The notes under the pieces are model-generated. The model ran no database searches, was not told where the DNA came from, and saw only the letters and a list, made by a program, of their open reading frames with translations. 50,680 nt of DNA from Ignavibacteria bacterium (lineage in GTDB: Bacteria > Bacteroidota > Ignavibacteria > Tepidaquicellales > Tepidaquicellaceae). The translations under genes were made by a program, and so were the position numbers. The stretch is taken from positions 17,616-68,295 of the forward strand of contig JABAQZ010000033.1 of assembly GCA_019187405.1 (NCBI GenBank). Reading direction: 5' to 3'. This document shows positions 1 to 50,680 of the stretch, in pieces; position 1 is the stretch's first letter, and the number at the start of each line of letters is the position of its first letter.

Positions 1-171
1 TTCGTTCGCTCGTTCAGAATGACAAAGCGCGGGGGGCTCACTTCGTTCGCTCGTTCAGAATGACAAAGCGCGGGGGGCTCACTTCGTTCGCTCGTTCAGA
101 ATGACAAAGCGCGGGGGGCTCACTTCGTTCGCTCGTTCAGAATGACAAAGCGCGGGGGGCTCACTTCGCAC
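1..171. repeat. 41-bp tandem repeat, four copies
   Basis: Four head-to-tail copies of a 41-bp unit begin at 1, 42, 83 and 124, and a broken fifth copy fades out after about 171. Each unit contains TTCGTTCGCTCGTTCAGAAT followed by a G-rich CGCGGGGGGCTCAC segment, much richer in GC than the surroundings. The copies look identical, so the array is recent or being homogenised. There are no variable spacers, so it is not a CRISPR. The window edge cuts the array on the left. Confidence 0.9.
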
Positions 172-477
172 ACTCCTTATTGAAGGATGTAAAATCTTTA
201 TGTCTTGAAACTCACGTTAATTATTACGATTTTGCTCGACATCCGGAGGAGTGTGTCCGGATTATGTTTTATTTGTTCTATCAAAATACGGCTTTTTTAA
301 AAAATTATTCCTGAATCAACTCAGGATTGAAATCCAGATTTCCGGAAATTCAGCCGCAATTATACCCTCTTCGTTTATATTAAATTTGTATTTATAAGGA
401 TATGAACAATGGAAAAAGAAGTTTTTCCATATAAGAAGAGTTTTTTAAAATCCGGAGTATAATTAAAACGAAAAATT
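172..477. other. Intergenic region upstream of cmk
   Basis: AT-rich sequence without a convincing gene. A 17-codon open frame starts at ATG 409, after an AAGGA-like site at 396-400, and stops at 460-462, just before cmk. It could be a leader peptide but has no recognisable features. TAAATTTG at 381-388 resembles the Bacteroidetes-type minus-7 element, but no matching upstream element is clear, so no promoter is called. Confidence 0.4.
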
Positions 478-1182
478 GTGACAAAGACCAACAGTACTAA
501 TGAAATTAACCTGAAAACGGAGGAAGGCAATAAGATAATAGTAGCAATTGACGGTCCGTCGGGAACGGGTAAGAGCACAACAGCAAGAATTCTTGCAGAG
601 AAACTCGGATTTTTATATATCGACAGCGGAGCAATGTATAGAGCCATTACGTATGAATTAATTTCTAAAAACGTAAAGCCAAATGATATAAAAAAAATAA
701 TTGAGCTTACTCAAAATGCAAAAATGTCTTTTGAAGGTGAAGATTTTTTTCTAAACGGAAAAAATGTAACAAAGGAAATTCGATCGCTCGATGTGACAAA
801 TAAAGTTAGCAATGTCAGCGCAATTAAGGAATTAAGAAAAATTCTTGTAAATAAGCAGCGAGAGTTTGCCAAAAAAAATGATATTGTAATGGATGGAAGA
901 GATATTGGAACAGTAGTTTTTCCGAATGCAGATTTTAAGTTTTATATGATTTGCGACTTAAAAACCCGCGCTGCAAGAAGGCGTCAGGATTTTATGGAAC
1001 ACGGTATGAAAATTGCCGTTGAAAAGATTCAAATGGAACTAAGTAAAAGAGATAAAATTGATTCAACGAGAAAAGAGAGTCCGCTGAAGAAAGCAAAAGA
1101 TGCAATTGAAGTAGATACGACTAACATGATAATCGAAGAGCAGGTAAATTTATTATACAGAAAAATAAAAGGACTGGATTAG
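478..1182 (+). CDS. cmk: Cytidylate kinase
   Basis: Phosphorylates CMP and dCMP to the diphosphates with ATP in the cytoplasm, feeding nucleotide pools. The 234-residue protein has the P-loop GPSGTGKST at about residues 26-34, the conserved DSGAMYR segment and the DGRDIGTVVFP motif typical of Cmk; the length fits the family. The start is GTG at 478, giving a roughly 20-residue extension before the core; there is no close Shine-Dalgarno sequence, so the start is uncertain. It lies directly upstream of rpsA, the same gene order as in Escherichia coli and many other bacteria, which supports both identifications. Confidence 0.95.
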   Translation: MTKTNSTNEINLKTEEGNKIIVAIDGPSGTGKSTTARILAEKLGFLYIDSGAMYRAITYELISKNVKPNDIKKIIELTQNAKMSFEGEDFFLNGKNVTKEIRSLDVTNKVSNVSAIKELRKILVNKQREFAKKNDIVMDGRDIGTVVFPNADFKFYMICDLKTRAARRRQDFMEHGMKIAVEKIQMELSKRDKIDSTRKESPLKKAKDAIEVDTTNMIIEEQVNLLYRKIKGLD

Positions 1183-1202
1183 TCTTTATATTTTAATTAA
1201 CG

Positions 1203-1313
1203 CCCTTTATCAAGGGAATTTTTTAACTAAAACCTTCCGGGAGAATTCAAGTGATTTTACCGGAAAAAAATAAATGAATCCCGGCTCAGGGATTCGGAGG
1301 AAATAATTAATTA
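1203..1313 (+). promoter_or_regulatory. rpsA: Structured 5' leader of rpsA
   Basis: The cmk-rpsA gap holds two hairpins. CCCTT/AAGGG (about 1203-1216) is followed by a T run and may partially terminate cmk transcription. GAATCCC (1276-1282) pairs perfectly with GGGATTC (1289-1295) over a six-base loop, and the GGAGG ribosome-binding site (1296-1300) begins at the very next base. A hairpin abutting the binding site suggests control of S1 synthesis. S1 autoregulation is known in gammaproteobacteria; here it is inference. Confidence 0.4.
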
Positions 1314-3284
1314 ATGACAGAAACAGAAACAACTGAAACGGAAAAAATTCATTTAATGAAAAACGATAATTCCGGTTCTTCAAAAAAAGAAGAAAAAGAT
1401 AAAATAAAAATTTTAGTCAGTGATTATGATGAAGATGAATACAAAAAAATGCTCGATCTTTATGAGAAGACATTCAGTCTCATAAAAGAAAATGAACTTA
1501 TAAAAGGTAAAATTGTCGCGATAAACGGAGAAGATGTGCTTATTGACATCGGCTCAAAGTCTGACGGTCGAGTATCAGTAAATGAATTCAGCGATCCGAC
1601 TGAAATTGCCGTTGGAAATGAAATTGAAGTATTCCTTGAAAAAATCGAGGACAAAGAAGGACAGCTCGTACTTTCCAAGAAAAAAGCCGATTCCATAAAG
1701 ATGTGGGATAAAATTGTCGAAGCGCAGAAAGATGGAAAAGTTGTAAAAGGAAAATGCATAAGAAGGATTAAAGGAGGATTTGTTGTTGACCTTAGCGGTT
1801 TATCTGCATTCCTTCCCGGTTCACAGATAGATACTAAGCCGATCAGAGATTATGATGAATATGTAGGTAGAATAATGGACTTCAAGATAATCAATGTAAA
1901 CAACCAAAATGAAAATATAATAGTATCTCACAAAGTTCTTATAGAGGAATCAATGGCTGGTCAAAGAGAAGACCTGCTGAAAACAATTCAGAAGGGTATG
2001 ACACTTAAAGCTGTCGTTAAAGCAATCACTGACTTTGGAGTGTTTGTTGACCTCGGCGGACTTGACGGACTCATACACATTACGGATCTTTCATGGGGAA
2101 GAATTAATCACCCGAGCGACATTGTAAAGCTTGATCAGGAGATAGATGTTTTCGTGCTTGAGTTTGATTCCGAAAAGCAGAGAGTATATCTAGGACTTAA
2201 ACAACTTCAAAAACATCCATGGGACGATGTGCTAAATAAATATAAAATCGGCGATAAAGTTTCCGGTAAAGTAGTGTCGCTTACAGAATACGGAGCATTC
2301 ATTGAAATAGAAAAAGGCATTGAAGGACTCATTCACATCAGCGAGATGTCATGGACACAGCATATTACAAATCCAACGCAAATGGTTGCAATGGGTCAGC
2401 AGGTGGAAGCACAAATTCTGACGATTGATTCGGAAAACAAGAAACTTTCTCTGGGAATGAAACAGCTTACACCAAATCCCTGGCAGAGCCTCCTTGATAA
2501 ATTTCCTGTTGGAACAAAGCACAAAGGAAAGGTCTGCAATATTACTAACTTCGGAATCTTTGTGGAGCTTGAAGAAGGTGTGGACGGACTTGTTCACATC
2601 TCTGATTTGTCATGGACAAAAAAAATACTCGACATTCAGGATTTTGTAAAGATAGGAGATGAATTAGAAGTTGTGATACTCGGAGTCGATGTTGCAAATC
2701 AAAGAATCTCTCTTGGCAGAAAACAACTTCTCGAAAATCCATGGGATAAACTCGAGGAGACATATAAAGTCGGAACTGAGCAGTCATGCAGGATCATTAA
2801 ACCGATTGAAAAAGGTATTATCGTTGAGCTTCCCGATCAGGTTGATTCATTCATTCCTGCATCACAGCTTTCCACTTATCCTGTGAAAAATTTCGGTGAT
2901 TTATTTAAAGTGGGAGATATACTTAAAGCAGAAGTTATTGAATTCGATAAGAGCAATAAAAAAGTTGTATTATCGGTAATCGAATATCTCAAAGACAAAG
3001 ATGCAAAAGAATTAGAAGAATACATTACGAGATTCAAACTTCCGAAGAAATTTTCTTTGAAGGAAATTCAGGAAAAGACAAGAAGTTTTGAATCCGAGCA
3101 GATTGATTTCAAGATAGAAGATATAATCGGAGAAGATGTACCGGAAATGAATCATCCACCGGCAGAAAGCCAGCAAAAGCTTGATACGCTTGAGTCTCCG
3201 GTATCTGAAAAAGCAGAAGTCAAATCCGAGTTTACTAAAAAGGATGACGCAAAAACAGAAGAAGTTACCGAAAAGCCGGAATAA
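1314..3284 (+). CDS. rpsA: 30S ribosomal protein S1
   Basis: Binds mRNA and helps initiation on the 30S subunit. Six S1 (OB-fold) repeats can be read in order. The middle ones carry the typical DFGVFVDL...GLIHITDLSW, EYGAFIEI...GLIHISEMSW and NFGIFVEL...GLVHISDLSW patterns; the first, second and sixth are more diverged, as usual in S1. The 656-residue length suits a six-domain S1 with an extra acidic/lysine-rich N-terminus (about 1-50) and a low-complexity charged C-terminus (about 600-656). GGAGG lies 13 bases before ATG 1314. It follows cmk and is closed by a strong terminator. Confidence 0.97.
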   Translation: MTETETTETEKIHLMKNDNSGSSKKEEKDKIKILVSDYDEDEYKKMLDLYEKTFSLIKENELIKGKIVAINGEDVLIDIGSKSDGRVSVNEFSDPTEIAVGNEIEVFLEKIEDKEGQLVLSKKKADSIKMWDKIVEAQKDGKVVKGKCIRRIKGGFVVDLSGLSAFLPGSQIDTKPIRDYDEYVGRIMDFKIINVNNQNENIIVSHKVLIEESMAGQREDLLKTIQKGMTLKAVVKAITDFGVFVDLGGLDGLIHITDLSWGRINHPSDIVKLDQEIDVFVLEFDSEKQRVYLGLKQLQKHPWDDVLNKYKIGDKVSGKVVSLTEYGAFIEIEKGIEGLIHISEMSWTQHITNPTQMVAMGQQVEAQILTIDSENKKLSLGMKQLTPNPWQSLLDKFPVGTKHKGKVCNITNFGIFVELEEGVDGLVHISDLSWTKKILDIQDFVKIGDELEVVILGVDVANQRISLGRKQLLENPWDKLEETYKVGTEQSCRIIKPIEKGIIVELPDQVDSFIPASQLSTYPVKNFGDLFKVGDILKAEVIEFDKSNKKVVLSVIEYLKDKDAKELEEYITRFKLPKKFSLKEIQEKTRSFESEQIDFKIEDIIGEDVPEMNHPPAESQQKLDTLESPVSEKAEVKSEFTKKDDAKTEEVTEKPE

Positions 3285-3308
3285 GTAAAATAGGTTTAAA
3301 TATTTAAT

Positions 3309-3342
3309 AACCCGGGTAATTATTTTATCCGGGTTTTTTTTT
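3309..3342 (+). terminator. Rho-independent terminator of rpsA
   Basis: AACCCGG (3309-3315) pairs with CCGGGTT (3329-3335) and is followed directly by a T run to 3342. It lies 25 bases after the rpsA stop. Confidence 0.85.
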
Positions 3343-3380
3343 GACTTTGAAGCATTATGTTATTGGTCTTGTTTTACTAA

Positions 3381-3445
3381 CCGCAGATTTTTTCGCTTCA
3401 GGTATAATCTAATTCCGGAATTTGCTTTGAAGAATAACTCTGCGG
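3381..3445. repeat. Palindromic intergenic element, copy 1
   Basis: About 65 bp with imperfect arms of roughly 18-20 bp: it begins CCGCAGATTTTTTCGCTTCA and ends TGAAGAATAACTCTGCGG. The centre contains TATAATCTAATTCCGGAATT. Related copies lie at 9646-9709 and 23760-23824. This copy and the third sit just past the 3' end of a minus-strand gene for a T9SS-exported protein; the second follows the RHS remnant. It may be a REP/MITE-like element or a transcript-end hairpin. Confidence 0.7.
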
Positions 3446-3460
3446 GAACAGGAGTTTGGA

Positions 3461-5590
3461 TTATTTCAAAATCACCATACGTTTTGTCTCTTTAAAATTA
3501 CCGGAAGTCAGCGTGTAGAAATACATCCCGCTCGATAAATTTCGAGAATCAAATACAACCGAATATCTCCCAGCGTGTCTGAATTCGTTTACCAAAGTAT
3601 AAACTTCCTTACCTAGAATGTCATAGATTATTATCGATACAAAATTATCTTTCGGCAACTCATATTGTATGTTTGTTGAAGGATTGAAGGGGTTAGGATA
3701 GTTTTGATGAAGCTTGAAATCATAAGAATTATTTTCATTAAAAGAGTTTATACCTGTAATCACTCCTCCCGTTGTTGTTTTTAATATTACTCCGTCATCA
3801 CCTGCAATATATCCGGTATTCATATTTACAAACTTTATTGATGACAGATAGGAAGTTACGCCCGATATCTGTTCGTTCCAATCTTCTCCACTGTTTGTTG
3901 TAAATAATATTTTCCCGGACTCACCTGTAATATATCCGGTACTATTATTTACAAAATATATTGAACTCAAGAGGACATTCGTTTCAGAATTTTGAATTAT
4001 CCAGTTGTTTCCCTGATTTGTAGTTTTTATTATTACTCCGTTTGTACCCGCAGCGTATCCAGTATTAATGTCTGAAAAATAAATTGCGCGCAGATCTTCA
4101 TTTGTTCCTGAATTTAAAGCAGTCCAGCTGTTTCCGCTGTTTAAAGTTCTTATCATTTCTCCTTCAGAACCGGCTACAAATCCGATTTCATCGGAAACAA
4201 AAAACAAACATAATCCTTCAATAAACATTATGCTTACATCCCATGTTAATCCAGCGTCGGTCGTTTTCCGAATTCCCTGTGCAATTGCATACCCGGTATT
4301 TGGATTCAGAAAATAAACAGTGTTAGTATTGTGTGTTATCGGACCGTTATAAACGAAACTCCAGTTATCCCCGGAATTTGTAGTCTTGAGTATCCCGTCT
4401 TGACCGAATTCATTTCCTAATTTCATAATATATCCGGTTGTCAGAGAAGTAAAAGCAACTGATAAATACAATGGTACAGCGTTCGAGAATTTTTCCAGCC
4501 AATCATTTCCTCCGTTTGTAGTTTTATATATTGATCCGAATTCACCGACAGCTATTCCGTTTAACGGATCAGCAAACGAAACGGATGTAAGCCATCTGAA
4601 ATCCGACGAAGGAAGTTTATTCCAGTTAATTCCTCCGTTTGTAGTTTTTAGATAAATGCTGTCCCCCATAATGTAACCGTTTGAAGCATCCGTAAAGCAG
4701 ACTGCTCTGAAATTTCTGTCTGTTATTTCCGGATTTAATGCATTCCACACATTGCCGCCGTCAGTTGTCTTAATAATTTTGGAATAATCTCCAACCGCAT
4801 AACCCGTATTTGAATTTATAAAATTTACCGAACGGAAAAAACTCGAAACCGGAGCCGTCTGCTGCAGCCAGTTCAGACCGCCGTTTGTTGTTTTAAGCAG
4901 TAGGCTTGTTCTTCCAACTGCATAACCTGTATTATTATCATCGAAATATAATGACCTGATATCATAATCAGCTGCGGGATTAAGCGGATTCCATGTGATG
5001 CCTTTGTCGGTAGTCTTATAACATGTATTCAAACCTGCTGCATATCCTGTATCCGATGAAGGAAAATATAATCCCTTAAAATATCCGCTTCCGGCAGTCG
5101 TAAGATTCCAGGTGATTCCTCCGTTTGTTGTGCGGAGAATTGCTCCTGACCTTCCTGCAGCATATCCGTTTTCCGAATCTGTAAAATATACCGGAAGCAA
5201 TCCAGGAAAAACCCCTTCTGATTGAACAGACCATTTATCACCGCCGTTAGTAGTTTTCAGAATTACTCCGGTTATACTTGTAGATATTCTTTCACCGGCG
5301 GCATAACCCGTGTTTGGATCAGTAAAGTATATCGAATATAAATTCACCGATGTTCCGGTTTGCTGCGTAAACCAGTTAGCGCCTGCATTTGTGGTTTTAA
5401 TTATCAGAGATGACGCGCCGACGGCATATCCCGTATTTGAATTTACAAAGTAAATTGAAGTCATTAAGTCGCGGTTATAAATAGCAGGATACTGTCTGAC
5501 CCATCCTGATTGTGAATAAGAGTATGCTGGTTGTAAGATAAATAAAATTATTGAAAGAACTATATTTTGAAAAACATTTCTTCTGTTCAT
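3461..5590 (-). CDS. Secreted Ycf48/BNR-type beta-propeller protein with T9SS sorting domain
   Basis: A 709-residue exported protein. Residues 1-26 form a signal peptide (hydrophobic VLSIILFILQP, ending near YSQ). The body is about a dozen copies of a roughly 45-residue repeat with the pattern FxxxNTGYAVG...IxKTTNGGxxW, as in photosystem II assembly factor Ycf48 and BNR/sialidase-type propellers. The C-terminal 75 or so residues are a type IX sorting domain: YPNPFNPSTNIQYELP, then GREVYTL-like and GMYFYTL strands, ending KETKRMVILK. It should cross the inner membrane by Sec and the outer membrane by T9SS. The propeller ligand is unknown; despite the name, no photosystem role is implied. Confidence 0.85.
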   Translation of the reverse strand: MNRRNVFQNIVLSIILFILQPAYSYSQSGWVRQYPAIYNRDLMTSIYFVNSNTGYAVGASSLIIKTTNAGANWFTQQTGTSVNLYSIYFTDPNTGYAAGERISTSITGVILKTTNGGDKWSVQSEGVFPGLLPVYFTDSENGYAAGRSGAILRTTNGGITWNLTTAGSGYFKGLYFPSSDTGYAAGLNTCYKTTDKGITWNPLNPAADYDIRSLYFDDNNTGYAVGRTSLLLKTTNGGLNWLQQTAPVSSFFRSVNFINSNTGYAVGDYSKIIKTTDGGNVWNALNPEITDRNFRAVCFTDASNGYIMGDSIYLKTTNGGINWNKLPSSDFRWLTSVSFADPLNGIAVGEFGSIYKTTNGGNDWLEKFSNAVPLYLSVAFTSLTTGYIMKLGNEFGQDGILKTTNSGDNWSFVYNGPITHNTNTVYFLNPNTGYAIAQGIRKTTDAGLTWDVSIMFIEGLCLFFVSDEIGFVAGSEGEMIRTLNSGNSWTALNSGTNEDLRAIYFSDINTGYAAGTNGVIIKTTNQGNNWIIQNSETNVLLSSIYFVNNSTGYITGESGKILFTTNSGEDWNEQISGVTSYLSSIKFVNMNTGYIAGDDGVILKTTTGGVITGINSFNENNSYDFKLHQNYPNPFNPSTNIQYELPKDNFVSIIIYDILGKEVYTLVNEFRHAGRYSVVFDSRNLSSGMYFYTLTSGNFKETKRMVILK

Positions 5591-5691
5591 TTTATTACTC
5601 CTTATAAATTAGTTTTTAAAATCAGAATATATCAATCATTCATTATATATATATATTATTTATTTTCAAAATTGAATAATTATTTATGAAA

Positions 5692-7578
5692 TTATTTAAG
5701 AAGGATCATCCTCCTGACCTGTTCAAAATTCCCGGCTTTGAATTTATAATAATACACACCGCTGGAAAGATTAGAAGCATCGAATGTAATAATATAACTT
5801 CCGGCTTGTTTAGGTTCATTTAAAAGTGTAATTATTTCTCTTCCAAGCAAATCATATATTTTTATGAATACAAAATTATCTTCAGGTAAATCGTATTGAA
5901 TGTTTGTTGAAGGATTGAACGGGTTTGGATAATTCTGTTTAAGAGAATACTCATTTGGCAAATCAGCGTTAACTATGAGTCTTTCTCCGCTTGAACATGA
6001 CGGACATATTGTTTCAAGTCCGACAGTATCCGAATTGATCGAAACCTTATATGAATTATCCACTACTTTTGCACAGTAAAATGTATTATTTGTAGAAGGA
6101 CTGCCACCGACTACAATTTCATTATAATCAATATAATAATCATTCGAAGTACTGTCAATTAAAGTCCAACTATTATTTACATAAGGACTCTTTTTATAAA
6201 TTCTATATCTGAGAAAATCTCTTTCACCTTTGTTGTAAAAATATATCTTGGGTCTGTTATGAAATCCTGTATAAAATGCTTCGCAGAATATGATTGCAGG
6301 TGCAGGGTCTGCATTTTTGGTGAAAGCATTAAATCTTAACATTACTTCTGAAGTCCAAGGGTAATCAGGACTTTCGCTGGAATCACTTATTGCAATTGTA
6401 CCTGAAAATAATACAGATAAACCCCCTTGATTGTGTAAATCTGCTGCAGCAAGTTTTCTTCCGTGCAATTCTGTTAAATGACTGTCTTTAGTATAGGACA
6501 CTGATTGGGAAAATGAACCGTGTGAATTCAGGAAAAGATAAACTGTATAGAAACCGGCAGCAACAATATCATTCCAGCCGTCTTTATCAAAATCTGCAAT
6601 GTCTAAATTCTGTACATCATAATTTTCATTTGTATAAGATGCAGTTGATGAAATCGTACCTGTATTGTTGAGGAATATTTTAATGCCGTCCGCAAGAGAT
6701 GCTACTATCAGATCATTCCAACCGTCGTTATTTATATCTGCTATTTTAAAATCTGAATCTTGATCACTGATACTAATTACAGTAGAATCTGAAATTCCAT
6801 TACTATTATTGTTTTTGTATATTTTAATGCTTGTACCTGTTCTGACAATTATTTCATCTTTGTCATTTGAAGTTTGCTTAAATGTTGCATATGGTTCTAT
6901 CCAATTGCTAACCTGTGATAATACAGCCTTTGTCGCATTAACATTATATAATGTTAAAACTGCATTTGTATCCAGTAAACTGTAGTCAGCTCCTTTATAA
7001 ATTTTTAAACTGCTTTCTGAAATAACGGCAATATCTTCAAGGTTATCATTCGAGAATTTTCCAGTTGATGCTACTTTTCCATGAGCATTGAATATTCTCT
7101 GGTAAAAATCAAGTTCAATAGAACTATTCTGATTTCTGTAAATGTATAAAATTCCGTCTTCGCGACTGATAATAACATCCCTTTTTGAATTTGTATAGTT
7201 GAGTTTTACAAATTTTAAACCGGTTATTGCATTTATTGCATTTGGATATTCCGCATAAATAAATCTATAATCTGGATTCTCTTCATTGAAGTTTGAGTCA
7301 TTATCATTTTTATACCAGTTAGCATTATCATAATCATAATTGCCGGTCACATCAACTCCTCTTTGTTTTACACCTGCTGCAAGATATAGTCTGTTATTGT
7401 ATATTTCACCTAAATCCCAATAAATATCTTTTGAGGAATTATCAACAATTATACCCTGGAATATAGGTACATATGAATCATCCGTGAAGAAAATTGGTTG
7501 GGAAAAAATATCGGACTTCAGAATAAATAAAAATATAACTGTTACTATCATTTGAAATAAAATATTTATTGTTTTCAT
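5692..7578 (-). CDS. Secreted FG-GAP/VCBS-repeat protein with T9SS sorting domain
   Basis: 628 residues with a signal peptide (IVTVIFLFILKSDIFSQ). The middle, roughly residues 150-400, holds FG-GAP/VCBS-like blades containing the Ca-binding-type motifs DINNDGWNDLIVAS and DFDKDGWNDIVAAG, as in integrin-like propellers. Two cysteines (CPSC) precede the C-terminal T9SS domain, which runs from NYPNPFNPSTNIQYDLP to QVRRMILLK. It is transcribed in the same direction as its neighbours, with about 100 bp on each side, so it may be a separate unit. Likely a surface or released protein; ligand unknown. Confidence 0.85.
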   Translation of the reverse strand: MKTINILFQMIVTVIFLFILKSDIFSQPIFFTDDSYVPIFQGIIVDNSSKDIYWDLGEIYNNRLYLAAGVKQRGVDVTGNYDYDNANWYKNDNDSNFNEENPDYRFIYAEYPNAINAITGLKFVKLNYTNSKRDVIISREDGILYIYRNQNSSIELDFYQRIFNAHGKVASTGKFSNDNLEDIAVISESSLKIYKGADYSLLDTNAVLTLYNVNATKAVLSQVSNWIEPYATFKQTSNDKDEIIVRTGTSIKIYKNNNSNGISDSTVISISDQDSDFKIADINNDGWNDLIVASLADGIKIFLNNTGTISSTASYTNENYDVQNLDIADFDKDGWNDIVAAGFYTVYLFLNSHGSFSQSVSYTKDSHLTELHGRKLAAADLHNQGGLSVLFSGTIAISDSSESPDYPWTSEVMLRFNAFTKNADPAPAIIFCEAFYTGFHNRPKIYFYNKGERDFLRYRIYKKSPYVNNSWTLIDSTSNDYYIDYNEIVVGGSPSTNNTFYCAKVVDNSYKVSINSDTVGLETICPSCSSGERLIVNADLPNEYSLKQNYPNPFNPSTNIQYDLPEDNFVFIKIYDLLGREIITLLNEPKQAGSYIITFDASNLSSGVYYYKFKAGNFEQVRRMILLK

Positions 7579-7666
7579 GATTTTTAAATTTTATAGAATT
7601 TTTTAAAACATTTTTAAGTACACACTTTTTTTTAATTACATATTTTAGCTTAAGTAATTTTTCAAA

Positions 7667-9292
7667 TTATTTTATCAGCATTATTTTCTTAATCAAAATT
7701 AACTTTCCATATTCGTATAAACCGCAAAAATATATTCCGGCAGATAAATTACTTCCATCAAAAGATAAACTGTATTCATTGGGTTCTTGAATTGTAGAAA
7801 TAAGAGTCATAATTAACTGACCGGTTATATTAAAGATTTTTAATTCAATAAAACTTTTTTCATTAATAATATAATTTATAGTTGTTTTTGGGTTAAACGG
7901 ATTTGGTGATACATTCAAAGAATTTCTTGATTTAATGAATACATTCTCATTCTCTGTACCCGTAAATTGTGAATATCTCAGTATAACAATTTCTGAATTA
8001 TCTGTTAAAAATTCATGATATCCCGATACAAATAAATTTTGATAATTATCAACAGCTATAGAATAAGCAATATTATCAAATGGTTTGGAAAAAATCTTTT
8101 TCCAGATTAAATCCCCGGTTAAATTGTATTTTAAAATTAGAAAATCATTATGTGTTGCTGGGATTAATGTATTCCCCACTGCATAAACATTTTGATAATT
8201 ATCTAGAGATATTGCTCTAATTTCATCATCCTGATTTAATCCATTGTCAAAATATCTTATCCAATTTATCTTTCCTTCTGGAGAATACTTTATTATTAAA
8301 GCATCTCTCCCGTTAAAATTATCAGATTCTCCAGCAACATATATATTTAAATCTCTATCAGAAGTTAATGCTTTACAAAAATCAATATTACTTGCCGGTC
8401 CATCGAAAATGCTACTCCAAAGAAGATTCCCATTACGATCATATTTTAATGTCACAAAATCAACAGCTACACTATTATAATATCCATTGATAATTATATT
8501 ACTTTCATAATCCGATATAGAACGTAATTTTATTGCAAATTCCGAACTTAATCTGGGGAAATGCCTTTTCCAGATTTGATTACCATGAGTATCATATTTA
8601 ATTGTTGTGATAACAGGGGAATTCAAAATTGAATATCCGGACATATAAACAAAATCCGAATCATCTGATACAACTGAGTAACCCCAATCTGAAACTTGAT
8701 ATTGTGAATTGAAAGATCTTATCCATAGTTCTTCTCCTTCTCTACTATATTTAACTAAAATCATATCAAAATTTTCATAAATCTGACTTGATGATTTACC
8801 GTAACCCGCTACATAAACATTATTTTGTTTATCAATAGTTATGGAGAAAGGAACGTCTTCTTTATGTGCAGTCCAGTCGAGAGACTTTTTCCATCTCATC
8901 TCGCCGTTTGCCGAGTATTTAATAGTTACAAAGTTTATATGTCCAAATGAACTTCCTTCATAACTTTTTCCTGTTATATAAACATTTCCCGAATCATCGA
9001 GGATCAAATCGCTAAAATAATCGTTATCGTGAGCAATACCGTCGTATCTTCTTGACCATAAAAGATTTCCATATGCATTGTATTTCAAAACAATAAAATC
9101 TGGACTTACGCTGTTGCTATCACTTCTGCCTGCTATTATTAAATTTCCGAATTTATCTACAGCACTTTTATCAGCAGAATTATATCCGGGATATACAGGA
9201 TTATATGTTCTAACCCACTCTTCATACAATTGTGCAGATGAGATATTGAAAGAAGCAAAAACAAAAAGTATATAAATAACTATCTTCTTCAT
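7667..9292 (-). CDS. Secreted SBBP-type beta-propeller protein with T9SS sorting domain
   Basis: About 541 residues. I place the start at ATG 9290-9292, because AAGGAAA lies at a good distance upstream and the signal peptide (KKIVIYILFVFASFNISSAQ) then starts at residue 1; an in-frame ATG at 9325 would add 11 residues. The body repeats a roughly 50-residue unit ending in patterns such as GNVYITGKS...IKYSANGEMRWKK, characteristic of SBBP (seven-bladed propeller) repeats. The C-terminus is a T9SS domain (SPNPFNPKTTINY ... GIYFCGL ... IKKIMLIK). Exported to the surface; function otherwise unknown. Confidence 0.82.
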   Translation of the reverse strand: MKKIVIYILFVFASFNISSAQLYEEWVRTYNPVYPGYNSADKSAVDKFGNLIIAGRSDSNSVSPDFIVLKYNAYGNLLWSRRYDGIAHDNDYFSDLILDDSGNVYITGKSYEGSSFGHINFVTIKYSANGEMRWKKSLDWTAHKEDVPFSITIDKQNNVYVAGYGKSSSQIYENFDMILVKYSREGEELWIRSFNSQYQVSDWGYSVVSDDSDFVYMSGYSILNSPVITTIKYDTHGNQIWKRHFPRLSSEFAIKLRSISDYESNIIINGYYNSVAVDFVTLKYDRNGNLLWSSIFDGPASNIDFCKALTSDRDLNIYVAGESDNFNGRDALIIKYSPEGKINWIRYFDNGLNQDDEIRAISLDNYQNVYAVGNTLIPATHNDFLILKYNLTGDLIWKKIFSKPFDNIAYSIAVDNYQNLFVSGYHEFLTDNSEIVILRYSQFTGTENENVFIKSRNSLNVSPNPFNPKTTINYIINEKSFIELKIFNITGQLIMTLISTIQEPNEYSLSFDGSNLSAGIYFCGLYEYGKLILIKKIMLIK

Positions 9293-9796
9293 AATATTTT
9301 CCTTAAAATTTTTTAAAAATTTCACTTTCAGTTAACATTTAATTAACTGATTTTTTGAAATCTCGGAATGGATTTTTTTCAAAACTAATTCTTTAATTTC
9401 AAATTCAAAACAACTTATTATCCAAATATTACATTCAAATAAATTTAGATAACTTATTTTATACATGGTATGATTTATATCATATTATTGAAATATAAAT
9501 GCGGGGATAATATTGAGTTTGGGAATAATAAGGGAAATTACTTAAGATACGCCAGTGTTTATTCTGCCAATGTTTTTATATAACTGATGGTTCCCAATTG
9601 CAAAAACATTTTTTGATGTTGGTTGAGTTTACTAAGTCTTACTATCCGCAATGTTTTCCGCTTCAAGTATAATTTTATCCCGGAATTTGTTTCGCGGAAT
9701 AACTCTGCGAGAACGGGAAGAATCTTCAGAGAAGAACTCTCCATACAATTGCAGGCAAGCGCTGATCGCTAAAAACAATTGCGGCAGGAAAATCTA
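9293..9796. other. Intergenic region between T9SS gene and RHS remnant
   Basis: About 500 bp without a supported gene. The promoter of the SBBP protein should lie in the 9300-9480 stretch, but I see no clear boxes. The palindromic element copy 2 occupies 9646-9709. The minus-strand open frame over 9559-9744 runs through this repeat and is not a gene. Confidence 0.5.
9646..9709. repeat. Palindromic intergenic element, copy 2
   Basis: Related to 3381-3445. The arms CGCAATGTTTTCCGC and GCGGAATAACTCTGCG differ from copy 1, yet they still pair with each other over most positions. That suggests the hairpin, not the exact sequence, is kept. The central TATAAT...CCGGAATTTG segment is shared. Confidence 0.65.
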
Positions 9797-10627
9797 CTAT
9801 CTCACCAGTATCATTCTCTTAACTTCAGAAAAAAATATTTCATTGTTATCAGAATCTTTAATCATGTTTCCGTTTAAATCGTAAGCGAATTGATCCTTAG
9901 TACCGGATACATTGTTAAGCTTGTTTGTTCCCGAGTTGTAAGCGTAAACAAAGTTGTCCTTTATTGTATTCGTATCTCCGTATCGCTTTAAAGTAGTGAT
10001 GTTGCCGTCTTTGTCATAAGTATTCTCGAGATGATATGTGTTGTCCTGTGTAATCTCATTGCTGACGTTCGTCAGACGGCTGCTTCTGTCATAACTATAT
10101 TTGAAAAACAATTCATCAGTATTTCTGAAGTTTTCCGCATACGAACCGTAAAAATACTGCAAGCTTACATTGCCGTTCTTACAGTATTCGTTTTCATAAA
10201 TTATCTGACTGATGCTGTTATACATTTGAGTTATCCAATTTCTGTTGTTATAAGCATAAGCATTGGTCAGAAATGTTCCGCCGTAATTCTGATTTTCAAT
10301 TAGTGAATTAGCATTATACTCGTAATTTGTAAAGTTTTTATATAGATAGCTTACATCCGTTCCTTCTTCTCCAAAATAATAATTCACCGTATCGAGCCGT
10401 CCTGCAAAATCATATCCGTAAATAAATCTTTTATAATCTATGCCTGTATTGTAATAAACATTTGTTATCTGATCCTGTGAATTGCATAAAGATCTTATTG
10501 TCATTTTTCCCGATAGGTTATAAAATTTATTTGTTTTAGAATAATTCTGTTGTGCATTTACAGACAATAATTGTAAAGGAAATATTATTATTGTTAAAAT
10601 ATATTTCAAAATATTGTATGAAAACAA
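9797..10627 (-). CDS. RHS core remnant with signal peptide, no toxin tip
   Basis: 276 residues and chimeric. Residues 1-25 are a signal peptide (ILTIIIFPLQLLSVNAQ) not shared with the large RHS protein. From about residue 50 (NSQDQITNVYYNTGIDYKR) it matches the YD-repeat region of the 17719-23298 protein. It ends abruptly, before the DPxG core-end motif, in FSEVKRMILVR. That ending resembles the last residues of a T9SS sorting domain (compare ETKRMVILK and VKKMILVK elsewhere in the window). No tip follows. This looks like a recombination product or decayed last cassette of the RHS array; whether it is expressed is unclear. Confidence 0.6.
   Translation of the reverse strand: MFSYNILKYILTIIIFPLQLLSVNAQQNYSKTNKFYNLSGKMTIRSLCNSQDQITNVYYNTGIDYKRFIYGYDFAGRLDTVNYYFGEEGTDVSYLYKNFTNYEYNANSLIENQNYGGTFLTNAYAYNNRNWITQMYNSISQIIYENEYCKNGNVSLQYFYGSYAENFRNTDELFFKYSYDRSSRLTNVSNEITQDNTYHLENTYDKDGNITTLKRYGDTNTIKDNFVYAYNSGTNKLNNVSGTKDQFAYDLNGNMIKDSDNNEIFFSEVKRMILVR
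10044..10243. repeat. RHS core repeat identical to 12574-12773
   Basis: 200 bp read as identical to 12574-12773 by direct line comparison; identity continues outward with single mismatches. It codes for YD-repeat core, so it marks recent exchange between the remnant and the hydrolase-tip cassette. Confidence 0.8.
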
Positions 10628-10705
10628 GGTTGATAAAATAAATATTTAGAAATTTCAATTTACAATTGAAGCATTACAATAAACCATCATGGCAAAATGA
10701 TTATC

Positions 10706-11053
10706 TCATAAGAGATCCTTGAATAGTTTAACATCGGAATAATGATTGAATATCATCATTGATATAATGAAAAGTATAAATGAAATTAAAATGTTTGAAT
10801 AGAATACTAATTTTAATAAAGTCTGTTTTTTTATAACCTTTCTAAAGAAAATTATAACAATGAAAAAGAAAACAAGGTATAAAATAAAATTTATTGTGGA
10901 AAACAATACCAATGTCCATAAGTTGGAAATACTTAAAATAAAACTTAAATCTAAAAGGCAAATATGAAATTTGTAAAATTCATTTATATAAGAAAAAACA
11001 AAATATATATTTATAACAAGAAACAGATTGCAAAAAATTTTTAATATTTTCAT
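10706..11053 (-). CDS. Small membrane protein, candidate immunity to hydrolase tip
   Basis: 115 residues with three likely membrane helices (about 5-23, 30-75 containing the second, and 85-110) and short polar ends. No family recognised. It lies 46 bp downstream of the alpha/beta-hydrolase RHS cassette on the same strand, the position where immunity genes sit in polymorphic toxin loci. A membrane location would suit protection against an enzyme attacking membrane lipids. The role rests on position and topology only. Confidence 0.55.
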   Translation of the reverse strand: MKILKIFCNLFLVINIYFVFSYINEFYKFHICLLDLSFILSISNLWTLVLFSTINFILYLVFFFIVIIFFRKVIKKQTLLKLVFYSNILISFILFIISMMIFNHYSDVKLFKDLL

Positions 11054-11099
11054 TATAGAGTAATTAAAAGTTATTAAATAGCTTTAACTTTGTAATACT

Positions 11100-12896
11100 C
11101 TATTCAATTTTGTTAAAAATTATTCTTAATACATCGTTTAAAGTTTTTTCGTCAATTGATAAGTGATTCGAATTTTTTACTACTTTATTCCGAACTCTTG
11201 TTTTTGAACTTGTTGGTGTATTTATTGTACCCCTTGCACCAATTAGTGCGTCAGGAGCAAGTTGAAAATAATTAAAATTTTCTTTGGTGTTTTCTGGGAT
11301 TGTAAATCCTGAAGTTTCCGCTAAGCCCTCATAAGCATCTACCGTAAATAATAGATTTACTTTTATTCCATTATCATTTAAGTAGTTTGCAAGCTCAACA
11401 GCATTTGCACCACCCTGACTGTAACCATAAATGATAACTTCCTCATCCGGATTATCAAGATTATTAATTATAAAATCAGCTGCTTCAGTTATTTCATTTT
11501 TTGGTCCGAATAATCCTAAGGAAGAAAAATATCCTCTGATATCCAAATCCCTCTTTCCACTTTTATCTGCAAAAGTTTGAAGACCATATAGTAATCTTTC
11601 TGCGCCTACACTTGAGGTTGGAGAATAATCATTTGGGGATATTTCATTACCTGCATTGTAATATCCTGCTCCGCTTAATACAACGATTACATCTAAACCA
11701 TTAATGTCAATGAGTTTTAATGGATTATTCAAAGAATAATTGTAGGGACTTAATTGTGGATACTTATCCAGCAACGGCTCCATCTGTCCCCATCTCCCCA
11801 CCCTCGAATCATAATACCTCGACCCAAAATAATCATACTCGCTCTCCTTATCTCTCTCCTTCCCGGTAAATTTATACTTCGTAGAATCAGAATCAAATGT
11901 CCTCCCTTCAAGTAAATACCCCCATGCATCGTAATCCTGTGCAGATATTAGTTCCCCGTTATCATTTACTATTGCTCTCACTGATCCAAGAGGATCTTTG
12001 TAAAAATAATATCCAGTCGTTCCTCTTATTTTTCCTTCCATCCCGTTACCCTGCACATACCACTCGACAAGCGTCGTATCTTTATATGCTGCAAGCTCAT
12101 TCCCGGTTATTCCTCTCACATAAAATTCATTTTGATATAATACCCATCCGTTGCCGGGATTGGTGAGATTATTCCAGTCCAATATAGGTCCTGCATATTC
12201 ATTCGAGTTAGTGTAAATTAGTTTTCTGTTTCTATTGCCTGATTCATCCCGCCACGGCGGGCAGGCATAGAAGTATCTTGTTGCATATAATGTTACACGT
12301 GTCGGAGATGCTCCTTTTTTGTGATAAATTTCTGTAATTAAATTTCTGTAGTCATATTTAATATCATAATTTACATTCAGTTTATCATCAATCAAGTTTC
12401 CATTGTAGTCATAAGAAAACTGATCCTTCGAACCGTTTACATTATTCAGTTTGTTTGTTCCCGAGTTGTAAGCGTAAATAAAGTTGTCCTTTATTGTATT
12501 CGTATCTCCGTATCGTTTTAAAGTTGTAATGTTCCCGTCTTTGTCATAAGTATTCTCGAGATGATATGTGTTATCCTGTGTAATCTCATTGCTGACGTTC
12601 GTCAGACGGCTGCTTCTGTCATAACTATATTTGAAAAACAATTCATCAGTATTTCTGAAGTTTTCCGCATACGAACCGTAAAAATACTGCAAGCTTACAT
12701 TGCCGTTCTTACAGTATTCGTTTTCATAAATTATCTGACTGATGCTGTTATACATTTGAGTTATCCAATTTCTATTATTATAAATATATGCATTCGTAAA
12801 AAAAGACCAAAATAGTAATGATATTGACCAAATACTAAAATAATTATTTAGAAATTCCTTTTCCAGTTGAAGCATTACATTTTTTTTCGACTTCAT
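11100..12896 (-). CDS. Orphan RHS cassette with alpha/beta-hydrolase (lipase-like) tip
   Basis: 598 residues. Residues 1-40 are new sequence with a hydrophobic stretch; from NNRNWITQMYNS onward it follows the RHS core of the large protein up to the core end (YFGSRYYDSRVGRWGQMEP...NNPLKLIDINGLD, about residue 400). The variable tip (about 400-598) has a serine hydrolase nucleophile elbow GYSQGG with Ser493. Candidate triad partners are Asp520 (TVDAYEG) and His578 (NSNHLSID), in the right order for a class-3 lipase/alpha-beta hydrolase. A phospholipase-like toxin is inferred. An in-frame palindromic insertion adds CPPWRD within the core. No clean signal peptide, so export as encoded is doubtful; it may serve as a donor for the main gene. 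Confidence 0.8.
   Translation of the reverse strand: MKSKKNVMLQLEKEFLNNYFSIWSISLLFWSFFTNAYIYNNRNWITQMYNSISQIIYENEYCKNGNVSLQYFYGSYAENFRNTDELFFKYSYDRSSRLTNVSNEITQDNTYHLENTYDKDGNITTLKRYGDTNTIKDNFIYAYNSGTNKLNNVNGSKDQFSYDYNGNLIDDKLNVNYDIKYDYRNLITEIYHKKGASPTRVTLYATRYFYACPPWRDESGNRNRKLIYTNSNEYAGPILDWNNLTNPGNGWVLYQNEFYVRGITGNELAAYKDTTLVEWYVQGNGMEGKIRGTTGYYFYKDPLGSVRAIVNDNGELISAQDYDAWGYLLEGRTFDSDSTKYKFTGKERDKESEYDYFGSRYYDSRVGRWGQMEPLLDKYPQLSPYNYSLNNPLKLIDINGLDVIVVLSGAGYYNAGNEISPNDYSPTSSVGAERLLYGLQTFADKSGKRDLDIRGYFSSLGLFGPKNEITEAADFIINNLDNPDEEVIIYGYSQGGANAVELANYLNDNGIKVNLLFTVDAYEGLAETSGFTIPENTKENFNYFQLAPDALIGARGTINTPTSSKTRVRNKVVKNSNHLSIDEKTLNDVLRIIFNKIE
12244..12566. repeat. RHS core repeat identical to 16739-17061
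   Basis: 323 bp read as identical to 16739-17061, flanked by mismatches on both sides. It includes the GC-rich hairpin insertion at 12248-12261, so both cassettes inherited that insertion from one event. Confidence 0.85.
12246..12266. repeat. In-frame palindromic insertion in RHS core
   Basis: Relative to the 13785-15044 and 17719-23298 copies, the sequence has 18 extra bases containing CCCGCCACGGCGGG (stem CCCGCC/GGCGGG). It leaves the frame intact and adds six residues (ACPPWRD region). The same insertion is at 16741-16761. GC-rich and unlike the AT-rich host gene, it resembles a small palindromic element that enters coding sequence in frame. Confidence 0.7.
12841..12879. repeat. Cassette-boundary repeat with TTGAAGCATTACA
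   Basis: TTGAAGCATTACA occurs at 10666-10678, 12867-12879 and 13040-13052, each on the 5' side of an RHS segment. The first two also share ATTTAGAAATT about 12-13 bp earlier (10644 and 12847 onward); the second and third share CCTTT(T)CCA just before it. A shorter TTGAAGCATTA is at 3347-3357. It may be the edge of the duplicated unit. Confidence 0.5.
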
Positions 12897-13142
12897 ATTT
12901 CTACGAAAATAATTCGTACTAACTCAAATTGAAAGTGAGCCCTTTTGTTAATTTACCGACGGCGGGAAAGGATGATATGGTAAGTGTTAAGTGTTTCGTA
13001 GCAAAAGTTTACGGTCATTTTAATTGCGCACCTTTCCACTTGAAGCATTACACTTATTTACTACAACTTTATAAACTTCAAACACTAATAGAAGTAATTC
13101 AAGCCGTCTTTGGATAATTTAGTATGGTGAAAATCATTAAAA

Positions 13143-13784
13143 TCATAAAACCCCATCATAGTAGTACCAATTTTCACCCAACGTTTTGTGCTCCTTTTTT
13201 CTTTCTAAATTTAGTTTCAAAATATTTTCTGAATATATAATGAAATATTTATCATCAATTCGAAAATAAATGGAATTCGCATCATAATCAAACCTTGAAA
13301 TAAAAGTTACATTGGATTGCTTCATTAACTGGAAAATTGAAATCATCTCCTCCTTACTTAAATTAATATCTGTTAGAGCTGAGTCTAGAGTAATTAATTC
13401 ATTATTTATGTTTAGAATTGATTTAACTTTATTTCCAAAAATTATCTTTCTTATTTCATTGATTTCATCATTAAAATTTCTTTTTAATTCAAATGAAATT
13501 TCAAGTTCTGTCTCATAATTTTCTATTTTATATTTGATTTCCTCTTCTTTCAATATTTTATAAATTATACCAAAGTAAGTTCTCCTATCTATAAAAGAAA
13601 TTTTATCTTTTTTATTAATCAAGTTTAATAAATTTTCTAGACTCGCTTTGGATTTTTTGAAATACTGTTCCTTGTTATCATTAAAAAAATTACACCCTGT
13701 TACTAAGTACGATAATAATATTGAGATAAAACATATTTTGTAATGAACAGCAATATTATTTTTATTTAGTTTGAGAAAAGTCAT
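13143..13784 (-). CDS. Lipoprotein, candidate immunity protein
   Basis: 213 residues. The N-terminus has a hydrophobic stretch ending in a lipobox (SYLVTGC, about residues 25-31), so a lipid-anchored envelope protein is predicted. The rest is rich in Lys, Asn and Glu and has no recognised domain. Its ATG follows the stop of the 13785-15044 RHS cassette with no gap, which implies translational coupling. A coupled lipoprotein behind a toxin tip fits immunity against an effector acting in the periplasm. The role is inferred; the membrane anchor is read from the sequence. Confidence 0.65.
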   Translation of the reverse strand: MTFLKLNKNNIAVHYKICFISILLSYLVTGCNFFNDNKEQYFKKSKASLENLLNLINKKDKISFIDRRTYFGIIYKILKEEEIKYKIENYETELEISFELKRNFNDEINEIRKIIFGNKVKSILNINNELITLDSALTDINLSKEEMISIFQLMKQSNVTFISRFDYDANSIYFRIDDKYFIIYSENILKLNLERKKEHKTLGENWYYYDGVL

Positions 13785-15044
13785 TTATCTAAAAGGTTGA
13801 GTTGAACGATTTTTGAAGTACAAAGAATTATAATTGAAATTAAAATACCCAATTGTGTATGCTTGAACTTCATTAAACTCATCTAATCTTTTGTTAGCTC
13901 CAATACTATATAAATGACCTGCAATATTAGCAATGTCTAAGTTTATTCCAAGCTTATTTATTGCTGCACCAAAAATTACATTTCCTGCTTCTTCATAATT
14001 CATTGCTATATTATTAAAAACGTACAATGAATATTTTTGGAGAAATCTTTTTTGATCTAATTTTCGTCCGCTTGGTCCCTCTTTTAATGCATATCTATAT
14101 CTATCCTTCAAATCAGACGGTGCACCGTCTAAAGCCTCTGATAATCTGTAAGAAAAACCTTCTTTGGTTATTAAGCTTTCCCAGTTAGCTACTACTCTAT
14201 CCCATCCTTTAAATTGCGTAACGGTTGCTTCACTAAGGGTTTCAAAATAATGATTTCCTTCATATTCAACATTTCCTGATTCACTCTGAACATAATATGT
14301 ATCCCCAAATAACCAATCAAAATCCCAAAACCCACTTTTTTTTCGATTAACCTCTTCTCCCTTTTTAAAATAAATATCATCAAGTCCATGAGGGTCAATT
14401 CTATTGATCGGATTATTACTTGTATAATGATATGGCGTTTTTGAAGGTTCATTACTCAAAAGCGGATCTACTCTTCCCCATCTCCCCAACCTAGAATCAT
14501 AATATCTCGCACCAAAATAATCATACTCACTCTCTTTATCTCTTTCCTTTTCTGTGAATTTGTATTTCGTAGAATCAGAATCAAAAATTCTATTCTGAAG
14601 CAAATACCCCCACCCGTCATAATCTTGTGCAGAAACTAACTCTCCGTTATCATTATAAACAGCTCTCACAGAACCCAAATGATCCTTGTAATAATAATAC
14701 CCGGTCGTTCCTTTTATTTTTCCTTCGATACCATTTCCCTGCACATACCATTCAACAAGTGTTGTATCTTTATATGTCGCAAGTTCATTACCATTTATTC
14801 CTCTTACATAAAATTCATTTTGATATAATACCCATCCGTTGCCGGGATTGCTTAAGTTATTCCAGTCTAAAACAGGTCCCGCAAATTCATTTGAGTTAGT
14901 GTATATTAGTTTTCTGTTTCTATTGCCTGCATCGTCATAGAAGTACCTTGTTGCAAATAATGTTACTCTTGCCGGCGATGCTCCTCTTTTGTGATAAATT
15001 TCTGTAATTAAATTTCTGTAGTCACAATTATATTTTGATATCAT
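13785..15044 (-). CDS. Orphan RHS cassette with unidentified tip (possible toxin-44-like)
   Basis: 419 residues. The first six or so are unique; from DYRNLITEIYHK it follows the RHS core to YFGARYYDSRLGRWGRVDPL...NNPINRIDPHG (about residue 217). The tip (218-419) is unlike the others. Its end, EEAGNVIFGAAINKLGI followed by an AGHLYS helix, recalls the 'bacterial toxin 44' pattern of polymorphic toxins, but the match is from memory and weak. No signal peptide. A block of 343 bp just before the tip is identical to the main RHS gene, which would make it a ready template for tip exchange. The partner is the coupled lipoprotein at 13143-13784. Confidence 0.75.
   Translation of the reverse strand: MISKYNCDYRNLITEIYHKRGASPARVTLFATRYFYDDAGNRNRKLIYTNSNEFAGPVLDWNNLSNPGNGWVLYQNEFYVRGINGNELATYKDTTLVEWYVQGNGIEGKIKGTTGYYYYKDHLGSVRAVYNDNGELVSAQDYDGWGYLLQNRIFDSDSTKYKFTEKERDKESEYDYFGARYYDSRLGRWGRVDPLLSNEPSKTPYHYTSNNPINRIDPHGLDDIYFKKGEEVNRKKSGFWDFDWLFGDTYYVQSESGNVEYEGNHYFETLSEATVTQFKGWDRVVANWESLITKEGFSYRLSEALDGAPSDLKDRYRYALKEGPSGRKLDQKRFLQKYSLYVFNNIAMNYEEAGNVIFGAAINKLGINLDIANIAGHLYSIGANKRLDEFNEVQAYTIGYFNFNYNSLYFKNRSTQPFR
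14516..14858. repeat. RHS core repeat identical to 18432-18774
   Basis: 343 bp read base by base as identical to 18432-18774 in the main RHS gene (constant offset 3916). Identity breaks exactly where the tip-proximal sequences diverge on one side and at a single substitution on the other. Confidence 0.9.
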
Positions 15045-15117
15045 TCACACAATAATTTACATGCTACCTTTTGATCGAATAAATAAAATAAACTCGAGAC
15101 ATCATTTTAAAATAACA

Positions 15118-15609
15118 TTATAGTAATTTGTTTAATAGAAAATGACATAAAAATATTAAAAGTAGCAGTAATGCTTTTAAGCCTATAGTATTTCTATCCA
15201 AACTTCCTACAAAAAATAATAAAAAAATACATTCAACTGTACTTCCATATAATCCCAAATTATTTGCTCCTATTGGTAAATTTTGGTGATTACCAATCCC
15301 ACCATAATACCAGAACGTACTGTAAATCAATTCAGTCCATATTAATGAAATACTTAATAAACAAAATGTCAAGATTATTTTAGTATTTATATTTCTAACT
15401 TTGTTTTTTTTATAACTAAGCAAATAAATTATTAATAGAAGAATCAATAATGAATCTATAATAATACTAAGTAAGTATAGAGAATAAATATATTGATTTT
15501 GAAAATAGGCATAATCCGGAAAATATTCCGGCACGTTTATCAAGCTAAAATTTGTAAGAATAAACACACTTAAAATAAAAATCATTAAAAAAGATAAAAT
15601 CATTTTCAT
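15118..15609 (-). CDS. Multi-pass membrane protein, candidate immunity (paralogue of 17208-17711)
   Basis: 163 residues with four to five predicted membrane helices. It shares with the 17208-17711 protein the layout and a conserved loop: WxELIYSxxxYYGGIGNHQxLP...NNLGLYGS. No named family recognised. It starts 9 bp after the second Tlde1-like tip (15619-16026). Two related tips each followed by a related membrane protein is strong contextual evidence of a toxin-immunity pair. The conserved loop after the third helix would probably face one side of the membrane and may contact the toxin. Confidence 0.7.
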   Translation of the reverse strand: MKMILSFLMIFILSVFILTNFSLINVPEYFPDYAYFQNQYIYSLYLLSIIIDSLLILLLIIYLLSYKKNKVRNINTKIILTFCLLSISLIWTELIYSTFWYYGGIGNHQNLPIGANNLGLYGSTVECIFLLFFVGSLDRNTIGLKALLLLLIFLCHFLLNKLL

Positions 15610-15618
15610 AATAGATTT

Positions 15619-16026
15619 TCAATATTTAACATTTAACAACATTGATCTATTTTTGAAAATGAAAGTATTAAAAAATCCTTTCATTCCCGAAGTTAAATCT
15701 ATACATCCTATTGAACCTGCTTCTTCCCCTCCATGGATTGAAAATCCACTTTTTCTTAGTGTTGGATTATCAGGTGTTGGATAAATATTTATGTACTCCA
15801 TTCCCCTGGATCTTTTTTGCATTTTCCAACTAATAATATCATATATACTTTTAGCATCTTTCTCATATGAGAATGCATTCTGCAGATCCACGCTCCACCA
15901 TCCTTCCGGAATTGGACCGACATTTTCTTCACTCTGTAAACTAGGTTGAGTTCTATCAAATTCATCTAATATACCTGATGCTGCTGCCCATCTCATAATT
16001 TCTCCACTCTCCATTAACCATTGCAA
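15619..16026 (-). CDS. Tlde1-like toxin tip severed from its RHS core by an in-frame stop
   Basis: 135 residues counted from the first ATG, but the frame is open from 16143 and is the same frame as the RHS fragment 16144-17208, interrupted only by TAA at 16144-16146. The translation parallels the tip of the main RHS protein: LQWLMESGEIM...DEFDRTQPS...GPIPEGWW...FSIHGGEEAGSIGCIDL. The HGG...S-x-GC pattern with upstream GPIPxGxW is that of Tlde1/DUF2778 L,D-transpeptidase-like enzymes acting on peptidoglycan. The ATG is probably not a true start; most likely a pseudogene half or silent donor. Confidence 0.7.
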   Translation of the reverse strand: MQWLMESGEIMRWAAASGILDEFDRTQPSLQSEENVGPIPEGWWSVDLQNAFSYEKDAKSIYDIISWKMQKRSRGMEYINIYPTPDNPTLRKSGFSIHGGEEAGSIGCIDLTSGMKGFFNTFIFKNRSMLLNVKY

Positions 16027-16143
16027 TTCACTTCCTTGGAAAAATAATAATTCTTTATATCCTTGAACATTTTCATAAATCTTATTCCCTTTTTCATCAT
16101 ACCCCCCTGTCCAAATATTTTTCCAAGGCTCGTTTTCAAAAAA

Positions 16144-17208
16144 TTACCAACTTGATTTTCCATTTTCCTCATACATTTGGTACCATTCTTCTCCGGTCGG
16201 ATCTATAATTCTCAATGGATTGTCAGCACAATAAATGTAGCTGCCCCAACCAAAACTACTTGCCGGGATCGGCTCTGAGGAATTGAAAATTCCAATTCTT
16301 GAATCGTAATTACGAGCATAAGAATAATCATACTCACTCTCTTTATCTCTTTCCTTTCCTGTGAATTTGTATTTCGAAGAATCAGAATCATAACTTCTAT
16401 TTTGAAGAAGATATCCCCACCCGTCATAATCCTGCGCCGAAACCAAATCACCATTATCACTCACGACAGCTCTCACTGATCCAAGATGATCTTTGTAATA
16501 ATAATACCCGGTCGTTCCTTTTATTTTTCCTTCGATACCATTTCCCTGCACATACCATTCAACAAGTGTTGTATCTTTATATGTCGCAAGTTCATTACCA
16601 TTTATTCCTCTTACATAAAATTCATTTTGAAATAATACCCATCCGTTTCCGGGATTGCTTAAGTTATTCCAGTCTAAGACAGGTCCTGCAAATTCATTCG
16701 AGTTAGTGTAAATTAGTTTTCTGTTTCTATTGCCTGCATCATCCCGCCACGGCGGGCAGGCATAGAAGTATCTTGTTGCATATAATGTTACACGTGTCGG
16801 AGATGCTCCTTTTTTGTGATAAATTTCTGTAATTAAATTTCTGTAGTCATATTTAATATCATAATTTACATTCAGTTTATCATCAATCAAGTTTCCATTG
16901 TAGTCATAAGAAAACTGATCCTTCGAACCGTTTACATTATTCAGTTTGTTTGTTCCCGAGTTGTAAGCGTAAATAAAGTTGTCCTTTATTGTATTCGTAT
17001 CTCCGTATCGTTTTAAAGTTGTAATGTTCCCGTCTTTGTCATAAGTATTCTCGAGATGATAAGTGTTATCCTGTGTGATTTCATTGCTGACGTTTATCAG
17101 GCGGTTGCTCATGTCATAATTGTATTTGAAAAAAAATTCATCAGTATTTCTGAAGTTTTTCGCATACGAGCCGTAAAAATACTGCGAGCTAACATTTCTA
17201 TTATTCAT
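16144..17208 (-). CDS. Orphan RHS core fragment, truncated before its tip
   Basis: 354 residues. It opens with MNNRNVSSQYFYGSY, which joins NNRN to a later point of the core (the main protein has about 23 more residues between), so an internal deletion formed this 5' end. It then follows the RHS core to NNPLRIIDPTGEEW and stops at TAA 16144-16146, where the main gene has a glutamate codon in the same context (KGNWEFFE versus KSSW-stop-FF). Its ATG (17206-17208) overlaps the TAA of the upstream membrane protein as TAATG, which could couple translation. It carries the CPPWRD palindromic insertion. No signal peptide. Confidence 0.65.
   Translation of the reverse strand: MNNRNVSSQYFYGSYAKNFRNTDEFFFKYNYDMSNRLINVSNEITQDNTYHLENTYDKDGNITTLKRYGDTNTIKDNFIYAYNSGTNKLNNVNGSKDQFSYDYNGNLIDDKLNVNYDIKYDYRNLITEIYHKKGASPTRVTLYATRYFYACPPWRDDAGNRNRKLIYTNSNEFAGPVLDWNNLSNPGNGWVLFQNEFYVRGINGNELATYKDTTLVEWYVQGNGIEGKIKGTTGYYYYKDHLGSVRAVVSDNGDLVSAQDYDGWGYLLQNRSYDSDSSKYKFTGKERDKESEYDYSYARNYDSRIGIFNSSEPIPASSFGWGSYIYCADNPLRIIDPTGEEWYQMYEENGKSSW
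16739..17061. repeat. RHS core repeat identical to 12244-12566
   Basis: Partner of the 323-bp identical block at 12244-12566 (offset 4495); includes the palindromic insertion at 16743-16756. Confidence 0.85.
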
Positions 17209-17711
17209 TACAAAGGAGTAAGGAGCTTCAATAGTTGATAATGTAAAAGTATATTTATTAGTAAGAAAACGATATTGTAAATTATTATTTTAAAATAACT
17301 TAAAAATTGATTGAAAGTTAATAAATTGAAAAAATATTGAAATATAATTACGCTACCGAATAGTCCTAAATTATTGACGTCTGTTGGTAAACCTTGATGA
17401 TTTCCTATTCCTCCATAATAATATATAGAACTGTAAATTATCTCAAACCAAATAAATAATAAAGTGATTGAAAATAATACATTTATTGTATGAAAAAATG
17501 CTCTATTTGATTTTTCTCTTTTCATATTAACCCATATCGATATAATTAAGGCGAGATTTACAATTGTTGAGCCAATGTCTATAACTCTTATGACTGTTAT
17601 ATTGTGATATTTAACGATAGGTTCATTCAACCTTGAATTAAATACAGATAAGTTAAAAAATTCTAATATTATTACAAGTATTAAGAAAACTCTGGAAATA
17701 ATATTATACAT
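17208..17711 (-). CDS. Multi-pass membrane protein, candidate immunity to main RHS tip
   Basis: 167 residues with four to five predicted membrane helices and the loop FEIIYSSIYYYGGIGNHQGLP...NNLGLFGS, shared with 15118-15609. It begins 7 bp after the stop of the 1859-residue RHS protein, the usual immunity position. An inner-membrane protein next to a peptidoglycan-directed toxin suggests it neutralises the enzyme in the periplasm or protects its substrate; a soluble inhibitor would be the commoner known solution for Tlde1, so this mode would be unusual. Family not recognised. Confidence 0.7.
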   Translation of the reverse strand: MYNIISRVFLILVIILEFFNLSVFNSRLNEPIVKYHNITVIRVIDIGSTIVNLALIISIWVNMKREKSNRAFFHTINVLFSITLLFIWFEIIYSSIYYYGGIGNHQGLPTDVNNLGLFGSVIIFQYFFNLLTFNQFLSYFKIIIYNIVFLLINILLHYQLLKLLTPL

Positions 17712-17718
17712 ATCAAAT

Positions 17719-20700
17719 TTATTTGTAAGATGAATAAGTCACGTTTAACAACATTGATTTTCCATGAGATTTAAATTGAGAATAAAAATTACCCATACCC
17801 ATCATAAGATCTATACATCCTGCTGAACCTGGGAAAAGTCCACCATGTATTGCAAATCCCGAAACTCTATACGATCCGTTTTCTGGAGTTGGATATACAT
17901 TAATAAAGGCTTCCCCTTGTCCAGGGTATTTTCTAATCCAATTTGCAATATCCCAAGGAAGGATTGATTCTTGTAACGAAAAAGCATTACTAGGATCTAC
18001 AATCCACCATCCTTCGGGAATTGGACCGACATTTTCTTCACTCTGAATACTAGGTTGAGTTCTATCAAATTCATCTAATATACCTGACACTGCTGCCCAA
18101 CTCATAATTTCTCCACTTTCCATTAACCACTGCAATTCACTACCCTGAAAATATAATAATTCTTTATATCCTTGCTTCCACTCCATAACCTTATTGCCCT
18201 CTTGATCATATTTCCCAGTCCATATTTCTTTCCAAGCTTTATCTTCAAAAAACTCCCAATTTCCTTTTCCATCATCTCCATACATAAAATACCATTCTTC
18301 CCCGCTCGGATCAATTATCCTTAGAGGGTTATTAGCACAATAAACATAACTACTCCAGCCAAAACTGCTGCTTGGTACTGGTTCAGATGAATTGAAAATC
18401 CCGATCCTTGAATTGTAATTACGAGCATAAGAATAATCATACTCACTCTCTTTATCTCTTTCCTTTTCTGTGAATTTGTATTTCGTAGAATCAGAATCAA
18501 AAATTCTATTCTGAAGCAAATACCCCCACCCGTCATAATCTTGTGCAGAAACTAACTCTCCGTTATCATTATAAACAGCTCTCACAGAACCCAAATGATC
18601 CTTGTAATAATAATACCCGGTCGTTCCTTTTATTTTTCCTTCGATACCATTTCCCTGCACATACCATTCAACAAGTGTTGTATCTTTATATGTCGCAAGT
18701 TCATTACCATTTATTCCTCTTACATAAAATTCATTTTGATATAATACCCATCCGTTGCCGGGATTGCTTAAGTTGTTCCAGTCTAAAACAGGTCCTGCGC
18801 TTTCATTTAGATTTGTGTAAATTAACTTTCTGATTCTATTACCAGCTTCATCGTAGTAGTACCGGGTTGCATATAGAGTAACTCTCGTGGGAGATTTTCC
18901 TTCTTTGTGATATAATTCATTTATAAGATTCCTATGATCGTATTTTATATCATAATTTACATTCAGTTTATCATCAATCAAGTTTCCATTGTAGTCATAA
19001 GAAAACTGATCCTTCGAACCGTTTACATTATTCAGTTTGTTTGTTCCCTGATTGTATTCGTAAGTGAAGTTGTCTTTTATCGTATTCGTATCGCCGTATC
19101 TTTTTAATGTTGTGATGTTGCCGTCTTTGTCATAAGTATTCTCGAGATGATATGTGTTATCCTGTGTAATCTCATTGCTGACGTTCGTCAGGCGGCTGCT
19201 TCTGTCATAATTATAACTAAAATATATGTCATCGGTATTTTCAAAGTTGTCTTTATACGAGCCGTAAAAGTATTGCGACTTCACATTGCCGTTTTTGTAA
19301 TAATCGTTATCAAAAACAAACTGGCTTAAACTGTTGTATAGCTGTGTCACCCAATTTCGATTGTTATAAGTATATGCATTCGTCAGAAATGTTCCTCCGT
19401 AATTCTGATTTTCAATGAGTGAATTTGCATTATACTCGTAATTTGTAAAGTTTTTATAAAGAGAGCTTACGTCTGTTCCTTCCTCTCCAAAATAATAATT
19501 TACCGTATCGAGCCACCCGGCAAAATCATATCCGTAAATAAATCTTTTATAATCTATGCCTGTATTGTAATAAACATTTGTTATCTGATCCTGTGAATTG
19601 TATGTATAGATGATTGTTTTTGCCGGAAGTCCGCCAACCATGTTCCACATTTTTATCACGCGTCCTCTTTCGTCATATTTATAATATTTGAAATTCCATT
19701 CATCCGTGCTGCGGGTCCTGTATGCAGTCGAGACAAGATTTCCCTTTCCATAAACAGGCGGAGTATAATCAGCCGGAGCATTGAATAAATTATTTACAAT
19801 TGACGATGTAAGAGTATCATAAACATTTACAATCAGATATTCATCCGGTGCTGACGGCTGATACTGCGATTCATCGTTCGGACTGTCGGGCTGAAGAATT
19901 GCCTCGCCCGTTCCGGTCAGCCGGTTCATCCCGTCATAGTTTTTAAATGTGTATTTATTGATGTTTGCCAATCTCTGATTTTCGTCCTGAATAAAAATAA
20001 TGTTATTATTCTTATCATAAAAGTAATTTGTCTGACAGGCATCGGGCGTAATGCGCGCTGAATGTCTTCCGTAGCCGTCGTATGCATATAAGATTAGCTT
20101 TCCTTCGGGAGTTTTTACTTTTGTTAATCTGTAAAGACTGTCATATTTATAATCGGTGATCATTTCAATCTGCTGTTCGTCCGACGGCTCTTCATAAGCA
20201 TATTTTACTTCGCGGAGCAGATTTCCGACTGCGTCAAAGTATTTTTCAAAATGACTGCCTTCCTCATCCGTAAAATACTGCTTCTCGATGAATCCGGCGT
20301 AAGTTTGTCCGAAATAATTATCCAGCATATTCTGATATGAATAGTCGTTTAACGTGAAGCTGAGATCCGAATGTTTTGTTTTTATGAATCTGCCTAAAAC
20401 ATCATAGGAAAACATGGATGAATCTCCCGAAGGTTCAAAGTTTGCAGCCGGTTTGTTCATAAAGTTATGCCTGTAATGATATGCATTTGAGTCAGAAGTG
20501 CTTACAAAAATATCTTTCTCCTTAATATTGCCGAATCCATCAATAGCATATTTTATTCTTCCATAATCGCCTGATACGGTGTTTCTATAATTCAGTCTGC
20601 TGATTGTATTCATTACATCATCATAATTGTATTTAACCGTATATGCCGTATTACCGGAATTAAAATCTCCCGGAAGCATTACCGAACTTATTCTGTGAAG

Positions 20701-23298
20701 GTATTCATAATTTAACTGAATCAGAAATCTTGAAGCGTTTATTATTTTCAGCGGACTGCCGTCTGTGTCATAAGATCTGTATTCCGCAAAAAGCGTATCA
20801 TAGGAAGTTCCGTTGATTTTGTAGTTAACCGTCTTTACCGGGAATCTTCCATCCCATATATCATCGGATGATTCCGAAATTGTGTTATTGTTATACTTAA
20901 TCAGATATTTCAGCTCCGGATTCATCCCCGGAGTTTGCAAGACTTCCGAAGAAGACTGCGGAGTGTAAAAATATCCGGAAGCATGACCGTCGGGTTTTAT
21001 TATGCGCTTCGGATTGCCTTCCTTAAACGGATAAAAATCTTCCGTATATATTTCATTTCCGTAAAAATCATTTTTATAATATTCAAATTCAGTTAAAATA
21101 AATTCACCTGAATTATAATTATTATAAAGCTTTTCATTTAACAACTGTCCGTAATATCCTCTGCTGTCGGAAGCATTTTCTATAAAAATGTTTTCTTTAC
21201 GAGAAATAATCTCGGAGTTTTGGTTAAGTGCAAGCTCTTCTTTTGGAATATGAATTTTATAAAATACTGCAGTATCATTCGAGTTTGTGCTGCTTAATAC
21301 GCTGATTGAATTACTCATTCTCTTATGAATGAGACCTGTCATATAGAAATTCCGGTAGAGAATTTTCTTTTTGTTTAACAGCGGATCAGTTTCCTGAAAT
21401 CCCGTCAGTAAGCTGTCAAAATTCGTATTCCCGTCTTTGTACTGATATTCATAATTCCAGCTCCTTTGCACAGACTGCCTTAGGTTAATCTTTTTCAGCA
21501 TAAGAAAAGATCCATTAAAAGAGCTGTCTGCTTGTATAAATCCTTTTTCGTAAGTGTATTTGTTTATGTCAATGTTAATTTGATTTCCGGCTGGCGAATA
21601 CAATGAATCCAAAATCAGTTTTGTAATTCCCTGAATATCAGGTACTTCAAGATAATTGTTATTCCGGTTATAAACAGGATAGTTTCTGTACTCGCTGTAA
21701 CTTCTAATTTCGTTTGCTGAATTATTAACCGAAGCATCATCAAGTGAAAAAACAGAAATCAGTGTTGAATATAAATCAGACGAGTCAATTTTATCTTCAT
21801 TCGGATTATTATCAATATAGTCGTAATAATATGTCGATAATGATTTAGCTTTTGAATTGATGGTGTCGGTTTTAGTTCCTATCATATTTGTGTAAAACGG
21901 ATCTCTTCCGTAACCCCGGTAATAGACATAGCTGCTTCGCAGTCTTGAATTTATCTGGCTTAATGAATTTACTTCAAGATTTGATGTGGAATTCGGTCCT
22001 ATATTGTAATTATATGAATTGCTGCCGTTAAAATAATTTTTAAAATAAATTATTCTTTTAAGATTATTAAAAATAAGATTAAACAAATTTCCGTTGTTAA
22101 TCTGAACCACCTGTACATTCCTGATTGTTCTTCCGTAATTTTCATTTAGAATTTCAATTTTCCGGTTATGCGGATTAGTAATCGTGTTTATATATGCTTT
22201 CTGATTTCCCGTCTGGCTGAAGGATACAGGAGTTCGGCTGTAATTTAGTATGTAATTCCCTTCCGAAGAGGTTTCGCTTTGTATTCCTATGCCGCTTGCC
22301 GTAGGAATAAATTTTACCTTTATGATTTTATCTGAATACCCATCAGCTGTGATAGAATCTATGAAAGGTCTTCCTTTTCCGAAAAAATCCGTTGATGAAG
22401 TGCTTTGAGTATGATGCCACAGCTTAATGCTGTGACCAAAGTAATCTTTAATTTCTTCCAGAAGAAGCATCATAGGTTTTCTTCTTGCATTTACAATCGC
22501 AAGCGTGTCAAAATCATAAAAATTTCTCTTGTATTCCCTGAATACAAATTCGGTTCCGTCGCCTTTTAACAACTTAACAACCCTTTTCCGGTAGCCGTTT
22601 GATCCTGATTCATAAAAATTAACTTTTGCCCTGTAATAGAGTTCTTTACCTTCATATATGTAATCACCTTCATAAGAATTTGGATTCTTATTTACCAATG
22701 AGATTACAGATCCGTCTCCAGCTAAAATCAGGAATCTGTTATAAGGATTTGCGCCGTCTGCCGGCAGCAGTGTTCCGTCAAAATGATAACCCGGTATCAG
22801 TGATTTAATATTGTTTCCCCAAATCTGATTGCTGTCAGCCTGGTTTGTAAAGAAGCTTGATTCATAATTAAGAGTTTGGATTGCAATTCCATTCAGATTA
22901 ATAATCCATTCCGGACTGTTATGGTTGAATCTTTCAAATGCTCCGGCATTATACAAAGCAGTATTTCCAATAAATACCTGATGTCCGACTGAGCCGTTAT
23001 AATTTAGCGAAAGATCAAAATTCAGATCACCGGCAAGAGGAAAACTATACAAAGGTATTTCATAAATCAGATTACCGCTGAAATTATTAATTATTTCCTG
23101 TTCGTTAAACCCTGAATTATTTGATTTATAATAACCTCTTTCGTTAAACATATTTGCAATATCTGTCAACCCGTTTGACGGAGATTCATAGGCAGAATCA
23201 ATTCCTTCAGAGATGTAATAATTTTCAGCACAATCAGATTTGTCCGGATACATAAAGAATAAAATCAGCAAAAGTACTTTTAGAAGTGAAGTTTTCAT
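17719..23298 (-). CDS. Full-length secreted RHS polymorphic toxin with Tlde1-like tip
   Basis: 1859 residues. A Sec signal peptide (LLKVLLLILFFMYPDKSDCA, about 1-23) precedes a long N-terminal region beginning with the SGNLIYEIPLYSFPL segment typical of RHS/SpvB-like proteins. YD repeats (for example YKYDSLYRLTKVKTPEGK, NTYDKDGNITTLKRY) run from roughly 900 to 1640, and the core ends at NNPLRIIDPSG (about 1663). The tip (1664-1859) has GPIPEGWW and FAIHGGLFPGSAGCIDL with His1818 and Cys1828, the Tlde1/DUF2778 L,D-transpeptidase-like pattern. No PAAR, no T6SS adaptor and no T9SS tail are visible. It is the only intact, exportable RHS gene here and the likely recipient of tips from the cassettes downstream. 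Confidence 0.9.
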   Translation of the reverse strand: MKTSLLKVLLLILFFMYPDKSDCAENYYISEGIDSAYESPSNGLTDIANMFNERGYYKSNNSGFNEQEIINNFSGNLIYEIPLYSFPLAGDLNFDLSLNYNGSVGHQVFIGNTALYNAGAFERFNHNSPEWIINLNGIAIQTLNYESSFFTNQADSNQIWGNNIKSLIPGYHFDGTLLPADGANPYNRFLILAGDGSVISLVNKNPNSYEGDYIYEGKELYYRAKVNFYESGSNGYRKRVVKLLKGDGTEFVFREYKRNFYDFDTLAIVNARRKPMMLLLEEIKDYFGHSIKLWHHTQSTSSTDFFGKGRPFIDSITADGYSDKIIKVKFIPTASGIGIQSETSSEGNYILNYSRTPVSFSQTGNQKAYINTITNPHNRKIEILNENYGRTIRNVQVVQINNGNLFNLIFNNLKRIIYFKNYFNGSNSYNYNIGPNSTSNLEVNSLSQINSRLRSSYVYYRGYGRDPFYTNMIGTKTDTINSKAKSLSTYYYDYIDNNPNEDKIDSSDLYSTLISVFSLDDASVNNSANEIRSYSEYRNYPVYNRNNNYLEVPDIQGITKLILDSLYSPAGNQINIDINKYTYEKGFIQADSSFNGSFLMLKKINLRQSVQRSWNYEYQYKDGNTNFDSLLTGFQETDPLLNKKKILYRNFYMTGLIHKRMSNSISVLSSTNSNDTAVFYKIHIPKEELALNQNSEIISRKENIFIENASDSRGYYGQLLNEKLYNNYNSGEFILTEFEYYKNDFYGNEIYTEDFYPFKEGNPKRIIKPDGHASGYFYTPQSSSEVLQTPGMNPELKYLIKYNNNTISESSDDIWDGRFPVKTVNYKINGTSYDTLFAEYRSYDTDGSPLKIINASRFLIQLNYEYLHRISSVMLPGDFNSGNTAYTVKYNYDDVMNTISRLNYRNTVSGDYGRIKYAIDGFGNIKEKDIFVSTSDSNAYHYRHNFMNKPAANFEPSGDSSMFSYDVLGRFIKTKHSDLSFTLNDYSYQNMLDNYFGQTYAGFIEKQYFTDEEGSHFEKYFDAVGNLLREVKYAYEEPSDEQQIEMITDYKYDSLYRLTKVKTPEGKLILYAYDGYGRHSARITPDACQTNYFYDKNNNIIFIQDENQRLANINKYTFKNYDGMNRLTGTGEAILQPDSPNDESQYQPSAPDEYLIVNVYDTLTSSIVNNLFNAPADYTPPVYGKGNLVSTAYRTRSTDEWNFKYYKYDERGRVIKMWNMVGGLPAKTIIYTYNSQDQITNVYYNTGIDYKRFIYGYDFAGWLDTVNYYFGEEGTDVSSLYKNFTNYEYNANSLIENQNYGGTFLTNAYTYNNRNWVTQLYNSLSQFVFDNDYYKNGNVKSQYFYGSYKDNFENTDDIYFSYNYDRSSRLTNVSNEITQDNTYHLENTYDKDGNITTLKRYGDTNTIKDNFTYEYNQGTNKLNNVNGSKDQFSYDYNGNLIDDKLNVNYDIKYDHRNLINELYHKEGKSPTRVTLYATRYYYDEAGNRIRKLIYTNLNESAGPVLDWNNLSNPGNGWVLYQNEFYVRGINGNELATYKDTTLVEWYVQGNGIEGKIKGTTGYYYYKDHLGSVRAVYNDNGELVSAQDYDGWGYLLQNRIFDSDSTKYKFTEKERDKESEYDYSYARNYNSRIGIFNSSEPVPSSSFGWSSYVYCANNPLRIIDPSGEEWYFMYGDDGKGNWEFFEDKAWKEIWTGKYDQEGNKVMEWKQGYKELLYFQGSELQWLMESGEIMSWAAVSGILDEFDRTQPSIQSEENVGPIPEGWWIVDPSNAFSLQESILPWDIANWIRKYPGQGEAFINVYPTPENGSYRVSGFAIHGGLFPGSAGCIDLMMGMGNFYSQFKSHGKSMLLNVTYSSYK
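18432..18774. repeat. RHS core repeat identical to 14516-14858
   Basis: Partner of the 343-bp identical block in the 13785-15044 cassette. It lies immediately before the region where the main gene's tip begins to differ. Confidence 0.9.
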
Positions 23299-23870
23299 TT
23301 ACATCTTTAATGCTATAAATTATTAATGGTTTTTTGACATTTATATTTACTATTTGTACTTACAATTCTATCAATGAAATTTATCAGATTGATAATTTTA
23401 AACATAAAAACATGAATCTATTTGAAGAAGTGCTGTAATTAAAAATAATTAAAATAAACCGATAATTCAGCATCAGATCAATACTGGTGTTATCAATATT
23501 TTATACTTTCCACCATTTTAGAGTTCAGGAGTGTTGAAAAAACCACCAACAGGAGAGTTATCATGCTTTTGGTTCCTGAACGAATCAGTAGGAAGCAAGA
23601 TGTTTATCATTGTATAAGTTAACTACGTTGAGTTATATGGACAAAATTATTGGAATCTGCCGGAGGCTTGCCTGCCTTTGGCGTGGAAGAGCAGGAACCA
23701 TTAGCTACAAAATTATAATTTTTTTCCCCTCTATGTCACAGCGTCATTGTGATTCCCTACCGCAAAATTTTCCGCATAAGATATAACTAATCCTGGAATT
23801 TACTTCGACGGAGTAATACTACGGGAATTTAAGATTTGAAAAAAGAAATAAAATTAAAAAGACAATTAAT
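23299..23870. other. Intergenic region upstream of the RHS locus
   Basis: About 570 bp with no supported gene. It should hold the promoter of the RHS gene, but I cannot assign boxes with confidence. A 9-bp inverted pair, TGGTTCCTG (about 23569) and CAGGAACCA (about 23693), spans a GC-richer patch. The palindromic element copy 3 lies at 23760-23824, next to the 3' end of the M1 peptidase gene. Confidence 0.5.
23760..23824. repeat. Palindromic intergenic element, copy 3
   Basis: About 65 bp: CCGCAAAATTTTCCG at the left pairs imperfectly with CGGAGTAATACTACGG at the right, around a central ATATAACTAATCCTGGAATT. The most diverged of the three copies. Confidence 0.6.
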
Positions 23871-25847
23871 TCATTTTACTAAAATCATTTTTTTTACATC
23901 AGAATAAAGAATTTTATTATTCTCTGAATCCTTTGCCGTAATTCTGTAAAAATAAACTCCGGAAGGAATCCCCGCCGGGTAGAATTTTACATTATAATTT
24001 CCCTCTCTTTGAAATTCGCTTTTCAAAACCGACACATTCTTTCCAAGAACATCATAAACAGTAATGTTTACAAATGCAGGTTTGCCCAGACTGTAATTAA
24101 TGTTTGTTTCAGGATTAAACGGGTTTGGAAAATTCTGTGATATTGAAAATGAAACCGGAATGATATCTTCGCCTTTGACAGTTTTTAATATCAGATTATC
24201 CGGGTCAATTTTAAAATTTAAAGGCATGCTGTTAACTATGAATTCAATAGTCTGATTAAGTGAGTTATTGAATACAGTAAATGAAGTATCACCCGAAGAA
24301 GTATAAATTATTATCACGACCGGCATTGTAAAGAAAACCGGTGATGTATTTACTTTCTGAAGCAAATTGATTGAAGCTTTATATTCCGAAGAACTTAACT
24401 TTTCAGTTGTCCAGCTTACATTGTATTCGGGAAAATTTTCTCCGTAAATCCATTGACTGAAAAAATAATCAAGATCTTTTCCCGATTCATTTTCAGCAAC
24501 TCTCTGAAAGTCTTCAGTTATTGCAGTCTTGTAAGCAAGAGCCGTATCTTCGGAAAAGGATTTCATAATTTTAAAAAACACCGAGTCGCCGGTTACTCCT
24601 CTAAGCATGTGAAGCACTGCGCAACCTTTTGCATAACTCCGGTTGCCTTTAAAAATCTCATTTATTGAAGTAACGTCTTTAACATAAATTGAACCGACGG
24701 CATTCTTGGCATCAGACATTCGTAATTTAATAAACTCATGATAAGAAATTTTCCCGAATGCAAATTCATTATACAATGCTTCGCAGTAAGTTGCAAATCC
24801 CTCATTAAGCCAGATGTTTTCCCAGTTGCGGCAGGTAATCTTGTCTCCGAACCACTGATGCCCGAGTTCATGCGCCATGATGTTATCGTTGAATACTCCC
24901 ATAGATGAAATTGTCTGATGCTCCATGCCGGCAATTCTGCCGAATTCGGCATGACCGTATTTTTCATTTATAAAAGGATACAATCCGAAGAGATTTGAAA
25001 AAAGGTTAAGCATGTAATTTGTTTTGTCAAGTTGTGGTTTCAGCTTTTGCAGATTTTCCGGATAAATATAATTTACAACAGGCATTGAATCCGAAATGGT
25101 GTATCTGAAAAAGGAATTATATTGTGCATAGTTTGAAACGGCAATTGAAATGCAGTAAACATTTATGGGGTAAGAGCAGTACCAAGAAAAAGTTTTTGTG
25201 CCGTCATTGTTATCGATAACAGATTTTAAAATTCCGTTTGAGACTGCAGTCAGAGACGAATCGCATTTAATGCTGACTGACGATGAATCGGCTTTATCAG
25301 AAGGAGTGTTTTTGCAGGGAAACCAATCACTGGCGCCGAATGGTTCGCTCAATGACCAAATTGCCGGTTCTGAAACATTGTGAAATCCGAAAACGAAACT
25401 TCCGAATCCGGTTGCCACAGGGACGCCGTGATAATAAATTTCAATATCTGCATAATCATTTTTATTTAAAGGCGGGTCAAGATTAATTGAAACCTTGTTC
25501 ATCAGATGTGAAAATGAAAGTAAAGAGTTACCTGCTTTAACAGAATCCACAGTCATGTTATCACTTAAATCAAAAAAGACTGAATTGATATTGTATTTTT
25601 TTATTTTGGTTAAGATTCGGTTATGTCCAAGGAGAAAATCAGGTGAGGTTTTTATTTCCAGAAACAGAAAGTAATAAATCACATCAATGTTTGTATCGCT
25701 TTGATAGTCTGAAGAAATGAAATTATAATAACCAGCTTTTGCATTTTTTTCCAGTTCATGAACGGGGATATCGAATATTTCTGATTCAGATGAATTAGCA
25801 GTTTTAAAGTTAAAGATTAATATCAGAAGTAAAATAATTTTCATCAA
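23871..25847 (-). CDS. Secreted M1-family metallopeptidase with T9SS sorting domain
   Basis: 658 residues, probably a zinc aminopeptidase or related gluzincin. Signal peptide MKIILLLILIFNFKTANS. An aminopeptidase-N-like beta domain (about 45-230) is followed by the substrate-binding loop GRIAGMEHQTISS and the zinc site HELGHQW...NEGFATY (HExxH-18-E; about residues 323-346). A tyrosine in RSYAKGCAVLHMLR lies at the usual distance for the catalytic Tyr. The C-terminal 80 residues are a T9SS domain (NFPNPFNPETNINYSLG to VKKMILVK). It would act outside the cell on peptides. Separate transcription unit from the RHS locus is likely. Confidence 0.9.
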   Translation of the reverse strand: MMKIILLLILIFNFKTANSSESEIFDIPVHELEKNAKAGYYNFISSDYQSDTNIDVIYYFLFLEIKTSPDFLLGHNRILTKIKKYNINSVFFDLSDNMTVDSVKAGNSLLSFSHLMNKVSINLDPPLNKNDYADIEIYYHGVPVATGFGSFVFGFHNVSEPAIWSLSEPFGASDWFPCKNTPSDKADSSSVSIKCDSSLTAVSNGILKSVIDNNDGTKTFSWYCSYPINVYCISIAVSNYAQYNSFFRYTISDSMPVVNYIYPENLQKLKPQLDKTNYMLNLFSNLFGLYPFINEKYGHAEFGRIAGMEHQTISSMGVFNDNIMAHELGHQWFGDKITCRNWENIWLNEGFATYCEALYNEFAFGKISYHEFIKLRMSDAKNAVGSIYVKDVTSINEIFKGNRSYAKGCAVLHMLRGVTGDSVFFKIMKSFSEDTALAYKTAITEDFQRVAENESGKDLDYFFSQWIYGENFPEYNVSWTTEKLSSSEYKASINLLQKVNTSPVFFTMPVVIIIYTSSGDTSFTVFNNSLNQTIEFIVNSMPLNFKIDPDNLILKTVKGEDIIPVSFSISQNFPNPFNPETNINYSLGKPAFVNITVYDVLGKNVSVLKSEFQREGNYNVKFYPAGIPSGVYFYRITAKDSENNKILYSDVKKMILVK

Positions 25848-25923
25848 CAGAATTCCGCGAAAAGAAAAATAATATGAAAGAAATCCTTTAAAATAATTTT
25901 TACTATGCAGTTATTAAAATCAT

Positions 25924-26826
25924 TCACAGAAAAAACAAATAACGCAGACTGATTAGCAGAGCGCTTGACCTTGTTCCAAAATGAGTCTCAGCATATTCAT
26001 TGGAATGCACGGGTATTTTATATGATAATTCAGCCATGAGCGATGAAAAGAAAATTGCCTGTAAACCTATATATGTATCCAGCCTGAAGCCTCCCGAGTT
26101 TGTAATTTCGTTTCCGAGAAATTTATTCTTAAAAAAATAATAAGCTTTTGATTCTGAATAAAGATTGACGTTAACATCATCATATCCCGAATATTCTCTT
26201 GGAAAAAGCAAATAGCCGAATGCAAGAGACCAGTTGAAATAATCTCCGAACTTAAAATCATTTTTCGGAATATTGACATTGTATCCCATTTCTCCAGTAA
26301 CGGCAAATTTCTTAATGAGATTTGTAGCAATGAGATTATTTTTGATTGTATAATTATCGGTCGTGTGAAAGTCTATTGAAGGAACTGTAATATCGTTTGC
26401 AAAATCATAATATTTTATGATGTGACCCGGATGAAGCTCATACTCAATTTGTCCGCTTACAACCGGTTTTTCATTTACCGGAACAAGTACGCCGGATTGT
26501 GCGGCAAATCTCCAGTGATAATTTTTTTTGTCAATGTCGAGAAATCTGTACCGTAGCGAACCTTCATAATTTCCTATAAAGCTGTAGCCTTCTTCGAGAG
26601 TGTAAAAAATGTCATTGTATAAAGTAAGATTTCCCAGGATGCCGTAATTTAGCTCAAATGAATTATGAAAATAGCTGAAATTGTCATAGCTCATAATATT
26701 GTTTCTGAGTTCAAATCTGTTTTTTGAAATGTTCGCGGCGGCATGTGTTACAATATATAATTCCTGAGAGATGGAAGTATTCAGTGAAATCAAAAATAAA
26801 AAAGGAATCAGTATTTTATAATTCAT
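25924..26826 (-). CDS. Putative outer-membrane beta-barrel protein
   Basis: 300 residues with a signal peptide (KILIPFLFLISLNTSISQ). The rest alternates polar and aromatic residues in short amphipathic strands (for example NSFELNYGILGNLTLYNDIFYT, YHWRFAAQSGVLVPV) and ends with aromatic strands SALLISLRYLFFL, the usual shape of an outer-membrane barrel with a terminal Phe-containing strand. No named family recognised. About 75 bp upstream of the M1 peptidase on the same strand, so the two could be co-transcribed. Confidence 0.65.
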   Translation of the reverse strand: MNYKILIPFLFLISLNTSISQELYIVTHAAANISKNRFELRNNIMSYDNFSYFHNSFELNYGILGNLTLYNDIFYTLEEGYSFIGNYEGSLRYRFLDIDKKNYHWRFAAQSGVLVPVNEKPVVSGQIEYELHPGHIIKYYDFANDITVPSIDFHTTDNYTIKNNLIATNLIKKFAVTGEMGYNVNIPKNDFKFGDYFNWSLAFGYLLFPREYSGYDDVNVNLYSESKAYYFFKNKFLGNEITNSGGFRLDTYIGLQAIFFSSLMAELSYKIPVHSNEYAETHFGTRSSALLISLRYLFFL

Positions 26827-27076
26827 ATTGAATAACTGCTGATTTATTAATGTGAGTTTGCTTTGAATGTAAATTTAATTTTTATGACAATAATTGAAAC
26901 ATAAAAAAATTGACTTTAAAAAGAATCAGAATGTCTTATGATTGTGTAACCTTTGTATTATCTAAAAAAATTCTGTTAAATTAAAGCGTTCATTGAATAA
27001 AAATTTACTCAAATGTATTGAAAATAGGACTGCTTATGAATATTGAAAACTTTAAATTTCAAGTTAAGAATTTATT

Positions 27077-29965
27077 TTGGCAAAAAAGAAAATACACACA
27101 AACGGCAAAGCCGAAAATTTATCGGATCCGAGAAAGTATATAGTTCTCAAAGGCGCGCGCGTTCATAATTTAAAAAACATTTCAATTGATATTCCCAAAA
27201 ATAAGCTTGTTGTATTTACGGGTGTAAGCGGTTCAGGCAAATCTTCACTTGTATTTGACACAATATATGCCGAAGGTCAAAGGCGTTATGTAGAAAGTCT
27301 ATCTTCTTATGCCAGACAATTTCTCGAAAGAATAAATAAACCGGATATTGATTTTATTGCAGGGCTTGCGCCGTCAATGGCTATCGAGCAGAAAACACAA
27401 ATTAAAAATCCGAGATCTACAGTCGGAACGACAACGGAGATTTATGATTATCTGAGGCTTTTGTTTGCAAGAATCGGAATTACTTATTCCCCCGTAAGCG
27501 GTAAGCCGGTTAAGAAAGATTCACCGGAAAGCATAATTGAGGAATTGAAAAAAACCGCCGGAAGAAATACTCTGAAGCTTTACGTAATTGTGAAATTTCG
27601 TTTAAACGGAAAATCCGATTTTGAATTTAAGATTAGAGATTTGAAATCAAAAGGATTTTACAGACTTATAATTGACGATGAAATTACAGATCTGAATGAA
27701 ACTGAAAATGAATCTGCATATAAAATGCTGATTAAGAATCCGGATGCCGGACAAAAGGAATTTGAAATGCAGGTTTTAATTGACAGAATGAATTTTGATC
27801 CCTCGGATGACGAATCAGTTTCCAGACTAAATGATTCCATTGAACTTGCTTACAGAGAAAGTGATGGATATGTTACCATAAGAGAATATGAAAAGAGCAG
27901 ATTCACTGATCATGAATTCAATAAATTTCTTCAGAGAGACGGGATAAGATTTGAAGAACCGCAGCCGAGACTGTTTTCATTCAATAATCCTTACGGCGCT
28001 TGTGAGAAATGCCAGGGATTCAGCAGGACAATGGATATTGATTACGACCTTGTCATACCGGACAAAAAGAAATCCGTATTCAGCGGAGCGATAAGTATTT
28101 TTTCCACTCCGAAACATTCAGAAAATTTAAAAGATCTAATTTTATCTTCAAAAGAATACGATTTTGATTATCACGCGCCGTTTTATAAACTAAATGAAAA
28201 GCAGAAAGAATTTATTATGAAAGGCGGCGGAATTTATATCGGTCTGGAAAAATTCTTTCAGAAAATAGAAAAGGAAGCTTCCTACAAGCTGCATTACCGT
28301 GTATTATTAAACAGATACAGAGCTTATACGATCTGCAGCAGCTGCAGGGGATCGCGTTTGAGAAAAGAAGCTCTTTATGTTAAAGTAGGCGGAAGATCCA
28401 TTTATGATATTGTCAAAATGAAAATTGATGAAGCATATAAATTTTTTAGTGAATTAAAATTAAGCGATTACGAGAAGAAAATTTCAGATAGAATAATGGA
28501 AGAGATTGTTACAAGACTTAAGTATCTTTGCGATGTCGGACTGACATATCTCACACTTGACAGATTATCCAATACGCTTTCGGGTGGCGAGTCGCAAAGA
28601 ATAAATCTTTCGACATCGCTTGGATCTTCGCTTGTTGGTTCTATTTATGTTCTGGATGAGCCATCGATAGGACTTCATCCGAGAGACAACGGCAAGCTGA
28701 TTAACATTATGAAATCACTTAGAGATCTTGGAAATACTGTGCTTGTAGTTGAGCATGACAGCGAGATGATGAGTGAAGCAGATGAAATCGTGGACATGGG
28801 TCCTCATGCGGGAGTAAGCGGAGGGGAAATTATTTATCGCGGTACTTACGATGACATTTTTAAAGATACAAACTCGCTTACAGGTAAATTTCTCAGCGGC
28901 AGGATGAAAATCAAAATACCGGAGAAAAGAAAAAAGACAGATCAGAAAACAAAGTATCTGCAGATTAAAGGAGCGAGGGAAAATAATCTGAAGGATATTG
29001 ACGTTGACATTCCGCTTGAGAGATTTGTTTGCGTTACGGGAGTCAGCGGTTCGGGAAAATCAACGCTTGTGAATAACATTCTATTTGGTGATCTGAAAAG
29101 AAAGATTGAAGGAAGCTACAACCAGAAAATCGGCGAGCATGATTCTATTAAAGGAGCGGAATATTTGAATGCAGTGGAAATGGTTGACCAGAATCCGATA
29201 GGAAAAACTCCGAGAAGTAATCCCGTTACATACATTAAAGCATTTGATCTGATCAGGGATGCATTTGCGGATACAAAAGAAGCGAGGAGAAACAATTATT
29301 ACCCGGGTTACTTTTCTTTCAACGTCCCCGGAGGAAGATGCGAAAATTGCGAGGGCACAGGCATTCTCAGGATTGAAATGCAGTTCATGGCTGACATTAT
29401 ACTTGAATGCGAATCATGCGGCGGAAAGCGGTATAAGCAGGATGTGCTTGAAATAAAGCTAAAAGGAAATGACGGCGAACATAAAAACATCAGCGAGATT
29501 CTGGATATGACTATCAGCGAGTCAATTAATTTTTTCAAACGGTATCCAAAAATTGTAAAGAAATTAAAAACGCTTGAAGATGTCGGGCTTGGATATATCA
29601 GAATGGGGCAGTCGGCAACTACCTTATCGGGAGGAGAATCTCAGAGAGTCAAGCTCGCATATCATTTGACTTTTCAGGAAGAAAATAAGCATACTTTGTT
29701 TGTATTTGACGAGCCGACCACGGGACTGCATTATTATGACATTTCCAAACTGCTGAAATGCTTTGACGAACTTATAAAGAAGGGAAATTCCGTACTTGTT
29801 ATCGAACACAATCTTGAAGTAATCAAATGCGCCGATTATATCATTGATCTTGGTCCGGAAAGCGGGGATGAAGGAGGATACCTTGTCGCTGCCGGAACAC
29901 CCGAAGAAATTATCAAAGAGCCAAAATCATATACGGGAAAATTTTTAAAAAAATTTTTAAAATAA
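27077..29965 (+). CDS. UvrA paralogue (excinuclease ABC subunit A, second type)
   Basis: 962 residues. Two ABC ATPase halves: Walker [11 protein letters not shown] (about 48-57) and [10 protein letters not shown] (about 654-663), signatures [10 protein letters not shown] and [10 protein letters not shown], and Walker [12 protein letters not shown] and [11 protein letters not shown]. Zinc-binding pairs CEKC/CSSC and CENC/CESC are present. It differs from the neighbouring canonical UvrA in the region after the second Walker A and has an HYY/FQEEN variant near the C-terminus, so I call it a paralogue. It should bind damaged DNA in nucleotide excision repair, or serve resistance to DNA-binding compounds as some UvrA2 proteins do. 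Start TTG 27077; no clear Shine-Dalgarno sequence. Confidence 0.9.
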
Positions 29966-29973
29966 TTTAAGCA

Positions 29974-30597
29974 ATGAAAACGATTAAACTTATTACACCT
30001 GTTTTCTTATTAATTATGCTTTTTGCAGGTAATGCAGAGCCGCAGACGATAAAGAGCAATTTCGAAACAGGCAAAAAAGCATTTTACTCTGATGACTTTG
30101 AAACAGCAAACAAAATGTTTTCCGGTATTCTTAACATGGAATCGAAAGATTTCGATGTTTGCTTTTACAAAGGTCTGATTTATTACATATATTTTGATTA
30201 TGAAAAATCAGCTGCCGAACTTACCAATGCATTAACTCTGAAAAAAACCGCTGAAGTTTTTTTTAATCGCGCTCTTGCTTATGAAAAGCTTGAAAAATAT
30301 GACAATGCACTAAAAGATTATTCCGATGCTTTGAATATAGATAAGAAATTTATCGATGCATACTTCAACCGTGCTTCTCTTTATCAACAGCTAAGACAAA
30401 CCGACAAAGCCATTAAAGATTACGGAAGGGTAATTAAGCTTAATCCGAAGGATGATATTGCATACTATAACAGGGGATTGCTTTATGAAGAGCTTGGAAA
30501 CAAAGAAAAAGCAATTGTAGATTTTGAGAAGGCAATCAGCATTGATAAGATTTGGAAAACTGAACTGACAAAAAAAATCAATCAGCTGAAGAATTAA
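29974..30597 (+). CDS. Secreted tetratricopeptide-repeat protein
   Basis: 207 residues. Signal peptide (LITPVFLLIMLFAGNAEPQ) followed by about five TPR units; patterns such as AEVFFNRALAYEKLEKYDNA and AYYNRGLLYEELGNKEKA are clear. It starts 9 bp after the uvrA paralogue and reads in the same direction, so the two are probably co-transcribed, though a periplasmic TPR protein has no obvious link to repair. It converges with the next uvrA with one base between stops. Likely a protein-binding scaffold in the periplasm. Confidence 0.85.
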   Translation: MKTIKLITPVFLLIMLFAGNAEPQTIKSNFETGKKAFYSDDFETANKMFSGILNMESKDFDVCFYKGLIYYIYFDYEKSAAELTNALTLKKTAEVFFNRALAYEKLEKYDNALKDYSDALNIDKKFIDAYFNRASLYQQLRQTDKAIKDYGRVIKLNPKDDIAYYNRGLLYEELGNKEKAIVDFEKAISIDKIWKTELTKKINQLKN

Positions 30598-30598
30598 T

Positions 30599-33451
30599 TC
30601 AATTATTTAATTCGTCTTTAAGATATTTTGCCGTATAGCTGATATTAGAATATTTTTTTACAAGATCTTCCGGGGAGCCAACTGCGATTATTTTTCCGCC
30701 CGCATCGCCGCCTTCCGGTCCGAGATCAATTATCCAGTCGGCTGATTTAATCACATCCATGTTATGCTCGATTACAATCACGGTATTGCCTTTGTCAACA
30801 AGTTTATTCAGCACGGATAACAGCATTTTAATATCTTCGAAATGCAGACCTGTCGTAGGTTCGTCGAGTATGTAGAGTGTTTTGCCGGTCTGAACTTTAG
30901 AAAGCTCCGTTGACAGCTTTACTCTTTGTGCTTCTCCTCCGGATAGTGTCGTTGCCTGTTGTCCGAGACGTATGTAACCAAGCCCGACGTTAAAAAGAGT
31001 TTCAAGTTTTCTTTTAAGAGAAGGTATCGTATCAAAAAATCCCGTTGCTTCTTCGACAGTCATCGAGAGCACATCTGAAATTGATTTACCTTTATACTTT
31101 ACTTCCAGAGTTTCTCTGTTATATCTTTTGCCCTGACAAACGTCGCAAGTTACATAAACATCAGGCAGAAAATTCATTTCGATTTTCTGCAAGCCGCCGC
31201 CTTCGCAGGCATCGCATCTTCCGCCTTTAACGTTAAAGGAAAATCTTCCGGGTTTGTATCCGCGGATTTTTGATTCGGGGAGATTGGCAAAAATATCCCT
31301 TATGAATGTAAATAGTCCGGTATATGTAGCCGGATTACTTCTGGGAGTTCTGCCAATCGGTGTCTGATCGATTTCAATTATCTTGTCAACAATTTTTTGG
31401 GGATACTTTGAACTTTTTTTTGTAAGACCTTCAATCGAATCATAAGGAAGCGGATGTTCAGGAGTTTTAAAAAACTTCATCGAAAGAATCCTGTACAGCG
31501 TTTCGGTTATCAGCGACGATTTACCTGAGCCGCTGACGCCTGTTACGCAGATAAATTTTCCAAGCGGAATTTCAAGCGTAACATTTTTCAGATTGTTTCC
31601 TCTTGCGCCTTTTAAAGTAACGAAGCCGCCACTGCCATTCCTGCGGGATTTTGGAATTTCGATTTTCCTTTTCCCTGATAAATATTCGCCTGTGATTGAA
31701 TGTCCGTTTAATCCTGCGGGATTACCCGAAGCAACAAGTGTACCTCCGTGTTCTCCTGCTCCCGGACCGAGGTCAACAATGAAATCCGAAGATTCAATCA
31801 TCTCCTTATCATGCTCGACTACGATGACGGAATTTCCGATGTCTCTAAGATTTTTCAGCGATTCGATTAATTTTAAATTATCTCTCTGATGAAGTCCGAT
31901 TGATGGTTCATCGAGAATATACAGCACTCCTGTTAGTTGTGAGCCGATCTGTGTTGCAAGTCTGATTCTTTGGGCTTCTCCTCCGGATAATGATCTTGCG
32001 CTTCTTTCAAGAGTAAGATAATCAAGTCCCACATTCATAAGAAAATCCAGTCTCGATCTGATCTCTTTAATAATCTGCTCGGCAATTATCTGTTTTCTGA
32101 CATCAAGTTTCAGATTGTCAAAAAATAATTTGCAGTCTTTTATTGATTTTCGGGTAATGTCGTGAATGTTGACTGAATTTATTTTTACCCACAAAGAATC
32201 TTCTTTAAGCCTTCCGCCTTTGCATGTACTGCATTTGTTTATTGTCATAAAGCTCTCAGCCCACTGTCTGATAGATTCGGATGAAGTGTCTTCAGAATAT
32301 CTGCTGACATAATTATAAATTCCTTCAAACCTGTGCAAGTAGTATTGTATTTTGCCATGAGAGTTTGTATATGAATATTTTACTCTTTCCTTTGTGCCGT
32401 ATAAAATAATTTTCATTGCGTCGTCGGAAAATTTTTTTAACGGAACGCTGAATTTGTAGCCGAGGTTTTCCACAACAGCTTTGAAAATCGAATATATCCA
32501 TGTATTACGGGGTTTACCCAAAGGAACAATTCCGCCGTCATTGATTGAAAGATTTTTGTCGGGAATAATTTTGTTTATGTCAATTTCTTTTTTTTCACCG
32601 AGCCCGAAACAATCTTTACACCATCCGTATGGAGAATTGAATGAAAAGGAATTCGGTGCGGGTTCAGAAAAGCTTCTTCCGGTATTAATGTCTGAAAGTT
32701 TTTCATTATACATTTTATCTCCTTTGTCGTCACAGACGATTACAATGCCTTCACTGCGTCTCAAAGCTGTCTCAATTGATTCATATATCCTCATTCTGGA
32801 TTTTTCGCTTACATCCGTTCTGTCTATGACAATTTCAATGTCGTGAAGTTTAAATCTTTCCAGCATCATTCCGGGAGTAATATTTTTTATTTCGCCGTCA
32901 ACTCTAACTTTTGTAAATCCTTCGGAAGCGATTTCCTCGAAGAGCTCTCTGTAATGTCCTTTCCTGCCTTTTATAACGGGAGCAAGAATAGTGATTTTTG
33001 AATTCAAGCTGTTTGCAAGAATATTGTGAAGTATCTGGTCTAAACTTTGCCTTGTTACTTCCATGCCCGTATCAGGAGAATACTGTGTACCGCATCTTGA
33101 AAAAAGCAGCCGTAAAAAATCGTAAATTTCTGTCACCGTTCCAACGGTTGATCTTGGATTCTGTGAAATAGTTTTCTGCTCGATTGAAATTGATGGCGAT
33201 AGTCCTTCGATTTTATCAACGTCTGGTCTTTCAATTCCTCCGATAAATTGTCTCGCATAAGCCGACAAAGTTTCCATGAACCTCCTCTGACCTTCGGCAT
33301 AAATAGTATCGAATGCCAGAGATGATTTTCCCGATCCGGAAAGACCTGTGAATACTACAAGCTTGTCTCTTGGAATTTCAATGTCAACATTTTTTAGATT
33401 GTGAACTCTTGCGCCTTTTACCTGTATCTTATCGAGATGAGAAGTTGTCAT
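30599..33451 (-). CDS. uvrA: Excinuclease ABC subunit A
   Basis: 950 residues, the typical UvrA length. Walker A motifs [10 protein letters not shown] (about 37) and [10 protein letters not shown] (about 646), [10 protein letters not shown] and [10 protein letters not shown] signatures, Walker [11 protein letters not shown] and [10 protein letters not shown], and zinc pairs CKDC/CSTC and CDAC...CDVC are all present. Acts with UvrB in damage recognition in nucleotide excision repair. This copy looks like the housekeeping one. Transcribed toward the other uvrA, with the TPR gene between; the divergent PD40 lipoprotein lies on its 5' side. Confidence 0.96.
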
Positions 33452-33650
33452 AAAAATGATATAAGTGTGAAATTTATGATTGATGATCTGCTTTTACAAT
33501 ACAATTATTATTGCCGTGAAGATGTTTTTTTCCAATTATATATAGCAAAACTGTACTGGAGCTTTTAAGAAAAAGTTGACAGGAAATTTAAGTTGAATTT
33601 GAATTGAATTAATTGACCAGGAATTGATATTTTAATAAAGCATTTCATAA

Positions 33651-34541
33651 ATGAAAATTATATTCGTTTTAATTTTACTCTGTTGCATGTTTATTGCAAA
33701 CTCATGCAAAGACAGTTCAACCGATTCGTCAGGAAACCAGACAGCTGATTTTACTCAGATTGATTATGAAGCTTCATTTTCAGTAAATGGAAACTCAATA
33801 CTTTACATTCACTCTGACATAGATTTTGAATTAACAGGGATCAAGCTGAAAGATTTTCAAACGGGAACGGATTCTCTGCTGATCGGAGGCAGCGCCAGAA
33901 CACCTGAACTGTCTCCGGATTTGAGATACATTATTTATTCGATTAGCAATCTTCTGTACAAAGCCAAGCTTAATGGAGACAGTCAGCAGGTTTTAAGAGG
34001 TTCAGGTATTAATCTTTATCCCAAATGGGATTTTACCGGAAATAGAATATTGTTTGCCGATGTTGAAAGAAATTCTTCCGATGCCGGAATCCGAATAATT
34101 AATTCTGATGGTTCAGGTTCACTGCTGCTTGAAAGCAATGCATCATTTCCTTACTGGATAAGTGACGACAGAATAGTTTTTTTTAAAATAGTATATGATA
34201 ACTTCGGCAATGAATCGGGTGATTCGATAATTGCGCAAAATATTGACGGATCAGGTAGAAACCTAATTCATATTTTGCAGGGTGAAAGTCATGTTAAAAA
34301 TTCTTTTTTAAATCACTACAACGGGGAATTTATTTTTTGCTCAACAGATTCCCGCGGGTATTCATATATATACAAACTGAATACTTCGGGCAACATTATA
34401 AAACTTACCGAGACACAGGGCTGGTCTCCTGCTGTGAGCAAGACAGACGGAAGAATAATATATACAAACAGGAATACCGGCAACGGAAGATTGTGGGAAA
34501 TGGATATAAACGGAAATGGAAAGAATCAGATTACTTTTTGA
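33651..34541 (+). CDS. Lipoprotein with PD40/TolB-like propeller repeats
   Basis: 296 residues. N-terminus IIFVLILLCCMFIANSC gives a lipobox-type cysteine at about 19, so a lipid-anchored envelope protein. The body has WD40-like PD40 blades such as SPDLRYIIYSISN, YPKWDFTGNRILFAD and ISDDRIVFFK, as in TolB and related propellers. No catalytic domain seen. Divergent from uvrA, and followed by a fossil T9SS gene and an IS relic. Substrate unknown. Confidence 0.8.
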   Translation: MKIIFVLILLCCMFIANSCKDSSTDSSGNQTADFTQIDYEASFSVNGNSILYIHSDIDFELTGIKLKDFQTGTDSLLIGGSARTPELSPDLRYIIYSISNLLYKAKLNGDSQQVLRGSGINLYPKWDFTGNRILFADVERNSSDAGIRIINSDGSGSLLLESNASFPYWISDDRIVFFKIVYDNFGNESGDSIIAQNIDGSGRNLIHILQGESHVKNSFLNHYNGEFIFCSTDSRGYSYIYKLNTSGNIIKLTETQGWSPAVSKTDGRIIYTNRNTGNGRLWEMDINGNGKNQITF

Positions 34542-34581
34542 AGTTTGTTCAGGAGTTGAAAGCAGAATGATGATAGTTTTG

Positions 34582-34665
34582 CTCCTGCTTACAAAGCGCA
34601 GGCTTTGTAAGCAAAAATTTAGTGTAACTAAACTTTCCCAAGCCGGAGCTTGGAAGAGAGGTTAA
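34582..34665. repeat. Two perfect hairpins downstream of the PD40 gene
   Basis: CTTACAAAGC and GCTTTGTAAG form a ten-base-pair stem around 34588-34611. A second stem, AAGC/GCTT extended by flanking TTCC/GGAA, lies at about 34636-34655. Neither is followed by a strong T run on the plus strand. They may act as weak bidirectional terminators or be dispersed hairpin repeats. Confidence 0.5.
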
Positions 34666-34683
34666 AAAGTTATTACCCGGAAA

Positions 34684-34866
34684 TTATTTTATCAGCAACA
34701 TTCTCTTCGTTTCCTTAAAACTTTCCGCTTCAAGCCGATAAAAATAAATCCCGCTTGCAAGTCCGCCTACGGCAGATTCTCCATTAAATTCAACTTCGTA
34801 GTATCCCGTTGACTCATAATAAAATGTAACCATAGCAGTAGTAATATTATCTTTTCTTTTTTGCTA
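34684..34866 (-). pseudogene. Fossil T9SS sorting domain
   Basis: The minus strand reads YYEVEFNGESAVGGLASG then IYFYRLEAESFKETKRMLLIK and a stop at 34684-34686, a good match to the last 45 residues of the T9SS domains in this window. Upstream the frame closes with TAG near 34864-34866 and the PNPFNP linker is absent. An exported-protein gene once ended here and lost its body, apparently by the insertion or deletion that left the IS relic next to it. Confidence 0.8.
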
Positions 34867-34926
34867 CTTTTTTCTTTTCTTTTGTTAACATTGTTAGTAT
34901 TGTTAATATCTCTATAAGATTTATTA

Positions 34927-35508
34927 TTAAACAGATACATTTAATATCTCAGCTAACTTTTTCTCGATATTTTCCTGCAGCTCATAAGGATTAAGTCTGT
35001 TTTGAAACCTTAATAACTCCATCTTTTTTTCGTCACTTATCTGCTTTGATTCAAACAATCTTTGAAAAGGTGTTTTAGCTTCGTCGTATTTCTTTATTAC
35101 CTTCGAACCACTTCGAGTCTTTGATATCAGTTTCATAGATGGCAAAAAGTAATTTATTAATTCTGTTAATTCATTTCGGTAAAGATCATTCATCAATTCT
35201 ACCTGCTTAGGGTTTTCAAGTCTGTCATAGCCGATGTATTGTCTCACTCTTGTCCAGTTCTTTTCTTCAATATGAGAATTGTCATTTTTATTATAAGCCC
35301 TTGCTCTTGTATAATGAACTGGTTCGCTTCTGTTCTTGAAATATTTTAATAACCTGTGATTTAAAAATTCTTTACCGTTGTTACTGTCAAATCCTCTTAT
35401 CTTGAAAGGTAATGTTAACTCTATTTCTCTTATTGTTTTGAAAGTATTAGCTTCTCCTTTCATTCTCTTGAAACAAATCAAATTTGTTTTCTTTCGAAGC
35501 AAATTCAA
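34927..35508 (-). pseudogene. Transposase (rve/DDE integrase type), C-terminal part
   Basis: 193 residues. FDSNNGKEFLNHRLLKYF contains the second catalytic Asp with the DNG-EF-like context, and HIEEKNWTRVRQYIGYDRLEN carries the final Glu, as in integrase-core transposases. The first catalytic Asp and the rest of the catalytic N-terminal half are missing. It is out of frame with the upstream piece at 35517-35744, so the gene has an internal deletion and is dead. Confidence 0.8.
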
Positions 35509-35516
35509 AAAGTTCT

Positions 35517-35744
35517 TTACTTCTTGAGTTTGATAAATATTTTTCCGTCCGACTTTTTCGATAGAGGTGCATCCTTAATGTTTGCTTTTTCAGTAAATTC
35601 ATTTAATAACCTGATTGCATACTTTCTATTATATGAACACACTTTGCAAAATTCATCTAGGATCTTCTGCTTTTCTTCTTCGGATGACTTCAAATACCTT
35701 TGACTGATTTCTTTCAGATACTCATATCTGGATGTTTTACTCAT
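35517..35744 (-). pseudogene. Transposase N-terminal (helix-turn-helix) part
   Basis: 75 residues: a Lys/Glu-rich helical region with SRYEYLKEISQRYLKSSEEE and CKVCSYNRKYAIRLLNEF, resembling the DNA-binding start of integrase-core transposases. It begins at ATG 35742-35744 and is followed, after a deletion and frame change, by the C-terminal fragment at 34927-35508. Confidence 0.7.
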
Positions 35745-35918
35745 AATTTTTAACCGTTTATCTCTTTAAACACGGTTACATTAATTATGAGTCAACGAAT
35801 ACAATTCATGTGACCCTTGGGTTACATTAATTATGAGTCAATGCGTTTTCAACGCCGGTTTCAAATTTTCAATTGTAACTCACTCATAATTTCAGTATTT
35901 TTGGAACTCAAAAATGCA

Positions 35919-35993
35919 GGTCCCATCGACTAGGGGTTAGGTCGTCACTCTTTCACAGTGAAAACACGGGTTCGAATCCCGTTGGGACCGCCA
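35919..35993 (+). tRNA. tRNA-Glu (TTC)
   Basis: The acceptor GGTCCCA pairs with TGGGACC (35983-35989), followed by G and an encoded CCA. The anticodon stem TCACT/AGTGA encloses the loop CTTTCAC with anticodon TTC at 35952-35954, and the T-arm CGGGTTCGAATCCCG is perfect. All four arms can be drawn. The IS relic ends less than 80 bp upstream. Confidence 0.95.
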
Positions 35994-36040
35994 AAATCAA
36001 GGCGGAAATCAATAATTTCCATTTTTTTTATGCACAAATA

Positions 36041-36055
36041 GGACTATATTAGTCC
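36041..36055. promoter_or_regulatory. IscR-like operator upstream of the Rrf2 gene
   Basis: GGACTATATTAGTCC is a perfect palindrome with five-base arms. It matches the core GACT-N5-AGTC of the E. coli IscR type 1 site and lies 13 bp before the ATG of an IscR-like gene. Autoregulation of the Fe-S gene cluster is inferred. Confidence 0.6.
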
Positions 36056-36068
36056 AAATTAGAATTTA

Positions 36069-36470
36069 ATGATAAGAATCTCAAAGAAAGTTGAATATGC
36101 ATTAATAGCGTTAAAGTTTATTTCAAAATCCGGCGATAGAGTTGTAACTGCGCGAGAGATTTCCGACAGTACTAACATACCTTATGATCTGCTTTCCAAA
36201 ATTTTGCAGAAGTTAAAAAACGAAAACATACTTGCTTCAAATCAAGGCTCTTACGGCGGATACAGTTTAAATAAGAGACCCGAAGACATACCGCTTCTAA
36301 ATGTTATGAATGTACTTGACGGCGAAACCGCAATTACCGAATGCATGATTGAAAATCATGACATTGAGTGCTGTCATACGGATACATGTTCGATCAAGTC
36401 TCCAATAATTCAGCTTCAGAAAGAATTTGAAGAGCTTTTCAGGAATAAAAAAATTTCCGATTTTGTTTGA
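36069..36470 (+). CDS. Rrf2/IscR-family regulator
   Basis: 133 residues. An Rrf2 winged helix-turn-helix (about 1-80; MIRISKKVEYALIALKFIS, then DSTNIPYDLLSKILQKLKN and GGYSLNKRP) is followed by a cysteine cluster, ECMIENHDIECCHTDTC, similar to the Fe-S ligands of IscR/NsrR. It probably senses Fe-S status. The IscS and A-type carrier genes follow on the same strand with short gaps, and a palindromic site precedes it. There is no obvious Shine-Dalgarno sequence. Confidence 0.9.
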   Translation: MIRISKKVEYALIALKFISKSGDRVVTAREISDSTNIPYDLLSKILQKLKNENILASNQGSYGGYSLNKRPEDIPLLNVMNVLDGETAITECMIENHDIECCHTDTCSIKSPIIQLQKEFEELFRNKKISDFV

Positions 36471-36491
36471 AAAACTATTTTATCCTTTGAC

Positions 36492-37673
36492 ATGAAATCT
36501 CCCGTTTACATGGATTACAATGCAACGACTCCTGTGGATCCCCGTGTCAGAGACGAAATGCTGCCATACTTTTGTGAAATTTTCGGAAATGCATCGAGTT
36601 CAAATCATAAATTCGGCTGGGAAGCCGAAGAAGCCGTTTCAAAAGCAAGGAGACAAGTTGCCCAACTAATCGGTGCGAGACCTCTTGAGATTTTGTTTAC
36701 TTCGGGCTCAACAGAATCAAATAACATTTCAATCAAAGGCGTAGCTGAAATGTATTCTGACAAAGGAAATCACATTATCACGTGCAAAACAGAGCATAAA
36801 GCAATTCTTGAAACATGTGAGTATCTTGAAAAAAGAGGTTGCATTGTTACATATCTCGATGTGGATTTTGACGGATTGATTGACATAGATAAACTTAAAA
36901 ATGCCGTAACGGGAAAAACAATACTTGTCAGCATTATGACAGGCAACAATGAAATCGGAACACTTCAGCCAATAATGGAAATAGGTAAACTCTGCAAAGA
37001 GAAAAACGTTATTTTTCATACTGATGCAACTCAATCAGTTGGAAAGATTCCCATTGACGTTAATACTGCCGGTATCGATCTAATGAGCATTTCGGCTCAT
37101 AAGTTTTACGGACCAAAAGGAGCTGGCGCAATTTATATAAGAGGAAGGAATCCAAAAGTAAGAATTTCAAAGCAAACTCACGGCGGCAGTCAGGAAAACG
37201 GATACCGAAGCGGAACACTGAATGTACCTGGGATTGTAGGACTTGGTAAAGCCTGCGAGATAAGCAGGGAAAATCTTGAAAGTGAAATGCTGAAGCATAT
37301 TGCTTTCAGAGATAAGATTATAAACGAACTTTTAAAAATTGATAATGTTCATCTTAACGGACACAGGACAAAGAGACTTCCGAACAACGTAAATATTACC
37401 GTTGATTATATTGATTCCGAGGTATTACTTTCAAAGATGAGAGATATTGCAATTTCCACCGGAAGTGCATGTACAAGCGCATCATTATCGCCGTCGCATG
37501 TACTTACTGCATTAAATAAGGAGAGAAAGCAGATCAGTGCAACATTAAGAATAAGCTTTGGCAGGTTTACAACGGAAGATGAGATTGATTATGTGATTAA
37601 AAGATTAAAAGAGTCAATAAAGGAGTTGAGAGAAGAATCAAGAATATCAGAACTTATAAAAGAAAAAATTTAA
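36492..37673 (+). CDS. iscS: Cysteine desulfurase
   Basis: 393 residues. A PLP enzyme that takes sulfur from cysteine for Fe-S clusters. MDYNATTPVDPRV at the N-terminus, the PLP lysine in SISAHKFYGPKGAG and the persulfide loop STGSACTSASLSPSHVL, with the catalytic Cys, are all IscS/NifS-type. It starts 21 bp after the IscR-like gene. No IscU scaffold gene is next to it; the A-type carrier follows instead. Confidence 0.96.
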   Translation: MKSPVYMDYNATTPVDPRVRDEMLPYFCEIFGNASSSNHKFGWEAEEAVSKARRQVAQLIGARPLEILFTSGSTESNNISIKGVAEMYSDKGNHIITCKTEHKAILETCEYLEKRGCIVTYLDVDFDGLIDIDKLKNAVTGKTILVSIMTGNNEIGTLQPIMEIGKLCKEKNVIFHTDATQSVGKIPIDVNTAGIDLMSISAHKFYGPKGAGAIYIRGRNPKVRISKQTHGGSQENGYRSGTLNVPGIVGLGKACEISRENLESEMLKHIAFRDKIINELLKIDNVHLNGHRTKRLPNNVNITVDYIDSEVLLSKMRDIAISTGSACTSASLSPSHVLTALNKERKQISATLRISFGRFTTEDEIDYVIKRLKESIKELREESRISELIKEKI

Positions 37674-37700
37674 CATAAAAAAATAATTTAAAAAAATATC

Positions 37701-38066
37701 ATGCAGGAAACAAAAGAATTTATTCCGGGTGTTAGTGAAGACGTAAACATAACAGACAAAGCTGTAAGGGAAGTTAAGAAGATAATGGAAGAGAATAAAA
37801 TTCCCGAAGGTTACGGATTGAGAGTGGGTGTAAAGGGAGGCGGTTGTTCCGGATTCACATATTCACTCGGCTTTGATGCGGAAGAAAGAGCCGGCGATAC
37901 GGTGCTTGAAAAAGACGGGATAAAAATTTTTATAGACATGAAAAGCAGCTTGTATCTCAGCGGAACTGAAATAGATTATACTGACGGTCTGACGGGAAAA
38001 GGTTTTGTATTTAATAATCCGAATGCAGTCAAGACGTGCGGCTGCGGAAGTTCATTCGGAGTCTGA
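37701..38066 (+). CDS. A-type iron-sulfur carrier protein (IscA/ErpA-like)
   Basis: 121 residues. The HesB/IscA fold is marked by GVKGGGCSGFTYSL and the C-terminal CGCGSSFGV, giving the three conserved cysteines (C-x63-C-x-C type spacing). Carries or delivers Fe-S clusters to targets. Placed 27 bp after iscS, forming the regulator-IscS-carrier operon. Confidence 0.93.
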   Translation: MQETKEFIPGVSEDVNITDKAVREVKKIMEENKIPEGYGLRVGVKGGGCSGFTYSLGFDAEERAGDTVLEKDGIKIFIDMKSSLYLSGTEIDYTDGLTGKGFVFNNPNAVKTCGCGSSFGV

Positions 38067-38203
38067 TATGTATTCAGGCATTAAATAGTTTTTAATTATG
38101 ATTGATTTATTTATTTTTGTCGGGTTAAATTCCGGAAAATAATTAAATCAATTTTTATTATTTTAATAAACGGAATAAAAAAATTTAAACAGGAGAAAAT
38201 AAA

Positions 38204-38830
38204 ATGTCTTACGAATGGAAATTCAACAAAAGACCTTATTCGGATGAAGAAGCAAAAGAACTGCTTAAGAATGTGATTGATGCCGAAACAACTGACTGGC
38301 ACTACAATACTCATCACAAAGGTTATGTAACTTTTCTAAACAATATTGAAAAAGAGCTGGAGACTGCTGACAGGAGCAAAGCAAACGGTAATTTCAGTTT
38401 AATAGGCGAGCTAAAAAGAAGGCAGACATGGAATCATGCCGGAGCGCTGCTTCATGACGTGTACTGGGAAGTCATGGGAGGCGACGGAGATATGTCAAAA
38501 GGTCCCGAAATAAAATCGGCAATTGAAAAAAATTTCGGTTCGGCAGACAGTTGGAAAGCGGATTTTAAGGCAACGGCAATTTCTGCAAAGTTATCCGGCT
38601 GGGCAGTGCTGACTTATGACGCTCTTTACAGTCAGAGACTGCTTAATGTTCTCGTTGACGAGCATCATTACGGAGCGATCTGGGGAGGAATACCGCTGAT
38701 CTCATGCGATGTTTTTGAGCATGCATATTATCACAAAGACGGTCCCGGAAGAGCTGCATATATTGATAACTTTCTTGGCAATCTGAACTGGGGAAGAATC
38801 AACGATAGATTTAAAAAATATTGTAAATAA
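38204..38830 (+). CDS. Superoxide dismutase (Fe/Mn family)
   Basis: 208 residues. Converts superoxide to oxygen and hydrogen peroxide. Metal ligands can be placed: His in DWHYNTHHKGYV, His in LLHDVYW, then Asp and His in SCDVFEHAYYHKDGPGRAAY. The usual DVWEHAYY has Phe in place of Trp here, and the segment before it differs from textbook SODs, so the metal choice is open. AGGAG at 38191-38195 serves ATG 38204. It follows the Fe-S cluster genes, in keeping with an oxidative-stress theme, though a 137-bp gap separates them. Confidence 0.88.
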   Translation: MSYEWKFNKRPYSDEEAKELLKNVIDAETTDWHYNTHHKGYVTFLNNIEKELETADRSKANGNFSLIGELKRRQTWNHAGALLHDVYWEVMGGDGDMSKGPEIKSAIEKNFGSADSWKADFKATAISAKLSGWAVLTYDALYSQRLLNVLVDEHHYGAIWGGIPLISCDVFEHAYYHKDGPGRAAYIDNFLGNLNWGRINDRFKKYCK

Positions 38831-38868
38831 TGCATTAAAAACTCCGGAACATTTTTTTAAGGAGAAAA

Positions 38869-38898
38869 ATGTATTTCATAAAAAAATTGGATTATTGA
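38869..38898 (+). other. Possible leader ORF coupled to lipoprotein gene
   Basis: A nine-codon frame starts at ATG 38869 just after AAGGAG and stops at TGA 38896-38898. That stop overlaps the TTG start of the lipoprotein gene (TTGA). The good ribosome site serves this small frame, so the lipoprotein may be translated by coupling. A sequencing error joining the two is an alternative. Confidence 0.35.
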
Positions 38899-39449
38899 AA
38901 AGAACCTTATTCTTTCTTTTGTTTCTGATTCTGATTATCGTATCCTGTAACAAAAAGGACACGGGAGAAAATCAGAATCAGGCTTCAAAAGATTTTTCAT
39001 GGAAATCCGAACTTAAAATATCGGACATCCCTGATATGCCGGTGAAAGGATTCATAAACGGGAAGGAAGTAAAGATCGAATATATTAATTTCGAGAAGTG
39101 GAGAGGAAGCGGCGACAATGTGATTAACTTTGGCGATGTTAAGCCAAAGAACAACTGCGGTTACATCGAAGGCGGAACCACCTTTCACATCATGCATAAG
39201 TCTGGCGAAATAAAATCAGGCGAACTGCTTAAAGCAGGATTCGACCAGAATCTTGACGGTTATATTGCTTATTATGATACTTTGAAAACTGAAATTACCG
39301 AATTTAAATCTGGTATTCCGTGGAACTGCGCTCTTGTAATTACCGAAATGAAAGATGATAAGGTAAAGGGAAAAATTGCAATATGCTTTAAAGATGATTC
39401 CAAAAGCTGGGTTGCCGGAACATTCGAAGCCATTAAATGCAATAATTAA
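38895..39449 (+). CDS. Putative lipoprotein, unknown function
   Basis: 184 residues from TTG 38895. Hydrophobic N-terminus LFFLLFLILIIVSC with a lipobox cysteine at about 18 predicts lipid anchoring. The mature part (about 40-184) is a single domain with aromatic and Gly-rich segments (PVKGFINGKEVKIEYINFEKW, GYIEGGTTFHIMH) and a C-terminal KGKIAICFKDDSKSWVAGTF; no family recognised. Followed 31 bp later by a second lipoprotein gene. Confidence 0.7.
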   Translation: MKRTLFFLLFLILIIVSCNKKDTGENQNQASKDFSWKSELKISDIPDMPVKGFINGKEVKIEYINFEKWRGSGDNVINFGDVKPKNNCGYIEGGTTFHIMHKSGEIKSGELLKAGFDQNLDGYIAYYDTLKTEITEFKSGIPWNCALVITEMKDDKVKGKIAICFKDDSKSWVAGTFEAIKCNN

Positions 39450-39480
39450 TTATCGAATTAAAAAATATTTGAACAACTAA

Positions 39481-40014
39481 ATGAAAAAATCATTTACACT
39501 TTTTATTATCTGCATGATGATTTCTGTTTACGGATGCGGAGACAACAGCGATAAGAAAGAAAATGCGGCTGAAAAGGAAAATCAAAAAACTTTAACCGAA
39601 AATAAAAATGAAACGACCGGTGATCCGGTGGTTACCGAAAATACGGGCGAAACTTCCTCCGGTGAAAATACTGAAAGCAAACAGACCGAAAATGAACTTG
39701 GTATGACTCCCGGTCTTCCAAAAGATTTTCCTCAGGATATACCTCTTCCTCCCAATTCAAAAACATTGGGTTCGATGAGTTCAAGCGAAGGAACGGTTGT
39801 TCCGTTTGAATCTAAGGAAAAAGTTCAGGAGCTGATAAACTTTTACAAAGAAGAGCTGAAGAAAAACGGATTTAAGCTGAACGAAGACGGCCAAAGCGTA
39901 ACTTCCGATAAAGGCGGCATGCTCGGCTGGACAAAAGATAAACGTGAAATCGGAATCGTGCTTGCTTATGACAAAGATAAAGATGCAACATCTCTTGTAA
40001 TAACTTACAAATAA
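39481..40014 (+). CDS. Putative lipoprotein with charged linker, unknown function
   Basis: 177 residues. Signal ending in SVYGCG gives a lipobox cysteine at about 19. Residues 22-75 are low-complexity Glu/Asn/Thr/Lys linker; the C-terminal domain (about 78-177) starts LPKDFPQDIPLPPNSK and resembles small alpha/beta domains of unnamed lipoproteins. Followed by a terminator, so it probably ends the preceding transcript. Confidence 0.7.
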   Translation: MKKSFTLFIICMMISVYGCGDNSDKKENAAEKENQKTLTENKNETTGDPVVTENTGETSSGENTESKQTENELGMTPGLPKDFPQDIPLPPNSKTLGSMSSSEGTVVPFESKEKVQELINFYKEELKKNGFKLNEDGQSVTSDKGGMLGWTKDKREIGIVLAYDKDKDATSLVITYK

Positions 40015-40039
40015 CACGACAAAGATTTTTTAATTAAAG

Positions 40040-40068
40040 CGGCGGATAATTTTTATCTGCCGTTTTTT
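40040..40068 (+). terminator. Rho-independent terminator
   Basis: CGGCGGATAA (40040-40049) pairs with TTATCTGCCG (40053-40062), with one G-T wobble, and is followed by a T run. It closes the lipoprotein unit. Confidence 0.8.
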
Positions 40069-40145
40069 ATTTTAAGATTTGTTTTTAATTGTAATTCATT
40101 CAATTAAATTTTTTTGCTATTATTGTAAAGCGAAGATGAGTATTT

Positions 40146-41147
40146 GTGATAAATAAAGAAGAAATAAACAATATTCTTGTTACAAGAACCGATAATCTCG
40201 GAGATATGATATTGACTTTGCCTTTAATAAGCGAAACAAGAAAAGTTTTTCCCGAAGCGGGAATTTTTTTTATGGTTAAAAAATATACATCGGAAATATT
40301 AAAAGGTTATCCCGGAATTGACGGATTAATAATTGCTGATGATCTCGGCAGCATTTCAGAAAAAATTAAATGCTTCAAAAGTAAAAAAATCGATCTGGCA
40401 ATGAACGTAAAACCAGAATTCAGTTTAGCGCTTGCATTTCTGCTTTCGGGTGTAAAATACAGAATAGGAACCGCCTACAGGTGGTATTCTTTTTTATATA
40501 ACTTGAAAGTACATGAACATCGAAAACATTCGACGAAACATGAATCTGAATACAATCTGAATTTATTAAGGACATTCTTTAACGAATTACAAAATTCCCG
40601 GAGCTTTTATTTCAATTATACCGAAGAAGAAAAAAACAAATTAAACGGAAAATTGTACGGATTAATAGATAGAGATTTTGTCATTATACATCCGGGCAGC
40701 AGAAACTCAGCAAAAGATTTACCTTTGGACATTATGTCTGAATTTTCGGCTAAACTTATGAATGAGCTTCCCGAAATGGATGTTGCAATTACAGGAACCG
40801 GGAATGACAAAATTTCAAACGACTTTATATACGGAAAGCTGAAGGAAAAACATCCTGAAAGAGTTTTTAATTTAACAGACATGCTGGATTTAAGAGAGCT
40901 TATGATATTAATAGATCATTCAAAATTGTTTGTTTCAAATTCCACCGGACCCATTCACATTGCAGGCGCATTAAAAAAAAGTATTGTAGGATTTTATCCT
41001 AACACTGTAACAATGAGCAATGTAAGATGGGGACCATTGAGTGATAATGCAATAATACTGAGACCAACTACCGGAGCTGATGATATGAGCGAAATTTCTT
41101 CCGATGAAATATTAAATGCAGCAGTTAAGCTTATAAAAAAAAATTAA
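40146..41147 (+). CDS. Glycosyltransferase family 9 (heptosyltransferase-like)
   Basis: 333 residues. Starts at GTG 40146; the nearest upstream ATG frame closes at once. The N-terminal domain has ILVTRTDNLGDMILTLPLI, and the C-terminal domain has the donor-site region FVIIHPGSRNSAKDLP and the SNSTGPIHIAGALKK segment, all characteristic of GT9 enzymes such as ADP-heptose:LPS heptosyltransferases. It should work at the inner face of the inner membrane on lipopolysaccharide core. Sugar specificity cannot be told. Confidence 0.9.
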   Translation: MINKEEINNILVTRTDNLGDMILTLPLISETRKVFPEAGIFFMVKKYTSEILKGYPGIDGLIIADDLGSISEKIKCFKSKKIDLAMNVKPEFSLALAFLLSGVKYRIGTAYRWYSFLYNLKVHEHRKHSTKHESEYNLNLLRTFFNELQNSRSFYFNYTEEEKNKLNGKLYGLIDRDFVIIHPGSRNSAKDLPLDIMSEFSAKLMNELPEMDVAITGTGNDKISNDFIYGKLKEKHPERVFNLTDMLDLRELMILIDHSKLFVSNSTGPIHIAGALKKSIVGFYPNTVTMSNVRWGPLSDNAIILRPTTGADDMSEISSDEILNAAVKLIKKN

Positions 41148-41184
41148 CGGAACTAAAAATTCTAATTCAAGTTTAAACTACATA

Positions 41185-42024
41185 ATGAAAACAATCAAAA
41201 TGAATAAAACAATTTTAATCTTCGCAACTGTATTATTATTTTATTCCGGAAATCTGTATTCATCCGATTCCACAACTTCAAAAGATTTCAGAAAAATTCA
41301 GCAGAATGCTTTCAAACCGGGTGAAAAGCTTACGTTTGAAATTAATTACGGATTTGTTACCGCTGGTGAAGCGATCATGGAAATTGCTCCCGTGATTCAA
41401 ACTATTAACGGACGAAAATGTTATGACATCACTTTCACGGTAAATTCTTCTTCCAGTTTTGAATGGGTTTACAAAGTAAAAGATTTTTACAGAACCTATG
41501 TGGATGTTGAAGGTCTGTTTCCGTGGAGATTTGAACAGCATATAAAAGAAGGAAATTATCAGCGGGATTTTGAGGCGATTTTTGACCAGCAGAATTTAAA
41601 AGCAAAAACTTTTACGGGTGAGAAAGAACCCAAAAAATTCGAAGGAGAATTTGACATTCCTCAATATACGCAAGATGCAATGAGCGCCTTTTATTTTGCA
41701 AGAACGATTGATTTCGGAAAAATGAAGGAAGGCGATAAAGTTATGCTGCAGAATTTTTATAAAGACAAAACTTATCCTCTGGATGTAAAATATTTGGGTA
41801 AAGAAACAATAGAAGTAGCGGCAGGAGAATTTAGATGCATAAAGCTCGAACCACTGGTTCAGCAAGGCGGATTATTTAAAAGCGAAGGTTCGATAATAGT
41901 CTGGCTGACTGATGATGATAGAAGGATGCCTGTTAAAGTAAAAACGCAGGTTATTATAGGTTCTATAGATGCGGATCTTAGTTCTTACAGCGGACTTGCA
42001 GGACCGCTTAATTCCAAAAAATAA
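41185..42024 (+). CDS. DUF3108-family exported protein
   Basis: 279 residues. Signal peptide (TILIFATVLLFYSGNLYSS) and the family's hallmark opening FKPGEKLTFEINYGFVTAGEAIMEI; strands such as YRTYVDVEGLFPWRFEQ and EVAAGEFRCIKLEP follow. DUF3108 proteins are periplasmic beta-rich proteins of unknown function, often near envelope genes. It lies 37 bp after the glycosyltransferase on the same strand, consistent with an envelope role. Confidence 0.88.
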   Translation: MKTIKMNKTILIFATVLLFYSGNLYSSDSTTSKDFRKIQQNAFKPGEKLTFEINYGFVTAGEAIMEIAPVIQTINGRKCYDITFTVNSSSSFEWVYKVKDFYRTYVDVEGLFPWRFEQHIKEGNYQRDFEAIFDQQNLKAKTFTGEKEPKKFEGEFDIPQYTQDAMSAFYFARTIDFGKMKEGDKVMLQNFYKDKTYPLDVKYLGKETIEVAAGEFRCIKLEPLVQQGGLFKSEGSIIVWLTDDDRRMPVKVKTQVIIGSIDADLSSYSGLAGPLNSKK

Positions 42025-42098
42025 ACAGCCGGTATTATTAAAAATTTTTCGCGTAATATCTGTCGGCAAATTTGAATTAACCTGATTCCATTTCAAAA

Positions 42099-42830
42099 GT
42101 GAAAATCTCCGAATTATTTTTTTCGATTCAGGGCGAAGGCAAAAGATCTGGTCTGCCATCTTTTTTCATCAGAACAAATCATTGCAATCTCAGATGCAGA
42201 TTCTCCGGAGGTAATTTGTGCGATACGGCATACACCAGTTGGTTTCCGGATGACAAAAATAATTTAGGCGAGGCTGATATTTCTGAGGTTATTGGAGATT
42301 ACAAAAAATATTTTTCCAAGGATATCGTGATTACGGGCGGCGAGCCTGCGATGTATGGAGATGAAATTGAAAAGTTGTGTATGGGTTTAAAGCAATTGAA
42401 TCCGGAATGTTTCATTACATTGGAAACCAACGGTACTTATTCGGGAGATTTTTTAAAACTCATTGATTTAATCAGCATCAGTCCGAAGCTGAAGTCGTCT
42501 GTTCCGTTTGAAACGGAATTTGAAAAAATGCATGAGAGAAACAGAATTAATGTGAATGCTTTAATGGAGATATGCAGACTAAGTGAAAATAAAATATGCG
42601 ATGTTCAGTGGAAGTTTGTTTTTACCGGAGATGATGATATAAACGAAATTTCTAAATTGCAGAAAACCATTGGTTTTAAAAACGAAGATGTTTATCTCAT
42701 GCCGGAAGGTATTACCAAAAAGGAAATCGATTCAAAAAGACTTCGGGTCATTGAAGTTTGTCTAAAAAATAATTTCAATTTTACAGACAGGCTGCACATA
42801 CTTGCCTGGGGAAATAAAAGAGGTATTTAA
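42099..42830 (+). CDS. queE: 7-carboxy-7-deazaguanine synthase (radical SAM)
   Basis: 243 residues, start GTG 42099. Makes CDG in queuosine/7-deazaguanine synthesis. SIQGEGKRSGLPSFFIRTN, the GGEP motif in ITGGEPAMYG and FITLETNGTYSG identify QueE. The cluster motif is C29-x3-C33-x7-C41 (CNLRCRFSGGNLCDTAYTSW), longer than the CX3CX2C of most radical SAM enzymes. It converges with the PAP2 gene, with which it overlaps by four bases. No other queuosine gene is in the window. Confidence 0.9.
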   Translation: MKISELFFSIQGEGKRSGLPSFFIRTNHCNLRCRFSGGNLCDTAYTSWFPDDKNNLGEADISEVIGDYKKYFSKDIVITGGEPAMYGDEIEKLCMGLKQLNPECFITLETNGTYSGDFLKLIDLISISPKLKSSVPFETEFEKMHERNRINVNALMEICRLSENKICDVQWKFVFTGDDDINEISKLQKTIGFKNEDVYLMPEGITKKEIDSKRLRVIEVCLKNNFNFTDRLHILAWGNKRGI

Positions 42831-43669
42831 AAATTCAGAGTGTAGTTTAAATTTCCCGATACCCCGTTGAAACTGAAATCAACTTTTGATTTCTTTAAAA
42901 CTGGTTTGGATGAATTAACAAAAAAACTGTTGATTAAATCTGCTGCTATGACTGAAGCAAGAAAAACGGATGTATTTATTCCTCCGCTGAAGCTGTCCGT
43001 TCTTTCGCTTTGATTGAATAAATCATTCTTTGCTTCAATGATCGGTTTCCTTAACGAAAATATCAATGCGGAGCATCCCGCTCCTATAAGCATTCCGGCA
43101 AACACGTCGCTCGGATAATGAACTCCCCAATAAATTCTGCCGAGAGATACAACGGTTGCATAAGTATATAAACCGGCTATTAAAAATGCATTATCGGGAT
43201 ATCTTAAAGTAAGAGAAGTTGCAATTGTAAATGATTCGGATGAATGTCCAGAAGGGAATGAATAAGAACCGGTTACAGAATTAGTATCGGAAAGTTTCAC
43301 GTTGTTAAGTGTTCTGAATGGTCTATCTCTTTTTATTAAAAATTTTAATCCCTGAGTTACAGAAACATTTGTGATTTCCGAAAGCAACAGCAGAATAGAC
43401 GAGCTTTCGTCGTAATGATTGTCATTGATTCTTGCTGCAATATACATGCCGGCAGGTGCTGCAATGGAAACAGGGTTTATGGATTCGTTGGTGATATTAA
43501 TCAGCGAGTTAATAAAACTGCTTTCGATGTTATTAAAAGCTCTGAATATTTTAACATCGGCGCTTCTTTCATTATATTTTGTCGGATCACGTTTAGTTTT
43601 GTATCTATGCTGAGCAATGCCGTCAGCAAAATGCAGTAAAAATAAAAATGAGAGAAGAAAATATTTCAT
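42827..43669 (-). CDS. PAP2-family phosphatase
   Basis: 280 residues with a signal peptide (YFLLSFLFLLHFADGIAQ). The three PAP2 active-site blocks are present: KFLIKRDRPFR, the PSGH motif in YSFPSGHSSES, and GRIYWGVHYPSDVFAG. The family dephosphorylates lipid phosphates (phosphatidate, undecaprenyl diphosphate and others). A second hydrophobic region surrounds the active site. The start ATG (43667-43669) overlaps the stop of the upstream PLP enzyme gene by one base (TGATG), so it is likely translationally coupled to the cysteine genes. Confidence 0.9.
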   Translation of the reverse strand: MKYFLLSFLFLLHFADGIAQHRYKTKRDPTKYNERSADVKIFRAFNNIESSFINSLINITNESINPVSIAAPAGMYIAARINDNHYDESSSILLLLSEITNVSVTQGLKFLIKRDRPFRTLNNVKLSDTNSVTGSYSFPSGHSSESFTIATSLTLRYPDNAFLIAGLYTYATVVSLGRIYWGVHYPSDVFAGMLIGAGCSALIFSLRKPIIEAKNDLFNQSERTDSFSGGINTSVFLASVIAADLINSFFVNSSKPVLKKSKVDFSFNGVSGNLNYTLNF

Positions 43670-44808
43670 CAGACTTTTATTAATGCACCGGCAATGTCCT
43701 CGATAAGATCTTCTTTATCTTCAATACCGACAGAAAGTCTTACAAGTCCATCCGTCAAACCAAATTTATCTCTAAGTTCTTTTGGTACGCTGCCGTGTGT
43801 CATGGAGACAGGATGGCAGACAAGCGATTCGACTCCGCCAAGCGATTCTGCAATCTGAAAAATATTAAGAGCGTTGCAGAATTTTACGGCATTATCAAAT
43901 GATCCAAGTTCAATTGAAATAATACCACCGAAACCTTTCATCTGTGAAACAGCAAGGTCATATTGTGGATGGGTTTTTGAACCGGGATAATAAACTTTGT
44001 TAATTTTTTTATTTCCGCTTAAAACTTCACAAATGGCAGCAGCATTTTCATTGTGCGCTTTCATTCTTTGTGAAAGAGTTTTAGTCGATCGTAAAATAAG
44101 CCAGCAGTCAAAAGGTGATGGAACGGATCCAATTGAATTCTGAAGGAACTTAATTTTATCGGATATTTCTGTATTTGAAGTTATAAGACATCCGCCGATT
44201 ACGTCGCTGTGTCCGTTGATGTATTTTGTTGTGCTGTGAAGTACAATATCAATTCCGAAATCGAGCGGATTCTGGAAATACGGACTCATGAAAGTATTGT
44301 CAACACATGTTATGATTTTTTTTGATACTGCAAATTCACCCAGTCTCTTCAGGTCTGTAATGTTAAGCATAGGATTGGTAGGAGTTTCCACATAGATAAA
44401 CTTGGTATTGCTTTTAACTGCATTTTTCAATTTATCGAAATCGGATGAATCGACATAATCGAATTCCAGTCCGAAGTTTTTGATGACCTGTTCATACAGT
44501 CTGTATGTTCCGCCGTAAACATTATCTGTACAGAGAATGTGATCTCCGGGTTTAAACAGGTTAATTACAGTTTGTACTGCTGCCATACCTGAAGAAAAGC
44601 AGTAGCCATATTTACCGTTTTCCAAAGAAGCAAGATTAGCTTCGAGAGCAAGCCGGGTAGGATTGATAGTTCTTCCGTAATCAAATCCCTTTGTTTCGCC
44701 GAGCTTCTCATTTGAGTAAGTAGATGTTTGAAATATCGGGGTTATAACTGCGCCGGTAGTTTTTTCAGGATGTTGTCCGGCGTGAATTTGTTTGGTGGAA
44801 AATTTCAT
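43669..44808 (-). CDS. Cystathionine gamma-lyase/gamma-synthase family PLP enzyme
   Basis: 379 residues. A Cys/Met metabolism PLP enzyme: YGRTINPTRLALEANLASLE, the phosphate-binding SSGMAAV, ETPTNPMLNITDL, and the PLP lysine in LHSTTKYINGHSDVIGG. Its neighbour makes cystathionine from homocysteine and serine, so cleavage of cystathionine to cysteine (gamma-lyase) is the likely job; gamma-synthase cannot be excluded by eye. Second gene of a CBS-CGL-PAP2 unit. Confidence 0.92.
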   Translation of the reverse strand: MKFSTKQIHAGQHPEKTTGAVITPIFQTSTYSNEKLGETKGFDYGRTINPTRLALEANLASLENGKYGYCFSSGMAAVQTVINLFKPGDHILCTDNVYGGTYRLYEQVIKNFGLEFDYVDSSDFDKLKNAVKSNTKFIYVETPTNPMLNITDLKRLGEFAVSKKIITCVDNTFMSPYFQNPLDFGIDIVLHSTTKYINGHSDVIGGCLITSNTEISDKIKFLQNSIGSVPSPFDCWLILRSTKTLSQRMKAHNENAAAICEVLSGNKKINKVYYPGSKTHPQYDLAVSQMKGFGGIISIELGSFDNAVKFCNALNIFQIAESLGGVESLVCHPVSMTHGSVPKELRDKFGLTDGLVRLSVGIEDKEDLIEDIAGALIKV

Positions 44809-44856
44809 TTGATTTATAATAAAAATTTTTAAAAAGGAAAAACAATAATTTCAACT

Positions 44857-46221
44857 TTATCTTTGAATAAAATCCAGAACATCATATCGCGTAAGAATGC
44901 CTTTAATTTCACCATGCTGGGAAACAAGCAGAGTGCTGTCTTTCTGTAGCATTTCAAGAGTCTCTGGAAACTTTGTATTAAAATCGACAATTGGTAATTT
45001 TTTATCCATTACATGTTTTACTTCTTTGCCGGAAACATTTCTATCGTTTACTATTTTCTCAATTACATTTCCTTCGACAATCGATCCTACACAATCCGAA
45101 CCGTCAATGACAGGAAGAGTAGATAAGTTATATTTGTCCATTAACTCAAGCGCTTCAAAAAGCTTGTCAGTGCTTTTAGCAGAAATTAGTCCCGGTACAC
45201 CGGAAGTTTTTTTTGTAAGAAAAACCTGTCCCGTAGTAATGTGTCCGGAATTCATCAGCCGTTTTTCTCTCAGCCATTCGTCGGAATGATACTTTGACAA
45301 ATATCTTTCACCGGTATCACAAACTGTGAATACTATCACGGCATTTTCATCAAGTTGTTTTGCAATTTCAATCGCTGCAAAGGCAATTGTTCCAGTAGAT
45401 CCGCCGCAAAAGATTCCTTCTTCTTTTGAGAGTCTTTTGCACATCTCCACCGAATCAAGATCATTTACATTTAAGATCTCATCAATGTACTGAAACTGAA
45501 CATTTTCAACCATTATGTCCTGTCCTATACCTTCAATAAGGTATGGTATCGGTTCAGGCGTATTGCCAGTTTCTTTAACCACTTTAAAAATAGAACCGTA
45601 AGGATCAGCGCCGATAATTTTAACGTTCGGATTTTTTTCTTTTAAATATTTACCGGTGCCTGAAATCGTGCCTCCTGTACCGACTCCAGCCACAAAATGA
45701 GTAACTTTGCCTTCAGTATCTTCCCATATTTCCGGACCGGTTGTTTTGTAATGAGCTTCCGGATTATAAGGATTAACATACTGGTATAAGAACAATGAAT
45801 TTGGAATTTCCTTAGCAAGTCTTTCGGCGACGGTAACATAATGGTCGGGGTCGCCGCTCTTTGCTGTCATAGGCTGGATTACGACTTCAGCTCCGAGTGC
45901 TTTTAGATAATTATTTTTTTCTTTGGAAGCTTTTTCAGTCATTACAAAAATCGATTTATATCCCTTCAATGCCGCAACGAGAGCTAAACCAATTCCCGTG
46001 TTTCCGCTTGTAGCTTCGATAATCGTATCACCCGGTTTGAGTTTTCCTTCTCTTTCTGCTGCTTCAATCATGTTCAGTCCTATCCTGTCTTTTACGCTTC
46101 CTCCGGGATTATGAGATTCCATCTTTGCAAGAATTATCGGTTTGAGGCCCTTTGAAATTTTGTTAAGTTTTACAAGAGGGGTTCTTCCGATCAGTTCAAG
46201 TACGCTGTTGTAGTATTTCAT
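44857..46221 (-). CDS. Cystathionine beta-synthase with C-terminal CBS pair
   Basis: 454 residues. The PLP fold-type II domain (about 1-325) has the lysine in NPGGSVKDRIGLNM, the ATSGNTGIGLA loop and the GTGGTISGTGKYL phosphate site. A pair of CBS domains follows (about 335-454, KSTDKLFEALELMDKYN... and DFNTKFPETLEMLQKDS), as in cystathionine beta-synthase and unlike plain cysteine synthase, which lacks them. It should condense serine with homocysteine, starting reverse transsulfuration with the next gene. It has no heme-binding extension. Confidence 0.92.
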   Translation of the reverse strand: MKYYNSVLELIGRTPLVKLNKISKGLKPIILAKMESHNPGGSVKDRIGLNMIEAAEREGKLKPGDTIIEATSGNTGIGLALVAALKGYKSIFVMTEKASKEKNNYLKALGAEVVIQPMTAKSGDPDHYVTVAERLAKEIPNSLFLYQYVNPYNPEAHYKTTGPEIWEDTEGKVTHFVAGVGTGGTISGTGKYLKEKNPNVKIIGADPYGSIFKVVKETGNTPEPIPYLIEGIGQDIMVENVQFQYIDEILNVNDLDSVEMCKRLSKEEGIFCGGSTGTIAFAAIEIAKQLDENAVIVFTVCDTGERYLSKYHSDEWLREKRLMNSGHITTGQVFLTKKTSGVPGLISAKSTDKLFEALELMDKYNLSTLPVIDGSDCVGSIVEGNVIEKIVNDRNVSGKEVKHVMDKKLPIVDFNTKFPETLEMLQKDSTLLVSQHGEIKGILTRYDVLDFIQR

Positions 46222-46366
46222 TATATATAAAAAAAATTATTAATTAGAAAAGACAAAAAGAAATTTCTCAGCATTACATTGCATTAAACATTTGTAAAAA
46301 ATTTGTTTAATCAGTTTACACATTGCTTTTGCATGACGGGAAAATATTTTTCAATTCCTGATTTAA

Positions 46367-47932
46367 TCAAACCGGTCTCATCAGTGGAAAGAAAATCACG
46401 TCTCGTATGGAATGGGAATTAGTCAGCAGCATTACCAGCCGGTCAACGCCCAAACCTACGCCAGTTGTTGGAGGCATTCCTGCTTCAATAGCATTGATAA
46501 AATCTTCATCGAGCGGGTGAGTTTCTTTTTCTCCGCCTCTGCCTCTTTCGACTTGTTCCTCAAGCAGCTTTCTCTGCAATAGCGGATCATTAAGCTCGGT
46601 ATAGGAATTTCCCATTTCCCATTTATAAACATAAGGTTCAAATCTTTCGGCAAGTATTACCTGCTCGGGATCTTTTTCCATTTCTTCAATCTGCTTCAGG
46701 CTGTATTCTCTCAGGGGTTTGCACAATGGTGTTGTGTCAAGTGGAAAATCGTAAATGAACACAGGTTGTATAAGATCTTCTTCACAGACAGCTTCAAACA
46801 GATTTGCTATTATCAAACCTTTGCTTTGAGAAATTTTCGGATCATACTCAATTCCGTTTTTTTCCATATAATCTATAATTTCCTTTTTCTTCATATTAAG
46901 CACATCAAGTCCTGTTTTTTCCCTGACTGCATCTGTCATTTTCATTCTTTTCCAGGGGCGTTTGAAATCAATTTCCGTTTCGCCGTAAATAACTTTCGTT
47001 GTTCCGTGAATGTCAATGCATGCCTGCTCCACGACTTCTTCAAAGAGATTCATTGAATCGAAATAATCTCCGTACGCCTGATACCATTCCACCTGAGTAA
47101 ACTCCGGATTGTGCGTTCTGTCAATTCCTTCATTACGGAAATCTCTGACAAATTCATAAACTCTTTCGAAGCCGCCTACGACAAGTCTTTTTAAAAATAA
47201 TTCGTTTGAAATTCTTAAATACAAATCCACATCGAGAGTATTGTGATGAGTAACAAATGGCTGTGCGTTTGCGCCTCCATAAATTGTCTGAAGCGTTGGA
47301 GTTTCGACTTCAAAAAAAAGATGCTTCTCAAGCGTCCTTTTAATAGACTGAATTATTTTAGTTCTCTTAATGAATGTGTCTTTTACATGTTCATTTACAA
47401 TCAGGTCAATGTATCTCTGTCTGTAACGAAGCTCGATATCGGCAAAAGCGTCATATACAATTTTTTCTCCCGATTCGGTAACTTCTTCCTTTACAACTGG
47501 CAATGGGCGAATTGACTTCGTCAGAAGTTCATACGAAACAGCATGTATCGAAACCTCTCCGGTTTTCGTTCGGAATATAAAACCATTCACTCCTATAATA
47601 TCGCCGATGTCAAGAAGTTTAAACACATTATATGCCTGCTCTCCTACATCATCTTTCTTTATATAAATCTGAATACGTCCCGTCCCGTCTTTTATGTGGC
47701 AGAATGTCGCCTTTCCCATTTTTCTGATAGCCATAATTCTGCCGGCAACTGATACTGTCTGTGATTTATGATTTTCCTTTTCCTCTTCCGTTTCGGGATC
47801 TTTAAAATTATCGATGATCTCTTTCGAATTGGATGTAACATCAAATTTATGAGGATAAGGATTAATGCCGAGCTTTTTTATTTCTTCAAGCTCTTCGATT
47901 CTTCTTTTTATTAGGTCGTTTTGCTCTGTCAA
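46367..47932 (-). CDS. lysS: Lysyl-tRNA synthetase (class II)
   Basis: 521 residues. N-terminal OB anticodon-binding domain (about 55-160; VSVAGRIMAIRKMGKATFCHIKDG), then the class II motifs: FIKRTKIIQSIKRTLEKHLFFEVETP (motif 1), FRNEGIDRTHNPEFTQVEWY (motif 2) and GVGLGVDRLVML (motif 3). Length fits LysS. Last gene of the scpA-scpB-rluB-lysS run, 15 bp after the pseudouridine synthase gene. Confidence 0.97.
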   Translation of the reverse strand: MTEQNDLIKRRIEELEEIKKLGINPYPHKFDVTSNSKEIIDNFKDPETEEEKENHKSQTVSVAGRIMAIRKMGKATFCHIKDGTGRIQIYIKKDDVGEQAYNVFKLLDIGDIIGVNGFIFRTKTGEVSIHAVSYELLTKSIRPLPVVKEEVTESGEKIVYDAFADIELRYRQRYIDLIVNEHVKDTFIKRTKIIQSIKRTLEKHLFFEVETPTLQTIYGGANAQPFVTHHNTLDVDLYLRISNELFLKRLVVGGFERVYEFVRDFRNEGIDRTHNPEFTQVEWYQAYGDYFDSMNLFEEVVEQACIDIHGTTKVIYGETEIDFKRPWKRMKMTDAVREKTGLDVLNMKKKEIIDYMEKNGIEYDPKISQSKGLIIANLFEAVCEEDLIQPVFIYDFPLDTTPLCKPLREYSLKQIEEMEKDPEQVILAERFEPYVYKWEMGNSYTELNDPLLQRKLLEEQVERGRGGEKETHPLDEDFINAIEAGMPPTTGVGLGVDRLVMLLTNSHSIRDVIFFPLMRPV

Positions 47933-47947
47933 TAAATTCTGTCAGTG

Positions 47948-48670
47948 TTAATTTTTAATGATTGATTTTAATTTGTTAACTTCTCCTGCATTAAGATAAC
48001 GCCAGTGTCCTTCTTTCAGACCGCCGAGTACCAATCCAGCATATTCGGTTCTGTATAACTCTCTTACATAATAACCGAATTTTTCGAACATATTATGTAT
48101 CTGTCTGTTTCTTCCTTCTTGTATCGAGATATACAACCGCGTAAAATCATTTTTATAAAGAAACTTAATGACTGCAGGTCTTGTCTTTCTTCCGTCAAGC
48201 ATTATGCCGGCGGAAATTTTTTTCTTAATTCTTTCCTCAAGCGGTTTTGAAAGCTGAACAAAATAAGTTTTGTAAATTTTATTCTCAGGTTTCATCAATG
48301 CATTTGCAAACTCTCCGTCATTGGTCAATAAAAGCAGACCTCCGGTGTTGTAATCCAGCCTGCCGACGGGAAATATTTTTTTGTTAATTCCGATTAGATC
48401 AATTACGGTAGTTCTCTTTTTATCGTCCGAAACAGTTGTAACAACTCCCTTCGGTTTATTTAGAAGTATGTAAATCTTTTTTATTTCCTGTCTAACCTGT
48501 TCACCGTCAACACATACTTTATCGATTTCCGGTTCAACCTTCAATCCAAGTTCATATACGGTTTTATTATTAACTGTAACTCTTCCTTGCAGAATGTACT
48601 CATCTATTTTTCTTCTTGATAAAATACCATGAGAGGAAATATACTTGTTTAAACGTACGGCATTTTCCAT
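47948..48670 (-). CDS. Pseudouridine synthase (RluB/RsuA family)
   Basis: 240 residues. An N-terminal S4 RNA-binding domain (about 1-60, RLNKYISSHGILSRRKIDEY) precedes the catalytic domain with GRLDYNTGGLLLLTNDG, which holds the catalytic Asp, and RNRQIHNMFEKFGY. Makes pseudouridine in rRNA; closeness to scpAB suggests RluB, which acts on 23S rRNA in many bacteria. The gene starts directly after the scpB stop. Confidence 0.92.
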   Translation of the reverse strand: MENAVRLNKYISSHGILSRRKIDEYILQGRVTVNNKTVYELGLKVEPEIDKVCVDGEQVRQEIKKIYILLNKPKGVVTTVSDDKKRTTVIDLIGINKKIFPVGRLDYNTGGLLLLTNDGEFANALMKPENKIYKTYFVQLSKPLEERIKKKISAGIMLDGRKTRPAVIKFLYKNDFTRLYISIQEGRNRQIHNMFEKFGYYVRELYRTEYAGLVLGGLKEGHWRYLNAGEVNKLKSIIKN

Positions 48671-49423
48671 TTAATTTTCGCTTTCACCGTCTTTGTCTGA
48701 TACGGCTTCTTCAGTATTGTTATTTTCAAAACTTTGCTGTTCTTCCTGCTCTTCGTTTTCATTTGTGGTAATCAATTCAAGCTGATGAACAGTCTCATGT
48801 CCCTGGGCAGTTTCTTGTACATTTACCGAATTAAACAATTCAATATCGGCTTCTGTTATGCCTTCGATCTCTTCATTTTTTAGGATATCATTTATTTCCT
48901 TGAGTTTTGGAAGATCTTCCAGAGAATTCAGTCCGAGAACTTTTAAAAATGTTTTCGTTGTACCGTATAAAATCGGTCTTCCGGGAGTTTCAGATCTGCC
49001 TGTAATGGTAATAAGCTCTTTCTCGAGAAGAGAATTTACAATGTAATCGACATTAACACCTCTTATGAATTCTATTTCAGAACGGGTTACCGGTTGTTTG
49101 TATGCAATTACAGAAAGTGTTTCGAGAGCTGATTGCGAAAGTTTTTTCTTTTGCTTTTCTTCATAAAGCTTACCGACAAACCTGCCGTAGTCCTGTTTAG
49201 TTGAAAATGCATAACCTCCCGCAACTCTAATGATTTCATAGGGTTTATTATTTTTTTTGTAATCATCATTAAGTTGTGAAACTGATTCTTCTATTTCGGC
49301 CAGACTTATTCTCAAGCCGCTTTTGTCAATAATGTCTTTGAGTTGTTTAGGATTTAATTCTTCTTCGGAAGCGAAGATCATTGACTCTACTATGTTTCTT
49401 ATTTCAGGACTGACTGCCGGCAT
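48671..49423 (-). CDS. scpB: Segregation and condensation protein B
   Basis: 250 residues. Two winged-helix domains with the signatures ESMIFASEEELNPKQL and LETLSVIAYKQPVTRSEIEFIRGVN...ITGRSETPGRPILYGTT. The C-terminal 60 or so residues are an acidic low-complexity tail. Partner of ScpA and SMC in chromosome condensation. The start overlaps the scpA 3' end by 20 bp. Confidence 0.95.
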   Translation of the reverse strand: MPAVSPEIRNIVESMIFASEEELNPKQLKDIIDKSGLRISLAEIEESVSQLNDDYKKNNKPYEIIRVAGGYAFSTKQDYGRFVGKLYEEKQKKKLSQSALETLSVIAYKQPVTRSEIEFIRGVNVDYIVNSLLEKELITITGRSETPGRPILYGTTKTFLKVLGLNSLEDLPKLKEINDILKNEEIEGITEADIELFNSVNVQETAQGHETVHQLELITTNENEEQEEQQSFENNNTEEAVSDKDGESEN

Positions 49424-50222
49424 AATCGGATCTCTTTTTTAAAATAAAATTTGATTTATCATTATTCAGAATTTCAATTTCAATAAAGCCTTCAAGAGCA
49501 AGCTGAAGCAAAGCGAGAAACAGACAAATGATTTTCAGTTTAACTGTATAACCGGAAATGAATTCATTAAAGTTAATACCGTTACCGTCCTCCAGCATCG
49601 AAAGCAGAAATTCTCTCTGATTTTCCGGAGTAATATCGAGCAGTTCAATCGGATGCACGACTTCACGTCTTATGTTTGATATCACTCTTTTATAAGCTTT
49701 TATGAGATTATAAATTGTTACATTCTTCAGACTTGGATCAGCTTCAAAATCTTTTTCATACTCTCTTTTGTCGTTATCAAAATTATTTCTGAAAGCCCTT
49801 TGTCTCTGAATATTCTCAAGCTCGCTGAATTTTTCCGAAACATCTTTAAAGCGTTTATATTCGAGAAGTTTTCTTATCAACGATAATCTAGGATCTTCTT
49901 CTTCAATGATATTGCCTGATTCGTCCACCTGCGGTATCATCATTTTTGCTTTTATTTTCATCAGTTCTGTAGCCATCACGAGAAATTCACCTGCGAGTTC
50001 AATGTCAAGCTCTTTCATATAATTCAGATAGTCGATGAAATCCTTTGTAATTTTTGAAATTGGAATATTATAAATATCGAGTTCGTCAGCTTTAACAAAA
50101 TGAAGAAGGATATCGAGAGGACCTTCGAATTCCTTCAAGGCGGCTCTGTAAACGCTACTGCTTACCTGCTTGTTAGTCGATGAATCATGAATATTTTCGC
50201 TGATGTCTGTCATGGCATTCAA
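49404..50222 (-). CDS. scpA: Segregation and condensation protein A
   Basis: 272 residues. The kleisin N-terminal helix region EFEGPLDILLHFVKADELDIYNIPI and FLVMATELMKIKAKMMIP match ScpA, and the C-terminal winged helix ends VKLKIICLFLALLQLALEGFIEIEI. Bridges SMC heads with ScpB. The start could be ATG 50222 or the next in-frame ATG three codons later; no strong Shine-Dalgarno sequence decides it. First gene of the scpAB-rluB-lysS run. Confidence 0.95.
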   Translation of the reverse strand: MNAMTDISENIHDSSTNKQVSSSVYRAALKEFEGPLDILLHFVKADELDIYNIPISKITKDFIDYLNYMKELDIELAGEFLVMATELMKIKAKMMIPQVDESGNIIEEEDPRLSLIRKLLEYKRFKDVSEKFSELENIQRQRAFRNNFDNDKREYEKDFEADPSLKNVTIYNLIKAYKRVISNIRREVVHPIELLDITPENQREFLLSMLEDGNGINFNEFISGYTVKLKIICLFLALLQLALEGFIEIEILNNDKSNFILKKRSDYAGSQS

Positions 50223-50413
50223 TATACTAAACTGTGTTTTGAAATTAAATGAAGTAGGGTTTTAGAAATTGTGTTCATTGTTAATTCTTTAAACTAACAA
50301 TTATGATGATTTTAAATAAGAAAAATTGAATTAGTTTTTTGTTTGTGTGAAATTCAAGATTGTTATAAAAATCGAGTTATGAAGATATTAGAGAGCATTC
50401 GTGAGCGTTGGGT

Positions 50414-50451
50414 GGGGGGGGGGGGGGAAACCGTTTAAACGGTTTCCCCCC
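50414..50451. repeat. G-run joined to a 30-bp perfect palindrome
   Basis: Fourteen G (50414-50427) run into AAACCGTTTAAACGGTTT (50428-50445) and six C (50446-50451). The last six G, the AT-rich centre and the six C form a perfect 30-bp palindrome with its axis at GTTTAAAC. Long homopolymers are rare in this AT-rich DNA and the length may be an assembly artefact. Confidence 0.75.
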
Positions 50452-50554
50452 AACACGCCCCCAGTACACATTTAGCGATTTAGAAATACTTACCTTATGT
50501 ATTAGCATTCTGAACGGCGGTAATAGAGAGAGCATTAGTGAGCGTTGGGTGTTG

Positions 50555-50680
50555 GGGGCTGTCCAAAAAGTCCTCATTAGCACATTTGAAAAATGAAAAT
50601 AAAGCGGTTGCATTAATTTGCAACCGCTAACTTGTTAATTAACTCTTCATTTATTTTTACTTTCCACCACTTTATCATAT
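50555..50680 (-). mobile_element. End of an insertion sequence, truncated by the window
   Basis: GGGGCTGTCCAAAAAGTC (50555-50572) resembles the terminal repeat of IS1182/IS5-type elements. A perfect hairpin AGCGGTTGCA-TTAATT-TGCAACCGCT follows at 50603-50628. Beyond it the minus strand reads YDKVVESKNK and a stop at 50647-50649, which could be the C-terminus of a transposase continuing outside the window. Confidence 0.5.

Follow-up and report, generated by a model that had tools for sequence, protein, structure and literature searches.

The window, i.e., the whole stretch of DNA that was analyzed, comprises 50,680 nt from an Ignavibacteria bacterium (GCA_019187405.1, contig JABAQZ010000033.1, positions 17,616 to 68,295, forward strand). 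It carries a full-length RHS gene, followed by three displaced cassettes and a stub, all on the minus strand (Table 1). The gene with the lipase-like tip, P0001 (ORF 11100-12896, 598 aa), is one of these displaced cassettes behind the full-length RHS gene, and P0002 (115 aa) starts 46 nt after the P0001 stop codon. TIGR03696 matched residues 322-401 of P0001, directly before the variable tip, at 58.1 bits against a cut-off of 32.5. In cassette 1 (15619-17208), a second Tlde1-like tip is interrupted by an early stop, while the gene for its hydrophobic partner is still open. The terminus of the stub (9797-10627), KRMILVR, resembles the type IX secretion tails of adjacent genes.

Table 1. Features of the RHS locus, in window coordinates.
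Feature	Position	Strand	Basis or remark
Full-length main RHS gene, 1859 aa	17719..23298	-	Signal-like N-terminus; tip of the L,D-transpeptidase/Tlde1 kind, label taken from the homologous copy in cassette 1
Polytopic partner of the main RHS tip, 167 aa	17208..17711	-	
Displaced cassette 1: piece of RHS core that runs into a stop shortly after its tip begins	16144..17208	-	
Rest of the cassette 1 Tlde1-like tip	15619..16026	-	PF10908 E 0.0037 and PF03734 E 0.0043, both below cut-off
Cassette 1 partner, 163 aa, hydrophobic	15118..15609	-	
Displaced cassette 2, other tip	13785..15044	-	
Cassette 2 partner, lipoprotein-like, 213 aa	13143..13784	-	
RHS core fragment of P0001, 400 aa, carrying the lipase-like tip	11697..12896	-	TIGR03696; DNA similarity to the main RHS gene
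Predicted alpha/beta-hydrolase tip, 198 aa + stop, P0001 residues 401-598	11100..11696	-	Predicted fold, PDB comparisons, relatives, alignment
Ser493 codon, nucleophile elbow GYSQGG	11418..11420	-	Invariant in 8/8 intact tips
Asp520 codon, TVDAY, end of the following strand	11337..11339	-	Invariant in 8/8 intact tips
His578 codon, NSNHLSIDE, start of the last helix	11163..11165	-	Invariant in 8/8 intact tips
P0002, small polytopic membrane protein, probable cognate immunity protein	10706..11053	-	Hydropathy, model, same-kind partner in 9/9 close members
Stub: signal-like start, RHS core piece, type IX secretion tail-like end	9797..10627	-	

Core DNA of the lipase cassette is 80.4% identical to that of the main RHS gene over 976 bp, the longest exact stretch being 102 bp, and 90.2% identical to that of cassette 1 over 874 bp, with an exact stretch of 323 bp; RHS DNA is also shared with the stub (92.4% over 420 bp). 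Most of the main RHS gene's N-terminal part is absent from P0001, and no clear signal peptide or other recognizable export signal of its own was found in it, its start codon being only inferred. No Bacteroidota-type promoter pattern was evident for the cassette, and the number of sigma-70-like sites (26 found, 21.5 expected) showed no evident excess. The cassette is probably silent until recombined. This arrangement resembles the orphan rhs-CT/rhsI modules of Salmonella Typhimurium LT2, for which recombination onto the main rhs gene is described as demonstrated (PMC3967940); according to that account, an RHS fragment with its tip and immunity gene lies downstream of a full-length rhs gene there as well, shares core DNA with it and carries no export signals. 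The present locus differs from the modules of that account in the organism and the tips, in having several fragments in a row, and in a core identity to the main gene of 80-91% as against 95% (PMC3967940). Recombination may be inefficient at a core identity as low as 80%. The bacterium's own genome, which is 98.1% complete, contains SprA of type IX secretion, and VipB of the type VI secretion system (T6SS; PF05943) had 0 matches in it.

Two short repeats were observed in this region. A GC-rich near-palindrome, TGCCTGCCCGCCGTGGCGGG in minus-strand reading, is present in the cores of two cassettes (window 12248 and 16743), where it inserts about six in-frame codons (ACPPWR); with up to 2 mismatches allowed, only these two copies were found genome-wide, none of them in the main RHS gene or cassette 2. 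TTGAAGCATTACA is repeated near the borders of the lipase cassette (window 10666, 12867 and 13040). The copies of TTGAAGCATTACA may be what is left of a mobile element or of junctions between cassettes.

Putative active-site residues, predicted fold and relatives of the tip

The initial annotation placed Ser493 (in GYSQGG), Asp520 and His578 of P0001 in canonical order, and the translation agrees exactly, with the elbow at residues 491-496. It also took the tip for an alpha/beta hydrolase, and the predicted model points the same way: built from only four aligned sequences (mean pLDDT 81.9, pTM 0.87), it has the nucleophile, acid and histidine in order at the standard places of that fold. In tip numbering, strand 87-92 and helix 94-107 flank Ser93, Asp120 comes right after strand 113-119, and His178 opens helix 178-197. 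When the model was compared with the PDB, 16 chains were matched at E 0.001 or better. The best row in VIA-align was 4m0m (Z 16.9, 2.6 A, 184 aligned); Tle1 of the T6SS (6ski) scored Z 14.4 (3.3 A, 170 aligned), and the next rows were esterases, LCAT, lipases and cutinases at Z 12.4-13.7, with 851 of the 1000 compared chains reaching Z 8 or more.

Relatives were sought in genome samples from the class (294 and 391 genomes), the family (29) and the phylum (395), with either the tip itself or alignments of it as the query. The searches found 14 places in 12 genomes, and 12 of the 14 are RHS tips; no RHS core was seen in the proteins matched in G604 and G671, and the pair count omits these two. 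Nine close members occur in eight genomes (the window, G083, G013, G127, G097, G394, two in G543, and G613). The G127 tip contains one in-frame stop, its partner being open, and was kept out of the tip alignments. The other intact close tips are 25-46% identical to the window tip. A wider contig scan returned three loci that were taken as those of G083, G013 and G097 and not counted again. Outside the phylum, no tip match was found in plasmids and none was confirmed in viral contigs.

The alignment of the eight intact tips (seven genomes) contains eight invariant columns, among them the serine, the aspartate and the histidine. The GxSxG motif alone would be weak evidence, since it is also present in 4 of 34 intact non-hydrolase RHS tips of the family; the signal in the tip exceeds chance because all three residues are invariant and the fold is predicted. 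The elbow reads GYSxGG in seven of the eight tips and GHSKG in one. A second, different hydrolase tip (GHSMGG) adjoins the first pair in G394 (L031:4643-5811), followed by a mildly hydrophobic 112-aa partner with one strong segment.

The membrane partner and its recurrence

P0002 was originally described as almost entirely membrane-embedded with three helices. This description holds up fairly well: the GRAVY is 1.37, four 19-residue windows reach a KD value of 1.6 or more (two of them adjacent), and a low-confidence AlphaFold model (pLDDT 71.6, pTM 0.39) contains long helices at 2-41, 45-73 and 78-107. A basic run, RKVIKK, follows the second helix. Basic stretches face the cytoplasmic side according to the positive-inside rule; therefore, the first loop and the C-terminal tail of P0002 would face the periplasm.

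Directly downstream of each of the nine close tips, the stop-bearing one included, is the gene of a small protein of 88-141 aa in which three or more hydrophobic segments were counted by a simple hydropathy rule, the same for all partners. In several close pairs the toxin and partner genes overlap by 4 nt. As a control, we located TIGR03696 in the 29 family genomes, which gave 45 places in 12 genomes. An intact tip with a downstream ORF was present at 37 of these; the other eight were dropped (three ran off the contig, four had broken or masked tips, and one was without a downstream ORF). A partner with at least three hydrophobic segments accompanied 3/3 intact hydrolase tips and 2/34 other intact tips, both of which were Tlde1-like (one-sided Fisher p 0.0013, in a small sample whose homologous pairs are not independent). 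With two broken cases of known partner restored, the counts were 4/4 and 3/35. Thus, the recurrence of a small polytopic partner in 9/9 close members as against 2/34 others supports a toxin-immunity pair. The original proposal of a phospholipid-attacking toxin with immunity in the membrane thereby gains comparative support for its pairing and its polytopic partner, and we keep its phospholipid substrate as a conjecture.

We also considered that P0002 might be an accessory protein or an unrelated small membrane protein instead of an immunity protein. No Pfam family was matched at cut-off by P0002 or the other partners, the latter are only 10-31% identical to P0002, and one copy is solitary, all of which would suit such a role; the unbroken association in the nine close pairs, several with the overlap noted above, and the scarcity of P0002-like genes, found in only 2/391 class genomes, make it very unlikely. 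A housekeeping membrane protein was rejected on the same count, which was obtained with a two-protein profile. However, a membrane partner may not be a universal rule for hydrolase tips. A more distant RHS tip in G635 has a 118-aa partner with two strong segments, and two distant RHS hydrolase tips in G638 have no polytopic partner, the next proteins being 226 and 223 residues long with a single N-terminal segment; G638 counts against such a rule. The G638 tips (L081 and L082) have the elbows GHSFGG and GHSLGG, and the proteins that follow them are secreted, with type IX-like tails.

One further relative of P0002 was found among the 29 family genomes, in G175 (L092:6898-7281; 127 aa, 39% identical over its length), and it keeps the motifs INExYKxH and NHxSDVKLF. 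In the surrounding 13-kb stretch, tblastn with the main RHS protein and the tip gave no match, and no RHS-core or tip match was found in the G175 genome, in which a toxin could be missed as the genome is 91% complete. The flanking genes are, we presume, thymidylate-kinase-like and sulphur-transport-like. The simplest reading of these sequences is that the copy is an orphan immunity gene.

This solitary copy also bears on the possibility that the cassette in the window is a relic whose tip is no longer made or delivered, so that P0002 alone would matter, against lipase-bearing neighbors with a live RHS gene. The truncated N-terminal part of P0001, the want of an evident promoter and the G127 toxin with a stop beside an open partner would agree with such decay. 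Against this, a tip without use would decay, whereas that of the window is unbroken and retains all three residues; orphan RHS cassettes in Salmonella are also described as being activated by recombination (PMC3967940). We consider a relic improbable.

Proposed action, substrate and known systems

We propose that the locus most likely holds, as a displaced cassette, a conserved toxin-immunity pair of a lipid-attacking hydrolase with immunity in the membrane. The more specific reading, in which the tip is a serine hydrolase toxin acting on membrane lipids and P0002 is an inner-membrane immunity protein, appears reasonably probable. The last 198 residues of P0001 would form a small toxin of the alpha/beta-fold serine hydrolase kind, and P0002 would be its cognate immunity protein in the inner membrane. 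Recombination through the common core would join the tip to the full-length RHS gene; the joined tip would then be exported, delivered into the periplasm of a neighboring cell and hydrolyze acyl esters of membrane lipids there. The tip would be blocked at the membrane by P0002, whose periplasmic loop (about residues 24-48) and C-terminal tail would probably be the parts involved.

The partners of the remaining tips in the family control bear on the compartment. By crude rules, the N-terminus is hydrophobic and signal-like in 26 of 32, and a lipobox-like motif is present in 12 of the 26, suggesting that most toxins of the family RHS loci act in the periplasm. Since the other six of the 32 do not reach the signal-like threshold, three by a clear margin, the arsenal is not wholly periplasmic. 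Delivery of the window tip to the periplasm is likely on these sequence grounds and fits a membrane-lipid target.

The predicted fold does not by itself identify a substrate, and that it would be phospholipid is an inference. The window tip exceeded the cut-off of no curated Pfam family, the best being PF00975 Thioesterase (19.9 bits against 26.4, E 0.00092), and PADLOC gave no match at E 0.01. For a profile of the eight tips, the leading matches (4.6e-6 to 1.6e-4) were thioesterase domains from the synthetases of fengycin and surfactin, and Thioesterase, Cutinase and Tle1-like were each matched by 4/8 members. Judged by such profiles, nonribosomal peptide synthetase (NRPS) thioesterases fit the tip at least as well as lipases do, so the substrate may be other than phospholipid. 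Alternatively, within a toxin-immunity pair, the tip may be an enzyme of the thioesterase, amidase or esterase type whose target is not bulk phospholipid but, for example, a lipid-linked precursor, the acyl groups of lipoproteins or an acyl carrier. We give this alternative appreciable weight on account of the profile ranking and the Pfam match below cut-off but regard it as unlikely, since a partner embedded in the membrane speaks for a substrate that is bound to the membrane or linked to lipid, and action in the periplasm is suggested by the partners of other tips. The periplasm is not expected to contain acyl carrier proteins, which counts against an acyl-carrier substrate. In addition, the structure rows include many lipases and esterases, although most of them are tied within Z 1.

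Alpha/beta hydrolases as RHS tips are already known, since Zhang et al. 2012 listed three such toxin families, Tox-ABhydrolase-1, -2 and -3, in RHS and other polymorphic toxins and proposed that types 1 and 3 attack lipids (PMC3482391). The immunity proteins given in that listing are none, SUKH, or Imm66/Imm69, and none of them is described there as polytopic (PMC3482391). The published elbow signature of Tox-ABhydrolase-3, with which the tips were compared instead of with a profile, is GHSxG, in contrast to the GYSxGG that prevails here. The pair resembles Tle1/Tli of the T6SS, as described in PMC13133936, in its alpha/beta fold, periplasmic action site and weak match to PF09994; unlike Tle1, the window tip has about 200 residues and comes from a genome in which no VipB was found. 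Membership of the tip in Tle1 was rejected (PF09994, 16.1 bits against a cut-off of 27), also in view of the missing VipB match and the polytopic nature of P0002; the likeness in fold stands. Tli immunity proteins of T6SS lipases are described as having lipoprotein or Sec signals, not several membrane helices (PMC13133936), and as commonly periplasmic (PMC9846239). In the Tox-Act1/Imm-Act1 pair, Tox-Act1 is described as a phospholipase toxin that acts in the periplasm, and its immunity protein as transmembrane (PMC12994826); in that account, unlike the window pair, Tox-Act1 has a permuted NlpC/P60 papain-like fold and is delivered by the T6SS, and Imm-Act1 has two helices. A literature search, mainly of openly available papers, found no description of the tip family or of a P0002-type partner and no paper on RHS toxins of Ignavibacteria, a class that the nearest matches name once each.

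The nine pairs may constitute a distinct RHS toxin family of small alpha/beta hydrolases that are neutralized in the membrane by fast-diverging three-helix proteins, and not by periplasmic lipoproteins as in the case of T6SS lipases, with an immunity gene that also travels alone and protects toxin-free bacteria. This generalization is tentative, and we place it somewhat short of an even chance. If the immunity protein is polytopic, the toxin would be stopped at the membrane itself, perhaps by blocking its access to lipid. The nine pair examples form a ready set for studying how an inhibitor keeps pace with its toxin, and the solitary P0002 homologue makes acquired protection testable. As a further observation on the family RHS loci, many of the other tips contain HExxH-like motifs.

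Follow-up and report, generated by a model that had tools for sequence, protein, structure and literature searches.

The in-frame TAA codon that interrupts an orphan Rhs cassette in the window (the whole 50,680-nucleotide stretch of Ignavibacteria-type DNA analysed here) is very probably a recent decay event in a displaced toxin/immunity module, itself part of a silent, recombining array. As an orphan that lies behind an intact main gene and has neither the N-terminus nor an export signal, this module (cassette 2) would be silent as a delivered toxin, stop or not. Homologous recombination between core remnants and the main gene would shuffle core segments along the array, and by precedent tips as well, while the TAA would be a recent loss-of-function lesion in an unused copy, not yet joined by other lesions nor overwritten by conversion.

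An array of Rhs modules behind an intact main gene

The source genome (3.78 Mb in 38 contigs, 98% complete) is the only member of its genus, g1, in the collections searched, and the sole named relative of its main Rhs protein found by a scan of genome contigs is a distant Ignavibacteriae MAG. The main gene (17719..23298; this and all features below lie on the minus strand) encodes an Rhs/YD-repeat protein of 1859 residues with a hydrophobic, signal-peptide-like N-terminus, a match to TIGR03696 (1.1e-12) and an intact Tlde1-like tip. It is followed by P0002 (17208..17711), a 167-residue protein with about five transmembrane (TM) segments that is the immunity candidate of the main tip. Behind these, a unit composed of core remnant, tip and immunity candidate is repeated three times and ends in one fragment, with the start point of the core remnant differing from cassette to cassette, as expected from separate displacement events.

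Cassette 2, the first of these units (15619-17208, 530 codons), carries a core remnant that runs to and includes the stop (16144..17208), is homologous to the main core from 17196 with 83% DNA identity and matches TIGR03696 (8.8e-14). A DPTG motif precedes the Tlde1-like tip, whose open frame after the stop spans 15619..16143. The immunity candidate was said to be intact, and it is: P0003 (15118..15609), a protein of 163 residues with about five TM segments that is related to P0002, starts 9 bp downstream of the cassette. Cassette 3 (13785..15044) combines a core remnant with an unrelated tip, and cassette 4 (11100..12896) a core remnant with a thioesterase/lipase-like tip named from a weak Pfam match; both are intact. 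Their immunity candidates, at 13143..13784 and at 10706..11053 (about four TM segments), were assigned by position. Cassette 5 (9797..10627), a core fragment devoid of a tip, closes the array. Since small proteins with three to six TM segments also stand directly behind the tip in its relatives, we infer, by association only, that the multi-TM neighbours are immunity proteins.

Cassette 2 lacks the N-terminal part and the signal peptide, yet the ATG of its open reading frame overlaps the stop codon of P0002 (TAATG), such that some degree of translation of the cassette is possible. Promoter (88 versus 79 in shuffled sequence) and terminator (6 versus 5.6) counts were close to the shuffled expectation and thus give no evidence on transcription of the cassettes, and an Rfam scan returned tRNA only. 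Elsewhere, a second Rhs core (L028:15043-19901, G000:C31), with 95% identity over 4.48 kb, is interrupted at RGIN, where its contig ends; the interrupting sequence is related to tandem repeats of 135-142 bp, which occur near Rhs loci on contigs C3 and C38 as well.

An in-frame stop codon at the start of the cassette 2 tip

The TAA described in the earlier note is present at 16144..16146, where the translation reads GKSSW*FFENEPW. As had been claimed, the main gene has Glu at this position (it reads GKGNWEFFEDKAW, with GAG in place of TAA), and the frame is open on both sides of the stop, with 354 codons before and 174 after it and no frameshift relative to the main gene. The two tips are about 63-64% identical (E 3e-85), a homology across the stop that is far beyond chance. 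The claim that the stop separates the core from the tip holds for the stop itself and not for its place at the border, because it lies inside the start of the tip, 15 residues past the DPTG motif. The column that it occupies, as judged from the aligned sequences, is not conserved, with E in the main gene and T, H and T in relatives.

Could the TAA be a sequencing or assembly error, given that the genome has several copies that resemble one another? With 38 contigs and another Rhs copy at a contig end, repeats evidently troubled the assembly. However, TAA and GAG differ at two bases, and the surrounding stretch is only about 70% identical to the main gene, so that a mix-up of copies would not create the stop; moreover, the frame is otherwise kept and lesions of the same class occur in other genomes (see below). 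We therefore regard an error as improbable.

The tip after the stop resembles an L,D-transpeptidase toxin

On its own, the part of the cassette 2 tip after the stop gives weak Pfam matches to Tlde1 (0.007) and YkuD (0.005), below the curated cut-offs. A profile of the tip family had Tlde1a as its sole significant match among PDB sequences (E=1.9e-5), and a model of the main tip built from seven sequences (pLDDT 80) likewise had Tlde1a as top Foldseek match (8.4e-5), with other L,D-transpeptidases ranking lower. Superposed on the Tlde1a structure 7uo8, the main tip model scored Z=12.6 over 131 residues at 2.9 A. A model of the cassette 2 part after the stop (five sequences, pLDDT 57) was too poor to use and its fold search was meaningless; the fold assignment for this tip thus rests on its identity to the modelled main tip, and on that footing the cassette 2 tip is predicted to have a Tlde1-like L,D-transpeptidase fold.

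The earlier note had taken both tip and motif to be intact. No further stop interrupts the tip, and the catalytic-type His, Ser and Cys are kept in cassette 2, as is the Gly of the motif; all four residues are invariant in all seven members of the tip family. The motif of Tlde1a, H...(S/T)HGC (PMC9638812), is nonetheless incomplete, as the His before GC, two residues ahead of the Cys, is replaced by A, I, K or R in seven of seven members. The tip therefore resembles Tlde1a and the Tox-LD-peptidase toxins, a catalogued, RHS-associated toxin domain with H, S and C (Zhang et al., 2012; PMC3482391), in its fold and in the conserved active-site His, Ser and Cys, and differs from Tlde1a in the replaced His, in its fusion to an Rhs core and in its multi-TM neighbours. 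Across 46 tip columns that are invariant in three outgroup tips, cassette 2 keeps 40 and the main gene 38.

An intact part after the stop could also be used as a separate small protein, made by re-initiation or readthrough. Starting from an in-frame TTG at 16026, which an ATG follows closely, translation would yield a product of 135 residues that keeps the motif. The AGGA-like bases before this TTG encode tip residues common to the main gene and thus do not indicate a ribosome site, the product would have neither Rhs shell nor export, and no separate gene of this kind is seen in relatives whose frame is intact. We consider such use extremely unlikely.

Identical tracts point to recombination within the array

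Identity among the copies is patchy. The main gene and cassette 3 share 343 identical bp (18774-18432 and 14858-14516) that end near the core/tip border, cassettes 2 and 4 are identical over 323 bp (17061-16739 and 12566-12244), cassettes 4 and 5 over 200 bp, and the main gene and cassette 2 have identical runs of 138 bp and 102 bp. The longest identical run of each pair exceeded all 2000 permutations (p<0.0005), a result that conserved stretches could inflate because the permutation treats mismatches as independent along the sequence. Nevertheless, the runs of 343 and 323 bp are identical even at silent sites and lie beside stretches of 70-80% identity, which is hard to explain without recombination. 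From these sequences, we conclude that cassette 2 has in the past recombined with the main gene and with cassette 4. The tracts thus support the idea of a tip store put forward in the earlier note: segments of the core appear to have been shuffled by homologous recombination, and by analogy tips would be exchanged in the same way. Within the tract shared by cassettes 2 and 4, and in these two cassettes only, there is a palindrome-like, GC-rich in-frame insert of 18 bp (GCCTGCCCGCCGTGGCGGG; 16743-16761 and 12248-12266) that adds the six residues ACPPWR; the genome holds two copies of it.

These exchanges bear on the proposal of a maintained lock, in which the stop keeps the toxin off in the cassette until recombination downstream of the codon hands an active tip over to the main gene. 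In its favour, the tip past the stop is intact, TAATG coupling could allow translation of the cassette, and the linker that follows the stop is better matched between the main and cassette 2 tips (80-93% identity, with a longest identical run of 39 bp) than the sequence around the stop (68-75%), so exchange could take place there. Against a lock, the main gene would receive the stop together with the tip if the crossover fell in the core, the cassette product would have no export signal, and an enzyme that acts on peptidoglycan would presumably find no substrate in the cytosol. Furthermore, intact orphans that lack the N-terminus and the export signal need no stop for silence. Most other orphans indeed have full-length tips with no stop at this place, and no relative of the tip has one: the tip relatives in five genomes (G007, G363, G141, G264 and G449) are free of it, and the scan of genome contigs found no relative of the tip. 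A maintained lock is accordingly very unlikely. We give somewhat more credit, though still little, to a role of the interrupted cassette as a donor, in which the related linker past the stop would let the catalytic part and the immunity gene reach the main gene and leave the stop behind.

Lesions are scattered among orphan cassettes of other genomes

We surveyed 63 core/tip junctions from 17 genomes, 51 of them in orphans and 12 in main-type genes. Shortened tips were found in six of the 51 orphans and in none of the 12 main-type genes, an excess that is based on small numbers and is not significant (Fisher p=0.59), and the other 45 orphan tips are not cut short. The first stops in the shortened tips lie at 9 (cassette 2), 33, 52, 74, 91 and 115 residues and are scattered (KS p=0.21); in the other orphans none falls at the core/tip border, and the stops in cores lie elsewhere. 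Core remnants contain six nonsense codons in five orphans, with another in L031, and the density of nonsense codons or early stops is alike in the two parts (6 in 8283 core codons, 6 in 9837 tip codons).

The lesion could be shown in four of the six shortened tips (cassette 2, L035, L039 and L033), while L101 and L106 were not tied to an intact homologous tip. In L035:4431-5651 (G007:C22), whose tip is related to that of cassette 4, an in-frame TGA lies just past a GYSTG elbow, with the tip open on either side of it and homology kept in frame, whereas the tips of L039 and L033 are frameshifted. The tip of L039 (L039:1805, G001:C112) is metallopeptidase-like (HEIGHSFGLPH), and its counterpart in another species, L037:4374 (G016:C61), is intact and 97% identical after the break. 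These scattered lesions in orphans of relatives agree with simple decay, the other reading offered in the earlier note. The survey also showed that 56 Rhs tips of many unrelated kinds have a mean length of 193.5 residues (sd 13.7), at loci such as L033, L037, L038 and L041, a uniformity that the volume of the Rhs shell may impose.

The stop is probably young

Between the main gene and cassette 2, dN/dS is 0.12 before the stop and 0.31 after it, and synonymous divergence is high (dS about 1 to the main tip), from which it follows that most of this divergence arose under constraint. Past the stop the tip shows no other sign of decay, with neither a second stop nor a frameshift and no loss of its own at the 40 columns that it has in common with all three outgroups, so the lesion is probably young. 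In a simulation of neutral drift, such intactness had a probability of 0.055 after 12 substitutions and of 0.01 after 20, a rough bound only, since the columns on which it is conditioned were selected for being kept in the cassette. If the cassette has been neutral since the stop arose, the stop is thus probably young relative to the split of the main and cassette 2 tips, with at most about 12 neutral substitutions since. Three points weigh against decay: a maintained cassette would likewise be expected to keep the remainder of its tip intact, orphans do not carry significantly more lesions than main-type genes, and the overlapping ATG may allow some translation of the cassette. Decay of a silent module is still the reading that we strongly favour.

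Discussion

The array is of a kind already known, that of Rhs orphan modules, and this Ignavibacteria-type case is an added member. As in the rhs orphans of Salmonella LT2 (Koskiniemi et al., 2014; PMC3967940), a core fragment, a tip behind a DPxG motif and an immunity gene, here a candidate, lie downstream of a full-length gene with which the core is shared. The present array differs in its length (three modules and a fragment), in its Ignavibacteria-type genome and in the in-frame stop inside one tip; recombination is here deduced from identical tracts. In Salmonella, the orphan toxins have no signals for translation start or export, and they come into use once they have recombined with the main gene (PMC3967940). 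The cassettes described here would be silent and the stop would be decay, and tips would enter the main gene in the way known from Salmonella. The MafB loci of Neisseria (Jamet et al., 2015; PMC4287609) likewise line up alternative C-terminal toxin cassettes and immunity genes behind a single full-length toxin gene, and some of these cassettes are silent. By contrast, the MafB scaffold is unrelated, and the silent MafB cassettes are marked by a missing start codon, not by a stop inside the tip.

The locus offers a clear multi-copy Rhs tip array outside the Proteobacteria, in which recombination between active and silent copies is legible from identical tracts, and a survey of relatives allows decayed orphans to be counted. 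Were the interrupted cassette a donor after all, orphans that bear nonsense codons would be sources for tip remodelling and no dead ends. Stops in orphan tips otherwise look like ordinary wear, which calls for caution against reading each of them as regulation.
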